Shown in pieces: positions 1 to 64,000 of a stretch of DNA of 64,000 nucleotides; positions within the stretch are counted from its first letter, which is position 1; the number at the start of each line of letters is the position of its first letter. The translations under genes and the position numbers were made by a program. The stretch comes from Chryseobacterium sp. 39-10 (lineage in GTDB: Bacteria > Bacteroidota > Bacteroidia > Flavobacteriales > Weeksellaceae): the NCBI GenBank assembly GCA_001898255.1, contig MKTK01000038.1, positions 313,229 to 377,228 of the forward strand, given 5' to 3'. The notes beneath the pieces are model-generated. The model had not been told where the DNA came from and made no database searches. It saw only the letters and a list, made by a program, of their open reading frames with translations.

Positions 1-1455
1 AAAACCCGGTTGCAGGTTAATATTAAAACCGCCGTAAGAGTAAAGTATTGTGGGCTTTTTTCCGTCGAGTTTTGTTCCTTTTTTATAGCTGATCATCATC
101 GGAATTTTTGTGCCATCCTTTGAGGTATAGAAAACCTGCTCCGACACAAAATTTTCCGGATTAAACTTCACCGCCGGCTTGCGATATAATTCAGATGTAC
201 CACTATCAGCATTAAATTTATAAATTGTAGCCGGAGTAATATAGTTCGTGAACGTAAAATAAAGCTCCTTCTCCTCATCTTTCCCGGCGAAACCGTAGGC
301 GGTACCGATTCCCGGTAAATGAATTTCACGGATCAGCTTTCCATCATAATCCAGTTGCTTTACATAAGTTACAGCATCTTTCATGTAATGAGCAAATATA
401 TAACCCCCGCCAGTAGAGACTTCAAGTACATTTTCGGTTTCGGGGATCACATCGGTCCAAACAGTGGGCGCATTGATGTTGAATTTTACCAACCTCTTAT
501 TTGGCGCATTTTTGTCAGTCACTGCATAAACAATGTCACCCTTTGAATCCACAAAATCAGTATTGAATTCATATCCTGTTTGCACAGGAACAAAATCTGT
601 TTTCTTATTTAAATCTTTAATATAAAGCTCATTACCATTGGTTGCTTCTGCTGTAGACAAAAGCTCGTAGCGTTGATCCTCAGAAACTCCGACACCCATA
701 TACCTTCGTTTAAAGTCCGCTCCACCTTTCACCAACTGATCCTGGGACTGCTTGGTGCCAAGCTTATGAAAATAGATTTTGTGGGTATCGGTTTTAGCAG
801 AGAGTTCGCTCCCTGTTGGTTTATCGTAACTGGAATAAAAGAATCCCTCGTCGCCTAACCAGGAAACACCCGAGAATTTTACATCAACCAAGGTGTCATC
901 AATCTTTTCTTTAGTTAAAGCATTGAGGATGATGATCTTATTCCAGTCGCTACCTCCTTCCGAAATACGATAAGCCACTAAATTACCTTTCTTGTTGAAT
1001 GACACACCCGATAAAGAGGTAGTACCGTTGGTAGAAAACTGATTGGGATCTAGAAAAACCTCTGTTTTACCAGAGCGATCGGTTCTGTACAACACCGACT
1101 GTGGCTGCAAACCATCATTTTTATAAAAATAAGTGAAATCTCCTTCTTTAAACGGTGCGCTTATTCTTTCATAATTCCAAATCTCTTTCAACTGGTTTCT
1201 AATCTCATCCCTAAAAGGTATTTTGGAAAGGTAGTTATTCGTAAATGCTACTTCACGATGAACCCATTCCTTGGTATCTTCTGCCCGGTCATCTTCGAGC
1301 CATCGATAAGGATCTGCTACTTTTGTACTAAAATATTCGTCGGTTTGACCTCCTTTTTTGGTTTCAGGATATTGCAATGTTGATGTTTTTTTCTGAGCTA
1401 TACCGCTGCCACAGATAAGTAAGGCGGCAGCAATGGTGGCGGAAGATAGATTCAT
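1..1455 (-). CDS. Prolyl oligopeptidase family serine peptidase (S9A), 3' part cut by window edge
   Basis: Periplasmic or secreted serine peptidase that cleaves short peptides, usually after proline. The 485 visible codons begin with a signal peptide (MNLSSATIAAALLICGSGIAQ), followed at about residues 40-50 by the S9A signature DPYRWLED and then the beta-propeller. The frame is open to base 1, ending in ILYSYGGFNIN just before where the catalytic serine motif would lie, so the Ser-Asp-His domain is outside the window. The start is the ATG at 1455. A TAnnTTTG-type -7 match (caaaaata on the plus strand, 1469-1476) lies just upstream. Family assignment is firm; substrate is unknown. Confidence 0.9.
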   Translation of the reverse strand, partial: MNLSSATIAAALLICGSGIAQKKTSTLQYPETKKGGQTDEYFSTKVADPYRWLEDDRAEDTKEWVHREVAFTNNYLSKIPFRDEIRNQLKEIWNYERISAPFKEGDFTYFYKNDGLQPQSVLYRTDRSGKTEVFLDPNQFSTNGTTSLSGVSFNKKGNLVAYRISEGGSDWNKIIILNALTKEKIDDTLVDVKFSGVSWLGDEGFFYSSYDKPTGSELSAKTDTHKIYFHKLGTKQSQDQLVKGGADFKRRYMGVGVSEDQRYELLSTAEATNGNELYIKDLNKKTDFVPVQTGYEFNTDFVDSKGDIVYAVTDKNAPNKRLVKFNINAPTVWTDVIPETENVLEVSTGGGYIFAHYMKDAVTYVKQLDYDGKLIREIHLPGIGTAYGFAGKDEEKELYFTFTNYITPATIYKFNADSGTSELYRKPAVKFNPENFVSEQVFYTSKDGTKIPMMISYKKGTKLDGKKPTILYSYGGFNINLQPGF

Positions 1456-1586
1456 TGATTGTTTTTTTCAAAAATAATGATTTAATATTATTTTAGGGTA
1501 TTGCATATCAACATTAACAAATTTTAAAATACCCGCCTGTTCAAAAGGTACAAAATTTGCTTAAATTTATAAGCAAAATTCATAAT

Positions 1587-1781
1587 ATGAAAAAAGAGAC
1601 AGGAATATTATTGGCCGGAAGTTTAGGGATTATCATCGGTTTGGGTATTTATGGAATCCGAAAATTCTTAAGTGGCAAGCAGAGAAAATATGATGATTAT
1701 TATGGCGATTTTCACCGTCATTTTGATGATCGGTACCGAAACGAAACCAGTCATGGAGTAGAATTTCTTGCCATGCAATAA
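1587..1781 (+). CDS. Small single-pass membrane protein, function unknown
   Basis: A 64-residue protein starting MKKETGILLAGSLGIIIG. One hydrophobic glycine-rich helix (about residues 6-24) is followed by a basic stretch (RKFLSGKQRK) and a tyrosine/aspartate/histidine-rich tail. I chose the ATG at 1587 over the upstream TTG at 1557 because it places the membrane helix at the N-terminus. It stands alone, diverging from the S9 peptidase, and is followed by a good terminator at 1813-1846, which supports it being a real transcription unit. I do not recognise a family. Confidence 0.6.
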   Translation: MKKETGILLAGSLGIIIGLGIYGIRKFLSGKQRKYDDYYGDFHRHFDDRYRNETSHGVEFLAMQ

Positions 1782-1812
1782 AACAAAAGTGACCTTTTAA
1801 AATTACTTGAAT

Positions 1813-1846
1813 CCCACTTCTTCATTGCAAGAGGTGGGGTTTTTTG
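1813..1846 (+). terminator. Rho-independent terminator of the small membrane protein gene
   Basis: A 10-bp stem with one G-U pair (cccacttctt / aagaggtggg), a 6-base loop and a following T run (gttttttg), 31 bases after the stop codon at 1781. Confidence 0.8.
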
Positions 1847-1944
1847 TGGTTTTGATGCAGAATTTTCGACCATTCATGCTATAACGCCATCTCTTGTTGG
1901 CAGATTCCAACTTTTCACTACATTTACTCAAATTTTTTCAATCC

Positions 1945-3348
1945 ATGGTTTTAAGCAGAATTTGGAGTGCGTTCATCATTGTTGCTATTATTGTAGCCAG
2001 TTTAAAGTATTTGTTTTCCGACAATTACAAGCAGATTTACAATGATATGGTGGTGGGGAAAAGTGGCGATACCGTACAAATTGCGACGCACAACACCAGT
2101 GACCTCGCGCCAGAAATTAAAAATGCATTATTGCTTAAACCCACTTTCGACGATAACAGAATTCATTACAAAGCAGATTCGGCAACTTCGATGGTGAAAG
2201 TGTACCGTGTGCAGGAAACCGACGGCGTAATAGGCACTTCGGAAACCGCCGTTAAAATATGTCTGGGATTGATCGGAATTATGACTCTTTTCATGGGTTT
2301 CATGGGTATTGCCGAAAAAGCAGGCGGCATCAATCTGCTCTCAAGGTTCATTCAGCCCTTTTTCTCAAAACTTTTTCCCGAAATTCCCAAAAACCATCCT
2401 TCTTTCGGCCACATGCTGCTGAATTTTTCTGCCAATCTTTTGGGGCTTGATAATGCAGCTACTCCATTTGGACTCAAAGCCATGGAAAGCTTACAAACCC
2501 TAAATCCCAACAAAGACCGCGCAAGCAACTCTCAAATCATGTTCCTTTGCCTGCATGCGGGCGGACTTACTCTTATTCCAGTTTCCATCATTGCCATTCG
2601 TGCATCGATGGGCTCTCATACCCCAACGGACATTTTTATTCCCTGCATGATGGCGACCTTTTCTGCTACTTTAGCAGCAATGATTATTGTATCGATCTAT
2701 CAGAAAATCAACCTGTTTCAACCGGTAGTTATTGCATATGTTGGCGGAATTTCTGCGATTATCGGTTTGCTGGTGGTCTATCTGGTGAGCTTAAGCAAAG
2801 ACGGATTGGATGAATTCAGCAAATTACTGAGCAACGGCATTATTTTGCTCATCTTTTTCGCTATTGTACTGGGTGCCATCTATAAAAAGATCAATGTATT
2901 TGATGCTTTTATCGAAGGTGCTAAGGAAGGATTCTGGACTTGTGTGAAAATCATTCCATACCTTGTCGGGATGTTGATTGCCATTTCATTGCTGCGCACT
3001 TCAGGCGTTTTCGATGTGATTATTGACGGTATGAAATGGGTGGCAGCAGTGGTTGGTTTTGATACCCGTTTTGTGGACGGTTTGCCAACTGCACTCATTA
3101 AACCCTTGTCCGGCTCCGGTGCAAGAGGAATGATGGTGGATACAATGCAGACCTTTGGGGCAGACAGTTTCCAAGGGCGACTTGCTGCTGTTCTTCAGGG
3201 AAGTTCCGACACCACTTTTTATGTGATTGCTGTGTATTTTGGTGCTGTTGCTATAAAAAACACACGATACACTGTCACAGCAATGTTGCTCGCCGATTTG
3301 GTCGGCATCATCACTTCCGTTATTTTGGCATATATTTTCTTTGCTTAA
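1945..3348 (+). CDS. Nucleoside-recognition (Gate) domain membrane protein, SpmA-SpmB-like fusion
   Basis: A 467-residue polytopic membrane protein that combines the two Gate modules found as separate SpmA and SpmB spore-maturation proteins in Firmicutes. Recognisable stretches are the LLNFSANLLGLDNAATPFGLKAM region in the first half and PLSGSGARGMM plus LQGSSDTTFYVIAVYFGAV in the second. In a non-sporulating flavobacterium the role is unknown; transport of a small metabolite is usually assumed. The ATG at 1945 is preferred over a TTG at 1894 because it begins the first membrane helix directly (MVLSRIWSAFIIVAIIVASL). The segment after the first helix (about residues 25-90) is periplasmic-looking and polar. 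Confidence 0.82.
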   Translation: MVLSRIWSAFIIVAIIVASLKYLFSDNYKQIYNDMVVGKSGDTVQIATHNTSDLAPEIKNALLLKPTFDDNRIHYKADSATSMVKVYRVQETDGVIGTSETAVKICLGLIGIMTLFMGFMGIAEKAGGINLLSRFIQPFFSKLFPEIPKNHPSFGHMLLNFSANLLGLDNAATPFGLKAMESLQTLNPNKDRASNSQIMFLCLHAGGLTLIPVSIIAIRASMGSHTPTDIFIPCMMATFSATLAAMIIVSIYQKINLFQPVVIAYVGGISAIIGLLVVYLVSLSKDGLDEFSKLLSNGIILLIFFAIVLGAIYKKINVFDAFIEGAKEGFWTCVKIIPYLVGMLIAISLLRTSGVFDVIIDGMKWVAAVVGFDTRFVDGLPTALIKPLSGSGARGMMVDTMQTFGADSFQGRLAAVLQGSSDTTFYVIAVYFGAVAIKNTRYTVTAMLLADLVGIITSVILAYIFFA

Positions 3349-3421
3349 TCATGTGCGGCGGCGAAGGTCTAAATATGAAATATCATCCTTAAAAAAACTC
3401 TAATAAAATAATTAAATTATT

Positions 3422-3808
3422 ATGATTCATGATAAAGATTATATTATCCGAATAGTAAAACAGTTCAGTGAAATGTTAGCAACACTTTTGCTTGGCAAAA
3501 ATGAAGGAACGTTGCCCGAAGAACAGCAAAATGTGTTCGAAACCAATATGAACGACACCTTCAAAATGTCTTTTGAAGATTTGGCATCGCAGTCAACCGA
3601 CTCCATTATAGCCATGATCGATGCTAAAGACAAAGCACACCATATTCCTTATTACGAACTGCTTGGGCATATTTTTTACTTTAAAAACAAAGAAAATCCA
3701 AATCCTGATTTTGCCCAGAAAGCCAAGACTTTTTACGAAATTTACCTCCAGCGCAGCGGCATTTTTTCATTGCCCATTGTCAATAGGATTGGTGAACTTA
3801 AATCCTGA
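3422..3808 (+). CDS. Conserved hypothetical protein, 128 aa
   Basis: A soluble, mostly helical 128-residue protein beginning MIHDKDYIIRIVKQFSEMLATLLLGK. This N-terminal pattern (KDYxxRxxxQFxExLAxLL) occurs in small uncharacterised proteins of Bacteroidota and Firmicutes. The C-terminal half (YELLGHIFYFKNKENPNPDFAQKAKTFYEI) reads like a TPR-type helical hairpin. No enzyme motif is seen. It lies 73 bases after the nucleoside-recognition gene and 113 bases before the TolC-like gene, all on the same strand. The function is unknown. Confidence 0.7.
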   Translation: MIHDKDYIIRIVKQFSEMLATLLLGKNEGTLPEEQQNVFETNMNDTFKMSFEDLASQSTDSIIAMIDAKDKAHHIPYYELLGHIFYFKNKENPNPDFAQKAKTFYEIYLQRSGIFSLPIVNRIGELKS

Positions 3809-3921
3809 TTTGCCGGTCAAAAAAATTCAGGGTAATGAATCAGCTTCATCAATGCATTACAAAAGCATTGTGCCATTGTAACATTTTTCAAAAAATGACG
3901 TCTTATCCATTAAAATCCGTA

Positions 3922-5271
3922 ATGAAAAAGCATGCTGCTTTATGGCTGAGTTTAGTTGCCGTGTCTTTATTTTCGCAGAAGAAATGGACGCTGGAAGAGT
4001 GTGTCAACTACGCAATAGAAAACAACCTGCAGGTAGTGCAGCAACAGTTCTCAAAAAAAACACAGGAGTACAATCTGCAAATTGCACAACGGCAGCATCT
4101 GCCAACTGTTTCCGGCACCATCAGCAATAGTGCAAATTTTGGGCAGGGTCGTGATGTTTTTGGTAATACCAACCGCAACGACAACTTTCTCAACAATGCC
4201 AGTGTGGGCGCCGATATTTTAGTGTATAATAACGGGCGTCTCCGCAAAAGCATTCGAAAAACAGAGTATGATGTGCAAGCAAGCTCGTTTGATCTGGATC
4301 AAATCAGGAATGACATTTCGCTGCAAATCGCTCAGCAATACCTTTCCATTTTGCTGAATCGTGAAATAGAGAAAATATCCCAAAGTGCGCTTCAAAACGC
4401 AGATAAACTCTACCAGCGCGCCCGCATCACTACAGACGTGGGAACTACACCCAAAACTGTTTTGGCAGAAGCAGAAGCGGCGTTGGCAAGAGAAAAACAA
4501 AATGTAAAAACCGCACAAGTAAACACCAACCGAAGTTTGTTTGCGCTGTCCATGCTGTTGCAACTTCCGGAGTACAAAAATTTTGATATTGAGAATGTTC
4601 CGATGAGCAGTATGCTGGATGCCCCACTCTATTCTGCTGAAACAGTAATTGATAAAGCATTCGAAAATCAGCCCCAAATAAAAGCAGCAGAAAGCAGAAT
4701 AAAATCTGCAGAAGAGCAAACTGCCATTACTAAAACTTCCTTTTGGCCCACGGTTTCTGCCAATGCAGGAATTTCAAGTTCGTACTTTAATTCACTTGTA
4801 ACCAACAATGTGGGGAAAGACATCAATGGAAACCTCATCAAAGAAAGCAATTTCTTCAAGCAATATAAAGATAACTTTGGGCAGCAATTAGGGTTATCTG
4901 CCAATATCCCCATTTTTAACAAAGGTATCACCAAACTCAATGTAGAACAGGCAAAGATTAACGAAGATATTGCAAAAACCACACTGCTTCAGCAAAAACA
5001 GATCGTTTTGCAAAATGTACAAAAAGCGCAATTTGATGCTGAGAGCAATTATGAAATTTATCTTGCCGCGGTTGAATCCGAGAAAAGTTCAAAACTGGCG
5101 CTGGATTTTGCCGAAAAAAGTTACGATGCCGGGCGCACCACAATTTATGACCTGAATGTGGCCCGAAATAATTTTGCCAATGCGCAGGGTTCGGCGGCAC
5201 AAGCCAAGTACAACTATCTTTTCAGTTTGAAACTGCTGAACTTCTATGCCGGAATTCCTTTATCTTTGTAG
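3922..5271 (+). CDS. TolC family outer-membrane efflux protein
   Basis: Outer-membrane channel subunit of tripartite export systems, 449 residues. It has a signal peptide (MKKHAALWLSLVAVSLFSQ), the family opening WTLEECVNYAIENNLQV, and two homologous coiled-coil/beta-strand halves, with the second repeat starting near ETVIDKAFENQPQIKAAESRI. The C-terminal half contains NIPIFNKGITKLNVEQAKI and ends with YNYLFSLKLLNFYAGIPLSL. I chose the ATG at 3922 over ATGs at 3895 and 3835 because it is immediately followed by the signal peptide. No membrane-fusion protein or inner-membrane pump is adjacent, so the partner must be encoded elsewhere. The substrate is unknown. Confidence 0.9.
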   Translation: MKKHAALWLSLVAVSLFSQKKWTLEECVNYAIENNLQVVQQQFSKKTQEYNLQIAQRQHLPTVSGTISNSANFGQGRDVFGNTNRNDNFLNNASVGADILVYNNGRLRKSIRKTEYDVQASSFDLDQIRNDISLQIAQQYLSILLNREIEKISQSALQNADKLYQRARITTDVGTTPKTVLAEAEAALAREKQNVKTAQVNTNRSLFALSMLLQLPEYKNFDIENVPMSSMLDAPLYSAETVIDKAFENQPQIKAAESRIKSAEEQTAITKTSFWPTVSANAGISSSYFNSLVTNNVGKDINGNLIKESNFFKQYKDNFGQQLGLSANIPIFNKGITKLNVEQAKINEDIAKTTLLQQKQIVLQNVQKAQFDAESNYEIYLAAVESEKSSKLALDFAEKSYDAGRTTIYDLNVARNNFANAQGSAAQAKYNYLFSLKLLNFYAGIPLSL

Positions 5272-5329
5272 CCGTTCATCAAGCGCCATGGATTAGCACG
5301 GCTGCTGAGAAGTTTTTGTAATCAGAAAT

Positions 5330-5920
5330 ATGTCGGTAACGATCTTAGAAAAATACCTTCCCGAAAACACTTTGCCTCATTTGCGAAAATGGTTTGGCGA
5401 ACATGCGATCCATATTAAAATTACACGCGGGCGACACTCCAAACTGGGCGATTACCGCCGAATGGAAAACAAATCGCATCAGATCACAATTAATTCAACC
5501 CTTCAGCCCCAACTTTTTTTCTTTGTGCTGACCCATGAACTTGCCCATCTATTGGCTTTTGAACAATATGGCAGAAGAATTGCTCCCCACGGTGCCGAAT
5601 GGAAAGAAACTTTTCGGACAATGCTGCTGGAGAGTATTTCGGTGTACACAGAAGATCTGAAACCCATTATTCTAAGATTTGCCCGCTCGCCAAAGGCGAA
5701 TTTTATGGCGAGCCCAGAACTCGTAAAATACTTTCATGTGGAAGATGCGCAAGATGAGACCAATTACATCGATGACCTCATCATTGGCGATACTTTTATG
5801 TACCGAAAACAGCAGTATGTGATTCGAGAAAAACGAAAAATAAACTATCTTTGTAGAAACCTCGATAATGGAAAAGAATACAGTTTTCGACCATTAGCAA
5901 GGGTTGTAAAATTGAATTAA
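5330..5920 (+). CDS. SprT-like zinc-dependent protein
   Basis: A 196-residue SprT/SprT-like family protein, putative zinc metallopeptidase. The HELAH motif (residues 69-73) supplies two histidines and the glutamate; a further conserved histidine is in PHGAEWK near residue 87. The C-terminal part (YVIREKRKINYLCRNLDNGKEYSFRPLARV) is a small beta-rich domain in which the usual CxxC zinc ribbon is not visible. The stop at 5920 is one base before the ATG of the next gene at 5922, so the two are probably co-transcribed. The biochemical role in bacteria is unproven. Confidence 0.85.
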   Translation: MSVTILEKYLPENTLPHLRKWFGEHAIHIKITRGRHSKLGDYRRMENKSHQITINSTLQPQLFFFVLTHELAHLLAFEQYGRRIAPHGAEWKETFRTMLLESISVYTEDLKPIILRFARSPKANFMASPELVKYFHVEDAQDETNYIDDLIIGDTFMYRKQQYVIREKRKINYLCRNLDNGKEYSFRPLARVVKLN

Positions 5921-5921
5921 G

Positions 5922-7004
5922 ATGACAAAATCAAACAATTACTGCGTCATTATGGCGGGAGGAGTTGGCAGCAGATTCTGGCCAATGAGTACCCAAAAAT
6001 ACCCTAAACAGTTTCAGGATATTTTGGGAACCGGTAGAACGATGATTCAACAAACTTTTGACCGAATTAGTAAAATTGTGCCGACAGAAAATATATTCGT
6101 TATCACCAACCGCGAATATATTTCACTGACCGAACAACAACTCCCGGATCTGAATATTGAGAATATCGTGGGCGAACCCATGATGAAAAACACGGCGGCC
6201 TGCAACATTTTCATGGCAAAAAAAATTGCCAACCTCGATCCGAATGCCAATATGATTGTGCTGCCTGCAGATCATTTGATTTTGAAAGAAAACATTTTCC
6301 TCAAAAAAGTGGAGCTGGCATTCAACCTTGCCGAAAAACATGATTACCTCATCACGCTTGGCATAAAACCAACAAGGCCCGACACTGGGTACGGCTACAT
6401 TCAGTTTATTGAAAAGAAAAACAGTGAATATTTTAAGGTGAAAACCTTTACCGAAAAACCCAATCTGGAAATTGCCAAAACCTTCCTCGAAAGTGGAGAT
6501 TTCCTGTGGAACGCGGGAATTTTTATCTGGAGTGCTCGTTCTATTCTTGCTGCATTTGATCTGTATTTAGAAGAAATGTCTCAACATTTTGAAAGCTGCG
6601 AATACAACTCGAGTGGCGAATCGGCCTGCATTGACCTGATCTACCCAAAAGTAAACAAAATCTCCATCGACAATGGTATCTTAGAAAAAGCTAAGAATGT
6701 GTATGTGATTCCTGCTGATTTGGGCTGGAGCGATTTAGGAACCTGGACTTCCGTTTACGAAAATGCCGAAAAAGATGCAGACAAAAATGCCATCAAATCG
6801 AAGCATGTGCTAACCTACAATGCCAAAGGCAATATTGTACGGCTGAAGAACCGCAACAAAGCAGTTGTTATTGACGGGCTAAAAAACTATATTATTGTGG
6901 ATACCGACAAAGCATTACTGATTTGCCCGCGCGAAAACGATCAGTTGATCAAAGAATATATTCAGGATTTACGAACGCTTAAAAAAGGAGAAAAATTTAT
7001 GTAG
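5922..7004 (+). CDS. manC: Mannose-1-phosphate guanylyltransferase
   Basis: Makes GDP-mannose from mannose-1-phosphate and GTP in the cytoplasm, for surface glycans. The 360-residue protein opens with the nucleotidyltransferase signature IMAGGVGSRFWPMS followed by KYPKQF, and has LPADHLI, FTEKPN, FLWNAGIF and DLGWSDLGTW in family order. It is the short form without the C-terminal phosphomannose isomerase domain. It starts one base after the SprT-like gene and converges, with a 3-base gap, on an operon of glycosyltransferases. The neighbourhood suggests supply of activated mannose for lipopolysaccharide or capsule. Confidence 0.92.
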   Translation: MTKSNNYCVIMAGGVGSRFWPMSTQKYPKQFQDILGTGRTMIQQTFDRISKIVPTENIFVITNREYISLTEQQLPDLNIENIVGEPMMKNTAACNIFMAKKIANLDPNANMIVLPADHLILKENIFLKKVELAFNLAEKHDYLITLGIKPTRPDTGYGYIQFIEKKNSEYFKVKTFTEKPNLEIAKTFLESGDFLWNAGIFIWSARSILAAFDLYLEEMSQHFESCEYNSSGESACIDLIYPKVNKISIDNGILEKAKNVYVIPADLGWSDLGTWTSVYENAEKDADKNAIKSKHVLTYNAKGNIVRLKNRNKAVVIDGLKNYIIVDTDKALLICPRENDQLIKEYIQDLRTLKKGEKFM

Positions 7005-7007
7005 GTC

Positions 7008-7973
7008 TTATATTTTATCTAAGATTTGCTGAACAGAAACCTCTTCTAGGCACGCCCAATCGCCTCGGTAGCATACTTTATCACCAAAAACAGAACAGGG
7101 TCTACAGGTAAGATCTTTGATCTGCACTGCATCTTCAATGCTTTGTCCATAACCTAAAAAACCAGCAAAAGGATGCGTAGATCCCCAGATCGAAACACAT
7201 CTTGTGCCCACCAAGCTGGCCAGATGCATATTGGCGGAATCCATTGAAATCATGAGTTTTAGCGATGCTATTTTCTCTAATTCCTGATGCAAACGCAGTG
7301 TGCCTGCAAGATTTTCGGAATTCGGAATTTGGCTTTTCCAATGGTTGAGGATATCGATTTCGCTTTTGCCACCTCCAAAAAAGTAAATTTTATGGTGTTT
7401 CGAAAGAATTCGCGCCACTTCGACCATTTTTTCCAAGGGCAGCATTTTCCCTTTGTGCTGCGCAAACGGTGCAATTCCTATTCCTGATTTACTTCCGACA
7501 GTGGGACGCAACTGATGCGAGAGCTCAAGCGCAAAACCCATCTCTCGAAAGACCTCAGCATAACGTTCGGTGGTGGGTTTGAGTTGCTTTTTGTTCAGGT
7601 TCCAAATATCGGTCAACTTCTCCTTTTCGTCTTTTCCTTTGTTAATTTTAAAAACGCGGAATCCTTTTCTGCTAAAAATACGATCGAGAATTTTGGTTCG
7701 AATTACGTCGTGTAAATCGGCAACATATTGAAAATTAAACTCGTACAGCAACTCCTCAGAAAGCTTGTGCATCCCCATAAACCCCTTGTAATCATCAATC
7801 TCGATACCTTTAAACAAAAGATTGGGAATGCCGGCGAACAAATCTTTAAAACTATTGCGGGACACCATAATAATTTCTACGCTGGGGTTTTGCTCCAGGA
7901 ACTCTGTAAGCACAGGAACTGTCATGGCCACATCGCCGAATGCTGAAAAACGATATGCTAAAATTCTGGTCAC
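7008..7973 (-). CDS. Glycosyltransferase family 9 (heptosyltransferase-like)
   Basis: A 321-residue GT9 enzyme of the type that adds heptose or another sugar to the lipopolysaccharide inner core at the inner membrane. It starts MTRILAYRFSAFGDVAMTVPVL (the FSAFGDV motif is typical) and contains GIAPFAQHKGKMLP, YFFGGG, and SMDSANMHLASLVGTRCVSIWGSTHP in the nucleotide-sugar half. A cysteine-rich C-terminus (CRPCSVFGDKVCYRGDWACLE) is common in this family. The start overlaps the sufE stop by 4 bases, indicating translational coupling. The exact sugar is not known. Confidence 0.88.
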   Translation of the reverse strand: MTRILAYRFSAFGDVAMTVPVLTEFLEQNPSVEIIMVSRNSFKDLFAGIPNLLFKGIEIDDYKGFMGMHKLSEELLYEFNFQYVADLHDVIRTKILDRIFSRKGFRVFKINKGKDEKEKLTDIWNLNKKQLKPTTERYAEVFREMGFALELSHQLRPTVGSKSGIGIAPFAQHKGKMLPLEKMVEVARILSKHHKIYFFGGGKSEIDILNHWKSQIPNSENLAGTLRLHQELEKIASLKLMISMDSANMHLASLVGTRCVSIWGSTHPFAGFLGYGQSIEDAVQIKDLTCRPCSVFGDKVCYRGDWACLEEVSVQQILDKI

Positions 7974-8389
7974 TTTTTAATTTGAAATGCCACTGCGTAA
8001 AACTTAATTTGTTTGGTCATCGCCATTAAACCATTGGCTCGGGAAGGGGAAAGAAACTCTTGCAACCCAATTTCTTCAATAAATTTAAAATCTGAATCTA
8101 AAATTTCCTGGGTACTGTGCCCGCTGTACACCGAAACCAGCAATGAGACGATTCCTTTTGGTAAAATTCCATCAGAGTCGGCACTGAAAAAGAGTTTTCC
8201 GTCTCTAAAATCGGCATCAATCCAAACTTGAGATTGGCAGCCCTTAATAAGGTTGCTGTCAATTTTTTTCTCTTCCGGCAATCCTTCCAACGTTTTACCT
8301 AAATCGATGATGTATTCGTACTTTTGCTCCCAGTCGTCAAGGAACGAGAATTCGTCAATGAGTTCCTGCTGTTTTTCTTTAATGGTCAT
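7970..8389 (-). CDS. sufE: SufE family cysteine desulfurase activator
   Basis: A 139-residue SufE-like protein that accepts sulfur from the SufS cysteine desulfurase and stimulates iron-sulfur cluster assembly. Diagnostic parts are the acceptor-cysteine segment KGCQSQVWIDA (about residues 50-60), SDGILPKGIVSLLVSVYSG, and SPSRANGLMAM near the C-terminus. It sits between two glycosyltransferase genes in one tight minus-strand operon (9-base gap upstream, 4-base overlap downstream), with no other Suf gene nearby. The operon position looks accidental rather than functional. Confidence 0.9.
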   Translation of the reverse strand: MTIKEKQQELIDEFSFLDDWEQKYEYIIDLGKTLEGLPEEKKIDSNLIKGCQSQVWIDADFRDGKLFFSADSDGILPKGIVSLLVSVYSGHSTQEILDSDFKFIEEIGLQEFLSPSRANGLMAMTKQIKFYAVAFQIKK

Positions 8390-8398
8390 TGCTGAGAT

Positions 8399-9523
8399 TC
8401 ATTTTTGCAAAGTTACGGATTCGGTTTCAGAATTATGGCCAGCTACATTCTTAAAAAGTTCCAGAATTTTTGGCGCTTCATTTTCCCAACACAGCACCGA
8501 AGCTGCTGCATCCAATTGCTCTTTGTAATAATATTTCCCGTGGTTCAGTACGGTTTCAATTTTTGAACTGAGTTGATCATGGTTCGCAATTTTTTCTCCC
8601 GCATTAAAACCATCGACCACTTTTCTCATTTCAGGAAAACCAGAAACCACAACGGGAACCCGCTGCTGAATATAATCAGACACTTTATTGGGCATCGAAT
8701 AATAATAACTGAGACCGTTGTTTTCTTCAATACTTAAGCCCACATCGGCTTTTCGTGTAATTTCCCTCAGTTTATCGGGAAGGAGTTTGCCCAGAAATTT
8801 CACTTTGCCTTCCAGCGACAAAGATTTCGCCAGCGCAACATATTCCTCCTTTCGAGGTCCGTCACCACATATCCAAAATTCAGCACCGCGGATGTTCTGC
8901 ATTGCGACGATCATTTTGTCGAGCCCACGCGACGGATTAATAACGCCTTGATAAAGAATAATTTTGGGGGAATTGTGCTCGGTATAGTCTTGGGGATTCG
9001 CGATACTTAAAGGAAAGTTCTGAACCACAACGGGGCGCTCCATCTGATAGGTTTTGGCAAACCAATCAGCATAACTTTCGCTGGCAGTCATCATCCATTT
9101 CAGTTTCGGCACGATCATTTTCTGCAAAGCCCTCCATATCTTTTGGGTGAATCGACCATTAATGGCAGGCATCTCTGTAAAAATCTCGTGGCTGTCAAAC
9201 ACAATAGGAATGCTCTTTTTTCTGGAAACCAGCCAATTAGCTAATAACGTATCCAAATCATTGGCCAGAAGAATGGTGTTTTCGTCCGCCTTTTTGAGGA
9301 GTTCAGCATAAAGCTTCCAGTTAAATTCGGGATATGCCGATTTTAATGTTTTGGATTGCAGTGAAATGCGTGAAAACGGATAAGGCCTCTTCATTTCCGG
9401 TAAGCCACCCCAGTTGTTTCCAATGAGTTCAACTTGATAACCATTTTCACACAACGTTCTGCACACCTTTTCTACACGCTGGTCTGTATACAGATTGTTG
9501 AAAACGCTCACCAAAACTTTCAT
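8399..9523 (-). CDS. Glycosyltransferase family 4-like protein
   Basis: A 374-residue GT-B fold glycosyltransferase. The N-terminal half (MKVLVSVFNNLYTDQRVEKV) is the acceptor Rossmann domain. The C-terminal half has IILYQGVINPSRGLDKMI, FWICGDGPRKEEY and EENNGLSYYYSMPNKVSDYI, the glutamate-containing nucleotide-sugar site of GT4 enzymes. It is the second gene of a minus-strand operon, 9 bases after the small membrane protein gene and 9 bases before sufE. It is likely to act in surface polysaccharide synthesis together with the GT9 gene and ManC. The donor and acceptor sugars are unknown. Confidence 0.88.
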   Translation of the reverse strand: MKVLVSVFNNLYTDQRVEKVCRTLCENGYQVELIGNNWGGLPEMKRPYPFSRISLQSKTLKSAYPEFNWKLYAELLKKADENTILLANDLDTLLANWLVSRKKSIPIVFDSHEIFTEMPAINGRFTQKIWRALQKMIVPKLKWMMTASESYADWFAKTYQMERPVVVQNFPLSIANPQDYTEHNSPKIILYQGVINPSRGLDKMIVAMQNIRGAEFWICGDGPRKEEYVALAKSLSLEGKVKFLGKLLPDKLREITRKADVGLSIEENNGLSYYYSMPNKVSDYIQQRVPVVVSGFPEMRKVVDGFNAGEKIANHDQLSSKIETVLNHGKYYYKEQLDAAASVLCWENEAPKILELFKNVAGHNSETESVTLQK

Positions 9524-9532
9524 ACCCGAAAA

Positions 9533-9751
9533 TTAGTCTTTTTTCAGCAGATGATACACCTGAATGAAACAAAGAATTGCATTGGGAATGATAATGGGCC
9601 ACAGATAGTCGCTGTAGATCCCATAAATTACAAACAGAATACATCCGATCAGGTTGACCACACGGATCTTTTTAACATCTTTCAGTGCAAAGCTTAGCAC
9701 CACAAAAAACGAAGCGCCATATCCTACGTAGTTGGTCATTTCAGGACTCAT
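9533..9751 (-). CDS. Small YgjV/CBU_0592-like membrane protein
   Basis: A 72-residue protein with three hydrophobic helices (NYVGYGASFFVVLSFAL; VVNLIGCILFVIYGIY; IIIPNAILCFIQVYHLL). The pattern with a proline at the start of the third helix recalls SemiSWEET/PQ-loop half-transporters and the YgjV-type inner-membrane family. It is the first gene of the minus-strand glycosyltransferase operon. Such proteins are sometimes mis-named uroporphyrinogen decarboxylase in databases; nothing here supports that. The function is unknown. Confidence 0.7.
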   Translation of the reverse strand: MSPEMTNYVGYGASFFVVLSFALKDVKKIRVVNLIGCILFVIYGIYSDYLWPIIIPNAILCFIQVYHLLKKD

Positions 9752-9850
9752 ATTCTTTTGTATTTTGGGGTGACAAACCTACGTATTTTAGATGAAATAC
9801 TGAAATCATTTCTGCCATAAAGTCATTAATAATTATTGGTAAAGTATTTG

Positions 9851-9858
9851 TAACTTTG
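9851..9858 (+). promoter_or_regulatory. Candidate -7 promoter element of clpC
   Basis: TAACTTTG matches the Bacteroidota -7 consensus TAnnTTTG and lies 52 bases before the clpC ATG. A TTG at 9836-9838 is too close (12 bases) to be a standard -33 element, so only the -7 is supported. Confidence 0.4.
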
Positions 9859-9910
9859 ATTGTGGTAATGGATTTTTCATTACTTTTAATTTAGATTTGA
9901 GAGAATAATT

Positions 9911-12433
9911 ATGGATCATAAATTTTCCAGCGGTTTGGATCAAGTGTTCAAACAAAGTAAAAACGAAGCAAGACGGCTGCAAAGCGAGTTTTTGAATACG
10001 GAGCATTTCCTGCTGGGTATCATTAAAACCGAAAGTTCAGCCCGCGATATTTTGCAGAATTTAGGAGCGGATTTAACGCAGATTCGCCGCAAAATAGAAA
10101 CGATGGCGGTGGCAAGTTTAAACCCTTTCAATGTGGATAGCAGTAAAATTTCATTTACTAAAATGGCTGATCAGGCAGTGAAACGTTCTGAATTGGAAAG
10201 CAGACAGTATCAAAGTGCCGAGATCAATACCGTACATTTACTGCTTGGTATTCTTTATAAGGCAGAAGACCCTACAACCAATATTTTGGGCTCCTATGAC
10301 ATTGATTACGAGAGAGTCTCTAAGGAATATCAAACCATGCTTAAAAACTCAGGGCAAAATCCCAAAATGAGTGCGTACGATGATGATGAAGAAAGAGAAG
10401 AATATGGACAAATGCGAAAACCTACCGGTAATATAGGTAGCGGAAAAAGCAAAACACCTACTCTTGATAATTTCGGCAGAGATCTTACCACACTGGCAAG
10501 AGACGGGAAACTGGATCCTGTGATCGGTCGTGAACAAGAAATTGAAAGAGTTTCACAAATTTTATCACGAAGAAAGAAAAACAACCCACTGCTGATCGGT
10601 GAACCCGGCGTTGGTAAATCTGCAATTGCCGAAGGTTTAGCGCTGCGCATTCACCAGAAAAAGGTGTCGAGAGTTCTTTTTGGCAAAAGAGTAATCACAT
10701 TGGATTTGGCCAGTCTTGTGGCCGGAACAAAATACCGTGGGCAGTTTGAAGAAAGGATGAAAGCCATCATGACGGAACTGGAAAAAAACCGCGATGTCAT
10801 TCTTTTCATTGATGAACTCCATACCATCGTGGGGGCAGGAAGCTCTACGGGAAGTTTGGACGCATCAAACATGTTTAAACCCGCACTGGCACGGGGTGAA
10901 ATACAATGCATTGGCGCTACAACACTTGACGAATATAGACAGTATATCGAAAAAGATGGCGCATTAGAACGCCGTTTCCAAAAAGTAATGGTAGAACCCA
11001 CAACCGTGGAGGAAACCATTCAGATTCTGAATCAAATAAAAGACAAGTACGAAGATCATCACAATGTAATTTATACTGATGAAGCCATTGCGGCATGCGT
11101 TAATCTTACGTCAAGGTACATTACCGATCGATTTTTGCCGGATAAGGCGATTGATGCAATGGATGAAGCCGGCTCACGTGTTTACATTAAAAACATGAAA
11201 GTGCCTACCGAAATCGTCGATCATGAGAAGAAAATTGAAGAAATTAAAGAACAAAAACAACAGGCAGTAAAAGCGCAGGATTATCTGGAAGCCCGAAAAC
11301 TGAAAGATGAAGAAGAACGCCTACAGATTGAGCTGAACTTAGCACAGGAAACGTGGGATAAAAATGTAAAAGAAAAGAAAGAAACCGTCACCGAAGAGAA
11401 TGTGGCAGAAGTGGTTTCAATGATGAGCGGAATTCCTGTAACCAAAGTGGGCAAAAATGAGTTGGATAAACTGGCTCAGATGGACACGATGCTGAATGGT
11501 AAAGTGATTGGGCAAGAAGATGCAGTGAAAAAAGTGGTAAAAGCCATCCAACGAAACCGTGCAGGATTGAAAGATCCAAACAGACCGATTGGTACCTTTA
11601 TTTTCCTGGGAACAACGGGTGTTGGTAAAACCGAGCTGGCCAAAGTAATGGCTAGAGAACTCTTCGATTCTGACGATGCTTTAATTCGTATTGATATGAG
11701 TGAATACATGGAGAAATTTGCAGTATCAAGATTGGTAGGTGCGCCTCCGGGATATGTAGGATACGAAGAAGGAGGCCAGCTGACCGAAGCCGTTCGCAGA
11801 AAACCTTATGCGGTAGTTCTTTTAGACGAAATCGAAAAAGCGCATCCTGATGTTTTCAACATTTTGCTGCAGATTTTAGATGAAGGTTTTGTGACCGACT
11901 CATTGGGCAGAAAAATCGACTTCCGAAACACGATTGTGATATTAACCTCAAATATCGGTACCCGAGATCTGAAAGATTTTGGAGACGGCGTAGGATTCGG
12001 AACCAATGCGAAGAAATCCTCTTCCGATGCCAGAGCGAGAAGCACCATCGAAAATGCTTTGAAAAAAGCTTTTGCTCCGGAGTTTCTTAACAGAATAGAC
12101 GATATTGTAATCTTTAACAGTCTGGAAAAAGAAGATATTTCTAAAATTATCGATCTTGAGCTAGGCAAACTTTACAAACGTTTAGAGAAACTCAACTATC
12201 ACGTAGAGCTTACCGATGATGCCAAAAGTTTTATCGCAGATAAAGGTTGGGATAAAGACTTTGGAGCCCGACCGCTGAAAAGAGCTATACAGAAGTACAT
12301 CGAAGATTTACTTGCCGAAATGTTGGTAAACAAACAGCTAACCGAGGGACAAACCGTGGTTCTTAAGCTGAATGATGCCAAAGATGCGTTGGAAGGTAAA
12401 GCCAGTAAAAAGAAGGAAGCGGCAAAACAATAA
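9911..12433 (+). CDS. clpC: ATP-dependent Clp protease ATP-binding subunit ClpC
   Basis: Hexameric AAA+ unfoldase that feeds damaged proteins to ClpP in the cytoplasm. The 840-residue protein has a double Clp_N repeat at about residues 17-143, the first Walker A (GEPGVGKSAIAEG) near residue 230, a short middle domain with the UVR-like stretch AQDYLEARKLKDEEERL near residue 455, a second Walker A (GTTGVGKTELAK) near residue 567, and the D2-small domain to the end. The short middle domain identifies ClpC rather than ClpB. It is monocistronic: own -7 element upstream, strong terminator at 12453-12485. No CtsR-type operator was seen, as expected outside Firmicutes. Confidence 0.95.
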   Translation: MDHKFSSGLDQVFKQSKNEARRLQSEFLNTEHFLLGIIKTESSARDILQNLGADLTQIRRKIETMAVASLNPFNVDSSKISFTKMADQAVKRSELESRQYQSAEINTVHLLLGILYKAEDPTTNILGSYDIDYERVSKEYQTMLKNSGQNPKMSAYDDDEEREEYGQMRKPTGNIGSGKSKTPTLDNFGRDLTTLARDGKLDPVIGREQEIERVSQILSRRKKNNPLLIGEPGVGKSAIAEGLALRIHQKKVSRVLFGKRVITLDLASLVAGTKYRGQFEERMKAIMTELEKNRDVILFIDELHTIVGAGSSTGSLDASNMFKPALARGEIQCIGATTLDEYRQYIEKDGALERRFQKVMVEPTTVEETIQILNQIKDKYEDHHNVIYTDEAIAACVNLTSRYITDRFLPDKAIDAMDEAGSRVYIKNMKVPTEIVDHEKKIEEIKEQKQQAVKAQDYLEARKLKDEEERLQIELNLAQETWDKNVKEKKETVTEENVAEVVSMMSGIPVTKVGKNELDKLAQMDTMLNGKVIGQEDAVKKVVKAIQRNRAGLKDPNRPIGTFIFLGTTGVGKTELAKVMARELFDSDDALIRIDMSEYMEKFAVSRLVGAPPGYVGYEEGGQLTEAVRRKPYAVVLLDEIEKAHPDVFNILLQILDEGFVTDSLGRKIDFRNTIVILTSNIGTRDLKDFGDGVGFGTNAKKSSSDARARSTIENALKKAFAPEFLNRIDDIVIFNSLEKEDISKIIDLELGKLYKRLEKLNYHVELTDDAKSFIADKGWDKDFGARPLKRAIQKYIEDLLAEMLVNKQLTEGQTVVLKLNDAKDALEGKASKKKEAAKQ

Positions 12434-12452
12434 TTGCCTGTGAAATAAAAAA

Positions 12453-12485
12453 ATCCCTGTCACATTGATGTGACAGGGATTTTTA
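12453..12485. terminator. Bidirectional terminator between clpC and sodC
   Basis: A near-perfect inverted repeat (atccctgtcacat / atgtgacagggat) with T runs on both strands. It serves clpC on the plus strand and sodC on the minus strand. Confidence 0.85.
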
Positions 12486-12534
12486 TTGTTTAAAAACTCT
12501 ACCAAAACATCGAAAGAACGCTTGGTAAAAAATT

Positions 12535-13038
12535 CTATTTTATTTCAACACAACCAACTCTACCTCCAGCATTTCCTGTGGGTTGGGTTTTAAAATCGTC
12601 TTTATCTGCATGGATGACTAACGAACGTCCAATGATATTTTTACTCTCGTCTACACAACCTAGGCACCATTTATCGGTTTTAAAAAGAAGTCTTGCATTA
12701 CCCTCTTGGTCAGCATTAAGGTTACCGATGTCGCCCATGTGAAATTCGTCGTGGCCCCATTGCCCGTGTTTATGCGAAGTAGGATTCCAGTGTCCTCCTG
12801 CAGAACTGGCATCTGCGGCAGAGCAATCTCCTTTTTCGTGAATATGCACCGCATGAATTCCCGGCGTAAGTTTAGAAACATTTAAATCCATGGTCACTGT
12901 TTTACCACTTTGGGTAAACGTGGCTGTTCCTTGGGTGGAAGTCCCACTTTTGGAGTTAATAGTGTACGTTTTTGTTGTGCTGCACGATACCGCAATGGCG
13001 ACAACAAAAGTAAGCGAAGAAAGCATTGCAATTTTCAT
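12535..13038 (-). CDS. sodC: Cu/Zn superoxide dismutase, probable lipoprotein
   Basis: Converts superoxide to peroxide and oxygen outside the cytoplasm. The 167-residue protein has metal ligands in HAVHIHEKGDC, GGHWNP and HKHGQWGHDEFHMGDIGN, and the active-site stretch GRSLVIHADKDDF. The disulfide cysteines are probably those in KGDC and RVGC, with an additional WCLGC pair. The N-terminus (MKIAMLSSLTFVVAIAVSCS) ends in a lipobox-like AVSC with Cys19, so it is probably anchored to a membrane. It is a single-gene unit divergent from the TonB-dependent receptor. Confidence 0.95.
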   Translation of the reverse strand: MKIAMLSSLTFVVAIAVSCSTTKTYTINSKSGTSTQGTATFTQSGKTVTMDLNVSKLTPGIHAVHIHEKGDCSAADASSAGGHWNPTSHKHGQWGHDEFHMGDIGNLNADQEGNARLLFKTDKWCLGCVDESKNIIGRSLVIHADKDDFKTQPTGNAGGRVGCVEIK

Positions 13039-13148
13039 ATTTATTTCTTTTTAATTAGTAACGGACAAGATACACAAAATTCTTTACCACTCAGTGGAGT
13101 AAAAATACGATTGGGTGATGTTTTTTTTCATCAAAATTCATTCCGCAA

Positions 13149-13156
13149 TATCTTTG
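13149..13156 (+). promoter_or_regulatory. Candidate -7 promoter element of the TonB-dependent receptor
   Basis: TATCTTTG matches TAnnTTTG 17 bases before the ATG at 13174, giving a leader of about 11 bases. No clear -33 TTG was found at the usual spacing. Confidence 0.45.
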
Positions 13157-13173
13157 GTTTATAATTTAAACGC

Positions 13174-15378
13174 ATGAAAACTAAAAGCATTCTATCATCA
13201 ATTATCCTGTCGCTCATTTGTTGGGTCAATTTCTGTAATGCGCAAATTACGATTTCGGGGAAAGTGACCTTCAAAAACAAAGGAGTAAAAGACATATCGG
13301 TAACTCTTAAAGACAGCTACGACGGAGCCACTACCGACCAAAACGGAAACTATTCTTTTGAAACAAATGAAAAAGGAAATCAAACCCTGGTCTTCACCCA
13401 CCAGAAATTTACGGAAGTTGAAAAGCCAGTCAACATAGCCAATGAAAACATCACGCTCAACAGCGAATTAAAGGAGCAAATCTCCGAAATTGCTGCAGTC
13501 ACGATTTCGGCAGGTTCTTTTGAAGCCAGCGACAGAAAAAGGGCAACGGTGTTGCTTACGCCGATCGATATTTACACCACTGCAGGTGCCAATGCACAAC
13601 TTACCTCAGCATTGAATTTCTTACCAGGCGTGCAGAAAGTGGGAGAAAACGAAGGACTATTCGTGCGTGGTGGAACAGGTGCTGAAACCAAAATATTTAT
13701 GGACGGAAGCTTAATTAACAATTATTTTACCAATTCTGTACCCGGAATTGCCGGCAGAGACCGCTTCAACACCTCCCTGTTCAAGGGAAACATCTTCTCC
13801 AGTGGTGGTTACTCGGCGCTTTATGGGCAGGCGCTTTCGGGCGTTCTCATCCTAGAAAGTGTGGATTTACCAGAAACCACTTCTTATGACTTTGGCATTT
13901 CACCGCTCTTTGCCAGTGGAAGCTTTCAAAAGTTAGCAAACTCAAAAACGAACTCTTTTGGAGCCAGTTTAAGTTATTTCAATTTAGGACTGATGCAGAA
14001 AATGTTTAAATATAATACAGATTTCACCACAGCACCAAACGGATTGGGTGGTGATCTTAACTTCAGAATTAAAACAAAATCAGGAGGAATGTTTAAGTAT
14101 TACGGAAACTTTGACACCAATCAAATGGCCGTGCAATCGCCAAGTTTGGAACCTGGATATGATGAATCTAAAGTAGCGCTAAAAGGTTCCAACATGTTTC
14201 ATACGCTCTCTTTTAAACAAAAATTGGGAAGCTACCTCATCAACAGTTCGGCGTCTTATAGCATGAATGATGCAAAACTTAATTTTGCCGCTTTAAAAGA
14301 TGGAGCAGTACTTTCAGCATTCGATTTTAATAACAAAGGAAATTATCTGAATTTCAAAACAGTAGTCGATCGAAAGATCAATAGAATTAGTGCAATTAGA
14401 GGAGGTTTGGAGTTGAATGATGCGCACGACACCAATAATTTTGGCAAGGACCATCGCGACTTGCTATCTTCTTTCTTCGCGGAAACGGATCTAGGATTCA
14501 GCAACAACCTTTCTGCAAAGTTGGGTGTACGCGCCGAGCATTCATCCTACTTAGCACAAACCAATCTTGCCCCGCGTATCTCTTTGGGATTTAGATTATC
14601 GGAAAGTTTAACGGGCTCTTTGGCTTACGGCATTTTTTACCAGAATCCTGAAACCAAATACCTGAACTCTGCAGCACCTATCACATTTCAGAAGGCCAAT
14701 CACTATGTTTTTCAGCTACAGAAATCATCGGAAGGAAGAAGTTTAAGAATGGAACTTTTCTATAAAGATTACGAGAAACTGATCAAGACAATGGGAAGCT
14801 CAATGGTGCAAACAGCAATTAATAACGATGGAAACGGTAACGCCAAAGGCCTTGAATTGTTCTGGAGAGATCGAAAAACATTCAGCAGCATCGATTACTG
14901 GGTATCTTACTCCTATCTGGACACCAAAAGAGATTTTATGAACTACCCGGTGAGTTTGGTTCCAAGTTTCGCGGCAAAACACACGCTTTCAGTGGTTGCC
15001 AAGAAATTCGTAACAAATTGGAAAACAGGATTCAACCTTTCTTACACCTATGCTTCTGGAAGGCCTTACTACGACATCGTTTCCGATAACAGCAGCAACA
15101 TCATTCGGCATGAAGGAACTTTAAAAGATTACAGTGCGCTGAATTTCAGTATGAATTACCTACCCAATCTCGGCAAAAAAGATTCAAAAGCATTTACGAT
15201 TCTCGTGCTTACCGTATCCAACGTGTTGGGCAACAAAAATGTGTACGGTTATAATTTTTCTAATGACGGGATGCGAAGCTCAGCAATTATTCCACCGATT
15301 AATACTTTTGTTTTTGTGGGTGCTTTTATCAGTTTCGGGGTCGATAAAACCAATGATGCCATTAACAATAATCTTTAG
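13174..15378 (+). CDS. TonB-dependent receptor with CarboxypepD_reg-like N-terminal domain
   Basis: Outer-membrane receptor for energy-dependent uptake, 734 residues. Order: signal peptide (ending CWVNFCNAQ), beta-sandwich CarboxypepD_reg-like domain at about residues 25-105 (ISGKVTFKNKGVKDISVTLKD), plug domain at about 115-225 with FVRGGTGAETKIFMDG and GGYSALYGQALSGVLI, then the 22-strand barrel ending TFVFVGAFISFGV. An 11-residue polar tail follows the last strand. It is short for the group and lacks a paired SusD gene, so polysaccharide uptake of the SusCD type is unlikely; a metal chelate or small ligand is possible. The next gene may be a periplasmic partner. Confidence 0.92.
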   Translation: MKTKSILSSIILSLICWVNFCNAQITISGKVTFKNKGVKDISVTLKDSYDGATTDQNGNYSFETNEKGNQTLVFTHQKFTEVEKPVNIANENITLNSELKEQISEIAAVTISAGSFEASDRKRATVLLTPIDIYTTAGANAQLTSALNFLPGVQKVGENEGLFVRGGTGAETKIFMDGSLINNYFTNSVPGIAGRDRFNTSLFKGNIFSSGGYSALYGQALSGVLILESVDLPETTSYDFGISPLFASGSFQKLANSKTNSFGASLSYFNLGLMQKMFKYNTDFTTAPNGLGGDLNFRIKTKSGGMFKYYGNFDTNQMAVQSPSLEPGYDESKVALKGSNMFHTLSFKQKLGSYLINSSASYSMNDAKLNFAALKDGAVLSAFDFNNKGNYLNFKTVVDRKINRISAIRGGLELNDAHDTNNFGKDHRDLLSSFFAETDLGFSNNLSAKLGVRAEHSSYLAQTNLAPRISLGFRLSESLTGSLAYGIFYQNPETKYLNSAAPITFQKANHYVFQLQKSSEGRSLRMELFYKDYEKLIKTMGSSMVQTAINNDGNGNAKGLELFWRDRKTFSSIDYWVSYSYLDTKRDFMNYPVSLVPSFAAKHTLSVVAKKFVTNWKTGFNLSYTYASGRPYYDIVSDNSSNIIRHEGTLKDYSALNFSMNYLPNLGKKDSKAFTILVLTVSNVLGNKNVYGYNFSNDGMRSSAIIPPINTFVFVGAFISFGVDKTNDAINNNL

Positions 15379-15492
15379 AAAAGCCACTCAGTTACCATTT
15401 TTGACCTTTCGGAAAGAAAAAATTCTTCACCAGAAAAAATTAAAATAGCTTTGATTCATCAAAACAACAAAAACAATAAAAACCTCACTATT

Positions 15493-16134
15493 ATGAAAAA
15501 CGTTATCATCGCAATGCTTTTGTTAATTGGCACTTTTGCATTTGCACAATCCGCCTACGAAAAAGCCATGACCGAAAAAGCAACCAAGGTGCAGCAACAC
15601 CTTACCGCAGATGAATTCACTGCGCTCACCAATGATTTTGTACGCATAGGCGACAAAGAAAAAACACAATGGCTTCCCTATTACTTTGCAGCTTTTGGAA
15701 CCATTCAAAAAGGGCGTCTTGCTATGAATGAAGGTAAAACAGCAGAACTCGACCCTATTGCAGATGAGGCACAAAAATACCTCGACAAGGCAGCGGAACT
15801 AAACAAAAATAACGCAGAAGTTTTCATTCTTCAAAAAATGATTCATGGACTTAAAATGATGGTAAATCCGCAACAACGTTTTATGAGCGAAGGAGCACTG
15901 GCTGCAGAAGCACTTTCAAAAGCAGAAAAGCTGGATCCTCAAAACCCAAGAATAACATTGATGAAAGCTGAAGACACTTATTTCACTCCAGAACAATTTG
16001 GAGGAAGCAAAACCAAAGGTCTGGAATTATTCCAAAAAGCACTGGATCAATATAAAGTTTACCCTGTGAAATCAGCGCTGGATCCCAGTTGGGGCAAAGC
16101 AGAAGCCGAATACTTTATTGCGAAAAAACCTTAA
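15493..16134 (+). CDS. Secreted helical (TPR-like) protein of unknown function
   Basis: A 213-residue protein with a clear signal peptide (MKNVIIAMLLLIGTFAFAQ). The mature part is helical and alanine/glutamate-rich with TPR-like units (AAFGTIQKGRLAMNEG, EAQKYLDKAAELNKNNAEVFILQ, AEALSKAEKLDPQNPRITLM). The ATG at 15493 is preferred over one at 15451, which would put a polar leader before the signal peptide. It follows the TonB-dependent receptor by 114 bases on the same strand and precedes a shared terminator, so it may be co-transcribed and act in the periplasm with the receptor. That is inference from position. Confidence 0.72.
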   Translation: MKNVIIAMLLLIGTFAFAQSAYEKAMTEKATKVQQHLTADEFTALTNDFVRIGDKEKTQWLPYYFAAFGTIQKGRLAMNEGKTAELDPIADEAQKYLDKAAELNKNNAEVFILQKMIHGLKMMVNPQQRFMSEGALAAEALSKAEKLDPQNPRITLMKAEDTYFTPEQFGGSKTKGLELFQKALDQYKVYPVKSALDPSWGKAEAEYFIAKKP

Positions 16135-16153
16135 AATATCCGCTAACGAAATA

Positions 16154-16184
16154 AAAAATCTCCTGCCAAAAACAGGAGATTTTT
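16154..16184. terminator. Bidirectional terminator
   Basis: A perfect 12-bp inverted repeat (aaaaatctcctg / caggagattttt) with a 7-base loop, between two convergent genes ending at 16134 and 16200. It carries A and T runs on both sides. Confidence 0.85.
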
Positions 16185-16199
16185 AATACAATACATTTT

Positions 16200-16742
16200 C
16201 TACAAGCCAAAGACAACTCCAACTTGCGGCACAAATGCGCTACCCAAGAACGATTTATCTTTGCGATATAAAACATTGTACATACCCCCAATTTGAATGT
16301 AAGCTCTTTCTCCAACCCGCTGCATATATCCTCCACCCATATAAAGTGCGGCTTCATTTCCGGAGTAGTTCAGCTGGTTCTGTTTGTTTTTTTGATTCAC
16401 GAAGTATTCCTGAAACAATCCGCTCAGGAAAAAAGATCGGGAAAAGTAATAATTAGCAAAAGGCCCCACCCCAACCATTGTGGATGAGTAATAACTTGAA
16501 TTGCTCCAAGAGAAATTACCGGCGATTCCAGCTTCAAAATCCTCGGTTAATTTATAACCCACTCGTGGGGTAATATAGACCGTTGTGCCGCCGCCACTGC
16601 CAAAAGCACCTCCTACGCCGGCGTACCCTCCGAAAGTCCATTTAGAGTTTTCAGCGCCTACTGTTGTTGATGTGCCGGTTGCGATTTGCGCTTTCACTAA
16701 AAAAGCTGACAATAAAAATGCAGCTCCTATCAGTTTTTTCAT
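16200..16742 (-). CDS. Small outer-membrane beta-barrel protein
   Basis: A 180-residue protein with signal peptide MKKLIGAAFLLSAFLVKAQ. The mature part is glycine-rich with alternating aromatic/hydrophobic strands (WTFGGYAGVGGAF, TVYITPRVGYKLTEDFEAGIAGNFSWS, MVGVGPFANYYFSRSFFLSGLFQEYFV, YIQIGGMYNVLY) and ends with phenylalanine-glycine-leucine after a final strand (FVPQVGVVFGL), as in eight-stranded barrels. The ATG at 16742 is chosen over 16796 because it starts the signal peptide. The function is unknown; it is a single gene. Confidence 0.78.
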   Translation of the reverse strand: MKKLIGAAFLLSAFLVKAQIATGTSTTVGAENSKWTFGGYAGVGGAFGSGGGTTVYITPRVGYKLTEDFEAGIAGNFSWSNSSYYSSTMVGVGPFANYYFSRSFFLSGLFQEYFVNQKNKQNQLNYSGNEAALYMGGGYMQRVGERAYIQIGGMYNVLYRKDKSFLGSAFVPQVGVVFGL

Positions 16743-16813
16743 TTTTGACGTGTTTTTCTGTTCAGCAAATGTAGCAGATTTATCGTAATCTGTCATTCCT
16801 CGAATTTATATCA

Positions 16814-16821
16814 TAAATTTG
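16814..16821 (+). promoter_or_regulatory. Candidate -7 promoter element of mnmA
   Basis: TAAATTTG matches TAnnTTTG 39 bases upstream of the mnmA ATG. The -33 element is not evident. Confidence 0.45.
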
Positions 16822-16860
16822 CATCGTGAAACTTTCCCTTAACGAAAGCGTAACTTTTTT

Positions 16861-18048
16861 ATGAAAATAGTAGTAGGACTTTCCGGCGGTGTAGATTCCA
16901 GTGTGGCCGCCTATCTTTTAAAGCAACAAGGTCATGAAGTGATTGGCCTTTTTATGCGAAACTGGAACGACGCATCCGTTACCCTTGAAGACGAATGCCC
17001 TTGGATTGAAGACAGCAACGATGCTTTAATGGTTGCCCAAAAATTGGGAATTCCCTTCCAAGTGATCGATATGAGCGAGCTTTACAAAGAGCGCATCGTG
17101 GATTACATGTTCGCTGAATACGAAAAAGGAAGAACCCCAAACCCCGATGTACTCTGCAACCGCGAAGTAAAATTCGATGTGTTTATGAAAACCGCGCTTT
17201 CCCTCGGAGCCGAAAAAGTGGCAACAGGACATTATGCGAGAGTTGATTCCACCATCGACAGCAACGGAGAGGAAATATTCCATCTTCTTGCAGGTAAGGA
17301 TAACAATAAAGATCAATCTTATTTCCTTTGTCAGCTTAGCCAGGAACAACTTTCTAAAGCACTGTTTCCAATTGGTGACCTGACGAAACCCGAAGTCCGC
17401 GAGATTGCAAAAGAACAAGGTTTGGTAACAGCCGATAAAAAAGACTCACAGGGTTTGTGTTTTATTGGCAAAGTAAGTTTACCCACTTTCCTTCAGCAAC
17501 AGTTAACGCCAAAAGAAGGTGAAATTGTGGAGATTTTTGATGTTTTTGAGGCATTTCATCAGGAAAAACCTCTTTTTTCATCAAAACTGGAAGAGTTAGC
17601 GTTTCTTTCTTCCAAGATACAATACCGGAAATCCGACGGAAAAGTAATCGGAAAACATCAAGGCGCGCAGTTCTACACGATTGGCCAAAGCAAAGGTCTG
17701 GGCATTGGCGGACACAAAGAATCATGCTTCATCATCCAGCGAGATATGGAAAATAATATTCTATTTGTTGGTGAAGGAAAAAGCTTCCCCGGACTGTTTC
17801 GCAAAGCAATCAAAATTGAAAACATTGATGTGCATTGGGTTCGTGAAGATCTAAGATTAAAAAATGGAGAATCGATGGAGGTAATGGCAAGAATTCGCTA
17901 TCGGCAACCATTGGAAAAAGCAAAACTCTATCAGTTTTCTGAAGGGCTGTTCATTGAGTTTGAAAAGCCACAATCGGCGATAGCTGAGGGGCAGTTTGCA
18001 GCGTGGTACCATGGCGACGAACTTTTGGGCAGTGGCGTCATTTCTTAG
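16861..18048 (+). CDS. mnmA: tRNA-specific 2-thiouridylase MnmA
   Basis: Installs the 2-thio group on wobble uridine 34 of tRNA-Lys, -Glu and -Gln, using ATP and persulfide sulfur. The 395-residue protein opens with the PP-loop [16 protein letters not shown]. It has the catalytic cysteine in [10 protein letters not shown] (about residue 100), the second in [10 protein letters not shown] (about residue 200), and the family segment GATGHYARV-like [10 protein letters not shown]. The C-terminal part is the beta-barrel PUA-like domain. MnmG, the partner modification enzyme for the 5-position of the same uridine, is encoded at 40177. Confidence 0.95.
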
Positions 18049-18059
18049 TTGATCTTGTG

Positions 18060-18097
18060 AGTCATTCTTTATCGTTTTTATAATATGAAGAATGACT
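18060..18097 (+). terminator. Possible terminator hairpin after mnmA
   Basis: A 10-bp inverted repeat (agtcattctt / aagaatgact) with an 18-base T-rich loop, 12 bases after the mnmA stop. It lacks a clean following T tract, so its strength is doubtful. Confidence 0.4.
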
Positions 18098-18296
18098 TCA
18101 TTTCAGCCGTTCAACCGATTTTGATATTTCAGTAAAAATCATCCATTATCAAATTTTTTAATGGCTTCCTACAGAATGGTTAACCGTAGATTCGATTAGA
18201 AAAAAAATAGTAATCACCCAAGAATAACTTTCAAAAACTACTGCATCTGCAATAATTAGCATAACTTTACTTGTTATTTCTACAAACATTTGATTC

Positions 18297-19523
18297 ATGG
18301 ATTACAACCAGTTACATCAAATTTTAAAGCAGCATTTTGATTTAAAACTCGACTTTCAGGAAATCGATGGTATGAACATCACCATCGAAACCCATTCCTT
18401 TACCTCTCAAAAAAGTGACCTGCTGCACGGTTCGCCCGACCTGAATTGTCATCAGCACCATGTCGTCCTTAGTGAGGAACCTGATCATTACCGATTGTTT
18501 GGCATTGATTCTGTGGATATTAAAGATTTTGAAATTGAATGCAATCAAAAATTTAATTTTTATATTCTTAAAAGAACTGATGTGAAAACTGCTGACGGAT
18601 GTATTATTTTCTTTCATGGGCTGAACGAAAAAAAATGGGACAAATATCTCCCGTGGGCGTACCAGTTGGCTCAAAATACCTCAAAAGCCGTTATCCTTTT
18701 TCCCATTGCGTTTCACATGAACCGTGCGGAACCCATCTGGAGTCACCATGCCCAGATGATGGAAATAGCGAATTTCAGAAAAGAAAAATTTACTGAGAAC
18801 AATTGCTGCTCATTTGTAAACGCTGCCATTAGTTCGCGTCTCGATGCCCATCCACAAAGGATTTTCTGGTCTGGATTGCAAACTTATTCCGATCTTGTGG
18901 ACTTGGTTAAAATGATTAGAAATGGTTCATTTTCGGGTATTTCCGCAAATGCTACGATTGATTTGTTCGGCTATTCTATTGGTTCTTTTTTGTCCATGAT
19001 CATCAAAATGGCCAATCCGGAAGATCTTTTTAAAGACTCCAAACTCTTCTGCTTTTGTGGCGGAATGACGATTGATCGCATGTTCCCCATTTCGAAATAC
19101 ATCATGGATGCGCGTGCAGCCGTCAGAATGCAATCCGCTTTTCTGGAATTGCTGAGTTCTGATTTTAAAAAAGATCCACGGCTCGGTCATTTTCAAAATG
19201 AAAAGCTGCATCCAAAAGAAAGTTGGTTCAAGATGATGCTGCGCTACAACTATTTTCAGAAAGAAAGAGAAGCTCGAATTGATGAGTTGAAATCGCAGAT
19301 CAAGGTTTTGGTTCTAGAAAAAGACGAAGTGGCACCTCCCACCGAAGCGCTCAACACCCTTCAAGGTGGTTATAGAAAAATTGGCGTGGACGTGGAAATA
19401 CAGGATTTCCCATACGACTATTCGCACATGGTTCCTTTCCCGCTTAGCAATAAAATTCAGCAAGAGGTTACCGATTCTTTTAATCGATTTATTGCTTCGG
19501 CCAGTGATTTCTACAACAGTTGA
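18297..19523 (+). CDS. Alpha/beta-hydrolase fold protein (DUF6051-like)
   Basis: A 408-residue predicted serine hydrolase. Visible elements are an oxyanion-type FFHGLNEKKW (about residues 103-112), the nucleophile elbow LFGYSIGSF (GxSxG, about residue 225), a late acidic residue in VLEKDEVAPP, and the final histidine in YDYSHMVPFP. This order fits Ser-Asp-His of alpha/beta-hydrolases. There is no signal peptide, so it is cytoplasmic. The long N-terminal extension (about 95 residues) resembles proteins annotated DUF6051 in Bacteroidota (from memory, not checked). It converges on the LytTR regulator with 3 bases between stops. The substrate is unknown. Confidence 0.75.
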   Translation: MDYNQLHQILKQHFDLKLDFQEIDGMNITIETHSFTSQKSDLLHGSPDLNCHQHHVVLSEEPDHYRLFGIDSVDIKDFEIECNQKFNFYILKRTDVKTADGCIIFFHGLNEKKWDKYLPWAYQLAQNTSKAVILFPIAFHMNRAEPIWSHHAQMMEIANFRKEKFTENNCCSFVNAAISSRLDAHPQRIFWSGLQTYSDLVDLVKMIRNGSFSGISANATIDLFGYSIGSFLSMIIKMANPEDLFKDSKLFCFCGGMTIDRMFPISKYIMDARAAVRMQSAFLELLSSDFKKDPRLGHFQNEKLHPKESWFKMMLRYNYFQKEREARIDELKSQIKVLVLEKDEVAPPTEALNTLQGGYRKIGVDVEIQDFPYDYSHMVPFPLSNKIQQEVTDSFNRFIASASDFYNS

Positions 19524-19526
19524 TGA

Positions 19527-20270
19527 TTACTTGACCAGCCATTCCTTAAAATCCTTCACACGGTCGCGGCTAACGGTAATTTCTTCATTCGGCTGATGGT
19601 GAAGCTCCACCTTGAAGTAAGGCGAAGTATGAATATTTTTAATGGCATTCAGGTTAATGATAAACTGACGGTTTACACGGAAAAACTTTTCAGATTCCAA
19701 CACCTCCTGCAACTCGTCCAAGGTAAAATCGGTAGGAAAGGCGCGTTCTGAAGTTTGTGCATATACCATCTTATTCTCACTATAAAAGCAGGCGGTTTCA
19801 TCGGTGGAAATGATCTTAAGGTTGTACCCAATCTTCACCAGAATCCTTGATAAGCGCTGTTTATCATTTTTAACTAATGACTTGATTTCCTGAATATTAT
19901 TGACCTGCTCCGAAGGTAAAAAACTTTTATACTTATCGATCGCATTTTGTAGATCTTCTTCCATTATTGGTTTCAGTAGATAGTCGATAGAGTTCAGCTT
20001 AAAGGCCTTCAATGTGTACTGATCAAAGGCGGTGGTGTAAATGATGAAACTCTTTGTGGGCACTTTTTCAAAAATATCGAAGGACAAACCATCACCCAAA
20101 ACAATGTCGGAGAAAATGAGATCCGGCGCCGGATTATCTGAAAACCACAAGACACCTTCCTCCACAGAATTAACCACTGCAACAACCTGTAAATCAGTAA
20201 ATATACTCAATAATCTTTGCAGCTTACGTGCAGCTGGCTTTTCGTCTTCGATGATAACGGTACGAATCAT
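19527..20270 (-). CDS. LytTR family response regulator
   Basis: A 247-residue two-component response regulator. The receiver domain (residues 1-120) has acidic residues in VIIEDE, the phosphoacceptor Asp55 in LIFSDIVLGD, and lysine in YLLKPIMEED. The C-terminal LytTR DNA-binding domain (about 145-247) has the typical FFRVNRQFIINLNAIKNIH. It is the last gene of a four-gene minus-strand operon beginning with a LytS-type kinase at 22205, its probable partner. Likely target sites are the 21-bp direct repeats at 22265-22294. Confidence 0.92.
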   Translation of the reverse strand: MIRTVIIEDEKPAARKLQRLLSIFTDLQVVAVVNSVEEGVLWFSDNPAPDLIFSDIVLGDGLSFDIFEKVPTKSFIIYTTAFDQYTLKAFKLNSIDYLLKPIMEEDLQNAIDKYKSFLPSEQVNNIQEIKSLVKNDKQRLSRILVKIGYNLKIISTDETACFYSENKMVYAQTSERAFPTDFTLDELQEVLESEKFFRVNRQFIINLNAIKNIHTSPYFKVELHHQPNEEITVSRDRVKDFKEWLVK

Positions 20271-20285
20271 GCTTAAGGTTAAAAT

Positions 20286-20576
20286 TTATTGTAATGTTTT
20301 ACTTTTATTTTTGTTCATCAGCTCGCGTATTTTCTTCTCTTCCCAATTTTTGCCGAGGAAAAAACCATGCAGAAAAACGGAAGCCCCATGACACAATAAT
20401 CCAACGCCCCAAAGTGCGGTGCCATAAAAAACAGCGGGATCAATTTCTCCCTTCTGCAGGTATTTGGACACCAATAAGAAAAGATTAACCACCACAAAAA
20501 TCAAGGCATGGATATAAAATCCCTTAATGTCCTTAACCCTTCTTCTTGCTCTTTGATATTGCTCGCTATTGTTCAT
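20286..20576 (-). CDS. 2TM domain protein
   Basis: A 96-residue protein with two membrane helices (ALIFVVVNLFLLVSKYL; WGVGLLCHGASVFLHGFFL) framed by the family's basic motif YQRARRRVKDIKGFY before and WEEKKIRELMNK after. This is the same domain as the C-terminus of the kinase at 20874 and the neighbouring protein at 20566. The ATG at 20576 gives the family start; an upstream start at 20666 would read through the preceding gene. It overlaps that gene's end by 11 bases. The function is unknown; it may form complexes with the kinase through the shared domain (inference). Confidence 0.8.
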   Translation of the reverse strand: MNNSEQYQRARRRVKDIKGFYIHALIFVVVNLFLLVSKYLQKGEIDPAVFYGTALWGVGLLCHGASVFLHGFFLGKNWEEKKIRELMNKNKSKTLQ

Positions 20577-20871
20577 TGTCTTTGTTTTTATAGTGAGACA
20601 TGAGCCGCCTGATCTTCCGATCTTCCCAACCGTGCAAGGCAGGAAGAAACAGGTAAAGACCGACACCCAGTAGGAAAACGCCTTGTAAAATAAGCATGAT
20701 GATCACATAATCCCGAGAAAAGTGAAAGATCTTCTGTGCAAAATTTCCATACAGCAGAAACGTTGCCAAAATAATATAACCAATTACCCACCAGTAGAAA
20801 TTCTTGATGTCCGCGACTCTCCTTTTTGCCTTCTTGAAGGAAATTTTACTAAATTCTGTGTTTTTTTCCAT
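20566..20871 (-). CDS. 2TM domain protein
   Basis: A 101-residue two-helix membrane protein, second gene of the LytTR operon. It has the conserved FKKAKRRVADIKNFYWWVIGY before helix one, a second helix (MLILQGVFLLGVGLYLF) and the tail GWEDRKIRRLMSHYKNK. The ATG at 20871 lies 2 bases after the kinase stop (TAA at 20874-20876), so translation is likely coupled. An alternative start at 20883 overlaps the kinase gene. It is homologous by eye to the kinase C-terminus and to the next gene. Confidence 0.8.
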   Translation of the reverse strand: MEKNTEFSKISFKKAKRRVADIKNFYWWVIGYIILATFLLYGNFAQKIFHFSRDYVIIMLILQGVFLLGVGLYLFLPALHGWEDRKIRRLMSHYKNKDNEQ

Positions 20872-20873
20872 GA

Positions 20874-22205
20874 TTACCTCCATTTTTTATCGTTTTCTTG
20901 TTCTTTTTTCATAATTTTTCTAATCTGTTGATCTTCCCACTCTTGGCCAATGCCAAAGGTTTTAATGGCATGAGAAATCACACCAATTCCCCATCCCAAC
21001 AATGGCCAAAATGCCCACCAATAATTTGGGCTTGTGCGCCAATTGATGTAGAACAAAAAAGGTATGAAAATACAATAAGAAATTAGATTTCCGTAGAATG
21101 CTTTAAGTTCTTCTACTCTTTTGGCGGCTTTCTCGTAAGCAGCATTGTCAGCAGTATTAGCATGATTCATAAGTTCAATTTTTTCGGTTAACATTGGTAT
21201 TTTTACTTTAAAATGATGGGCAGATTTCTCGACAAAGACGTTGTGTTCCGTCAACAAGGAATACCGCTGAACGATATTGGCTAAACCAATACCGGCACTT
21301 TCTTTCACTTGCTCTCTTTGTTGGAGGTTGTTTTCAATAATGAGATGCCCGTTATCGGTATAAATTTTAATAATTAACGGTTTACTGGATGTAGCAAAGT
21401 TGTGCTTAATGCAATTTTCTAAAAGCAACTGAAGGGAAAGCGGCACTACGAATGATTTACGATCTTCGGGATTCACATTGAACTCGAAATGAACACTATC
21501 TTCGAACCGAGTTTTTAGTAAATCACAGTAGGTCTTCGCAAAATCCAGTTCTTCTTCCACAGTAACCAACTCCTTGTCTTTCTGCTCCAAGACGTACCTG
21601 TAAATCTTTGACATTGAGGACGTAAACCGCTGCGCCTGATTTGGATTTTCATCAATTAATGAACTTAGAACATTCAATGAATTAAAAAGAAAATGAGGAT
21701 CCAGCTGATTTTTTAGACTTTCAAATTGTGCATTGGCAGATTTAGCAATAATCTTTTGCTCAACAACTTCCTTTCTGGTGGATTGCTTCCATGCTTCCAT
21801 AAAGCTTTTCGCATGGAGAATGGCCGAAACCATTAATGCAATATTCATAAAAATCCATAGAGAAATCGATAACTTTCCGTTCCATAAATCTTCAATAGGA
21901 TGCCCTTGTAGCAATATGAAATTAAAATATGTGCAAATGTAGGTAAGAATGATGTTGACAATGACGGTACCTAAAATGCCGGAAACCACCCTTTTTCGGG
22001 TTTTTGTTTCCCATGGAAAGAGTCTTGTCAGATACTCATTCATTATGCCATTTCCTAAACCGTAAATCAATGTGTATCCGAAAGAAATCAGGATAGAAAG
22101 GAAAAAAACTTTCGGGGTTTTTTCGTCATTGAAAAACAAAAAGCTCAACACGCCAATAGTAAGTCCAATGTACCACAAAGAGAGGAATGATTTTCTGTTA
22201 AGCAT
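20874..22205 (-). CDS. LytS-type sensor histidine kinase with C-terminal 2TM domain
   Basis: A 443-residue membrane kinase. Four N-terminal helices (about residues 5-135) are followed by the His_kinase domain with QLDPHFLFNSLNVLSS (His171) and an ATPase domain with LQLLLENCIKHN and SAGIGLANIVQRY. The last about 85 residues form an extra 2TM domain (AYEKAAKRVEELKAFY ... GIGVISHAIKTFGIGQEWEDQQIRKIMKK), so the ATPase is tethered to the membrane at both ends. Start: the ATG at 22205 is preferred because the TTG at 22226 overlaps the promoter -7 element. It heads an operon with two free 2TM proteins and a LytTR regulator. Confidence 0.88.
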   Translation of the reverse strand: MLNRKSFLSLWYIGLTIGVLSFLFFNDEKTPKVFFLSILISFGYTLIYGLGNGIMNEYLTRLFPWETKTRKRVVSGILGTVIVNIILTYICTYFNFILLQGHPIEDLWNGKLSISLWIFMNIALMVSAILHAKSFMEAWKQSTRKEVVEQKIIAKSANAQFESLKNQLDPHFLFNSLNVLSSLIDENPNQAQRFTSSMSKIYRYVLEQKDKELVTVEEELDFAKTYCDLLKTRFEDSVHFEFNVNPEDRKSFVVPLSLQLLLENCIKHNFATSSKPLIIKIYTDNGHLIIENNLQQREQVKESAGIGLANIVQRYSLLTEHNVFVEKSAHHFKVKIPMLTEKIELMNHANTADNAAYEKAAKRVEELKAFYGNLISYCIFIPFLFYINWRTSPNYWWAFWPLLGWGIGVISHAIKTFGIGQEWEDQQIRKIMKKEQENDKKWR

Positions 22206-22223
22206 AATGTTGAATTCTTGGGT

Positions 22224-22255
22224 CAAAGGTAAGCTGCGATAAAAATAATCAAAAA
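22224..22255 (-). promoter_or_regulatory. Promoter of the 2TM-kinase/LytTR operon
   Basis: On the minus strand TTTTTG (22255-22250) and TACCTTTG (22231-22224) are separated by 18 bases, matching the Bacteroidota -33 TTG / -7 TAnnTTTG arrangement. The -7 ends 19 bases before the kinase ATG at 22205. The LytTR-type repeats at 22265-22294 lie immediately upstream. Confidence 0.65.
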
Positions 22256-22264
22256 CATTTTGTA

Positions 22265-22294
22265 CTGAAAGGTTATATTTATCCGCCGAACGGT
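22265..22294 (-). promoter_or_regulatory. LytTR-type direct repeat, 21-bp period, upstream of the kinase operon
   Basis: Minus strand ACCGTTCGG (22294-22286) and ACCTTTCAG (22273-22265) start exactly 21 bases apart, two helical turns. The first fits the general LytTR site consensus [TA][AC][CA]GTTN[AG][TG] and the second deviates at one position. The pair ends 9 bases upstream of the -33 element, the place for a class of activators. Probable autoregulatory site of the regulator at 19527. Confidence 0.6.
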
Positions 22295-22327
22295 CATCAA
22301 AAAACCACCGAAAAGATCCGGTGGTTT
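22295..22327 (-). terminator. Rho-independent terminator of the prc gene
   Basis: Minus-strand hairpin AAACCACCG / CGGTGGTTT (22327-22302), 8-base loop, followed by a T run, 24 bases after the stop of the protease gene. Confidence 0.85.
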
Positions 22328-22350
22328 CTATTGGATGTTTTGCAATACAT

Positions 22351-24471
22351 TTATTTAATATCCGAAATCACATTTACCGCTTCTTGAAGATAAAGGTCTC
22401 GTTGCAGATTCTTCGTCCAGTTTTGGGTCTTCTTCTGGAATGCCTCATCGGATTTTTCACGCACCACTTCGTCTGGATTGAGGGTAAATTTCAAACCGTT
22501 GTTGAATTTATCTAAAGCTTTGAATTTTTCAATCTGATTTTTTCTGCTTTTCATCACTTCATTAAATTTGGTTTGGCTTAGCGGAATACTTTCTTCTTTG
22601 TCGAGTTTTTCTTTCCATTGTGCCGATTCCTGCATCAACTGGTATGTTTTATTGCTCTGCAAACGCGATTCTACGCCTTTCTGCAACGCTTGAACAGAGA
22701 AATAATTAACAGGTTCGTAGGGTACTTTTGCAATTTTGTCCCAAGCTAAAGCATATTCATCATAACGCTCGCCCACTTCGGCGTAAGTAAAGAAATCTTT
22801 CATCTGAATATCGGACTGGATTCCTTTCCGCTGGGTAGATTCGCCGGTAATTCTGTAGAATTTCTGAATCGTTAGTTTCAGGGAACCAAAATCATCATTG
22901 GTGCTCAGGAATCGGTTAAGATCCACAAAAGTTTGCACTGTGCCTTTACCAAACGATTGTGGTGAACCGATGATAACACCTCTTCCATAATCCTGCATTG
23001 CGCCTGCCAAAATCTCAGAGGCAGAAGCCGAAAGTTCATTCTGCATAATCACCACCGGACCGGTCCAGATGGGTGAGTTGGTTTTATTGCGCAGCGTATT
23101 GATTTTACCATTACCGTCTTTCACCTGCACAAAGGGACCAGTATTCATGAACAATCCCATGATGTCGCCCACTTCGGTTAAGCTTCCTCCACCATTATTT
23201 CTAAGGTCAAGGATGATTCCGCTAATGTTTTGTGCTTTCAGTTTTACGATTTCATTTTTAATGTCGTCGGAAGCGTTTCTTCCTTTAGGATCTTCAAAGT
23301 CTGCGTTAAAACTTGGCAAATTGATGAATCCATACTTTTTGCCATCGGCCGCATTAACGATGATGCTTCTTGCAAAAGTATCCTCAATTGCCACCTCTTC
23401 CCGAATCATCGTCACTTCCTTAATAGATTTATCTTTCTTCTCCACCGTAAGGGTCACCTTAGTTCCCTTTTCGCCACGAATAAGCCGCACTGCCTCATCA
23501 GAAAGCATTCCCACCACATTCACTGCGTCTTCATTGGGTTTCGATTTTACTTTGAGGATTTTATCACCCTCCGAGAGTTGTTTCGATTTCCAAGCCGGTG
23601 CACCAATAGTTAAAGCTCCTAAGTAAAGATATCCTCTTTTCTCCTGAATAATGGCTCCAATCCCAATTACCTTACCTTTAAACTGTGTATCGAAATCTTC
23701 TTTGTTTTTGGGTGAATAATAGTTGGTATGAGGATCGAAAACTTCGGTATATGCATTCATGTACACCGTAAACCAATCCATTTTGTTTCTTTTTTTGAAC
23801 CGGCGGAAGGTATCGGTAATAAGGTCTTTCACCTCGTTGGTGGCCTTCACCCTTTTCTGTTCTGGTGTAAGAATTTCCAGTTTGATGGTATCTTTCAGCT
23901 TAAACTTTTGCACCGAATCTTTCTTGAGTTGCTGGGCTTCTTCCTTTGCTGTCATCGATTCCATTTCCTGAAGAATGTTGTACTTAATGTATTTTTTCCA
24001 CTCGGAGGCCAATTCTGCTTTGGTAGTTGCATTGGCTCTGGCCTTTGGCTCCAGGATCAGGGTTTCGTCTTCGTCCAGATTAATGGGTTTGCTTAGGATG
24101 TCCTGGGCAATTTTGTCAATCTCATCCACACGTTGGTAAAGCCGATCAACAGTAAGCTTGTAAAATGTTAAATCACCTTTGTTCAAGTAATCGTCGAGCT
24201 TGGTTTTATGCTTCGCAAATTCGTCCATATCCGATTGCATAAAATACCGCTTGGAAGCATCCACCGTTTCAAAATAATGCTTATACACTTCCAAAGAATA
24301 GGCATCGTTAATGGGCTTTGGTGCATAATGAAGGTAAGAAAGCGTATTCTTAACGCTCACCATAATGGTAGACATTTTCTCGTCGTCATTCTTGGGAGAG
24401 TTAAAACAGAACACCAAACTGGTGAGCGGAATAAACAATAGTAAAGTATTGAGTTTAAATTTCTTGAACAT
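22351..24471 (-). CDS. prc: C-terminal processing (tail-specific) protease, S41 family
   Basis: Periplasmic serine protease of the Prc type, 706 residues, which trims C-termini of envelope proteins and controls cell-wall hydrolases. It has an N-terminal membrane/signal segment (MFKKFKLNTLLLFIPLTSLVFC), a long helical N-domain, a PDZ domain at about residues 255-345 (IGIGAIIQEKRGYLYLGAL ... LSEGDKILKVKS), and the S41 catalytic core. The nucleophile serine is in NELSASASEILAGAMQDYGR (about residue 480) and the lysine in SFGKGTVQTF (about 507). A DUF3340-like C-terminal domain follows. It is monocistronic with its own terminator. Confidence 0.93.
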   Translation of the reverse strand: MFKKFKLNTLLLFIPLTSLVFCFNSPKNDDEKMSTIMVSVKNTLSYLHYAPKPINDAYSLEVYKHYFETVDASKRYFMQSDMDEFAKHKTKLDDYLNKGDLTFYKLTVDRLYQRVDEIDKIAQDILSKPINLDEDETLILEPKARANATTKAELASEWKKYIKYNILQEMESMTAKEEAQQLKKDSVQKFKLKDTIKLEILTPEQKRVKATNEVKDLITDTFRRFKKRNKMDWFTVYMNAYTEVFDPHTNYYSPKNKEDFDTQFKGKVIGIGAIIQEKRGYLYLGALTIGAPAWKSKQLSEGDKILKVKSKPNEDAVNVVGMLSDEAVRLIRGEKGTKVTLTVEKKDKSIKEVTMIREEVAIEDTFARSIIVNAADGKKYGFINLPSFNADFEDPKGRNASDDIKNEIVKLKAQNISGIILDLRNNGGGSLTEVGDIMGLFMNTGPFVQVKDGNGKINTLRNKTNSPIWTGPVVIMQNELSASASEILAGAMQDYGRGVIIGSPQSFGKGTVQTFVDLNRFLSTNDDFGSLKLTIQKFYRITGESTQRKGIQSDIQMKDFFTYAEVGERYDEYALAWDKIAKVPYEPVNYFSVQALQKGVESRLQSNKTYQLMQESAQWKEKLDKEESIPLSQTKFNEVMKSRKNQIEKFKALDKFNNGLKFTLNPDEVVREKSDEAFQKKTQNWTKNLQRDLYLQEAVNVISDIK

Positions 24472-24578
24472 AAATATAAATAAAACTTAATTAGTTGATG
24501 TGTTTTTCGTTTTGTTACGCAATGATACGAAATACCAAAATTAACACCTTATTTATATTCGCTCACTATTTTTTTAAG

Positions 24579-24586
24579 TATTTTTG
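24579..24586 (+). promoter_or_regulatory. Candidate -7 promoter element of surE
   Basis: TATTTTTG matches TAnnTTTG 18 bases before the surE ATG. No -33 TTG at standard spacing. Confidence 0.4.
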
Positions 24587-24604
24587 TTTAAATCTTAGCA
24601 AATT

Positions 24605-25372
24605 ATGTCAAAACCACTCATATTAGTGACCAATGATGACGGAATTACTGCGCCGGGCATCAGAAATCTTGTAGAATTTATGAATGAAATAGGTGAAGTC
24701 ATCGTGGTTGCTCCCAATTCGCCACAGTCGGGCAAAGGCCATGCGATCACCATCAACCAGACTTTAACATTTGAAGAAATTAAACTGGACGGTCCTCAGA
24801 AAGACTATTCACTAAGCGGAACGCCCGTTGATTGTGTAAAGTTTGCCCTGGACAAAATTCTGCCGCGACGACCCGATTTGGTGGTTTCCGGCATTAACCA
24901 CGGTGCCAATTCATCAATCAATGTGATTTACTCGGGAACAATGAGTGCGGCGGTGGAGGCCGGTGTGGAAGGTCTTCAGGCCATCGGGTTTTCTCTGCTC
25001 GACTTTTCCTGGGATGCCGATTTTCTTCAGGCAAAAGAATACATCCAAAATATTGTACGCAAAGTTCTCCTTAATCCTTTACCACCCGGAATGGTGCTGA
25101 ATGTGAACATTCCCAAACTGTTAAAAGAAGAGATTAAAGGCGTAAAAGTGTGCAAGCAGGCCCATGCCAAATGGGAAGAAAATTTTGATGAACGCATCAA
25201 CCCGCATGGAAAAAAGTATTACTGGTTAACCGGTTATTTTAATAACATGGATAAAAGTGAGGATGCTGATGAAACGGCACTTTCTGATGGTTACATTTCC
25301 GTAGTTCCTGTAAAATTCGACCTTACGGCTTACGAGTACATTCCGAAATTAGAGCAGATCCTGGAAATTTAA
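24605..25372 (+). CDS. surE: 5'/3'-nucleotidase SurE
   Basis: Metal-dependent phosphatase acting on nucleoside 5'- and 3'-monophosphates and short polyphosphate in the cytoplasm. The 255-residue protein has the metal-binding opening ILVTNDDGITAPGI with the DD pair, APNSPQSGKGHAIT, SGTPVDCVKFAL, and SGINHGANSSINVIYSGTMSAA. All family motifs are present and length is normal. It is a single gene; the following 227-base gap carries the repeats for the next two-component system. Confidence 0.95.
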   Translation: MSKPLILVTNDDGITAPGIRNLVEFMNEIGEVIVVAPNSPQSGKGHAITINQTLTFEEIKLDGPQKDYSLSGTPVDCVKFALDKILPRRPDLVVSGINHGANSSINVIYSGTMSAAVEAGVEGLQAIGFSLLDFSWDADFLQAKEYIQNIVRKVLLNPLPPGMVLNVNIPKLLKEEIKGVKVCKQAHAKWEENFDERINPHGKKYYWLTGYFNNMDKSEDADETALSDGYISVVPVKFDLTAYEYIPKLEQILEI

Positions 25373-25498
25373 TTTTTTGGTTTTTCCAAGAAGAATAAAG
25401 CAAGCGTTTTTGCACCTAGTGATCCGTGAAGTTGAGATAAGTATTCGATGGAATTCGTGACCTAAGATTTTTTCAGAAATGTGCTTCTCAAAATCCTT

Positions 25499-25547
25499 TT
25501 GTACAGATTTTTTTACCGATTGTACAATAATTGAGTACGTTTGTCCA
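25499..25547 (+). promoter_or_regulatory. Triple 21-bp direct repeat upstream of the LytTR regulator
   Basis: TTGTACA at 25499-25505, TTGTACA at 25520-25526 and TTGTCCA at 25541-25547 recur with an exact 21-bp step. LytTR regulators bind direct repeats spaced by two helical turns, so this looks like the autoregulatory operator of the regulator starting at 25600. A possible -33 TTG overlaps the third repeat and an imperfect -7 (TTAATTTG, 25567-25574) follows. Confidence 0.6.
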
Positions 25548-25599
25548 AAAAAAATAATTCCATGATTTAATTTGCTAAATTTATCCAAACTAAACCACT

Positions 25600-26313
25600 A
25601 TGATAAAGATTGTTTTGGTGGATGATGAAATTAATTCATTGAGAAGTCTGGAATGGGAAATCCAAAATTTTAGTAAAGATTTTGAGATTATTGCCGGTTT
25701 TACAAATCCGCAAGAAGCAATTATGTTTCTTCGAAGAAATGAAGCGGACTGTGTTTTTGTGGATATAGAAATGCCGCAAATGGACGGGTTTCAGTTCCTA
25801 AAATCTTTTCATTATCGGGATTTTCTGCCGGTTATTGTAACGGCTTATGCCCAGTATGCAATCCAGGCGATAAAAGAAGAAGCTTTTGATTATCTGCTGA
25901 AACCTGTGGATCCGGATGATCTTACGCTGACTTTAGACAAAATTAAATCGAAAATTTACCAAAGGCAACAAAGCCGTTCTCTACTTCCTGCAAAATTGTC
26001 CTCTAAGATTCCTCTTTCGCTGAGCGGAAAAATCGTTTACCTGAATCCGGAAGAAATACTCTACTGTGAAAGCGACGGAAATTATACGAAGGTTTTCCTG
26101 GAAGACGAAACCCATTTGTTCCTCACCAAAAAGATTAAAGAAATTCAGGAATTGTTGCCCGAACATTCTTTTTTTAGAATACATAATTCATTTGTTATCA
26201 ACATGGTAAAAGTGAAAGAATTTATAAAATCGGAAAATTATGTGGTGCTGAATAACGGAAAGAAAATTCCGGTTTCCAGAAATAAAAGAGCGTTGTTCTT
26301 AGGTTTTACATAA
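25600..26313 (+). CDS. LytTR family response regulator
   Basis: A 237-residue response regulator. Receiver: VLVDDE acidic cluster, Asp55 in CVFVDIEMPQMDGF, lysine in YLLKPVDPDD. The LytTR DNA-binding domain occupies about residues 135-237 (EILYCESDGNYTKVFLED, HSFFRIHNSFVINMVKVKEF, GKKIPVSRNKR). It is followed after 3 bases by its LytS-type kinase, so the pair forms one operon. It is likely autoregulated through the 21-bp repeats at 25499-25547. Confidence 0.92.
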   Translation: MIKIVLVDDEINSLRSLEWEIQNFSKDFEIIAGFTNPQEAIMFLRRNEADCVFVDIEMPQMDGFQFLKSFHYRDFLPVIVTAYAQYAIQAIKEEAFDYLLKPVDPDDLTLTLDKIKSKIYQRQQSRSLLPAKLSSKIPLSLSGKIVYLNPEEILYCESDGNYTKVFLEDETHLFLTKKIKEIQELLPEHSFFRIHNSFVINMVKVKEFIKSENYVVLNNGKKIPVSRNKRALFLGFT

Positions 26314-26316
26314 GCG

Positions 26317-27795
26317 ATGGAAGGTCATTATTTTATCATATTTATCCAGCATTTCCTCGTAGGAGTCATTTTTATTCTGGCTTCTTTAAGCTTAATTATT
26401 CATCATCATACCAAGGAGAAAAGTTTTCTATATTACAGCTTGTATTCGTATTTGGTATTGGGATATTTGGTGTTAAAAATGATTGACCAAACCGATTCCG
26501 AATTGAAAACCATTTTTTACAGACCTCGGTTTATTGCGCTGAACTGGTATGTGCAGATCACGTATTACAGCTTGTATTTCTTCTTCTATCTTCATTTTCT
26601 TGATTTTCATAAAACGCTTCCGAAATTTTACAGGAATTTAAAAAGCTGTATTATCGGGATATTTGCGCTTTCTTCTTTGTTTTTTATTTACAGTTTAATA
26701 CTAAATGATGGTAAAGTTTTCTTCTTGTATTTCACGTATTTCTTTTTACCATTAATCTTGGTGGCGGTGGTCATTACCATTATAAAAGCATTTGAAACAC
26801 CAGGTAATTTAAAATATTTCATTACTATTGGAAGCGCGACTTATGTATTGCTGGCACTCACTTCCATGTATTTTACAGTGAACGAGGGAATATTCGATTC
26901 GCCCCTTATCTTTTTTTGGATGGGCTTGCTAATCGAGCAGTTTGTGTTTTCTCTCGGGCTTGCCTATAAAGTAAAACTGCTCAATCAGAAAATGATTTTC
27001 CATTTTAAGGAGAATGAGAAAATACGTAAAAATCAGAACGAAATATTATCCCGGGAAATAAAAATAAAGGAAAAGGAAATCCTTGAAATTTCTGCACGTG
27101 CCGAAAAAGAACGTCTGGCAAAATTAGAATCCGAACTGAACAGCGAAATCCATCGCCTGCAATTAGAACTGCTTAAAAACCAGATGAATCCTCATTTTAT
27201 ATTCAATGCGCTTACTTCTATTAAGGTTTTTTTGATTGATAATGATAAAAAAAATGCCATCACTTATCTGAACCGGTTTTCCAAACTGATCCGGAAATCT
27301 CTAGATGGTTTGCGTACCGAATTTCACACATTAGAAGAAGAAATGGAGATTCTGAAATTGTATTTATCCATTGAAAATATTCGGTTTAATTCGGGAATCG
27401 ATATTGTTTTCCGTAATGAACCGGATGTTTTTCTCAGCACCATAAAAATTCCTCCTCTTTTGTTGCAACCTTTTGTGGAAAACGCCATCTGGCACGGATT
27501 AATGCACAGTCCGAAAGCATATAAACAAATTATTTTCGATACCTGGCACAAAGATGGTGCGGTATATCTTTCCATTCAGGATAACGGAGTCGGTCGTAAC
27601 AAATCGCAGGAATTCAATAAAAACCGGACTTTCCAAAAAAAATCTATCGGATTGAAACTTATCCAGGAACGAATTGATGTTTTCAACCAGCAAAATCACC
27701 TGAATTATCATTTTAAAATCGCCGATTTATATAATGCCGATGGATCCGTTTCGGGAACAAAGGTGGAATTCTGTTTTGATTCAACTCAAAAATAA
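26317..27795 (+). CDS. LytS-type sensor histidine kinase with 7TM-like N-terminus
   Basis: A 492-residue membrane kinase. The first about 220 residues contain seven hydrophobic segments without a large periplasmic sensor, like 7TMR-DISM-type sensors lacking the extracellular domain. A coiled coil rich in K/E (about 225-280) leads to the His_kinase motif LLKNQMNPHFIFNALTSIKVF (His293) and an ATPase domain with PPLLLQPFVENAIWHGL, DNGVGRN and KSIGLKLIQERID. It is co-transcribed with the regulator at 25600. The signal is unknown. The stop at 27795 abuts a 21-bp repeat facing the T9SS cargo gene. Confidence 0.9.
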   Translation: MEGHYFIIFIQHFLVGVIFILASLSLIIHHHTKEKSFLYYSLYSYLVLGYLVLKMIDQTDSELKTIFYRPRFIALNWYVQITYYSLYFFFYLHFLDFHKTLPKFYRNLKSCIIGIFALSSLFFIYSLILNDGKVFFLYFTYFFLPLILVAVVITIIKAFETPGNLKYFITIGSATYVLLALTSMYFTVNEGIFDSPLIFFWMGLLIEQFVFSLGLAYKVKLLNQKMIFHFKENEKIRKNQNEILSREIKIKEKEILEISARAEKERLAKLESELNSEIHRLQLELLKNQMNPHFIFNALTSIKVFLIDNDKKNAITYLNRFSKLIRKSLDGLRTEFHTLEEEMEILKLYLSIENIRFNSGIDIVFRNEPDVFLSTIKIPPLLLQPFVENAIWHGLMHSPKAYKQIIFDTWHKDGAVYLSIQDNGVGRNKSQEFNKNRTFQKKSIGLKLIQERIDVFNQQNHLNYHFKIADLYNADGSVSGTKVEFCFDSTQK

Positions 27796-27829
27796 CCATC
27801 TATACAATCAATCATTCCATCCATACAAT
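27796..27829 (-). promoter_or_regulatory. 21-bp direct repeat between the LytS kinase and the T9SS cargo gene
   Basis: CCATCTATACAAT (27796-27808) and CCATCCATACAAT (27817-27829) start exactly 21 bases apart. Read on the minus strand they are ATTGTATAGATGG and ATTGTATGGATGG, whose core TTGTA resembles the TTGTACA repeats before the regulator gene. It is probably a second binding site of the same LytTR regulator, in reverse orientation. Confidence 0.5.
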
Positions 27830-27905
27830 TTAATCTTTCTACCTCATTGTTTTTTAGGAATTTTAGCTTATCGAAATCATACTATTTTAACCTAAAATTA
27901 CAGAT

Positions 27906-29006
27906 ATGAAAACATTTGCTTTTTTCAAGAAAAATAGATTTATTTTTTTTCTGTCCTTCCTTATGGGATTTTCTTCCGTTTTTGCTCAAGACAAAATGTT
28001 TATTCACACAGCAACGTTTGATAATATAAGATCAGACGGTACATTTTCTTGGACTCTTATTAGCCATCCAAGTGCTACCAACAAGGACAACTTAATTGTT
28101 TCCTATCTTAGGGAAACTTCTACAATTGGATCTGACGGCGATAGAGTAACCGATCCTGTTAATGTAAGATACGTCGGTGGACCTGTAAGAATAATGCTGC
28201 CCTTTGGTAAAATGTTTAATGGTATGAAGTTTATTGTTTATGTTCCCTCAAGCCATTACAAAAGATTTGACTCTAATTATTTCCCTGTTGAAGGAGGTCT
28301 GCTTACATTAGATCACCCCGACTTAAACGGAAAACCCAACCTGCAGCCCATTTTTACGCCTGCTTTTCAATTATCTATTCCTAGAGCTTTTGGTATCTAT
28401 TACAATAATAATGTATGGAAAATTTTTACACAAAACAATGCAGGAATGGGCTCTAACCAGCATTTTAATGTTGTTTATGGTGGAGATGACGTGGAGATCA
28501 TGCGACATACCGCTACAGCAGCATCAATACTTCCGGCTAAAAACTCGTATTCTTATATCTATCACCCGAAGTTGGATAATAATCCAAACGCATTATTCGT
28601 ATTCAGTCCTGCAATTAAATACAATCACATTCAGACTGAAAAGCAATTCAAAGTTCAATACGAATCCGGTAAATGGTATATGACTACCGCCCATATGTCG
28701 CCAATGCCTGTGAACTTGGAGTTTAATATTTATATGTACAAAAAATCTTTATTGGCAACACAAGAAGTGTCCAACCAGAATGGTGTTCAAACCTATCCGA
28801 ATCCTGTAAAAGATGTCGTGCATTTTGCTTCAGCACAAACCATCTCGAAAATTGAAATTTATGATCTCAGCGGAAAATTACTTCAACGATCGAATCATCA
28901 TGAAAAATCGGTATCCGTGAACGTATCTGCCTTTTCTGCCGGAAATTATATGGTAAAAGTGACCATCAAAGACGGAATTAACTCCATTAAATTAATTAAA
29001 AAATAA
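27906..29006 (+). CDS. Secreted T9SS cargo protein with two repeated modules
   Basis: A 366-residue secreted protein. A signal peptide (ending GFSSVFAQ) is followed by two copies of a module that opens with HTAT and closes with a W-x(6-10)-N/M phrase: residues about 33-180 (FIHTATFDNIRSDG ... NNVWKIFTQNNAGMG) and about 198-280 (MRHTATAASILPAKNS ... GKWYMTTAHMSPMP). This resembles a repeat family I know as DUF7452 (recalled, not checked). The last about 72 residues are a type A T9SS sorting domain (TYPNPVKDVVHF, IYDLSGKLL, FSAGNYMVKVTIKDG). It is probably a surface or released protein of unknown function. Confidence 0.8.
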   Translation: MKTFAFFKKNRFIFFLSFLMGFSSVFAQDKMFIHTATFDNIRSDGTFSWTLISHPSATNKDNLIVSYLRETSTIGSDGDRVTDPVNVRYVGGPVRIMLPFGKMFNGMKFIVYVPSSHYKRFDSNYFPVEGGLLTLDHPDLNGKPNLQPIFTPAFQLSIPRAFGIYYNNNVWKIFTQNNAGMGSNQHFNVVYGGDDVEIMRHTATAASILPAKNSYSYIYHPKLDNNPNALFVFSPAIKYNHIQTEKQFKVQYESGKWYMTTAHMSPMPVNLEFNIYMYKKSLLATQEVSNQNGVQTYPNPVKDVVHFASAQTISKIEIYDLSGKLLQRSNHHEKSVSVNVSAFSAGNYMVKVTIKDGINSIKLIKK

Positions 29007-29051
29007 CCACCCTTCAAAATCTTTTCCTAATTTTACCTGTAATCTTTAAGT

Positions 29052-30089
29052 ATGAGAATAGAGAATGAACTAAAATTGGGATTTAAAGACGTGATGATTC
29101 GTCCGAAAAGATCAACATTGAAATCGAGATCGCAAGTGAGTTTGGAAAGGACTTTCACCTTCTGCAATTCCGGAAAAAAATGGAGTGGTGTGCCTATTAT
29201 TGCCGCCAATATGGATACTGTGGGAACTTTTGAGATGGCAGAAGAACTATCCAAAGAAAAAATTATTACTGCGGTACACAAGCATTACACGATTGAACAA
29301 TGGGATTCGTTTTTGGAAAAACAGCCCGATTCTATATACGAATACCTCGCCTTGAGCACAGGAACTGGAAAAGCAGATGAGGAAAAAATCAGTGCCATTA
29401 TTGAGAAACATCCTAAGATACAGTTTTTATGCATCGATGTGGCCAACGGTTATTCTGAATATTTTGTAGAATTTGTGGCGAAAGCTCGAAAAAAATTTCC
29501 CGATAAAACCATTTTTGCAGGCAACGTCGTAACTGGTGAAATGGTGGAAGAACTGATTTTAGCCGGTGCAGATGTTATAAAAGTTGGTATAGGTCCCGGT
29601 TCGGTTTGCACCACCCGTGTGAAAACCGGTGTTGGCTACCCACAACTTTCAGCAATTATAGAATGTGCCGATGCTGCGCACGGTTTGGGAGGGCATATTA
29701 TCGGCGATGGTGGCTGTAAAGTTCCGGGAGATGTGGCAAAAGCGTTTGGTGGCGGCGCTGATTTCGTTATGTTGGGAGGCATGTTAGCGGGCCACGACGA
29801 AAGCGGTGGCGAAATGATTGAAGAAAACGGTAAAAAGTATCGACTGTTTTACGGGATGAGTTCACAAACCGCTATGGACAAACATGCAGGTGGCGTCGCA
29901 GAATACCGCGCATCGGAAGGTAAAACGGTGAAGGTGGCTTATAAAGGTGCAGTGTCGGAAACGTTGAAGGATATTTTGGGTGGCATTCGCTCCACCTGTA
30001 CTTATGTGGGCGCATCTCAATTGCGCGAGCTCTCGAAGCGCACCACGTTTATACGCGTACAAGAACAAGAAAATCAAGTGTTTAACTGA
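29052..30089 (+). CDS. guaC: GMP reductase
   Basis: Reduces GMP to IMP with NADPH, recycling purines in the cytoplasm. The 345-residue protein closely follows the GuaC pattern: [21 protein letters not shown] at the start, [16 protein letters not shown], the catalytic-cysteine loop [49 protein letters not shown], and a [21 protein letters not shown] flap. It lacks the CBS pair, which separates it from IMP dehydrogenase. It is a single gene with a long terminator hairpin. Confidence 0.95.
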
Positions 30090-30110
30090 TTTTTATTTGA
30101 GTGCAGATAC

Positions 30111-30155
30111 AATCAGCGCGCAATTTTCTTTGAAAATTGCGCGCTGATTTTTTAT
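30111..30155. terminator. Rho-independent terminator of guaC
   Basis: A perfect 18-bp stem (aatcagcgcgcaattttc with its complement at 30132-30149) and a 3-base loop, followed by T6. It is one of the strongest hairpins in the window, 21 bases after the guaC stop. Confidence 0.9.
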
Positions 30156-30178
30156 GGAGAATAACCTCTCTTTATTCT

Positions 30179-30259
30179 AGCCCCGATTGTAGCGGTTACC
30201 CCGCAGTGAGCCGCGGAGCGGCGAAACGAGGAGTAAGAGCGGAAAGCGGGACGGGTCTT
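30179..30259. repeat. GC-rich interspersed hairpin element, copy 1
   Basis: An abruptly GC-rich 81-bp stretch between the guaC terminator and fabG, containing an internal hairpin GCCGC-GGA-GCGGC. Its reverse complement shares the arm sequences GCTTTMCGCT and CCGCTRCAATC with the element at 59232-59323. This fits a dispersed structured repeat commonly seen between genes in flavobacteria. It contains no gene. Confidence 0.55.
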
Positions 30260-30285
30260 GGAAAAGATGAACCCGTGTGTTGCTC

Positions 30286-31029
30286 CTAAGTGAGCATTCC
30301 CCCATCCACGTTCAGTACCTGACCAGTGATGTAGCCCGACATTTCGCTTCCTAAAAACACGCAGGCATTGGCCACATCTTCGGGTTGCCCACCTCTTTTC
30401 AGCGGAATGCCGTCTCGCCATCCTTGAACGGTTTTTTCGTCCAAAGCCGCAGTCATTTCGGTTTCTATAAACCCTGGCGCAATGGCATTGCAACGGATAT
30501 TTCGCGAACCCAGCTCGAGGGCCACCGATTTGGTGAAGCCAATGACGCCCGCTTTGGAAGCCGCATAGTTGGCCTGCCCCGCGTTACCCTTCACGCCGAC
30601 CACGGAAGTCATGTTGATGATGGAACCCGACTTGGCCTTCATCATAGGTTTGATGACAGCTTTGGTGAGATTGAACACAGAATCGAGGTTGGTTTTTATG
30701 ATGATGTCCCAATCTTCTTTACTCATGCGCAAAAGCAGATTATCGCGGGTGATTCCGGCGTTGTTCACGAGGATGTCAATCTGCCCAAATTCGCCCAAAA
30801 CATCGTTGATGAGTTGTTGCGCAGCATCATAATCGGACGCATCCGACTGGTAACTTTTAGCGGTTGTGATCTTGGAAAGCTCTTCTTCCAAAGCTTTCGC
30901 CTTATCGACTGAACCAGCGTATGTGAACGCCACCTTGGCGCCTTCTTTGGCAAAAACTTCAGCGATTCCCTTTCCGATTCCGCGTGTTGCACCAGTGATG
31001 AGGGCAACTTTACCTTCGAGTAATTTCAT
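30286..31029 (-). CDS. fabG: 3-oxoacyl-[acyl-carrier-protein] reductase FabG
   Basis: NADPH-dependent reductase of fatty-acid elongation. The 247-residue SDR protein has the cofactor motif ITGATRGIGKGIAEVF, LVNNAGITRDNLLLRM (characteristic of FabG), the catalytic serine in INMTSVVGVKGN, YAASKAGVIGFTKSVA (Tyr/Lys pair) and the closing GQVLNVDGGMLT. Length is standard. It is a single gene on the minus strand with a 209-base leader region; a TAATTTTG -7 match on the minus strand (31218-31211) is possible but would give a long leader. Confidence 0.95.
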   Translation of the reverse strand: MKLLEGKVALITGATRGIGKGIAEVFAKEGAKVAFTYAGSVDKAKALEEELSKITTAKSYQSDASDYDAAQQLINDVLGEFGQIDILVNNAGITRDNLLLRMSKEDWDIIIKTNLDSVFNLTKAVIKPMMKAKSGSIINMTSVVGVKGNAGQANYAASKAGVIGFTKSVALELGSRNIRCNAIAPGFIETEMTAALDEKTVQGWRDGIPLKRGGQPEDVANACVFLGSEMSGYITGQVLNVDGGMLT

Positions 31030-31238
31030 ATTTTTTCAATTCTTTTTTAATATATTTTTCCCTCTATTTCTCATGAATGAGCTGGCGAAATGATGAGATG
31101 CTTTACCAACCATTTACTACCTCTAATGGCTTTTGCTTGTAGCTGACATTCTCGAAAAAGAGGTTTATTCAAGCCCTTTGTCAATCATTTTCTTTTGCCG
31201 TCGCAAAAAACAAAATTAATATAATTTTTGCAATACCG

Positions 31239-31913
31239 CTACCCTGCATTATTGACCACCAAAACAATTTCTCCTTTTAAAGTCTTGCTTTTGGAAAACT
31301 CAATTAACTCATTGATTGTGCCCCGCTTTGTTTCTTCAAACTTTTTGGAAATTTCACGGCTTAAACTGACTTTGGTTTCCTCACCGAAAAACGTCTTGAT
31401 TTGCTCTAAGGTGGTGTTGATCTTATGCGGACTTTCGTAGAGTATAATCGTCTTCTTCTCTTCAGCCAATTGCTTCAGTTTGGTTTGACGCCCTTTTTTC
31501 TGAGGCAAAAATCCTGCAAAATAAAAATCGTGATTGGGTAAACCTGAAACCACCAATGCCGGTACAAAAGCCGTTGCGCCGGGAAGACAAATCATCTCAA
31601 TATCGTTTTCTGCGCCTGCTTTTGCCAAAAGATAGCCGGGATCGGAAATGCCCGGCGTGCCTCCATCGGTAATGATGGCGACGTTCTGTCCGTTTTTCAA
31701 ATCCTCAATCACTCTTTCGGTATGTTGATGCTCATTGTGTAAATGATAGGATTTCAGCGGCTTGGATATTTCATAATGCTTCAACAAAACGCCTGAAGTT
31801 CTTGTGTCTTCGCACAGTATGTAATCAACTTCTTTCAGCACTTTTATTGCCCTGAAGGTGATGTCTTCTAAATTGCCGACTGGTGTGGGTACAAAGTATA
31901 AAATGCCACTCAT
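31239..31913 (-). CDS. rsmI: 16S rRNA (cytidine-1402-2'-O)-methyltransferase RsmI
   Basis: SAM-dependent methyltransferase modifying C1402 in the decoding centre of 16S rRNA. The 224-residue protein shows LYFVPTPVGNLEDITFRAIKVL, CEDTRTSGVLLKHY, the nucleotide loop TDGGTPGISDPGYLL, PGATAFVPALVVSGLP and FLPQKKGRQ. It lacks the C-terminal helical extension of the E. coli enzyme, as is usual in this phylum. It is a single gene on the minus strand. Confidence 0.95.
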   Translation of the reverse strand: MSGILYFVPTPVGNLEDITFRAIKVLKEVDYILCEDTRTSGVLLKHYEISKPLKSYHLHNEHQHTERVIEDLKNGQNVAIITDGGTPGISDPGYLLAKAGAENDIEMICLPGATAFVPALVVSGLPNHDFYFAGFLPQKKGRQTKLKQLAEEKKTIILYESPHKINTTLEQIKTFFGEETKVSLSREISKKFEETKRGTINELIEFSKSKTLKGEIVLVVNNAG

Positions 31914-31982
31914 GTTGTGGAAATCTGGTTGTGGTTTGATGGGTAACTTTAAAAATTAGTGTAGCTACTCTCTTGCTTTTTA

Positions 31983-33359
31983 TTACAAATTCTCAAAAAG
32001 ATCACTGCTGAATTTCTCTAAACTGGGATCTCTTGCACCCATCAGTAAAAGTACTGTCCCTGGTTTTAGTTCTGGTCTCAGTGCTTCCAAAAGATGGTTT
32101 CTATCTTCTACAAAACGAGCAAACTTACCTTTTGAAATAATATCGTTTACCAAATCGTTGGCCGAAATATCCTTGATTACCGTACCGCCAACATAGTATA
32201 TTTCGCTCATCCAGATTTCATCCTGTGGTCTTAATGCATCGGAGATTTCCTGTACAAAATCATTCCTCAGAAACTTAGTTGGCTTATAACCATGGGGCTG
32301 AAACCAAGCAATCACGCGTTCTGCCAACGGTTGACAAGCCCGTATGGAAGCGGCACACTTGGCCGGATTATGAGCATAATCGTCAATAATCCAGACTCCG
32401 TTTTTCTGACCCAATATCTGATGTCGACGGTAAATTCCTTCGTAGTGTTTCAAACTTTCGGCGCAGGTTTCCAGCGACACACCGATTTGATTGGCGACCG
32501 CAACTGCAGCAGCGGCATTCTCCACTGAATGTCTTCCGATGGCGATCATCTCAAAGTGCTGTCCGCTCATATTAAAATGCAAAACAAAACCATCCTGCTT
32601 AAAATCCGTTGCATTATACCCTGCTTGCGTATCTTCGAAACCGAAATCATGCTGCGCGTTTTCCGACAACATTTTCGTCAGTGTATTAAACTGATTGACA
32701 ATGAATAAACCTCTTGTATTGTTTTTAAAAACTGTAAACAAATCAATTAGTTCGTCAATCTCCTGATGGTCCTTATCGATATTCAGTAATAAACCGATTT
32801 CGGGTTCGTATTGCACAACGGATCCGTCGCTTTCATCAGCTTCTATAATCAGCCAGTCTCCATTGCCTACCGCAGCATTGCCTATTTTTCCTTCTTTAAT
32901 GATTGAGGTTAAACCCGCACCGGAAATGATGCTGGGTTGCAATTTTGCATCAACCAATATCTGATATAGCATTGCCGAAGTAGTTGATTTACCGGAAGTT
33001 CCAGCCACTGCAACGGTTTTCTTACTTTTGGCAATAACGGCCAGAAGCTCGCTTCTTCTGATGATTGGAATTTGCAATTCTTTTGCTTTCTGCACTTCGT
33101 ACACTGTGTCTTCAATGGCGGTGGAAACTACTATTAATTCGGTATTTTCCGTGATTCCACTGCCGTCCTGCAGAAAACAATTGATGCCTTCTGCTTCCAG
33201 TTGTGTTTTGGTTTTGTTGTATTGGTCGGGATGAAAATAGCGGTCGCTACCCGAAACGTTTTTCCCAATTCCTTTTAAGTATTGTGCAATGGCACTCATT
33301 CCCACTCCTGCAACCCCGATGAAGAATACGTTTTGGAAATCATCTAATTTTTGAATCAT
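31983..33359 (-). CDS. Mur ligase family protein, MurC-like
   Basis: A 458-residue three-domain Mur ligase. Order: Rossmann domain with VFFIGVAGVGMSAIAQYLKG and SGSD (residues 12-40), ATP-binding centre with AVAGTSGKSTTSAM (about 117-130) and EADESDGSVV, and C-terminal ligase domain with DDYAHNPAK and PHGYKPTKFL. It resembles UDP-N-acetylmuramate-alanine ligase, but the P-loop reads GTSGKST where canonical MurC has GTHGKT, and no division or cell-wall genes adjoin it. It may be a second MurC-type ligase or an enzyme with another acceptor, so I give no gene symbol. Confidence 0.75.
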   Translation of the reverse strand: MIQKLDDFQNVFFIGVAGVGMSAIAQYLKGIGKNVSGSDRYFHPDQYNKTKTQLEAEGINCFLQDGSGITENTELIVVSTAIEDTVYEVQKAKELQIPIIRRSELLAVIAKSKKTVAVAGTSGKSTTSAMLYQILVDAKLQPSIISGAGLTSIIKEGKIGNAAVGNGDWLIIEADESDGSVVQYEPEIGLLLNIDKDHQEIDELIDLFTVFKNNTRGLFIVNQFNTLTKMLSENAQHDFGFEDTQAGYNATDFKQDGFVLHFNMSGQHFEMIAIGRHSVENAAAAVAVANQIGVSLETCAESLKHYEGIYRRHQILGQKNGVWIIDDYAHNPAKCAASIRACQPLAERVIAWFQPHGYKPTKFLRNDFVQEISDALRPQDEIWMSEIYYVGGTVIKDISANDLVNDIISKGKFARFVEDRNHLLEALRPELKPGTVLLLMGARDPSLEKFSSDLFENL

Positions 33360-33430
33360 GTTCTATTTGTTGGTTTTGGCTGTCTGATCATTTTTCTGAT
33401 GCGCATCATCAGGAATCATCGATTACAAAT

Positions 33431-34438
33431 TTATAAGAATTTGTTTTCCACAAGGTTCCACAGCCGTTGCGCAATTTCATCATTTTTACGCCAGTTTTTC
33501 TGATAGTAAATTTCGCTGAGATATTGCCGCGCTCCTTCCAAGTCTTTAAAAGAATTGAGTTTGTCGACAGCGGCTTTCAACTCGTCCTGATCACCATTAA
33601 AAAGCACTTTTGTGAAAGCAACCCTATCGTTCAAATCAATTTTGAAATCCGGCTTCCTTTTCTCTGCTTCCATATAATCAGTAGAAATGTTTGTTTTGAG
33701 CAAACCTCCTGCATCCGATTTTCTATCTTCTTCAACAATTTCTAAGAGCGGATCTTCATCAAAAAGATGCTGAACCGCCTTTAATCCTTTGATGTGAGCC
33801 AGCTTAAATTTCTTATCTCCTTGCTGATCTCTGGGCTGCTCTGTCACCTGTTCTTTTGACGGATGGACAACCTCTTCCTTTGAAAATTCCACAATTCTTC
33901 TTCGTCGTTCTTCAAGTTCCCTGAATGCTCTCTCTTTCTGCTCAATGGTCGATTGATAATTGTCATTTTCAGTTTCCTCAGATTCTACGCTTGGTTCGGG
34001 AGTTGTGTCCACTGTTTGCGAAATCTGGATAACTTCTTCCTTCAGGTGATTTTGCGGATCGTTATGTGTTGTGCTCACTGGTTGCTCAGCATGCTCTTCT
34101 TCGGTAATTTCGTTCAGTTCATTGTTGAAAAGCACTTCCTCCTCTACTGCGTCCTTCTCGACAACCTCCTGCGCCGATTCATCGTCAGAAGCAGCTATTG
34201 GTTTCCCTTCAAAATTAAGTCTTGTTTCCTCTTGATCAGTGCGTTGCAACAGTGGCTTGTTAATAAAGAAATCTTCATTTTTTTCTAAAATCCGCAGAAA
34301 TGCAATGCGGTCGGTCACTTCTTCAAATAAATCCTGTTTGCCCACCAACTCATCAGCAGAACTAATTTTGGACAGTGTTTCCAAAATCGTCTTTGCCTCG
34401 AAAAAAATTTTTTCCTGTATTTCCTGAAGGTTTTTCAT
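33431..34438 (-). CDS. Acidic protein with conserved C-terminal domain, function unknown
   Basis: A 335-residue soluble protein. Residues 1-65 are helical (EKIFFEAKTILETLSK). Residues about 66-225 are a low-complexity, glutamate-rich linker. The last about 100 residues (IDLNDRVAFTKVLFNGDQDELKAAVDKLNSFKDLEGARQYLSEIYYQKNWRKN) form a compact helical domain that I recognise as recurring in Bacteroidota proteins of unknown function. No enzyme motif, signal peptide or membrane helix is seen. It is divergent from thymidine kinase and upstream of the Mur ligase (71-base gap), so the two may be co-transcribed. Confidence 0.7.
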   Translation of the reverse strand: MKNLQEIQEKIFFEAKTILETLSKISSADELVGKQDLFEEVTDRIAFLRILEKNEDFFINKPLLQRTDQEETRLNFEGKPIAASDDESAQEVVEKDAVEEEVLFNNELNEITEEEHAEQPVSTTHNDPQNHLKEEVIQISQTVDTTPEPSVESEETENDNYQSTIEQKERAFRELEERRRRIVEFSKEEVVHPSKEQVTEQPRDQQGDKKFKLAHIKGLKAVQHLFDEDPLLEIVEEDRKSDAGGLLKTNISTDYMEAEKRKPDFKIDLNDRVAFTKVLFNGDQDELKAAVDKLNSFKDLEGARQYLSEIYYQKNWRKNDEIAQRLWNLVENKFL

Positions 34439-34460
34439 AATAAAGTCTTATTAATTTCCT

Positions 34461-34468
34461 TATTTTTG
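34461..34468 (+). promoter_or_regulatory. Candidate -7 promoter element of tdk
   Basis: TATTTTTG matches TAnnTTTG 29 bases before the tdk ATG, in the 59-base gap between divergent genes. The -33 element is not evident. Confidence 0.4.
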
Positions 34469-34497
34469 ATGTTTAAATATTACGGCTAATTTAAAAA

Positions 34498-35085
34498 ATG
34501 TTTTTAGAAAATACAATTAATCACGCCAAACAAAGCGGTTGGATGGAAGTAATTTGTGGATCAATGTTTTCGGGAAAAACCGAGGAACTGATCCGGCGGC
34601 TTCGGCGTGCTGAAATGGCGGGTCAAAATGTTGAAATTTTCAAACCAAAACTTGATACGAGATATGCAGAAGAGGAGGTTGTATCGCATAATCACAATAA
34701 AATAAGAAGTACACCGGTCGAAAGTCCCAACGAAATTTTGTTGTTGGGCTCCACCTGCGATGTGGTAGGCATTGACGAAGCACAATTTTTTGATGAAAGT
34801 ATTGTGGATGTGGCTAATCAATTGGCAAACAGCGGAGTGAGAGTGGTGATTGCTGGTCTTGATATGGATTTCCGAGGCCGTCCGTTTGGTCCTATGCCAA
34901 ATTTGATGGCCACCGCAGAATATGTAACCAAGGTGCATGCTATATGCAAACGCACAGGCAATTTGGCCAACTACTCTATGCGAACTACCGCCAGCACAGA
35001 TTTGGTTGAACTTGGCGAAACAGATAGTTATGAAGCCGTAAGCAGAAAAGTTTTTAATGAAGAGTTCCTCAGTAAAAATCAATGA
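34498..35085 (+). CDS. tdk: Thymidine kinase (type II)
   Basis: Phosphorylates thymidine for salvage. The 195-residue protein has the P-loop [15 protein letters not shown] (residues 21-35), [10 protein letters not shown], and [19 protein letters not shown]. The usual lasso-domain zinc cysteines (two CxxC-type pairs) are not seen: only one cysteine remains in [16 protein letters not shown] recall the same in flavobacterial homologues, so it is probably group-typical. Its stop overlaps the ATG of the MurF-Alr gene by 4 bases, opening a long plus-strand run to 44.1 kb. Confidence 0.93.
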
Positions 35086-37526
35086 ACTATACTACCCAAC
35101 AAATTGCCGAAATTACGGGCGCCGAGTTAATCGGTGAGCCAAACTTGACTGTCAGGAATATTGCCTTCGACAGCAGAACCATCTATTCTAACATCAATAC
35201 TGCGTTTGTTGCTATCAACACGTTCAAGAACTCAGGTGAAAAGTACATACAGGCGGCAGTTGAAAAAGGAATACGCATTATCATTGCAGAGCATTACCGT
35301 CCCGAAATGCCTGGTATTACTTGGATCATTGTCAAAAATTCGATCGCTTTTATTCAGAAACTTGCTCAGTATCATCTTCAGCAATATCATTTACAAACCA
35401 TTGGCATCACCGGAAGCAACGGCAAAACCATTGTAAAAGAATGGCTTTATCAAAGTCTTTTCGAAAAATTCAGTACAGTAAAAAGTCCTAAGAGTTTCAA
35501 CTCTCAAATTGGTCTGCCTATTTCCCTGCTCGGCATCAACAAGAATCATCAACTCGGTATTTTTGAAGTGGGTATCTCAAAACCAGGAGAAATGGATGTT
35601 CTGGAGAAAATATTCTCGCCACAGATCGGAGTTCTCACCTATATCGGTTCTGCTCATCTCTCCAATTTCACGAATGAAGAAGAACTGGTTAATGAAAAAA
35701 TTAAACTCTTTAAAGATTCTGAAACCATCATCTTTAATGGAGATAATGAACTGGTATTCAATAAAATTAATTCACTATATTCAAGTAAAAAATTAATTTC
35801 ATTTGGTCTTAATACGCGTAACAATGTTCGTATTAAAAATGACCATAACAACAAAAATAGTGATCTTCTTTTTAAGTATTTTGACGAGGAATTTCTCATA
35901 CCCATAAAGCAAAGAGATGAGGCCACACTCAGCAATGCTTTGTGTGTCGTAGCCGTGCTTAAGGAATTTCACTTTACCAATAGTGACATTGTTCAGAAAC
36001 TGAACCAGCTGAAAGCCGTTGAAATGCGCCTGGAAAGTGTGAACGGTTTACGAAATAATCTTATTATCAATGATTCCTTCAACCTTGATTTGGACTCGCT
36101 GAAGATTGCTTTCCAGTTCATTAAAGAATACAACAAATCAAAAAAATCACTTATCCTTACCGATTTTGCGGAAGGAAAAGATGCGGACCAACTCTATTCG
36201 GAAGTTGCTGAGCTCACCAACCAGCAAAATTTTAATAAAATCTTTCTCATAGGCGAAGAGATCACCAAAAAAGCTGATCTTTTTAGCCCTGAAACATACA
36301 CTTTTAATAACACAAAAGAACTCATTGAAAGTCACCTGCTTAATCAAATTGAAAATGAACTTATTCTCTTAAAAGGTGCCCGAAAGTTCGAGATAGAAAA
36401 AGTAAAGACAGATCTCGAGTTGCAGAAGCATGATACGGTGCTTGAGGTGAATCTGAATGCCATCCTTCACAATATCAATGTTCATAAAGCAATGCTGAAA
36501 CCGGAAACCAAAATGATGGCGATGGTGAAAGCATATTCCTATGGATTGGGAGGCTATGAAATTGCAGAGTTTTTACAGCATCATCACATTGATTATCTGG
36601 GTGTTGCTTATGCTGATGAGGGAGTAAATCTGCGTAAAGAAGGGATTACTGCTCCCATCATGGTAATGAATCCCGAGCAACACAGCTACGACATCATCAT
36701 CGATTATAACTTAGAACCAGAAATCTACAGTTTCAGGGTATTGGATTTATTTAATCAGCAATTGGTGCGAAAAGGTATTCATCAAAAATTTCCTATTCAC
36801 ATCAAATTAGAAACGGGGATGCATCGTCTTGGTTTTAAGACTGATGAATTACCTGAACTCATCGATAAGTTGAAGTCGATGAACGTTACAGTACAAAGTA
36901 TTTTCAGCCACTTATCTTCAGCGGACGATCCTTCGGAAGATGAATATACCCGCAAGCAAATCAGGATTTTTGATCAAAACTCAAGTACGCTTGTGGATGG
37001 ACTTGGTTATCGCCCAATACGTCATATCCTGAACTCGGCTGGTATCACGAGGTACACGGATTATCAGTTTGATATGGTGAGAATCGGGATTGGAATGGTG
37101 GGCATTTCTCCTGAGCCAAGCGTTCAAAAACAGCTTCGGCGCGCAGTAACGTTTAAAACCGTTATTTCCCAAATATCCGAAGTTTGCGCCGGTGATTCCA
37201 TTGGATACAACCGGAGGTACAAAACAGAGAAAGATACAAGAATTGCCACAATACCAGTTGGTTATGCTGACGGAATCCCGCGGCTCATCGGCAATAGAGT
37301 GGGAAATGTGGGGATTAATCAAAAACTTCGACCGATTGTAGGAAATATTTGCATGGACATGATGATGATTGATGTGGACAATGCCGCTGTGAATGAAGGA
37401 GATGAAGTGATTATTTTTAATGGAACTCCTTCTCTGGAGGAATTTTCATCCTATTGCCAAACCATTCCCTACGAAGTGCTGACATCAATTTCAAGACGGG
37501 TTAAACGAATTTATATCAAAGACTAG
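35082..37526 (+). CDS. Bifunctional MurF ligase / alanine racemase
   Basis: Fusion of two peptidoglycan-precursor enzymes, 814 residues. The N-terminal MurF half (1 to about 450) joins D-Ala-D-Ala to the UDP-MurNAc-tripeptide and has the P-loop [16 protein letters not shown] (about 105-120), [11 protein letters not shown] and [14 protein letters not shown]. The C-terminal PLP-dependent alanine racemase half has the lysine in [13 protein letters not shown] (about residue 482), [12 protein letters not shown], and [12 protein letters not shown]. The fusion is typical of Bacteroidota. It starts inside the tdk stop and abuts the patatin gene with no spacer, so these genes are one operon. Confidence 0.93.
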
Positions 37527-39689
37527 ATGAAAAAAAATTTTTTACTCCTTCTGCTCTGCAGTTTTCTTTTCTCTTTTTCGCAAGTGAAAGAAGGTTTTAA
37601 AGTACCTGCTAACGCAAAAATAGGGTTATCACTTTCTGGAGGTGGTGCCAAAGGTTTTGCCCATATTGGCGCGTTGAAAGTACTCGATTCCCTTGGTGTA
37701 AAAGTGGACTATATCTCGGGAACCAGCATGGGCGCTATTGTTGGAGGACTTTATGCTTCGGGTTATACTGGTAAAGAAATCGAAAAGATCATTCTGAATA
37801 CCGATTTTTACAATATTATTGCCAACGAAAAAAACCGACAGGACACCTCTTTCTTCAATAAGTCCATCGATAAGTATCTGCTCACCGTACCCATTGTGGA
37901 CGGCAAAGTGAATGTAGTGCCCAAAGCCATTTCCACAGGTCAAAAGAATATCTACTTACTGAAAGAGCTCTTCAAATCGGTTTCCAATATCACGGATTTT
38001 TCAAAGCTTCCCATTCCTTTTATGTGTATTGCCACCAATTTGGAAAGTGGAAAAATGCAGATTTTTGAGAAGGGCGATCTGGTGAGTTCCATCATGGCGA
38101 GTTCAGCATTTCCTTCGCTGATGGATCCTGTTAAAGTGGGTGATTCGCTTTATATTGACGGAGCAATGACGGTCAATTATCCATCAAAACCTTTAAAAGA
38201 TAAAGGAATTGATGTGGTGATTGGTGTAGATTTAAGCCAGGGTTTAGCCAACCGAAATGATCTGCAGAGTGCCGTGGCCATTCTTAATCAGGTAATTGAT
38301 TTTGGCATCCAACAAGAAACCAAAAATCAGTATAAGTACACCGACATCAACATCCACCCTGATTTGACCGGTATGAATTCCACCAGTTATGATGCAAAAA
38401 AAACCATTCTGGACTCGGGATATGTTGAAGCAAAACGCTACGTCAATGTACTTTCTCTGCTTCCCAAACGACCCATTGATGCCCTGCGAGCGCCAATGAA
38501 CACCGTGTATACCAACGTGTACAAAATTGACAGCTTAGAGGTAGAAAACAACAACATCTTCGGAAAAAATTATATCCAGGGGAAGATGAATCTCAAGATT
38601 CCTTCCATGCAAACCTATGGTAACATTAACAAAATGATTGATAAGTTGTATGCCACCAACAACTATCGGTTAATTAACTATGATTTAATAAATGGTAACA
38701 ATAAAAATTATTTAAAACTTTTTGTCACCGAAGATGATACCCGTTTCTTCCTAAAATTTGGACTACATTATGATGAAATATTTAAAACAGGGCTGCTTCT
38801 TAATGCAACAGTGAGACGACTTCTTTTTCGAAACTCTACTATTTCTCTCGACGTAATTGTTGGGGATAAGCCCAGGTACTACCTCAATTATTTCATGGAT
38901 AACGGTTATATTCCGGGATTTGGAGTTTACTCTTCCGGTATGACGATTGACCTGGCTAACGAAGATGGCAATATTTACCAACGGCGAAACTGGTTCAGAA
39001 ACGAAATTTTTATTCAGTCTATATGGCGCGATAAGTTTGCAATTGGTGGCGGGATAAGTCACGATTATTTCGAGAGTAAAACCATTGGAACAACCAATTA
39101 CACCAATGGACAAAATTTCATCAATCCATTTGCATTTATTAAAAGTGATACCCAGGACGACAAAAGCTTCCCTACTCGTGGTTTTTTAATGAATATCGAA
39201 GGAAAAATACTCGATCTTCTTAATAAAGACCAAAAAGGCAGGGTATTTCAGGCAAAAATAACCTCCCAGCTTAATTTTCCAGTCAATGATTATTTTACTT
39301 ACCGGCTCAATATATTTGGCGGATTTACACTTGGTGAAGACCTCAATCAATACTACCGCTATGGCTTCGGTGGTATTTTCGAACAAAATATTGGAAATAT
39401 AGTTCCTTTCAGGGGTTACGAAATTGGCCAGATAATGGGCAAAAATATTTTGACGGCGGATAATATTATTCAATTCAGATTTCGTAAAAATTACTTTGCT
39501 GATGCGAGTTTCGGTTTAGCCAATCATTTTGAAGAACTCCGCTTTAATGAGGTTGTTCACATCGCCGAAACTTCCGCGGGACTATCTCTGGGGTATAAAT
39601 CTCCTTTTGGCCAAATTAAACTCAATTACAGCCGCTCTATAACAAGAAATAATGGTCTATTTAACGTCATTCTGGGACATTGGTTTTAA
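37527..39689 (+). CDS. Patatin-like phospholipase with outer-membrane beta-barrel
   Basis: A 720-residue protein resembling PlpD-type proteins: signal peptide (ending LFSFSQ), patatin domain at about residues 30-230, a short POTRA-like region, and a BamA/Omp85-type barrel from about residue 390. The catalytic dyad is visible as GTSMGAIVGG (GxSxG, Ser near 67) and the aspartate in DGAMTVNYP (about 212), with the oxyanion loop SLSGGGAKGFAHIGAL. The barrel ends in GLFNVILGHWF with a terminal aromatic. It may display or release a phospholipase across the outer membrane. It begins immediately after the MurF-Alr stop. Confidence 0.9.
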   Translation: MKKNFLLLLLCSFLFSFSQVKEGFKVPANAKIGLSLSGGGAKGFAHIGALKVLDSLGVKVDYISGTSMGAIVGGLYASGYTGKEIEKIILNTDFYNIIANEKNRQDTSFFNKSIDKYLLTVPIVDGKVNVVPKAISTGQKNIYLLKELFKSVSNITDFSKLPIPFMCIATNLESGKMQIFEKGDLVSSIMASSAFPSLMDPVKVGDSLYIDGAMTVNYPSKPLKDKGIDVVIGVDLSQGLANRNDLQSAVAILNQVIDFGIQQETKNQYKYTDINIHPDLTGMNSTSYDAKKTILDSGYVEAKRYVNVLSLLPKRPIDALRAPMNTVYTNVYKIDSLEVENNNIFGKNYIQGKMNLKIPSMQTYGNINKMIDKLYATNNYRLINYDLINGNNKNYLKLFVTEDDTRFFLKFGLHYDEIFKTGLLLNATVRRLLFRNSTISLDVIVGDKPRYYLNYFMDNGYIPGFGVYSSGMTIDLANEDGNIYQRRNWFRNEIFIQSIWRDKFAIGGGISHDYFESKTIGTTNYTNGQNFINPFAFIKSDTQDDKSFPTRGFLMNIEGKILDLLNKDQKGRVFQAKITSQLNFPVNDYFTYRLNIFGGFTLGEDLNQYYRYGFGGIFEQNIGNIVPFRGYEIGQIMGKNILTADNIIQFRFRKNYFADASFGLANHFEELRFNEVVHIAETSAGLSLGYKSPFGQIKLNYSRSITRNNGLFNVILGHWF

Positions 39690-39695
39690 AGCATC

Positions 39696-40115
39696 ATGAT
39701 ACATTTTAATTTCGAAAATATCGAGGAAGTAGCCATCGGCGAAGACACAAAACAATGGTTAATGGAACTCATTACCGCCGAAAACCGGAAACCAGGTAGT
39801 ATTGAATATATCTTTTGTGATGACGAATACCTGCTGGAAATCAATCGAAAGTTTTTGCAGCATGACTACTATACAGATACCATCACCTTCAACTATGTGA
39901 AGGGCAAAACTATATCGGGAGATATTTTCGTATCTTTGCCGCGCATTTTTGAGAACGCACAAAACCTTATCACCACTACAGACAAAGAGTTGCATAGGGT
40001 TTTAGCGCACGGAATTCTTCATCTTATCGGATACAACGATAAAACCGAAGAAGAGATTAAAGAAATGCGTGCAAAAGAAGATTATTATCTGGAATTAAAG
40101 TTTGGAAAAAATTAG
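39696..40115 (+). CDS. ybeY: Endoribonuclease YbeY (rRNA maturation factor)
   Basis: Metal-dependent RNase involved in 16S rRNA 3' processing and ribosome quality control. The 139-residue protein has FCDDEYLLEINRKFLQHDYYTDTITF and the metal site HGILHLIGYND (His105, His109). The canonical third histidine (HGxLHLxGYDH) is replaced here by Asp115, a variant I recall as common in Bacteroidota. It lies 6 bases after the patatin-like gene. A parS site follows 10 bases after its stop. Confidence 0.9.
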   Translation: MIHFNFENIEEVAIGEDTKQWLMELITAENRKPGSIEYIFCDDEYLLEINRKFLQHDYYTDTITFNYVKGKTISGDIFVSLPRIFENAQNLITTTDKELHRVLAHGILHLIGYNDKTEEEIKEMRAKEDYYLELKFGKN

Positions 40116-40125
40116 TTTTCCTTAA

Positions 40126-40141
40126 TGTTTCACGTGAAACA
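40126..40141. promoter_or_regulatory. parS: parS centromere site 1
   Basis: A perfect 16-bp palindrome TGTTTCACGTGAAACA (18 bp with the flanking A and T), identical to the widely conserved chromosomal parS consensus bound by ParB. It sits in the 61-base gap between ybeY and mnmG. The parA/parB genes are not in the window. Confidence 0.9.
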
Positions 40142-40176
40142 TATACAAATTCCAGTATTTATAGGCCAATTAATAC

Positions 40177-42039
40177 ATGATAAACGAAATATACGATGTG
40201 ATTGTAGTGGGCGCAGGGCATGCCGGATGCGAAGCAGCTGCTGCTGCTGCCAACCTGGGATCCAAAACACTGCTCATTACCATGAACATGCAAACCATAG
40301 GGCAAATGAGCTGTAATCCTGCGATGGGAGGTATTGCAAAAGGGCAAATTGTACGCGAAATAGACGCGATGGGTGGCTATTCCGGAATTGTGGCCGATCA
40401 ATCCGCCATCCAGTTCAAAATGCTTAATCTTTCCAAAGGTCCTGCAATGTGGTCTCCACGTACCCAAAATGACAGAATGTTGTTTGCCCAAGATTGGAGA
40501 TTGGCACTGGAAAACACCCCTAACCTCGATTTCTTTCAGGATATGGTGAAAAGCTTGGTTGTTGAGAATAATCAGGTTACAGGTGTTGTTACCTCCTTAG
40601 GTATTACCATAAAAGGCAAGGCAGTGGTGTTGACCAATGGCACTTTTCTTAATGGCTTAATTCATGTAGGAGATAAACAATTGGGAGGCGGCAGAATGGG
40701 CGAACCAAGAGCTTTCGGCATCACCGAGCAGCTTGTTACATTGGGTTTTGAAGCAGGACGTATGAAAACCGGCACACCGCCACGCGTTGACGGCAGATCT
40801 CTCGATTACTCAAAAATGGAAGAACAGAAAGGTGATGAAAATCCACAAAAATTTTCATACCTCGATACACCAAAACTCACCAAACAAATGAGTTGCCACA
40901 TTGTATATACCAATGAGACCGTCCATGATATCCTTCGCGAAGGATTTGACCGAAGCCCCATGTTTAATGGCACCATTCAAAGTATTGGTCCGCGCTACTG
41001 CCCGAGTATTGAGGATAAAATCAACCGTTTTGCTGAGCGAAACAGGCACCAACTCTTTGTAGAACCTGAAGGATGGAAAACTGTCGAAATGTACGTCAAT
41101 GGTTTCAGTTCATCGTTGCCTGAAGATATTCAGATTAAGGCCATGAGACACATCCCTGGTTTTGAAAACGTCAAAGTATTTCGTCCCGGTTATGCCATTG
41201 AGTATGATTACTTCCCTCCTACCCAGCTTAATCACACCTTAGAAACTAAACTGATCAATAATCTGTATTTTGCAGGGCAAATCAATGGAACAACTGGCTA
41301 TGAAGAAGCTGCAGGACAAGGGTTAATTGCGGGAATCAATGCGCATAATAAAGTTCATGACAAAGAATCATTCATTCTCAACCGTGATGAGGCATATATC
41401 GGCGTTCTCATTGATGATTTAATTACCAAAGGTACTGAAGAGCCCTACCGGATGTTTACTTCACGAGCAGAATATCGCTTGCTTTTAAGGCAGGATAATG
41501 CAGATATCCGTCTCACAGAAAAATCGTATCAACTGGGTCTTGCCAAACAGGAACGACTTAGAAAAGTTGAAGAAAAAGTAACAAAAAGCAATGAACTGGA
41601 GACAGTCTTGAGAGAAACCTCATTAAAGCCAAGCATCATCAATCCTATTTTAGAAACTATTGATTCCTCTCCTGTTGATCAAGCATACCGTGCAGCTCAG
41701 ATTCTTACAAGACCCAATATGACCTTGGAAAAATTGGAAGAGATTGATATTATTCGTGAACAGACCGCAGATTTTAATGAAGAAGTAAAAGAACAGGCCG
41801 AAATCAATATTAAATACCGTGGCTATATAGAAAAAGAAAAAGAGAACGTTGCTAAACTAAACCGACTTGAAAAAATAAGAATTCCGCAGGACTTTGATTT
41901 CTCCAAAATATCATCCCTATCCACCGAAGCCAAACAAAAAATGAATAAGGTAAAACCAAAAACCATTGCACAAGCAGGACGTATCAGTGGAGTTTCACCT
42001 GCAGATATTAATGTGCTCCTCATTTATCTCGGTAGATAA
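40177..42039 (+). CDS. mnmG: tRNA uridine-5-carboxymethylaminomethyl modification enzyme MnmG (GidA)
   Basis: FAD-dependent subunit of the MnmE-MnmG complex that modifies wobble uridine 34 of several tRNAs. The 620-residue protein starts with the dinucleotide motif VIVVGAGHAGCEAAAAAANLG and has SCNPAMGGIAKGQIVREIDAMGG, the catalytic-cysteine segment KMSCHIVYTN-like QMSCHIVYTNETVH, GPRYCPSIEDKI, and the C-terminal FTSRAEYRLLLRQDNADIRL. Length is standard. It is flanked on both sides by perfect parS sites; in many bacteria gidA lies beside oriC and the par genes. Confidence 0.96.
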   Translation: MINEIYDVIVVGAGHAGCEAAAAAANLGSKTLLITMNMQTIGQMSCNPAMGGIAKGQIVREIDAMGGYSGIVADQSAIQFKMLNLSKGPAMWSPRTQNDRMLFAQDWRLALENTPNLDFFQDMVKSLVVENNQVTGVVTSLGITIKGKAVVLTNGTFLNGLIHVGDKQLGGGRMGEPRAFGITEQLVTLGFEAGRMKTGTPPRVDGRSLDYSKMEEQKGDENPQKFSYLDTPKLTKQMSCHIVYTNETVHDILREGFDRSPMFNGTIQSIGPRYCPSIEDKINRFAERNRHQLFVEPEGWKTVEMYVNGFSSSLPEDIQIKAMRHIPGFENVKVFRPGYAIEYDYFPPTQLNHTLETKLINNLYFAGQINGTTGYEEAAGQGLIAGINAHNKVHDKESFILNRDEAYIGVLIDDLITKGTEEPYRMFTSRAEYRLLLRQDNADIRLTEKSYQLGLAKQERLRKVEEKVTKSNELETVLRETSLKPSIINPILETIDSSPVDQAYRAAQILTRPNMTLEKLEEIDIIREQTADFNEEVKEQAEINIKYRGYIEKEKENVAKLNRLEKIRIPQDFDFSKISSLSTEAKQKMNKVKPKTIAQAGRISGVSPADINVLLIYLGR

Positions 42040-42045
42040 TAATGA

Positions 42046-42061
42046 TGTTTCACGTGAAACA
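42046..42061. promoter_or_regulatory. parS: parS centromere site 2
   Basis: A second perfect TGTTTCACGTGAAACA (again 18 bp with flanking A and T), 7 bases after the mnmG stop and 1,920 bases from the first site. Two exact copies this close are not expected by chance. Confidence 0.9.
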
Positions 42062-42128
42062 TTGATAAAAATTTACAAGTTGTTCTTTCAAAATGTTTCC
42101 CCATCCAACTCATTCTTTAGATGAAAAT

Positions 42129-42947
42129 ATGAAAATTAAAGACCATTTCTTATCCAAGGAAACCTTTGAAATTAAAGAAACTGAAATCAAAGGCATATTA
42201 AAAACCGAACCAATTCCTGAAAATCTTTCACGTTATTATGAAAGTGAAGATTATATTTCGCATCATCAGGATTCTGGTTCATTAAAGGAGAAACTGTATA
42301 AATTTCTTCAGATTTTCAATCTAAGTTACAAGAAAGATATCCTCGTTGACTTTCTGGGGAAGGGAAAAATCGTTTTAGATTATGGCTGTGGAGCTGGTGA
42401 ATTTATTAAATTTATAGAAAAAGATTTTCAGACATTGGGATTCGAACCCAACAGCATAGCGCGAAAAGCTGCTATTGAGAAAACCTCTGCCTCTAAAATA
42501 ATTGCTTCTCTTGATGAAGTAGATGATAACAGTTTGGATGCCATCACGCTTTGGCATGTTTTTGAACATATTGATAATCAAGATGATATACTTGAAAAAT
42601 TTTATAAAAAACTGAAAAACAGTGGTTTACTCATCATTGCAGTACCCAACCATACTTCTTATGATGCCAAAAAATACAAAGAATTCTGGGCTGCTTACGA
42701 TGTTCCCCGACATGTTTATCACTTCTCAAAATCGGGCATGCAACAATTGATGAACAACAAAAACTGGTCACTCAAAAAAGTAAAGCCCCTCCTACTCGAC
42801 TCATTTTATATCTCTATGCTCAGTGAAAAATACAAGAAATCTTCTCTTTTTTGGCTCAAAGGTCTTATCGTGGGAGCAATTTCTAATGTTAAGGCATTAA
42901 AAACCGGAGAATATTCAAGTTTGATATATATAGTCGAAAAAAAATAG
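42129..42947 (+). CDS. Class I SAM-dependent methyltransferase
   Basis: A 272-residue methyltransferase of the UbiG/Methyltransf_23 type. The SAM-binding motif I is IVLDYGCGAGEFIKFIEKDF (about residues 83-102), followed by GFEPNS, and a motif near AITLWHVFEHIDNQDDILEKFYKKL. An N-terminal segment KTEPIPENLSRYYESEDYISHHQD is typical of Bacteroidota homologues near surface-glycan genes. I chose the ATG at 42129 (MKIKDHFLSKETFEI) over 42093, which adds an unconserved leader closer to the parS site. The substrate is unknown. Confidence 0.85.
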   Translation: MKIKDHFLSKETFEIKETEIKGILKTEPIPENLSRYYESEDYISHHQDSGSLKEKLYKFLQIFNLSYKKDILVDFLGKGKIVLDYGCGAGEFIKFIEKDFQTLGFEPNSIARKAAIEKTSASKIIASLDEVDDNSLDAITLWHVFEHIDNQDDILEKFYKKLKNSGLLIIAVPNHTSYDAKKYKEFWAAYDVPRHVYHFSKSGMQQLMNNKNWSLKKVKPLLLDSFYISMLSEKYKKSSLFWLKGLIVGAISNVKALKTGEYSSLIYIVEKK

Positions 42948-43002
42948 ATATTGTATTTTTAAGCTATTTCTGAAAGTCAATTTTTACCCCATTTTCTACC
43001 AT

Positions 43003-44094
43003 TTGAAAAAAATTTACTTCACTTTACTACTTCTTCCAACTATTTTTGTAGCTCAACAGCTCAAAAATTATTTCATTGGGTACAGTTCCATCTATGGCGC
43101 ACCTATTGGAAAAATTAGAGGAGATGTTAGCAATCACATTACGGGTCAACAAATATTTATAGGTCATAATTTACAAAATGACCCACAAGAATGGGTTCAC
43201 ACACTCTCTGCTGAAAACCTGCGTTTCGGATTTTCGCATATAGATATGAACAAGGTGCAGCAAAACCTCTCCGGAAGAACTTACTCCTTCGGTGATGCTT
43301 ACGCGGCTACCGCAAGCGTCGATTTCCGTTTAGCAAAGTTCGGTAAAGTAAATGTCCACTTCTCCCCTACTATTGGTGTCGCCTACATCTCAACAAATGT
43401 TTACACTGATCCCGATTCTTATATTTTTGGAAGCCACATCAACACCATGTTCGAAGCTGGTTTAGGATTGCAATATCACTTTATGCAAGATTATGCCCTC
43501 ACCACAAAGGTTTCTTTTCTTCACTTCTCTAATGGTGGCATGCAACTTCCTAATGCCGGTGTCAATGCGCTCATCGCCACATTCGGCATTCAAAGAAATT
43601 TAAACTTCGATTCAGTTCAATCCAAGCCCTCCAAAACTGAAAAACATGTCAAGAAACATGCAGTTGACCTAACCGTCGGTTTTGGTCAACGCGGAAAATA
43701 TAAAATAAAAGAGGCCTTCTACAGAGCAACAATTTCTCCTGCTTACTCCTACTTTATTTCTAATGTGATCGGGCTGAAAGCCAGCATAGATGCCGTTTAC
43801 TACGACCAAGTTTTCAACCCTGCTGTTTATGATGATTCTGTTCCGTACTGGGGAAAATCGTACGACCATTGGCGAATTGGTGCTTCACTGGGAACCGAAA
43901 TCAAAATGAACAAGGTTTCCTTTAATGCTAGTTTTGGAAGCTACCTTTATTTTAAAAGTCCGTACAATCAAAAAACCTACTGGAAAGCAGGTCTACGTTA
44001 TTACATCACTCCAAAAATTGGTGTGGACGGAACTATGTTTGCGCACCAATTTCAAGCTGATATCATCAGTTTTGGGGCATTTTTAAGACTATAA
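43003..44094 (+). CDS. PagL-like acyloxyacyl hydrolase (lipid A deacylase), TTG start
   Basis: A 363-residue outer-membrane protein. The signal peptide starts at a TTG codon (read MKKIYFTLLLLPTIFVAQQ); no in-frame ATG is near. The first half is a small barrel carrying the PagL active-site pattern LHFSNGGMQLPNAGVNAL, with His174 and Ser176 matching the catalytic HxSN. The second half (from about residue 220) is another set of barrel strands ending GAFLRL. Lipid A 3-O-deacylation is the family activity. The doubled length compared with PagL (about 150-180 residues) is common in Bacteroidota. Confidence 0.78.
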   Translation: MKKIYFTLLLLPTIFVAQQLKNYFIGYSSIYGAPIGKIRGDVSNHITGQQIFIGHNLQNDPQEWVHTLSAENLRFGFSHIDMNKVQQNLSGRTYSFGDAYAATASVDFRLAKFGKVNVHFSPTIGVAYISTNVYTDPDSYIFGSHINTMFEAGLGLQYHFMQDYALTTKVSFLHFSNGGMQLPNAGVNALIATFGIQRNLNFDSVQSKPSKTEKHVKKHAVDLTVGFGQRGKYKIKEAFYRATISPAYSYFISNVIGLKASIDAVYYDQVFNPAVYDDSVPYWGKSYDHWRIGASLGTEIKMNKVSFNASFGSYLYFKSPYNQKTYWKAGLRYYITPKIGVDGTMFAHQFQADIISFGAFLRL

Positions 44095-44096
44095 AA

Positions 44097-44128
44097 AAAA
44101 GGGCATATCCTTTTCAATATGCCCTTTT
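44097..44128. terminator. Bidirectional terminator between the PagL-like gene and pgk
   Basis: A perfect 12-bp stem (aaaagggcatat / atatgccctttt) with an 8-base loop, between convergent stop codons at 44094 and 44156. Confidence 0.88.
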
Positions 44129-44155
44129 CTATATCAACTAAAAAATTAGTTTTAA

Positions 44156-45346
44156 TCAATTATTGATAGCTGCTACACCAGGAAGTTCTTTTCCTTCTAA
44201 GCTTTCCAGCATTGCTCCACCACCCGTAGAAACATAACTTACTTGATCCGCATAGCCAAACTGTTTCACAAATGCAACAGAATCACCACCGCCTACTAAT
44301 GAGAATGCACCCTGTTTTGTGGCTTCAGCAATACTATCTCCTAAAGCAATTGTTCCTGCAGCAAAATTCGGCATTTCAAAAACGCCAATTGGTCCGTTCC
44401 ATAAAATCGTTCTTGAGTTCATAATCACATCATTGAACAATACACGGGTTTTTGTACCAGCGTCCATACCCATCCAACCTTCAGGGATTTCATAAATATC
44501 AACTTCTTTTCTTTCTGCATCATTACTAAATTCATTAGCAACCACAGTATCTACAGGCAAATAAACCTTTACATTCTGCGCTTTCGCCTTTTCCAAAATC
44601 TCCAAAGCCAAAGGAAGTTTATCATCTTCCAAGAGTGAAGTTCCTATCTGGCCACCTAACGCCTTAATAAAAGTAAATGACATTCCACCTCCAATAATTA
44701 GGTTATCAATTGCCGGTAAAATATTTTCAATAATGGTAATTTTCGTCGATACTTTGGATCCTCCAAGAATGGCAGTAACTGGTTTCTCTCCGCTCTTCAA
44801 TACTTTGTCGATCGCTTCAAGTTCTTTTGCCATCAGTAAACCGAAAAACTTAGTAGAAGGAAAAAACTGTGCAATCACGGCAGTGGAAGCATGGGCTCTG
44901 TGCGCCGTTCCGAATGCATCATTTACATAAGCATCACCCAACTTTGCAAGTTTCTCTGCAAAATCTTTATCTCCTGCTTCTTCTTCGTTATAAAATCTAA
45001 GGTTTTCTAAAAGCAGAATTTCACCGGGTTTAAGTTCAGAAGCCATCTCTTCAGCTTCGGCTCCAATACAATCCGGACAAAATTTCACCTCATGACCCAG
45101 TACCTTTTCAATTTCAGGAACGATACTCTTCAAAGAAAATTCAGGATTAACTTTTCCTTTCGGCCTTCCTAAATGCGTCATCAATATCACCGAACCGCCA
45201 TCATTTAGTATCTTCTCAACAGTAGGTTTTACCGCCTGTATTCTCGTGTTATCGGTCACTTTCAAATCAGCATCTTGTGGCACATTAAAATCTACACGTA
45301 CCAGTGCTTTTTTATCTTTAAAATTGTAATCTTGGATTGTCTTCAT
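44156..45346 (-). CDS. pgk: Phosphoglycerate kinase
   Basis: Glycolytic enzyme transferring phosphate between 1,3-bisphosphoglycerate and ADP. The 396-residue protein has [71 protein letters not shown], and the C-terminal nucleotide-site [13 protein letters not shown] and [18 protein letters not shown]. Length and motifs are standard. It is a single gene reading away from the large AT-rich gap, with a TAAATTTG -7 element just upstream. Confidence 0.97.
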
Positions 45347-45367
45347 ATTGCCTTATTTTTGCTTGTA

Positions 45368-45375
45368 CAAATTTA
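45368..45375 (-). promoter_or_regulatory. Candidate -7 promoter element of pgk
   Basis: TAAATTTG on the minus strand, 21 bases upstream of the pgk ATG. It matches TAnnTTTG; the -33 is unclear. Confidence 0.5.
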
Positions 45376-45603
45376 AACTTTATAATGACGATTCCGAATT
45401 AATATTCGATTAAAAATCCACAAACTGACAAATAACATTTACTCCACAATATTTTCTTTTTATTAAAAAAAATAAATGAGTAGTGTTGTTGTATTGCACG
45501 GTTTTGTTGAAAACTTATTCTTGATTTTTGATCACATTACGTTCATGCTCAATTCATATTCAATTCACATTTCAATGTGTTGATTTTTAATTATTTTTAA
45601 CAC

Positions 45604-45612
45604 TTATCAACA
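45604..45612 (+). other. DnaA-box-like sequence (one mismatch)
   Basis: TTATCAACA differs from the DnaA box TTATCCACA at one position. It lies next to the A/T tract at 45582-45600. Confidence 0.45.
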
Positions 45613-45771
45613 ATTGTCAGTAACTGCTATGGCATGCAATTATTAAGAAACGGGTTATGGAAAACTTTGTTATTGTTTGCCAAAAATTAGAAATAAAATT
45701 TTCCTCGGCAAGTGAAGTATTTTGTTCAATATGAATTTAATTTGAATTAGAAAAGGAAATGTTTTACTCAC

Positions 45772-45780
45772 TTATCCACA
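45772..45780 (+). other. DnaA box (perfect consensus)
   Basis: TTATCCACA matches the consensus TTATNCACA exactly. It lies in the middle of the pgk-rpiB gap. Confidence 0.55.
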
Positions 45781-45919
45781 AGAATTGACTGCTGTTTTCA
45801 CAAGTTATACTAAATAGGTTTTTATATTGAAACCGAGTGTAAATAATTGATTTTAAATCATTTGATTACATTAAACAAAGTATCAAAGCTTTTAGCAGTT
45901 ATATTTAAGTGAATAACCC

Positions 45920-45927
45920 TAAATTTG
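45920..45927 (+). promoter_or_regulatory. Candidate -7 promoter element of rpiB
   Basis: TAAATTTG matches TAnnTTTG 21 bases before the rpiB ATG. The -33 is unclear. Confidence 0.5.
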
Positions 45928-45948
45928 TAAAACCTGTAATAAGACATT

Positions 45949-46380
45949 ATGAAAAAAATTGCAATTGCATGTGATCATGCGGGATTTGAGTATAAAGAGT
46001 ACCTTAAACAACAACTGAGTGATCAGTATGAACTGCAAGATTTCGGCACCTACTCTACCGCTTCGGTGGATTATCCGGATTTTGTGCATCCTGCTGCTCG
46101 TTCGGTAGAAAATGGAGAAAACGAATTGGGAATTCTGATCTGCGGCAGCGGGCAAGGTGTGCAATTAACGGCCAATAAGCACCAGAAAATAAGATGTGCA
46201 TTATGCTGGATGCCTGAAATAGCATCGCTTTCTCGCGAACATAACAATTGCAATATGGTTGCACTTCCTGCGAGGTTTATTGCTAAAGAACTTGCACTGG
46301 AAGTTGTGAAAAAATTCTTGGAGACACCTTTTGAAGGAGGAAGACATCAGAACCGAGTGGATAAAATTGGCTGTATCTAA
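45949..46380 (+). CDS. rpiB: Ribose 5-phosphate isomerase B
   Basis: Interconverts ribose 5-phosphate and ribulose 5-phosphate. The 143-residue protein begins MKKIAIACDHAGFEYKEYL, and has the phosphate/anion loop ILICGSGQGVQLTANKH and the active-site cysteine region RCALCWMPEIASLSREHNNCNM. The GSGQGVQ wording instead of GTGIG is, as I recall, usual in Bacteroidota RpiB. It diverges from pgk. The next clear gene, rnr, starts 177 bases later on the same strand. Confidence 0.93.
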   Translation: MKKIAIACDHAGFEYKEYLKQQLSDQYELQDFGTYSTASVDYPDFVHPAARSVENGENELGILICGSGQGVQLTANKHQKIRCALCWMPEIASLSREHNNCNMVALPARFIAKELALEVVKKFLETPFEGGRHQNRVDKIGCI

Positions 46381-46472
46381 TGACGCAGCAGTTTTTTTAT
46401 ATCATAGGAAGTTCATTTCGATAAAAATAGTTGGAGAAAAGCATTTTTTTTGATTTACCTTTAATGATTATT

Positions 46473-46553
46473 ATGAAAAAAAATTGGGTTGCGGTTATCG
46501 AGTGGTTTTATACTGCAGTGAAGAGCCCTATCCAAAACCATGTAAATAAGTAA
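46473..46553 (+). CDS. Possible 26-residue small protein upstream of rnr
   Basis: A short frame reads MKKNWVAVIEWFYTAVKSPI and ends six residues later at TAA (46551-46553), 4 bases before the rnr ATG. The MKKNW start and an amphipathic/hydrophobic middle recall the tiny smalltalk-type proteins annotated in Bacteroidota, but the similarity covers only the first few residues. It could also be a non-coding leader. An upstream in-frame ATG at 46464 exists. Confidence 0.35.
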   Translation: MKKNWVAVIEWFYTAVKSPIQNHVNK

Positions 46554-46557
46554 AAGA

Positions 46558-48714
46558 ATGAAAAAAGGATCAAAATACATCAGCGCGAAGAATAACCATA
46601 AACTGCACGAAATTGGTCGGTTGATTTTACGTTTTATGAACGAGAATTCAAGTAAAATCTACAATTATAAGCAGATTGCTGATGGCATCGATTATCGTAA
46701 TCCGAGGCAAAGGGAACAAGTAATACAATCGCTCCACCGGCTTATTGCAGACAATAAAATAAAAGAAGTAGAAAAAGGCAAATACATTATCAATCTGCAG
46801 ATTGAAGGTACATTGACGGGTGTAATTGACTTTAACCAATCTGGAAATGCTTATGTTAAAGTGCAAGGTTTTGAAAATGATATTTTTGTACACGCCAAGA
46901 ACGTAAAACACGCATTGCAGGGCGATACGGTATTGATCATCACCTATCATTTTAAAGGTAAAAAAATGGAAGGTTCTGTTCTGGAAGTTTTGGAGCGAAG
47001 CAGGGAAGAATTTGTGGGCACTTTCCAACTCATCAAACATAAAGATTTTGGATTTGTGGTAAGTGATAAGAAAGTCATTAACACTGATATTTTCATTCCA
47101 AGAGGCAAAATGCTTGATGCGCAGGATGGTGATAAAGTGTTGGTAAAAATGATAAAGTGGGATTCTGATTCCAAAAATCCGGAGGGTGAAATCATCAAGG
47201 TTTTGGGCGCACCCGGCGAACACGAAACAGAGATTCATTCCATTTTGGCAGAATATGGATTGCCTTACACTTTTCCTGAAGATGTGGAACGGGAAGCTTC
47301 CGAGATCGATCGCCAAATTGATGATGTGGAAGTGGCAAAACGTCGCGATATGCGGAATATACTTACCTTCACCATCGACCCGAAAGATGCTAATGATTTT
47401 GACGATGCGCTTTCCATTCGCCAGCTCCAAAACGGAAACTGGGAAATTGGAGTTCACATTGCCGATGTTTCTCATTATGTTATTCCGGGCACGGTACTGG
47501 ATGATGAAGCTTACGAACGTGGCACTTCTGTGTACCTCGTCGATAGGGTAGTGCCAATGCTTCCGGAAGTGCTGAGCAACGATGTTTGCTCGCTTCGTCC
47601 GCATGAAGACAAGTTTACATTTTCAGCAGTTTTCGAGCTTGATGACGATTCAAACGTCATCAATGAGTGGTTTGGCAGAACGGTTATCCATTCGGATCGG
47701 AGACTGACCTATGAAGAAGCGCAGGAACGAATCGAGAGCGGAAACGGCGAGTTGGCTCCTGAAATTCTCACACTCGATCGTTTGGCAAAAAACCTTAGAA
47801 AAGACCGCATCAATAAAGGGGCAATTACTTTCGACAGAAGCGAAGTTCGCTTTAACCTGGACGAGAATAATGAACCCATTGGTGTTTATTTTAAAGTCAG
47901 TAAAGATTCAAACCATCTTATCGAAGAATTTATGTTGCTGGCCAATAGGAAAGTATCAGAATATGTTTCACTGAGCCGAAAAGGAGAACCCACCAATCTT
48001 ACTTTTGTCTATCGTGTGCATGACGATCCGGATCCTACCAAGTTGGAAGCGCTGCGCGAATTTGTGGGAACATTTGGTTATAAAATGAATCTGGCCAATA
48101 CCAAAAAAGTCGCCGAATCTTTGAACCGACTCCTCAAGGATGTAAAAGGAAAAGGCGAAGAAAATATGATCGAAACCTTAGCGATGCGCTCTATGAGCAA
48201 AGCAATTTATTCTACCGATCCCATTGGTCATTACGGTTTGGGATTTGAGTTTTATTCTCATTTTACGTCGCCCATCAGGAGATATCCCGACCTAATTGCG
48301 CACCGACTTCTTCAGCATTATTTGGATGGAGGTAAATCGGTAAACAAGGACGAATACGAAGAAAAATGCAGACATTGTAGCAACAGAGAACGCCTGGCTG
48401 CCGATGCAGAGAGAGATTCCATTAAGTTTATGCAGGTAAAATTCATGGAAAAACATGTGGGAGAAGAATTTACAGGTGTTATTTCCGGTGTTGCCGAATT
48501 TGGTTTTTGGGTACAGATTCCGGAGAATGGTGCGGAAGGACTTATAAAACTGCGAGATTTAATGGATGATTCTTATATGTTTGATCCTAAAAATTATCTG
48601 GTGTACGGAACCCGAACAGGAAATCAATATCAGTTGGGAGACGTCGTGAAAATAAAAGTGATGAAGGCCAATTTAATTCAGAAACAACTCGATTTTAAAA
48701 TAATTAATCCGTAA
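46558..48714 (+). CDS. rnr: Ribonuclease R
   Basis: Processive 3'-5' exoribonuclease that degrades structured RNA. The 718-residue protein has an N-terminal winged-helix-like region (about 1-75), cold-shock domains (about 80-240, with GDTVLIITYHFKGKKMEG), the RNB catalytic domain with TIDPKDANDFDDALSIRQL (aspartate cluster near residue 285) and the S1 domain from about 635 (GEEFTGVISGVAEFGFWVQI). The usual basic lysine-rich tail is absent; it ends FKIINP. It starts 4 bases after the possible small ORF. Confidence 0.95.
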   Translation: MKKGSKYISAKNNHKLHEIGRLILRFMNENSSKIYNYKQIADGIDYRNPRQREQVIQSLHRLIADNKIKEVEKGKYIINLQIEGTLTGVIDFNQSGNAYVKVQGFENDIFVHAKNVKHALQGDTVLIITYHFKGKKMEGSVLEVLERSREEFVGTFQLIKHKDFGFVVSDKKVINTDIFIPRGKMLDAQDGDKVLVKMIKWDSDSKNPEGEIIKVLGAPGEHETEIHSILAEYGLPYTFPEDVEREASEIDRQIDDVEVAKRRDMRNILTFTIDPKDANDFDDALSIRQLQNGNWEIGVHIADVSHYVIPGTVLDDEAYERGTSVYLVDRVVPMLPEVLSNDVCSLRPHEDKFTFSAVFELDDDSNVINEWFGRTVIHSDRRLTYEEAQERIESGNGELAPEILTLDRLAKNLRKDRINKGAITFDRSEVRFNLDENNEPIGVYFKVSKDSNHLIEEFMLLANRKVSEYVSLSRKGEPTNLTFVYRVHDDPDPTKLEALREFVGTFGYKMNLANTKKVAESLNRLLKDVKGKGEENMIETLAMRSMSKAIYSTDPIGHYGLGFEFYSHFTSPIRRYPDLIAHRLLQHYLDGGKSVNKDEYEEKCRHCSNRERLAADAERDSIKFMQVKFMEKHVGEEFTGVISGVAEFGFWVQIPENGAEGLIKLRDLMDDSYMFDPKNYLVYGTRTGNQYQLGDVVKIKVMKANLIQKQLDFKIINP

Positions 48715-48750
48715 AATGTATTTTTGTAATTCGTAACCGAAAACTTTTAC

Positions 48751-49431
48751 ATGGTAGAACTCATCCTTTCCTCGGTCGGTTTGGGCATAATGTTAAGTTT
48801 GGTCTTCATTGGGCCAATCTTTTTTCTCCTTATTGAAACCAGTTTTTCTCGAGGGCCAAAGCATGCACTGGTTCTTGATTTAGGCGTTGTGTTGGCCGAC
48901 ATATTGTGCATCGTGGTTTCTTATTTTGCCAGTGGAGATCTCGTGAAGATCATTGATAAGCACCCGGAATTTTATCGAATTACAGCTTTCATTGTTTTTA
49001 TTTATGCACTCTACATGATTGTTTCTCGCACCAAAATGCATTTGCATGGTGAGGAAAAAATGATCAGCCAGAACTACCTGAAAACATTTCTTAACGGTTT
49101 TCTCTTTAATATTTTGAATATCGGCGTTGTCCTGTTTTGGCTTGTAACCGTTGTTTCAGTGCGCAATGCCTATCCGGACACCAGAGATTTTCTGCTCTAC
49201 ATGGTACTGGTAGTAGGCACCTATTTACTCATTGATTTTTTAAAAATTTCACTGGCCAAAGTTTTTCACGATAAGCTTAACCAGCATGTAGCCAACATGA
49301 TTCGTAGAAGTGTGGGATTTATTTTGGTGCTTTTCAGTATATTTATATTTCTTCAAAGCTTTAAAAAATTCAACCAATTCGACAAGCGTTTGGAAGAAGC
49401 AGAGAAAACAGAACAACGAAAAATTCGTTAA
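48751..49431 (+). CDS. LysE family transporter
   Basis: A 226-residue inner-membrane protein with six hydrophobic helices in the LysE/RhtB pattern, with the opening helix GLGIMLSLVFIGPIFFLLIETSFSRG and LNGFLFNILNIGVVLFWLVTVVS. The family exports amino acids or related small molecules. A TATTTTTG -7 match (48719-48726) precedes it, so it may have its own promoter after rnr. Its TAA overlaps the ATG of the next gene by one base (TAATG), so the two are translationally coupled. Confidence 0.85.
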   Translation: MVELILSSVGLGIMLSLVFIGPIFFLLIETSFSRGPKHALVLDLGVVLADILCIVVSYFASGDLVKIIDKHPEFYRITAFIVFIYALYMIVSRTKMHLHGEEKMISQNYLKTFLNGFLFNILNIGVVLFWLVTVVSVRNAYPDTRDFLLYMVLVVGTYLLIDFLKISLAKVFHDKLNQHVANMIRRSVGFILVLFSIFIFLQSFKKFNQFDKRLEEAEKTEQRKIR

Positions 49432-50369
49432 TGAAAACAGAAATCAACCTACCAAGTTCTCTAAAAAAAGGTGCAAAGATTGCCATCGTTTCTCCTGCCG
49501 GAGCAGTACGTGAGGAGCAATTGCAAAAAGGCATTGATCTGATTATCTCCAAAGGTTTTGAACCTGTTGCAGGCAAGCATCTTTATACACAGTATTCACA
49601 CGGTTATAATTATGCAGGCAATGAAAAAGAACGAATTTCCGACCTAAACTGGGCGTTCAATGATGATGATATTTCTGCAGTATGGGCATCTAGAGGAGGG
49701 TATGGTTGCCAACATTTGCTGCGCCATCTGAAGCTTTCAAAATTTAGAAAAAATCCCAAATGGTTTATCGGTTATTCCGACAATACCGTAATTCAGAGTT
49801 TTTTACTTAAAAATTCATTTGCTTCCATTCATGGACAAACCCTCAAGACATCCAGTTTTGGAGTGACCGATGAAAGTTATGAACAAGTCTTCAATATTCT
49901 AAACGGAAAGTGGCCGAAGTATACAATTCCCGGGAATCATCACAACAAAAGAGGAGAAGCAGAAGGAGAACTTATCGGAGGCAATCTCGCCCTGATTTAC
50001 GCCTTATTGGGTACACCGTATTCTTTTGGTTTTAAAGATAAAATACTCTTTATTGAAGATATTGGAGAAAACTTTTATGCACTGGACCGCATGTTGATGT
50101 CCCTTGAACTGGCGGGCGTTTTCCGGAAAATTAAAGGCCTCATCGTCGGTGGAATGACCAATATGGGCGACGAAAAAGAAAACAAAGATTATGAAAAAAG
50201 CCATGATGCTTTTGCGTATGATCTGATTGCTGAGCGTATTGCCAAGTATAGTTTTCCCGCTATTTTTGGTTTTCCCAACGGGCATATTTATGACAATCGC
50301 CCACTGATCATCGGTGCGACGGTGCAGATGAAAGCAGACAACAATGCAACCGTGAGGTTTGAACACTGA
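49431..50369 (+). CDS. LD-carboxypeptidase (muramoyltetrapeptide carboxypeptidase, S66)
   Basis: Cytoplasmic serine peptidase that removes the terminal D-alanine from recycled muramoyl-tetrapeptides. The 312-residue protein has the family start LKKGAKIAIVSPAGAVREE, WASRGGYGCQHLL, the nucleophile serine in WFIGYSDNTVIQSF (about residue 115), glutamate in ILFIEDIGENFYALDRML and histidine in FGFPNGHIYDNRPL. All three catalytic residues are present. It is coupled to the LysE-type gene upstream, which may export a peptide or amino acid (speculative). Confidence 0.92.
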   Translation: MKTEINLPSSLKKGAKIAIVSPAGAVREEQLQKGIDLIISKGFEPVAGKHLYTQYSHGYNYAGNEKERISDLNWAFNDDDISAVWASRGGYGCQHLLRHLKLSKFRKNPKWFIGYSDNTVIQSFLLKNSFASIHGQTLKTSSFGVTDESYEQVFNILNGKWPKYTIPGNHHNKRGEAEGELIGGNLALIYALLGTPYSFGFKDKILFIEDIGENFYALDRMLMSLELAGVFRKIKGLIVGGMTNMGDEKENKDYEKSHDAFAYDLIAERIAKYSFPAIFGFPNGHIYDNRPLIIGATVQMKADNNATVRFEH

Positions 50370-50403
50370 TTGCCTTTAAAGAGAATTTTTTACATCAAAT
50401 ATA

Positions 50404-50775
50404 ATGGCAGACCACAACGATTTTGGAAAACTTGCCGAAGATTTGGCAGTAGAATTTTTGCAGAAAAAAGGACACAAAATTCTTGTGCGAAATTTCCGTT
50501 TCCAGAAGACAGAAATTGACATAGTGACGGAATTGCGAGATATTATTGTGGTGACAGAAGTGAAGGCCAGAAGCTATGATACACTTATTGAACCACAAGA
50601 AGCAGTGACCAAGAAGAAGATAAAATCAATAATTTCCTGTGCCGATTTTTTTATGACTGAAAATGAAATCGAGAAAGAAGTGAGGTTCGATATTGTTACG
50701 GTTGTTCCAGATCATTCGGGGCAGCTTCAGATCACCCATATTGAGGATGCTTTTCAGATTATTGATGTTCAGTAA
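50404..50775 (+). CDS. YraN/UPF0102 family nuclease-fold protein
   Basis: A 123-residue member of UPF0102. The Holliday-resolvase-like fold is shown by FGKLAEDLAVEFLQKKGHKIL, the D-ExK site in TEIDIVTELRDIIVVTEVKAR and the following ALTxxKxxxI-like VTKKKIKSIISCADFF. The catalytic residues of the PD-(D/E)xK pattern are present, but the activity is unproven in the family. It lies 34 bases after the LD-carboxypeptidase gene on the same strand. Confidence 0.9.
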   Translation: MADHNDFGKLAEDLAVEFLQKKGHKILVRNFRFQKTEIDIVTELRDIIVVTEVKARSYDTLIEPQEAVTKKKIKSIISCADFFMTENEIEKEVRFDIVTVVPDHSGQLQITHIEDAFQIIDVQ

Positions 50776-50815
50776 ATTTACATTAAGCACAAAAACATAA
50801 AATCTTTCATTAACA

Positions 50816-51565
50816 ATGAAAACAGTACTCATTACCGGAGCTACTTCCGGAATCGGAAAAGCCACCGCCAAATTGCTGGCACAGCAAGGATACAGAATGA
50901 TTATCTGCGGCAGAAAACCCGACGTTTTGGAGCAGCTTAAAAAGGACCTGTCAGCATTTACCGAGGTTTTTAGTTTACAGTTTGACCAGCGTTTCTTTTC
51001 TGAGGTGGAATGCGCTCTACTCTCTCTTCCTGAGGCATGGAAGTCCATTGATATTTTGATCAACAATGCCGGAAATGCCCACGGTCTAGATTCACTTTGT
51101 GACGGAAACATTGCGGATTGGGATGCCATGATTGATGGGAATGTGAAAGGATTGCTTTATGTTTCTAAGATGATTATGCCGCAAATGCGTGAGCGTCAAT
51201 CGGGTCACATTATTAATATCTCATCAGTAGCAGCACGGCAAACCTACGCAGGCGGAGTAGTGTATTGTGCTTCCAAAAGGGCCGTTGATGTTATTTCTGA
51301 AGGAATGCGGATCGAACTCACCGAATTCGGAATTAAGGTAACCAATATACAACCTGGCGCTGTGGAAACAGATTTTTCAATGGTTCGGTTTAAAGGCAAC
51401 GAGCAGAAGGCAGATGCTGTTTATACCGGCTACGAACCTCTTTTGGCAGAGGATATTGCCGATGCAATTTCATATTGTGTAAATGCGCCAGACCGGGTTT
51501 CTGTGGCTGAGTTGTGCGTGTATCCAAAGGCACAGGCAGAACCCCGTACGATTTACAGAAGGTAA
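50816..51565 (+). CDS. SDR family NAD(P)-dependent oxidoreductase (YdfG-like)
   Basis: A 249-residue classical short-chain dehydrogenase. It has LITGATSGIGKATAKLL, INNAGNAHGLDSL, serine in INISSVAARQTYAGG, and YCASKRAVDVISEGMRIEL (Tyr/Lys). The C-terminus (GYEPLLAEDIADAISYCVNAPDRVSVAELCVYPKAQ) matches the YdfG/serine 3-dehydrogenase subgroup that reduces 3-hydroxy acids and malonic semialdehyde. The subgroup assignment is by eye. It is 40 bases after the YraN gene. Confidence 0.88.
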   Translation: MKTVLITGATSGIGKATAKLLAQQGYRMIICGRKPDVLEQLKKDLSAFTEVFSLQFDQRFFSEVECALLSLPEAWKSIDILINNAGNAHGLDSLCDGNIADWDAMIDGNVKGLLYVSKMIMPQMRERQSGHIINISSVAARQTYAGGVVYCASKRAVDVISEGMRIELTEFGIKVTNIQPGAVETDFSMVRFKGNEQKADAVYTGYEPLLAEDIADAISYCVNAPDRVSVAELCVYPKAQAEPRTIYRR

Positions 51566-51680
51566 TTGCTGTCACCATGCTTTTCAAATTCCAAAGTTAG
51601 TATTCAGTATTTTGGTACGGAAAGAATTATCTTTGCAGTGCTTTCCTGCCTAGAAATACACCATTATTTGAAGTAAATTC

Positions 51681-52361
51681 ATGAAAATTCTCCATCTTGA
51701 AACCTCTTCCAGAAACTGTTCTGTTGCCATTTCTGATGGCGACAAACTGCTTTGTCTGTGCGAAGAAGTTTCCGAAAATTATAAACAAAGCGAATCGCTC
51801 CACACTTTTGTGGAATGGGCACTGGAAGGTGCGGAGCTATCACTTAAAGACCTTGATGCAGTTGCTTTGGGTAAAGGTCCCGGCTCCTACACCGGTTTGC
51901 GAATTGGTGCTGCCTCTGCCAAGGGATTTTGCTATGGGTTGAACCTTCCGTTAATTGCAGTAAACTCATTATCCACGATGATAGAGCCCTTTTTAGGGAC
52001 AGGTTTCGATGTTATTATTCCAATGGTCGACGCCAGAAGAATGGAAGTTTATTGTGCCGTTTACGACGGAATTTCCGGTGAGATGCTTTCGGAAACCGAG
52101 GCCAAAATTTTGGAAGAAAGTTCTTTTCAGGAATGGGCAGGCAAAAAGGTTCTTTTCATTGGGGATGGTGCTCAAAAAACCCATGAAATAGTGCAGCTTC
52201 CCGCTGCTGAATTTAATGCGGCTGTTTTTCCTTCGGCAAAGTATTTAATTCGTGAAGCCACCGAGAGATTCAATAAACAAGAATTTGAAGATGTGGCTTA
52301 TTTTGAACCTTTCTACCTCAAAGATTTTCACGGGACAAAGCCAAAAAAACCGGAACAGTAA
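51681..52361 (+). CDS. tsaB: tRNA threonylcarbamoyladenosine biosynthesis protein TsaB
   Basis: Partner of TsaD and TsaE in making t6A37 of tRNA. The 226-residue protein has the ASKHA-fold start MKILHLETSSRNCSVAISDG, ALGKGPGSYTGLRIGAASAKG and VDARRMEVYCAVY, and lacks the HxxxH metal site that distinguishes TsaD. A TATCTTTG -7-like match lies at 51628-51635. The 3' end overlaps the hairpin that terminates the convergent lipoprotein gene. Confidence 0.92.
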   Translation: MKILHLETSSRNCSVAISDGDKLLCLCEEVSENYKQSESLHTFVEWALEGAELSLKDLDAVALGKGPGSYTGLRIGAASAKGFCYGLNLPLIAVNSLSTMIEPFLGTGFDVIIPMVDARRMEVYCAVYDGISGEMLSETEAKILEESSFQEWAGKKVLFIGDGAQKTHEIVQLPAAEFNAAVFPSAKYLIREATERFNKQEFEDVAYFEPFYLKDFHGTKPKKPEQ

Positions 52362-52373
52362 TTGGCCCGGTTT
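52347..52373 (-). terminator. Terminator of the SprE/PorW-like gene
   Basis: Hairpin AAACCGG / CCGGTTT with a 13-base loop. On the minus strand it is followed by a T run, just after the lipoprotein gene stop at 52381. It overlaps the end of tsaB. Confidence 0.6.
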
Positions 52374-52380
52374 AATGTGA

Positions 52381-54888
52381 TTATTTTCCTTTAATGTGTT
52401 GATCGGGTGTTGGCGCCTTTTCTCCTCCAGGAGTGGCCATAAATCCTGACTCTTTTACTCCTGATGCTTCCTCTTCCTGCATCATTTTCTTGCGGTCATC
52501 ATCTGTCATAGTGGGTCTTCCCGGTCCATTATTGGGTACCGGATCGTTTTTGGGAGAAGGTTCATTTTGTGGTGGAGTAGGTTGCCCAATCTTATTTCCC
52601 TGATCGTCGGTATGTTCAATGGACAAGTCACTTTTTAGGTATTTCAGCATTTCTTTTGCTTTGATGCCTTCGGGAGTTTTACCATAATTCAGCGCAATTT
52701 GTTCAAGTTGAAGAATCATAATCTCTTTCCCTGCCGTTTTTCCTGTATTAAAGGCGTTAAGTAATGCAAATTTAGGAACCAATGCATCCTTTGGATATTT
52801 TTCCAATGCTGATTCTATGAGGGTCTTGCTTTCTCCATACTTTTCGTTGCTGTAAAGGTCGAATGCATCGGAATAAATTTTTTCAACTTCAGGATTGGAA
52901 GCTGTAAAGGCATTGTTCTTGGGGTTTTTTACAAACTCTGCATACGAGGTGTACGGATAATCGGCCAAAATTTTCTGTTTGGCTCTTTCTGCTGCCTGAG
53001 GATTTTGCTCATAATTCATCACAAAAATCTGATACAGTGCCGGTAGTTCTACTTCTTCTTCAGGTTTTGCATCAACCAGGTCGTACAGCGTTTTTGTTGC
53101 GAGTTTGGTATCTCCGAAATAGGCATCGTACATTCGCCCCAATCCTAAACTTGCAGTATCTCTTGCCTTTTTCAGGGCTAAAATATCTTCCTGCTTGGTT
53201 GGTATTTTTTCAATATAGAAAGCTGGTTCCAGACGTCTTGGGTCAGGAGCTGCTGCAAGTCCCATGGCTTCATTTTTAAGGTCTTCGATGGAATTCGTTC
53301 TTGCGGAAGTTCGCCAGTTGTCGCTCAGGGTTCTGTTGCCCCAGATTTGCTTGAAGTTGGCTTCACCTCTTGCTACCGAACTTTGGTTTGCAAAATAGAA
53401 ACCTTTATTTCCACCACTGAAATCTTCGAAACCACCGGTGTTGTTGGCAAAAATAGATTTAGCATCGTAATCTCCGGTATCGAAACCTTTGTTTCTTTCT
53501 GCTTTTTGAAGTGCCAATTGCTGTTGTGCTTCCTTGGCCTTGATGCCGTCAATAAGTTTGGTGAAGTAGGCCACTCTGTCGGTTTCAGACATTTTGGTGA
53601 GCGCAAGAATACTGTCGTTTTTCTTCACCAGATAGTAATTAGTCGTCACTTGTTTAATGTTTTTCGACTGTTCCATAAGCAACTCTTTTGTTGGCTGATA
53701 AGTCATCACCACCAGCGCCGAATCATAGTAGGCGCCTGCAGAGAGGTAGTCGCTGTCATCAAAAAAAGACTTGCCGATCTCGTAATAATCTAGACCTCGG
53801 ATTTGCGGATCCGATATTTTTTCCTTCAGTGATTTGGCGAAGAATTCTTTTGCTTCGTCTTTTTTGCCTGCTTTTTTTGCCATTAATCCCAAGGCGTAAT
53901 AAAACTCATTTTTTCTGGAGGCGTAGGTTCCTTTTTTGCTTATTTTTTCCAGATACTGTTTGGCACCTTCATAATCATTATCTTTTCCTGAAAAAGTTTT
54001 GGCAATTTCGATCTGCGATTTTACTTCAAACTCAAAATCATTGGAAAATTTGTAGGCGGACGCAAAGCTTTCACGGGCGTCCTCATTCCTTCCCAAGTTG
54101 GCAAGAACCTGCCCGCGCAAATAGGCAATTCTACTTCTTAATTTTCTGTTTTTGTTCAGGGCAAATGCATTGGACAACTCATCAACAGCGGCATCTTTTT
54201 TTCCCGATTTCAGCAGCATTTCAGAATAATAAATACTCAGCAGTTTCTGGTAATTCTTCTTGATTTTCGCATTTTTAAGTTCGCTAAAAACTTCACCCGC
54301 CCGGTGGTAATCCTGCATTTTGCTGTAGGCCAAACCTTGGTAAATTCTTGCCAATGGAATTCTTTTATCCTTCGGCATATTGTTGAAAATATTGTTCAGT
54401 GCATCTAATGCTTCAAAGGGTTTGTTCTGGTAAATTCGAGATTGTGCAAGCAAAATATAGGCGTCGAAAATGGTTTTGTTCTTTTCTACACCACTTTTCA
54501 TAACAGAGTACTGATCGATGGTTTTCAATGCTTTTGCTTCGGCAATTTGAAGGATGGTGGCGCCTTTTTGTCCGGCAGCCCCCACTGTATTTCTTCCAGG
54601 AACACCGGGTACTCCTGGCGCCTCGTTTCCAAACATCGTATTTTGCTGAATGTCGGTGCCCAGTGGCTGCTCATCGTAGGTAAGCAAAGAAATATACGGA
54701 TCGTAGAAGTTGTCTTTGTGTGCTTTGTCTCGGGTTTTAAGCTCGGTATCCAAAGCATCTTTACTATTGAACAGCGTGTTATAATAAGAGAAAAATCCTT
54801 TCAGAAATGTGGAGTTATTTGTTTTCTTTCGCGAGTTGCACGAAACGACAAAGGTAAGGGCCAAAAGGAAAAATATAGTTTTTTTCAT
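52381..54888 (-). CDS. porW: TPR lipoprotein, SprE/PorW-like (type IX secretion/gliding)
   Basis: An 835-residue lipoprotein. The signal ends in FVVSC (lipobox, Cys17). The N-terminal region (FFSYYNTLFNSKDALDTELK, NFYDPYISLLTYD) and repeated TPR hairpins (about 120-420) followed by another TPR block (about 590-740) fit SprE/PorW, a periplasmic lipoprotein needed for T9SS function. The C-terminus is proline-, asparagine- and aspartate-rich low complexity (about 750-835). The assignment rests on architecture and N-terminal wording, not a search. A T9SS cargo protein is encoded at 27906. It is a single gene convergent with tsaB. Confidence 0.65.
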   Translation of the reverse strand: MKKTIFFLLALTFVVSCNSRKKTNNSTFLKGFFSYYNTLFNSKDALDTELKTRDKAHKDNFYDPYISLLTYDEQPLGTDIQQNTMFGNEAPGVPGVPGRNTVGAAGQKGATILQIAEAKALKTIDQYSVMKSGVEKNKTIFDAYILLAQSRIYQNKPFEALDALNNIFNNMPKDKRIPLARIYQGLAYSKMQDYHRAGEVFSELKNAKIKKNYQKLLSIYYSEMLLKSGKKDAAVDELSNAFALNKNRKLRSRIAYLRGQVLANLGRNEDARESFASAYKFSNDFEFEVKSQIEIAKTFSGKDNDYEGAKQYLEKISKKGTYASRKNEFYYALGLMAKKAGKKDEAKEFFAKSLKEKISDPQIRGLDYYEIGKSFFDDSDYLSAGAYYDSALVVMTYQPTKELLMEQSKNIKQVTTNYYLVKKNDSILALTKMSETDRVAYFTKLIDGIKAKEAQQQLALQKAERNKGFDTGDYDAKSIFANNTGGFEDFSGGNKGFYFANQSSVARGEANFKQIWGNRTLSDNWRTSARTNSIEDLKNEAMGLAAAPDPRRLEPAFYIEKIPTKQEDILALKKARDTASLGLGRMYDAYFGDTKLATKTLYDLVDAKPEEEVELPALYQIFVMNYEQNPQAAERAKQKILADYPYTSYAEFVKNPKNNAFTASNPEVEKIYSDAFDLYSNEKYGESKTLIESALEKYPKDALVPKFALLNAFNTGKTAGKEIMILQLEQIALNYGKTPEGIKAKEMLKYLKSDLSIEHTDDQGNKIGQPTPPQNEPSPKNDPVPNNGPGRPTMTDDDRKKMMQEEEASGVKESGFMATPGGEKAPTPDQHIKGK

Positions 54889-54979
54889 TATTCATCAATA
54901 ACTTACAAAATAGGGATTTTATTGTAAAAAACCTTATTTAATTTTGGTAAAAATAATGAAATTTTAAATCTTATGAAGA

Positions 54980-55537
54980 TTATTCCAAATCTTTTATCAG
55001 CGAATACACCAGATGTGTTGGCAATCCCATGATGGTATAAAAACTTCCTTCTATTTTTTTAATTTTTGCCATGCCCAGCCATTCCTGAATTCCGTAGCTT
55101 CCTGCTTTATCAAATGGGCGATAATTTTCGATATAGTAATCAGATTCTGAATCAGTTATTACATCAAATTCTACGTTGGCAACATCGGTTGCAGTGATGG
55201 TTTTATCCATTGTTTTCAGGGTAATGCCAGTGTACACCTGATGTGTTTTGCCGGAAAGGCAAGCCAGCATTTTTTTTGCATCGGCGAGGTCTTTTGGTTT
55301 ACCCAGCACCTCATTGTTCAGCACCACAATGGTATCGGCGGTCAGCAACACTTCACCTTTTTGAAGGGGTCGAAAGGCATCGGCTTTTAGTTGGGAAAGG
55401 TATCCTGCGATTTCCACGGTTGGCAACTGTTCAGGATAAGATTCATCACAATTTACTGCAACGATTTCAAAATCGATACCTAAATTTTTCAGCAGTTCTT
55501 TTCGGCGTGGAGAATTGGAGGCCAGTAATAGTTTCAT
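54980..55537 (-). CDS. maf: Maf family nucleotide pyrophosphatase
   Basis: Hydrolyses non-canonical or dTTP/UTP nucleotides to monophosphates and affects septum formation when overproduced. The 185-residue protein has the SxxR loop LLASNSPRRKELLKNLGI, LTADTIVVLNNEVLGKP, and AGSYGIQEWLGMAKIKKIEGSFYTIMGLP. The pattern fits the YhdE-type (dTTP/UTP) subgroup. A MITE-like element (55559-55750) starts 22 bases upstream and separates it from the kdsC-type gene, with which it would otherwise form an operon. Confidence 0.93.
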   Translation of the reverse strand: MKLLLASNSPRRKELLKNLGIDFEIVAVNCDESYPEQLPTVEIAGYLSQLKADAFRPLQKGEVLLTADTIVVLNNEVLGKPKDLADAKKMLACLSGKTHQVYTGITLKTMDKTITATDVANVEFDVITDSESDYYIENYRPFDKAGSYGIQEWLGMAKIKKIEGSFYTIMGLPTHLVYSLIKDLE

Positions 55538-55558
55538 ACAATAGTGACGAACAGTTAA

Positions 55559-55750
55559 GTAACAGTTTAAATATTTATAGCAAAGAATTCAAATTTTTAA
55601 AACAATGGTCTTTTCTATGCTTTTGGATTCTTTTAAGCTTATTTTTTACTTTTCATTCTTGATTGAGCCCGATAAATGTTCAATTAAAAATAAAAAAATC
55701 AATCTCAAAGTCCCTCCAAAATCAAAGGAAACAAAATTTTAGACGGGTAC
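55559..55750 (+). mobile_element. MITE-like element, copy A
   Basis: A 192-bp AT-rich non-coding element about 80% identical by eye to copy B at 57102-57294, in the same orientation. The left end reads GTAACAGTTTAAA and the right end TTTTAGACGGGTAC, a decayed version of copy B's terminal inverted repeat. The shared core includes TCTTTTCTATGCTTTTGG and TTTTCATTCTTGATTGAG. TAA precedes the left end and TAT follows the right. No transposase is present. Confidence 0.65.
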
Positions 55751-55766
55751 TATGAATTATAGAAAG

Positions 55767-56285
55767 CTAAGCACTTTTGGTATCGTCAATCATCCATTTT
55801 CCCTGCGCCTTCATCACCTGTTCTATTACATCACGCACGGCGCCTTTACCTCCATGGACGGGCGAAATATAATCCGCAACCTGTTTTACTTCGGGCACTG
55901 CATTTTCCGGGCAACAAGCAATGCCGGAAGTGCGCATCATCTCGATATCCGGAAGGTCATCGCCCATGCTTAGGATCTCTTCATTTTGAAGCCCATATTT
56001 TTGTCTGAATTCTTCAAATTTTTCTATTTTCTTTGAGATTTTGGAGTGGTAATCTGTAATACCGAGATAATGGATGCGATTGCGAACACCGGGATCATCT
56101 CCACCCGTGATGATCCCAATTTTGTAGTGGTGTTTCAGGGCCTTTACCACAGCGTAACCATCAAGAACATTCATCGCCCGGCTCATACTTTTGTCTGGCA
56201 TTAAATAAACAGTTCCGTCGGTAAAAACGCCGTCCACATCAAAAACGAACGCTTTGATATTTTTTAAATTGGATTTATAACTCAT
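55767..56285 (-). CDS. kdsC: KdsC-type HAD phosphatase (KDO 8-phosphate phosphatase)
   Basis: A 172-residue C0-type HAD phosphatase without a cap, as for KdsC, which makes KDO for lipopolysaccharide. Motif I is AFVFDVDGVFTDGTVYL, motif II is IITGGDDPGV, motif III lysine is in SKISKKIEKF, and motif IV is SMGDDLPDIEMM. The substrate is inferred from the family. It overlaps the upstream DUF2520 gene by 11 bases. The pair is bracketed by two MITE-like elements. Confidence 0.88.
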   Translation of the reverse strand: MSYKSNLKNIKAFVFDVDGVFTDGTVYLMPDKSMSRAMNVLDGYAVVKALKHHYKIGIITGGDDPGVRNRIHYLGITDYHSKISKKIEKFEEFRQKYGLQNEEILSMGDDLPDIEMMRTSGIACCPENAVPEVKQVADYISPVHGGKGAVRDVIEQVMKAQGKWMIDDTKSA

Positions 56286-57027
56286 ACATTTTCTTTATCG
56301 ATTCATTAATTGTTTTATAGATTTTCAGCTGCTCTTCGTCGTGGATGAGCTCCTCATGCCGTTGAAGAATGCTTTGATCATTTCTTACTGCAGGTCCAGT
56401 TTGTGCATTTTTCGGTTCCATTGTATGAATTTTTTTCACGGTTTCATCAATCAAAGGAAGAAAATAATGGAAGGGGATGTCCTGCGAATCCGAAATTTCT
56501 TTCGCCCTCGCAAAAAGATGATTTACAAAATTACAGGAAAACACAGCGGTAAGGTGAATGTATTTTCTTTTTTCATAATTGGAAACCATAACGTTATGAG
56601 AAATTTTCTCTGCCAGTAATTGCAGGAGATTTTCGTCCGCAAGGTTCTCGGCTTCTATAAAGAAAGGGATTTCATCATAGTTCAGACTTTTGGTTTTAGA
56701 GAAAGTCTGCAACGGATAAAAGCTCGCTTTCCTAAAGCTCCCGGAGAGTATTTCTTTGGGCAATGAGCCGGAAGTGTGGGCCACCAAAGCATTTTCGTTG
56801 GTGATGAGTTTTGAAACTTTGTGCACTGCATCGTCGCTCACCGCAATAATGTATAAATCGGCCTCTGCCAAATCTGTGGAAGACGAAGGGATGTTCAGTT
56901 CTTCAGCAATAGCTTGGAGCGAAGTTGGGTTTCTGGCGAAGATTTGGGAAATTTCAATACCCTTTTCACAAAATGCCTTCGAAAGGTGATACGCAACGTT
57001 TCCGGAACCAATAATGACGATTTTCAT
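56275..57027 (-). CDS. Rossmann-fold DUF2520 domain protein
   Basis: A 250-residue putative NAD(P)-dependent dehydrogenase-like protein. The N-terminus is a dinucleotide-binding fold (MKIVIIGSGNVAYHLSKAF, IFARNP, DLYIIAVSDDAV, VAHTSGSLPKEIL) resembling ketopantoate or pyrroline-carboxylate reductases. The C-terminal DUF2520 helical domain includes HLTAVFSCNFVNHLFA and TGPAVRNDQSIL. The enzymatic role is unknown. It is the first gene of a two-gene operon with kdsC; upstream lies MITE copy B. Confidence 0.88.
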   Translation of the reverse strand: MKIVIIGSGNVAYHLSKAFCEKGIEISQIFARNPTSLQAIAEELNIPSSSTDLAEADLYIIAVSDDAVHKVSKLITNENALVAHTSGSLPKEILSGSFRKASFYPLQTFSKTKSLNYDEIPFFIEAENLADENLLQLLAEKISHNVMVSNYEKRKYIHLTAVFSCNFVNHLFARAKEISDSQDIPFHYFLPLIDETVKKIHTMEPKNAQTGPAVRNDQSILQRHEELIHDEEQLKIYKTINESIKKMYEL

Positions 57028-57101
57028 TGAACAAAGATAAAAAGCATTCCCACAAATTGGGTTGCAAAAGCAATTGTTTTTCTTTCGTGCAAAAATACTA
57101 A

Positions 57102-57294
57102 GTAACTGCCTAAATTTTTACCGACAAGAGTTAAATGTTTTTAAAACAATAGTCTTTTCTATGCTTTTGGTTTTTTTTGAGCGTATTTTTCACTTTTCAT
57201 TCTTGATTGAGGCCGACAAATCTGCAAATAAAAAGCAAAAAATCCATCTCAAAATTCCTGCAAAAATCAGGAGAAAATTTTTTTAGACAGTTAC
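57102..57294 (+). mobile_element. MITE-like element, copy B
   Basis: A 193-bp element with terminal inverted repeats GTAACTGCCTAAAttTT and AAttTTTTTAGACAGTTAC (reverse complement GTAACTGTCTAAA). TAA directly flanks both ends (57099-57101 and 57295-57297), a likely 3-bp target duplication. It is homologous to copy A and better preserved. A short internal hairpin lies near the right end (cctgcaaaaatcagg). It carries no gene. Confidence 0.72.
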
Positions 57295-57501
57295 TAAGAT
57301 TATTGCACGAGGTTTTCATCCCCACCAAAGGTTTGGACTGATAATTGACTGAATGTTTACCATGCAAAGAGGTTTCCTGAGCGATCAGTAAATATTTGTT
57401 TTAAAATGGTTCATCACAATCATTTTAGCATTGGGTTCTATAAAATTGAACCCCGTTCTTAACTTTTATTTAAATTTACCATCCAAACAACAGTTTGCGC
57501 A

Positions 57502-58053
57502 ATGAAGCTTAAGGAAGCAGAAATTATCGGGTTAATGTCGGGTGAAAAAACCCGTGACAGGGGTGTGCGTGAGATGATGGATGCTTACCAAAGTCGTTTG
57601 TATTGGCATATCCGGCGTCTCATTGTAGATCATGATTTGGCGCAGGATGTGTTGCAGGATACTTTTATTAAAGCGTATCAGAACTTTCATCAGTTTAAGC
57701 AGGACAGCCAGTTGTACACATGGCTTTACCGCATTGCCACCAACGAGGCACTGCAACAGCTCAACAAGATGAAACGAATGCAGAAGAGCGATGATGATGC
57801 TGAATATCAGCTGCAGAATCTGGTTGCTGAGAATGCAGAATCTGATGCTGAAGAAATTCAACTGCTTTTGCAAAATGCGATACAAACACTTCCCGAAAAG
57901 CAAAAACTGGTTTTCACCATGCGGTATTATGATGATTTGCCCTACGATGAAATTTCGAAAATTCTCGATATGTCTGTGGGCACGCTGAAGACCAATTATC
58001 ATTATGCCAAACAAAAAGTGGAAGATTATGTTAAAAACAATTACGAATCATAA
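57502..58053 (+). CDS. ECF-type RNA polymerase sigma factor
   Basis: A 183-residue sigma-70 family ECF factor. Region 2 is LYWHIRRLIVDHDLAQDVLQDTFIKAYQNFHQF and TWLYRIATNEALQQL; region 4 is TLPEKQKLVFTMRYYDDLPYDEISKILDMSVGTLKTNYHYAKQKV. A 50-residue acidic linker joins them. It heads a three-gene plus-strand operon with a probable membrane anti-sigma factor (21-base gap) and a periplasmic protein. The 205 bases between MITE copy B and the start show nothing clear except an imperfect TAAATTTA -7. Confidence 0.92.
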   Translation: MKLKEAEIIGLMSGEKTRDRGVREMMDAYQSRLYWHIRRLIVDHDLAQDVLQDTFIKAYQNFHQFKQDSQLYTWLYRIATNEALQQLNKMKRMQKSDDDAEYQLQNLVAENAESDAEEIQLLLQNAIQTLPEKQKLVFTMRYYDDLPYDEISKILDMSVGTLKTNYHYAKQKVEDYVKNNYES

Positions 58054-58074
58054 GTTTTTACCAAAGAATTACTC

Positions 58075-58629
58075 ATGAAAGAATTTGATGTAGAAAAATT
58101 AGAACGCAAAAACATCTACAAAACACCGGATGGTTTTTTTGAGCGAATGCAGGAAAAAGTAGTTGCGGAAACGCAGCAAAAATCCCTAAAGGAGCGTGAA
58201 AGAATAGTGAAGATGAATTGGGTCTATGCCGCAGCGGCGGCTGTTACCTTGTTTTTTGGGATTACCTTTTTGGTGAACCAAAACAACACTGCTATTACTG
58301 ATTTTAGTTCCGATGCTGCCATTGCTAACTCTTCTATTGGCGCTTTAAACCAATCACAATCAGTGAGTAAGCTACAGAATGAGTCTGTCATTTCTGCACC
58401 TGATGAACAGCTGCTATCAACGCCGTCAATCCCTCAAAACAAAGAGAATGAAAAGCCCGCCACGCTTGCTGCTTCTTCAGAAAACTCGATGGTATCTCAA
58501 AAAACAATCGCTGCAAAAGTAAACCCTGAAGGTCAGGTCGATCAGGTTTTGGCTAATTTTAGCAACACGGAACTGGCAGACTTGAGCCGCACCGCAGAAC
58601 AGGACATTTACTTGGATTTGTATAATTAA
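58075..58629 (+). CDS. Single-pass membrane protein, probable anti-sigma factor
   Basis: A 184-residue protein with a short cytoplasmic N-terminus (MKEFDVEKLERKNIYKTPDGFFERMQEKV), one membrane helix at about residues 46-65 (WVYAAAAAVTLFFGITFLV) and a low-complexity serine/asparagine-rich periplasmic part ending in a conserved-looking FSNTELADLSRTAEQDIYLDLYN. The phrase YKTPDGFFERMQEKV is typical of proteins following ECF sigma genes in Flavobacteria. No zinc-type anti-sigma motif is present, so the role is inferred from position and topology. Confidence 0.72.
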   Translation: MKEFDVEKLERKNIYKTPDGFFERMQEKVVAETQQKSLKERERIVKMNWVYAAAAAVTLFFGITFLVNQNNTAITDFSSDAAIANSSIGALNQSQSVSKLQNESVISAPDEQLLSTPSIPQNKENEKPATLAASSENSMVSQKTIAAKVNPEGQVDQVLANFSNTELADLSRTAEQDIYLDLYN

Positions 58630-58638
58630 GAACACCCT

Positions 58639-59145
58639 ATGAAAAATATCGCACTTATCATCATCATGATGTTCGCAGGGCAAACCACCTTTGCTCAAGA
58701 GCAGAAGTTCGACTGGAAAAGCATGAAGCCCGATCAGCGAAAAGACATCATTCAGCGCATGAGTCCGCAGGAGAGGCAGTCTCTCCTGAGACAGTTTCGA
58801 CAAAATTTGGTTGTGTCCGAAATCGATGTTCCCGAAAGTAAAGAGGAAGAATTCAAATCACTGTACAACGAGTACCAGGACAAGCAAAACGAGATTAAAA
58901 GTAGATTTAAACCGAGCAACAACTATGATAGTATGACGGATGATGAGGCCAAACAACACCTCAGTCAGAGTTTTGAAGTCGGCCAGCAACTGCTCGATAA
59001 CAGAAAAGCATACGCGCAAAAATTCCTGAAAGTCATCAAACCTCAGCAGGTATTGCAAATGTACCAAACAGAAGGAAAAGTACGCAACAAAATACTCAAC
59101 GGAAAACCTGACGGGTTCAATCGTCCGCAGAACAACCGACCATAG
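58639..59145 (+). CDS. Periplasmic CpxP/Spy-like helical protein
   Basis: A 168-residue secreted protein with signal peptide MKNIALIIIMMFAGQTTFAQ. The mature part is highly charged and helical, with MSPQERQSLLRQFRQNL and VIKPQQVLQMYQTEGKVRNKIL, resembling LTXXQ-type periplasmic proteins (CpxP, Spy, ZraP) that sense or chaperone misfolded envelope proteins. It is the third gene of the ECF sigma operon (9-base gap), which suggests an envelope-stress role. It is followed by a terminator at 59168. Confidence 0.72.
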   Translation: MKNIALIIIMMFAGQTTFAQEQKFDWKSMKPDQRKDIIQRMSPQERQSLLRQFRQNLVVSEIDVPESKEEEFKSLYNEYQDKQNEIKSRFKPSNNYDSMTDDEAKQHLSQSFEVGQQLLDNRKAYAQKFLKVIKPQQVLQMYQTEGKVRNKILNGKPDGFNRPQNNRP

Positions 59146-59167
59146 TTTGTTTTTTTAATGTTTGAGC

Positions 59168-59201
59168 AACCTCTGCAATTTATTGTAGAGGTTGTTCTTT
59201 T
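59168..59201 (+). terminator. Rho-independent terminator of the ECF sigma operon
   Basis: A 12-bp stem with one G-U pair (aacctctgcaat / attgtagaggtt), a 2-base nominal loop and a long T tract after it. It lies 22 bases downstream of the operon's last stop. Confidence 0.85.
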
Positions 59202-59231
59202 TTTTGGCGACCCCTTTTCCCATCCTATCCC

Positions 59232-59323
59232 AACGCGCGGGCCGGGCTTTACGCTACAATCTTTTTTAGGCGGCGGCGAAGCCGCCGCCTAAAAAAGGAT
59301 TTCCGCTGCAATCCCTGTCGCGC
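59232..59323. repeat. GC-rich interspersed hairpin element, copy 2
   Basis: An approximately 92-bp element in the lepA upstream gap. The centre is a perfect 16-bp stem (ttttttaggcggcggc with its complement) closed by GAA. The flanks contain gccgggctttacgctacaat on one side and ccgctgcaatccc on the other, closed by GCGCG/CGCGC. It shares arm motifs with the element at 30179-30259 and matches the style of a dispersed flavobacterial intergenic repeat. It may also act as a terminator or leader structure for lepA. Confidence 0.6.
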
Positions 59324-59386
59324 AGCGCACTAAAAAACACCAATTCCCGCAAAAAAGACTAAATTTGCAAACTATCAAAATCACTA

Positions 59387-61183
59387 ATGAAAAATATTAG
59401 AAATTTCTGCATAATTGCCCATATCGACCACGGTAAATCTACATTGGCAGACCGCCTTTTGGAATATACCAATACCGTGACCCAAAGAGAATTGCAGTCG
59501 CAAACCTTGGACGATATGGATCTGGAAAAAGAACGCGGAATTACCATAAAATCTCACGCCATTCAGATGGATTACGAACTGAATGGTGAAAAGTACATCC
59601 TTAACCTTATCGATACACCGGGACACGTCGATTTCTCTTACGAAGTTTCCCGTTCCATCGCGGCCTGCGAAGGAGCTTTACTGATTGTGGATGCTGCTCA
59701 AAGTGTTCAGGCACAAACGATAAGCAATCTTTATTTAGCGCTTGAAAACGATTTGGAGATTATTCCTGTTCTCAACAAAATAGACCTTCCATCCGCCAAC
59801 CCGGAAGAAGTAACCGATGAGATCATGAACCTGATTGGTTGTGATTACGAAGATGTTCTTAGAGTTTCCGGTAAAACAGGAGAAGGCGTTCATCATTTGC
59901 TCGAGGAGATTGTCAGAAGAATACCTGCGCCGGTTGGCGATCCCGATGCACCGCTTCAGGCGCTGATTTTCGACTCGGTTTATAATCCGTTTAGAGGAAT
60001 TGAAGCTTATTTCAAAGTAGTAAATGGCAGAATTTCGAAGAACGAAAAAATCAAATTCTTTGCAACAGGAAAAGAGTATGGCGCTGATGAAGTGGGGACC
60101 CTGAAGCTGAAACAAGTGCCAAAAAAAACGATTGAGTGTGGTGATGTGGGTTATTTGGTTTCCGGGATTAAAGATGCAAGGGAAGTGAAAGTGGGTGATA
60201 CCATTACTTCCTTTGAGAATCCTGCGGCGGCAGCCATCGAAGGTTTTGAGGAAGTAAAACCAATGGTTTTTGCAGGCATTTATCCCATCGAATCGGAAGA
60301 CTTTGAGGAGCTGAGAGTATCACTCGAAAAATTGAGGTTAAATGATGCTTCGCTGGTTTTCGAACCGGAAAGTTCTGCCGCATTGGGTTTCGGATTCCGC
60401 TGCGGATTCTTGGGCATGCTTCACATGGAGATTGTTCAGGAACGTCTCGACAGGGAGTTCGATATGAACGTGATTACAACAGTTCCCAACGTTTCGTATC
60501 ACGGCTATTCCAAGAAAGATCCCGAAACACCGATCCTGATCAACAATCCTTCAGAGATGATGGATCCCACGACGATGGATCGGGTAGAGGAGCCCTACAT
60601 CAAAGCATCCATCATTACAAAGTCTGATTTCGTGGGACCTGTTATGACTTTATGTATTGAGAAACGCGGGGAAATCGTGAATCAAAGTTATCTTACCGCA
60701 GAACGCGTAGAACTCATTTTTAACATGCCATTATCTGAGGTTGTTTTTGATTTCTACGATCGCCTAAAATCCATCTCAAAAGGGTATGCCTCTTTCGATT
60801 ATCATCCGGTGGGTTTCCGTGCCTCCAAATTGGTTAAGATGGATATTTTGATCAATGGAGACATGGTAGATGCACTCTCTTCTCTTATCCACGATAGTAA
60901 TGCTTACTATATCGGTAAACGAATGTGTGAGAAGTTACGGGAACTCATCCCAAGACAGCAGTTCGATATTGCCGTTCAGGCGGCTTTGGGTACTAAGGTT
61001 ATTGCCAGAGAAACCATTAAAGCGTTAAGGAAAGATGTTACTGCCAAATGTTATGGGGGTGATATTTCCAGAAAGCGTAAACTACTGGAGAAACAAAAAG
61101 AAGGAAAGAAAAAGATGAAACAAATCGGTCGGGTAGAGGTGCCGCAGTCGGCCTTTATGGCGGTTCTTAAACTCAACGATTAA
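59387..61183 (+). CDS. lepA: Elongation factor 4 (LepA)
   Basis: Translational GTPase that assists 30S assembly and ribosome movement. The 598-residue protein has the G1 motif [20 protein letters not shown]2/G3 in RGITIKSH and [17 protein letters not shown]4 NKIDLPSA, domain II, and the LepA-specific C-terminal domain ([58 protein letters not shown]). Full length with all motifs. It is a single gene; a GC-rich hairpin lies upstream and a terminator at 61211 downstream. Confidence 0.97.
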
Positions 61184-61210
61184 GGAGGTCTTTTTAAAAT
61201 TCCATCATAT

Positions 61211-61237
61211 AATTCCTGCATCTGTCGGGAATTTTTT
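61211..61237 (+). terminator. Terminator of lepA
   Basis: An 8-bp stem with one G-U pair (aattcctg / cgggaatt), a 7-base loop and a following T run, 27 bases after the lepA stop. Confidence 0.7.
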
Positions 61238-61263
61238 ATTTAACTTCAATAAAACCATCACTG

Positions 61264-62955
61264 ATGAAAAGCACGGTTCTCATTGCAATTTTTAGTTCTG
61301 TTTTAATGACTGCACAATGGACAACGCCATTTGAAAAAGGAAACGGAAACCAGTCACCAAACTACGAGCAGATGGTGAAGTACTACGACGAACTGGATCG
61401 AAACTTTGAAAACATCTCCATTGAGAATTTTGGAAATGATGATAATGGTGAACCCATCAAAGTCGTCGTGTACAGCAATACCAAAGATAAGAAAGCGCCT
61501 GTAGTGCTCATCAACAATGGTATTCATCCTGGTGAACCCGACGGTATTGATGCCACCATGATGCTGATGCGCGATTTAGCAACTGGGAAAATTAAGTTTA
61601 ATCATTTGCGAATTGCGGCGATTGAATGTTATAATATTTCAGGAATGATGAGACGAGGTCAATTTTCGAGGGCTAATCAAAACGGACCGGAAGAATACGG
61701 GTTCAGAGGCAATGCACGAAACTACGATCTGAATCGCGACTTCATTAAAAATGATACCGAAAATGCAAAGGCCTTTCAGGAAATATTTCATGCATTCAGG
61801 CCTATTTACTTTATTGATAATCACGTGAGCAATGGTGCTGATTATCAGTATCTATTCAGCTATATTTCTACCAATAAAGAGCGGCTCGGTAAAAAGTTGG
61901 GCAGTTATTTCAGCCAGAAGATGCAACCCGAAATTCTGAAGAATTTGGAAGCAAAAGGAATCATGACCACACCTTATGTCAACATCCACGAAGATACACC
62001 AGATCGGGGTTTTGCTGCATTTATGGATTCACCGAGGTATGCAACGGGCTACACTACGCTTTTTAATACCTTGGGAACGGTAGTGGAAACCCACATGCTC
62101 AAACCCTACAAAGATCGTGTTCGTGCTACTTACGAGTATATGGTAAACGCTTTGCAATACGTGGAGAATCATACCAATGAAGTAAAACAATTGATGGAAG
62201 AGTCCCTCGAAGATTTACAACCTAGCAGACAATATGCAATTCAGTGGATAATTGATAGCACTCAATTCCGAAATATTGATTTTAAAGGTTTTGAAGCCGG
62301 AAGAAAACCCAGTGAAGTTTCCGGTAAACCACGATTATTCTACGATCGGCAAAAACCATTCACACGAAAAGTCAAGTTTTATGTCGATTATGAGCCCACC
62401 AAAATGGTGACTATTCCTCGGTTTTATGTTGTTCCAAAATCCGAAAACCGGGTGATTTCTGATCTTAGAAGAAACAAAATCAATATGACTTCGCTACCCA
62501 AAGATTCAGTTGTCACCGTTGAGGTTTATAGAATAACTGATTTTAAAACAGTGAAAAATCCTTATGAGGGGCACTATCTTCATTACGATACGTTCGCCAA
62601 AAAGGAAACAAAGCAGATGCTGTTGAGAAAAGGCGATTGGCTTGTTTCTACCCAACAAAACGGCGTAAAATATCTTTTGGAAACCTTGGAGCCGGAAGCG
62701 GTAGATTCGTTCTTTAACTGGAATTTTTTTGATGCCATTTTAAGTCAGAAAGAGTACTTTTCGGATTACGTTTTCGAAGATACTGCAGCCGATTTATTAA
62801 AGAAAAACGCTGCCTTACGAACCGCATTTGAAATGGAAAAAATTGTAAATCAAGACCTCGCCAATAATCCCAATGCACAGCTGGACTGGGTTTACAAGCA
62901 TTCTCCGTATTATGAAGCAACGGTTGGGCTTTATCCTGTCGTTAGAATCCCTTAG
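61264..62955 (+). CDS. Secreted M14 family zinc carboxypeptidase
   Basis: A 563-residue secreted metallopeptidase. A signal peptide (ending SVLMTAQ) precedes the M14 domain with zinc ligands His88 and Glu91 in NGIHPGEPDGID and His187 in FIDNHVSNGADY. Substrate-binding NARNYDLNRDF is present, and the general-base glutamate is probably in VVETHMLKPYKDR (about residue 275). The C-terminal about 230 residues have no domain I recognise. The exact cleavage preference is unknown. It is a single gene. Confidence 0.9.
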   Translation: MKSTVLIAIFSSVLMTAQWTTPFEKGNGNQSPNYEQMVKYYDELDRNFENISIENFGNDDNGEPIKVVVYSNTKDKKAPVVLINNGIHPGEPDGIDATMMLMRDLATGKIKFNHLRIAAIECYNISGMMRRGQFSRANQNGPEEYGFRGNARNYDLNRDFIKNDTENAKAFQEIFHAFRPIYFIDNHVSNGADYQYLFSYISTNKERLGKKLGSYFSQKMQPEILKNLEAKGIMTTPYVNIHEDTPDRGFAAFMDSPRYATGYTTLFNTLGTVVETHMLKPYKDRVRATYEYMVNALQYVENHTNEVKQLMEESLEDLQPSRQYAIQWIIDSTQFRNIDFKGFEAGRKPSEVSGKPRLFYDRQKPFTRKVKFYVDYEPTKMVTIPRFYVVPKSENRVISDLRRNKINMTSLPKDSVVTVEVYRITDFKTVKNPYEGHYLHYDTFAKKETKQMLLRKGDWLVSTQQNGVKYLLETLEPEAVDSFFNWNFFDAILSQKEYFSDYVFEDTAADLLKKNAALRTAFEMEKIVNQDLANNPNAQLDWVYKHSPYYEATVGLYPVVRIP

Positions 62956-63103
62956 TTGTCGTTCCCCTATTTCGGTCAAAAACTGAACTTGTTTATAGCC
63001 GCTAAGGATAAAATTTTTTCAATTCTTGATAGGCAAGTAGTCGAAAGTTGAAGCTTATAACCGTTTGATTTTCAGTGCGGTAAATTAACATTACTCAGCG
63101 TTT

Positions 63104-63985
63104 TTATTTGGGCAAACCTTTCCTTAATGCTTCGATGGCATATTGCACCGCTTTTTTCTCCTTCCAGTCCATGTATCTTTTCTTGAATCTTTTCTTCATG
63201 AAACTATCAAAGTTACGTTGCACAGCCAAGTTGTAAAGGGAGTGGGCTTTTACTGCCCAGGATTTATCCCAAGCTCGGAGTGAGATCGAGAAGCTGCCAT
63301 CCAAATACTTCATCCAATGCCACCAACCGGTCGGCATAAATAAAGTATCTCCATGCTCCAAGAAACATTCAATGCCCTCGATGCCGTCCAGCGCCGGAAA
63401 TTTCTCGAAATCCGGGTTGGCAATATTATAATCTTCCAGCGAATAAGTGGCGTAAGGAATCTGGTACAAACGTCTTTTCCATTTATAGTCGAAAAGTAAA
63501 ATGTGTTTTCTGCCATTAAAATGGGTGTGGAAAATATGCGCCATATCGATATCGAAATGCAAAAAAGTCTCCGACCCTTTTCCACCGAAAAACATGTTGG
63601 GATATTGATCAAGAAAGCCGCCCATTAAATCTTTGGGAGCAATATAATCTTTAAGCAGATCGGGAGCGAATTTTATGGGATCAAACAAAAAAATACGGAG
63701 ATCCGTTGGGGTTTCCCTAATAAGATCGATATAATCCCCGAATTTCATTTTTGCTGCCGAAGCATTGATGGGAGCTGAAGGATCGGCTTTAGAAGAATCG
63801 TACAAGGGCACTTCGACGTCACCCACCACCTCTTTCATATAATCGAGGGTCCATTTTTGATATGCAGGCCATTTGCGCGCCATATTTTTAATGACGACGG
63901 GTTTTCTGGGTTTAAGGTATTTCTCCCGGAAATCGTGCGCTGAGATATCGTCTACAACATCGATGGGTTTTAAATGAAGTGCCAT
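63104..63985 (-). CDS. Cupin-8/JmjC-type putative Fe(II)/2-oxoglutarate oxygenase
   Basis: A 293-residue protein of the cupin_8 (FIH-like, JmjC) group. The iron facial triad can be read as His143 and Asp145 in FLHFDIDMAHIF and His223 in MPTGWWHWMKYLDG. RKHILLFDYKWKRRLYQIP supplies the likely 2-oxoglutarate lysine/arginine. The opening RKPVVIKNMARKWPAYQKW is typical of this family. The C-terminal about 50 residues are strongly basic (FMKKRFKKRYMDWKEKK), which may hint at an RNA, ribosome or membrane partner. Some relatives hydroxylate ribosomal or other proteins; the substrate here is unknown. Confidence 0.88.
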   Translation of the reverse strand: MALHLKPIDVVDDISAHDFREKYLKPRKPVVIKNMARKWPAYQKWTLDYMKEVVGDVEVPLYDSSKADPSAPINASAAKMKFGDYIDLIRETPTDLRIFLFDPIKFAPDLLKDYIAPKDLMGGFLDQYPNMFFGGKGSETFLHFDIDMAHIFHTHFNGRKHILLFDYKWKRRLYQIPYATYSLEDYNIANPDFEKFPALDGIEGIECFLEHGDTLFMPTGWWHWMKYLDGSFSISLRAWDKSWAVKAHSLYNLAVQRNFDSFMKKRFKKRYMDWKEKKAVQYAIEALRKGLPK

Positions 63986-64000
63986 GTTAACGGAATATTA

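Follow-up and report, generated by a model that had tools for sequence, protein, structure and literature searches.

In the draft genome of Chryseobacterium sp. 39-10 (3.07 Mb, 41 contigs), we identified the AT-rich gap between the divergent genes pgk and rpiB as the very probable chromosomal replication origin. We put at roughly 0.92 the probability that this gap is the DnaA-dependent oriC of the Chryseobacterium-like Weeksellaceae chromosome. A first-pass annotation had proposed an origin here, uncoupled from dnaA, and our analysis supports that reading. The place of the element, its conservation in relatives, the change of GC skew, the cluster of parS sites, the reading directions of 16S genes in relatives and the separation from dnaA could all be read directly from sequence. 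Throughout, "the window" is the whole stretch of 64,000 nucleotides that was analysed (contig C38, positions 313229–377228), and unprefixed coordinates count from its first nucleotide (Table 1).

The pgk–rpiB gap and its DnaA boxes

The gap measures 602 bp, has a GC content of 26% and is bounded by pgk on the minus strand and rpiB on the plus strand. As had been claimed, it is the longest intergenic region of the window, ahead of the four other gaps of at least 250 bp between ATG-started open reading frames (ORFs) of at least 90 amino acids. It is also the only one of these five to hold a DnaA box with at most one mismatch. The most similar RpiB among named relatives is that of Chryseobacterium koreense (87%); those of other Weeksellaceae come next. 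In addition to rpiB and mnmG, ybeY and rnr scored above their NCBIfam cut-offs; pgk had a single NCBIfam match, to the kinase part of the bifunctional model NF010569, under that model's cut-off. Both edges of the gap carry an outward-pointing TAnnTTTG, which we take to be the Bacteroidota-type −7 promoter element, and a third match lies on the plus strand at 45354.

Table 1. Features in and around the proposed origin (window coordinates)
Feature	Position	Strand	Evidence or remark
parS TGTTTCACGTGAAACA, perfect, between ybeY and mnmG	40126–40141		Whole-genome scan
mnmG (gidA)	40177–42039	+	TIGR00136, above cut-off
parS TGTTTCACGTGAAACA, perfect, directly after mnmG	42046–42061		Whole-genome scan
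pgk, left edge of proposed origin	44156–45346	−	NCBIfam match to kinase part of NF010569, under cut-off
Proposed oriC, AT-rich gap between divergent pgk and rpiB	45347–45948		Length, boxes, conservation, skew minimum
Likely pgk promoter, TAnnTTTG −7 element	45368–45375	−	Motif match; kept in relatives' alignment
Candidate unwinding element, least stable 80 bp of gap	45397–45476		Nearest-neighbour stability scan
Conserved block TGTTGTTG	45484–45491	+	Between A/T tract and first box position
Degenerate DnaA-box position TTTTCAACA, two mismatches	45505–45513	−	Positional conservation only; weak in source genome
DnaA box TTATCAACA, one mismatch	45604–45612	+	168 bp left of main box
Degenerate DnaA-box-like TTTTCCATA, two mismatches	45656–45664	−	Weak; in conserved block around TATGGAAAA
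DnaA box TTATCCACA, perfect, main box	45772–45780	+	Box at same position in most aligned relatives
Likely rpiB promoter, TAnnTTTG −7 element	45920–45927	+	Motif match; kept in part of alignment
rpiB, right edge of proposed origin	45949–46380	+	TIGR01120, above cut-off

The perfect box at 45772 and the one-mismatch box at 45604, on which the first-pass annotation had drawn, were both re-found, and its caveats that few good boxes are visible and that plus-strand genes lie to the left are correct. Two boxes with at most one mismatch are uncommon in a shuffled pgk–rpiB gap (p ∼0.018; 500 dinucleotide shuffles). A perfect box anywhere in the window is not unusual, since 44 of 100 shuffles also had one. 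The box evidence from the source genome alone is modest.

Alignment with relatives added detail to the box positions. Two positions, 45505 and 45656, are occupied by boxes in relatives and are degenerate in the source sequence; at 45505 the aligned relatives have TTATCCACA, TTTTCCACA or TTATCCCC. The box at 45604 is a member of an inverted box pair in some relatives. The candidate unwinding element, which ranks eighth among the separated 80-mers of the window by nearest-neighbour stability, has a T/A tract at its right end that is conserved in the alignment. The neighbouring block TGTTGTTG, or a close variant, was present in 50 of 53 de-duplicated gaps, compared with ∼11% in mononucleotide shuffles. 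A strict DnaA-trio pattern (a box, a spacer of at most 16 bp and then at least three 3′-[G/A]A[T/A]-5′ trios) occurred in 5 of the 53 gaps against a shuffled mean of 5.7, and nowhere in the window. Such arrays are not above chance and therefore do not settle the unwinding element of the gap.

The gap and its boxes are conserved in relatives

The first-pass annotation had looked to related genomes as a check on its proposal, and both the gap and the boxes proved to be conserved. Of 80 named relatives, 76 retain the order pgk (minus strand), gap, rpiB (plus strand), and those sharing the gap include Chryseobacterium, Epilithonimonas, Soonwooa and Bergeyella zoohelcum. Another comparison of the gap in relatives took in 110 loci, of which 11 with rpiB on the minus strand were skipped and seven were without pgk. 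Sixty-nine of the 76 gaps measure 550–843 bp (median 646) and seven measure 2.1–2.4 kb. All 76 hold at least one box with at most one mismatch, 68 hold at least two and 54 at least three; a perfect box is present in 36.

These numbers are far above those of shuffled sequence. We removed near-duplicates from 85 gaps of 500–900 bp, which left 53 with the window's own gap included. The 53 gaps contained 171 boxes with at most one mismatch and 38 perfect boxes, compared with 12.8 and 0.6, respectively, in dinucleotide shuffles. Box positions also recur, and in many gaps the main box is accompanied by another 168–170 bp to its left.

GC skew changes sign around the gap

On contig C38, the GC skew of 12-kb samples was negative in eight of the nine stretches to the left of the window and positive in all five to the right; the 8-kb blocks between the left end of the window and the gap were mixed. 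The cumulative G−C minimum over a contiguous 88 kb fell at about 45611–45630, inside the pgk–rpiB gap. When 1-kb blocks were reshuffled 20,000 times, the minimum came within 1 kb of the gap in 545 cases and was equally deep in 24. A divergent gene pair alone gives a local skew minimum, and the minimum at the gap is therefore support and not proof. The cumulative minimum was likewise inside the gap in 57 of the 69 named loci that reached 13 kb, but in only two of eight 12–14 kb loci from relatives.

Whole-chromosome skew was sampled in four relatives, three from the branch of the source genome and one from the other. In G104, G022 and G053 it agreed, or nearly agreed, with an origin at the gap, but the fits were weak, being equalled by 20, 35 and 33 of 400 reshuffles, respectively. 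For G022 the gap falls outside the best-fit interval but within the second-best, and for G053 it is 1.5 kb beyond the edge of the best-fit interval. For G062, of the other branch, the best fit was 0.51–0.68 Mb, with parS outside it at 0.95 Mb. The first-pass annotation had expected the whole-genome skew minimum at the gap; on contig C38 both the change of sign and the 88-kb minimum agree with this, and the skew of the sampled relatives was weak or mixed.

parS sites cluster beside the gap and dnaA lies elsewhere

A scan of the whole genome with TGTTTCACGTGAAACA found three parS sites with at most one mismatch, all less than 20 kb from the pgk–rpiB gap. The two perfect sites lie 5.2 and 3.3 kb to its left, close to the distances given earlier, and the third, with a single mismatch, is 19.9 kb to its right. 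One further site, with two mismatches, is on another contig. In genomes with ParABS, neighbouring parS sites are a mark of oriC; in the source genome parB scored above its cut-off and has a parA-like gene beside it. Across the family, parS with at most one mismatch was found in at least 106 of 118 genomes.

The sole dnaA match of the genome is on contig C6, in line with the earlier statement that dnaA is outside the window, and this contig has no parS with two or fewer mismatches. The pgk–rpiB gap is thus not a dnaA-adjacent origin of the Bacillus subtilis type. Likewise, in 31 relatives dnaA lies 0.19–0.49 of the chromosome away from the proposed origin locus.

The DnaA proteins of the 118 family genomes themselves form two groups by their match to TIGR00362. 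In the first, the match starts only at position 13–16 and scores ∼453–478 bits; in the second (g8, g14, g16, g18, g24 and g25), it runs from position 1 and scores ∼496–545 bits. From these matches, the N-terminal part of DnaA seems to differ between the two family branches.

16S genes read away from the proposed locus

As an independent test, the direction of rRNA genes was assessed in relatives, the source genome being a draft. All 118 counted 16S genes of the 31 relatives read away from the proposed locus, and only 24 of the 118 fit an origin at dnaA. The same branch contributed 20 single-contig relatives, in which 59 of 59 genes read away from rpiB and 13 of 59 away from dnaA. For 11 genomes of the other branch (1–4 contigs), the corresponding counts were 59 of 59 away from the parS locus and 11 of 59 from dnaA; these are 59 of 66 rows, with two continuation pieces and five fragments of 21–34 bits excluded. 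The terminus was assumed to lie opposite, and most chromosome lengths were rounded to 0.1 Mb. With the assumed origin slid by 0.10 of the chromosome, 50 or 54 of 59 genes fit, and 58 or 59 did so after a slide of 0.05. Since the counts fall at the larger shift but barely at the smaller, the test locates the origin to about 5% of the chromosome. In the other branch, rpiB also fits 59 of 59, though it is hundreds of kilobases from parS in G062 and G079, which again shows that the test is coarse.

With this resolution in mind, we considered an origin that lies in the parS domain but in another gap within ∼10–20 kb, with the pgk–rpiB gap acting as a DnaA regulatory or titration site. The parS pair flanks mnmG, and mnmG is the marker of the oriC calls in the accessible text of PMC11278836 and PMC12843772, which would fit such an arrangement. 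However, no other window gap of at least 250 bp could supply even a one-mismatch box, the 88-kb skew minimum falls inside the pgk–rpiB gap, and the box numbers in relatives exceed those of shuffles more than ten-fold. We therefore give this alternative only a slim chance and favour the pgk–rpiB gap itself as oriC.

The box-bearing element stays with pgk

Loci in which the neighbouring genes have changed allowed the box-bearing element to be followed. In seven loci of named relatives (L056, L061, L075, L078, L084, L086 and L087), a gene of 523–540 amino acids is inserted beside rpiB. In all seven, a box-bearing stretch of 569–700 bp remains on the pgk side, with only 1–39 bp between rpiB and the inserted gene; two of the seven have an extra box inside the insert. 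At nine loci pgk and rpiB are not neighbours, and all nine are box-free over the 700 bp upstream of rpiB. In G001, G002 and G062, the three such genomes in which the separated pgk was examined, its upstream 700 bp contained five, four and two boxes, respectively. As judged from these rearranged loci, the box-bearing element travels with pgk and not with rpiB.

In the second branch, the six loci whose genes could be listed have an AT-rich gap of 535–574 bp upstream of rpiB. Five of these gaps hold one box and the sixth holds two, and pgk lies across the gap in four (L212, L213, L215 and L219). In G062, the gap upstream of pgk is 610 bp long and has two boxes, with a different gene across. Locus L213 (G073) has another gap of 452 bp (10777–11228) with five boxes, two of them perfect, ∼8 kb from its pgk–rpiB gap, and this denser cluster makes the exact origin in the second branch less certain. 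In G012, neither pgk nor a box-bearing gap was present in the 12 kb around rpiB.

We also surveyed 30 loci, eight from the family and 22 from outside it, using an 80-amino-acid ORF rule under which a chance ORF can shorten a gap (e.g. L239). At 20 of the 22 loci from outside the family, the gap upstream of pgk is only 20–396 bp long and free of boxes. The exceptions are L241 (family f4), with a 577-bp gap shared with rpiB and one box, and L245, at a contig end with no ORF called and one box. Therefore, the promoters of pgk and rpiB do not require a long box-bearing gap. Among the matches listed for 25 genomes from outside the family, parS and pgk share a contig in 12, and in 11 of these 12 the parS block is 2–25 kb from pgk. 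G137, from another family, has an 818-bp gap of 18% GC adjoining rpiB (L276, 2772–3589) with two one-mismatch boxes, and its pgk is elsewhere. This suggests that the element may predate the Weeksellaceae.

The short gaps upstream of pgk outside the family also argue against the view that replication begins at or near dnaA and that the pgk–rpiB gap is merely a long divergent promoter region, as do the 1–39 bp that separate rpiB from the inserted gene in the seven loci above. Records of several single-contig relatives do start at dnaA, possibly just by convention. An origin at dnaA was rejected on the 16S directions (co-directional in only 24 of 118) together with the lack of parS on contig C6, and we regard it as highly improbable. 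Just as improbable is a structured RNA or small protein in place of an origin, which the 602-bp length and some conserved blocks might suggest: there was no Rfam match up to E = 1 in 45000–46300, no ORF of more than 35 amino acids wholly within the gap and no terminator-like site at it, and several of the conserved blocks are DnaA-box positions.

Other box clusters in the source genome

The pgk–rpiB gap has the box cluster expected of oriC, yet other gaps of the source genome hold as many boxes or more. Two or more boxes were present in five of 55 gaps of at least 200 bp in the stretches read, the pgk–rpiB gap included; this list leans towards clusters, since the stretches of the other four were picked from a perfect-box scan. 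On C15 (1347–1761), near the contig end, three perfect boxes lie between a Toprim/primase-like gene and a gene for a 374-amino-acid protein with no family match, which may be the replication region of a mobile element. On C35 (34389–34797), three boxes, two of them perfect, lie between an ABC-transporter-like gene and an nrdB-like gene (best NCBIfam match under cut-off), upstream of the latter. On C31, the gap that directly precedes a parA-like gene and parB (35805–36038) holds two perfect inverted boxes, which suggests control of the partition operon by DnaA. Finally, C3 has two perfect boxes in a gap between convergent genes. Judged by their setting in the source genome, all four clusters were set aside as oriC and are read as probable regulatory or plasmid-type sites.

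Discussion

With the pgk–rpiB gap as oriC, we propose that DnaA made from its distant gene would bind the spaced boxes, mainly those at 45772 and 45604, together with the less well matched conserved positions at 45656 and 45505. The A/T-rich left part of the gap (∼45397–45480) would then open for helicase loading, and replication forks would depart from the gap in both directions. Segregation of the daughter copies would fall to ParB bound at the two parS sites on either side of mnmG. DnaA binding, the exact site of unwinding and initiation itself are predicted here from sequence features.

Origins uncoupled from dnaA have already been predicted in this lineage with Ori-Finder, in agreement with the present reading, and the kind itself is not new, as the accessible text of three reports indicates. 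In Elizabethkingia meningoseptica G4076, the predicted oriC (740,720–741,368) is 649 bp long, has three boxes with at most one mismatch and lies 1.87 Mb from dnaA in a genome of 3,873,125 bp (PMC8994065). The pgk–rpiB gaps of four genomes from a single genus of the Weeksellaceae (g20) are similar (649, 649, 650 and 650 bp, with three boxes each). From this gap length and box count, the G4076 oriC is probably the pgk–rpiB locus, although the accessible text of PMC8994065 names no flanking genes. In Mariniflexile and Algorimicrobium, the Ori-Finder oriC adjoins mnmG (PMC11278836, PMC12843772), which resembles the mnmG–parS pair 3.3 kb from the gap in the window; these are other genera, and the exact gap does not appear in the accessible text of either report. 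The text available from PMC11278836 states that dnaA did not match the GC skew, and a figure legend there swaps oriC and ter relative to the text. Blattabacterium has no dnaA, and its origin was placed by skew, according to the part of PMC2768785 consulted. The pgk–rpiB gap is like the basal unwinding origin of B. subtilis, as described in the accessible portion of PMC8287927, in having DnaA boxes beside an A/T-rich tract, and unlike it in not being next to dnaA and in showing no enrichment of strict DnaA-trios.

The accessible text of PMC8994065, PMC11278836 and PMC12843772 mentions neither pgk and rpiB as flanking genes nor the conserved spacing of boxes or the consistency across the family. 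No experimental origin for this group appeared among the titles listed in our literature search (which covered few subscription journals and did not include DoriC), and the search returned no paper on oriC and rpiB in flavobacteria.

As a tentative extension, towards which we do not lean on balance, the Weeksellaceae and perhaps a sister family might share a long-lived, dnaA-free origin locus with the order parS–mnmG–parS … pgk–oriC–rpiB. The box element would have stayed fixed while neighbouring genes changed, and the initiator element might have shifted by kilobases within a domain anchored by parS.

For a large group of Weeksellaceae, the pgk–rpiB gap offers a precisely placed origin that can be tested. 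Several records of the family start at dnaA, where replication very probably does not begin. The pgk–rpiB locus should be the origin used for this group in estimates of growth rate from sequencing coverage, in studies of gene dosage and in origin-based vectors. It also allows a test of how an origin can hold its position over long periods when its initiator gene does not adjoin it.
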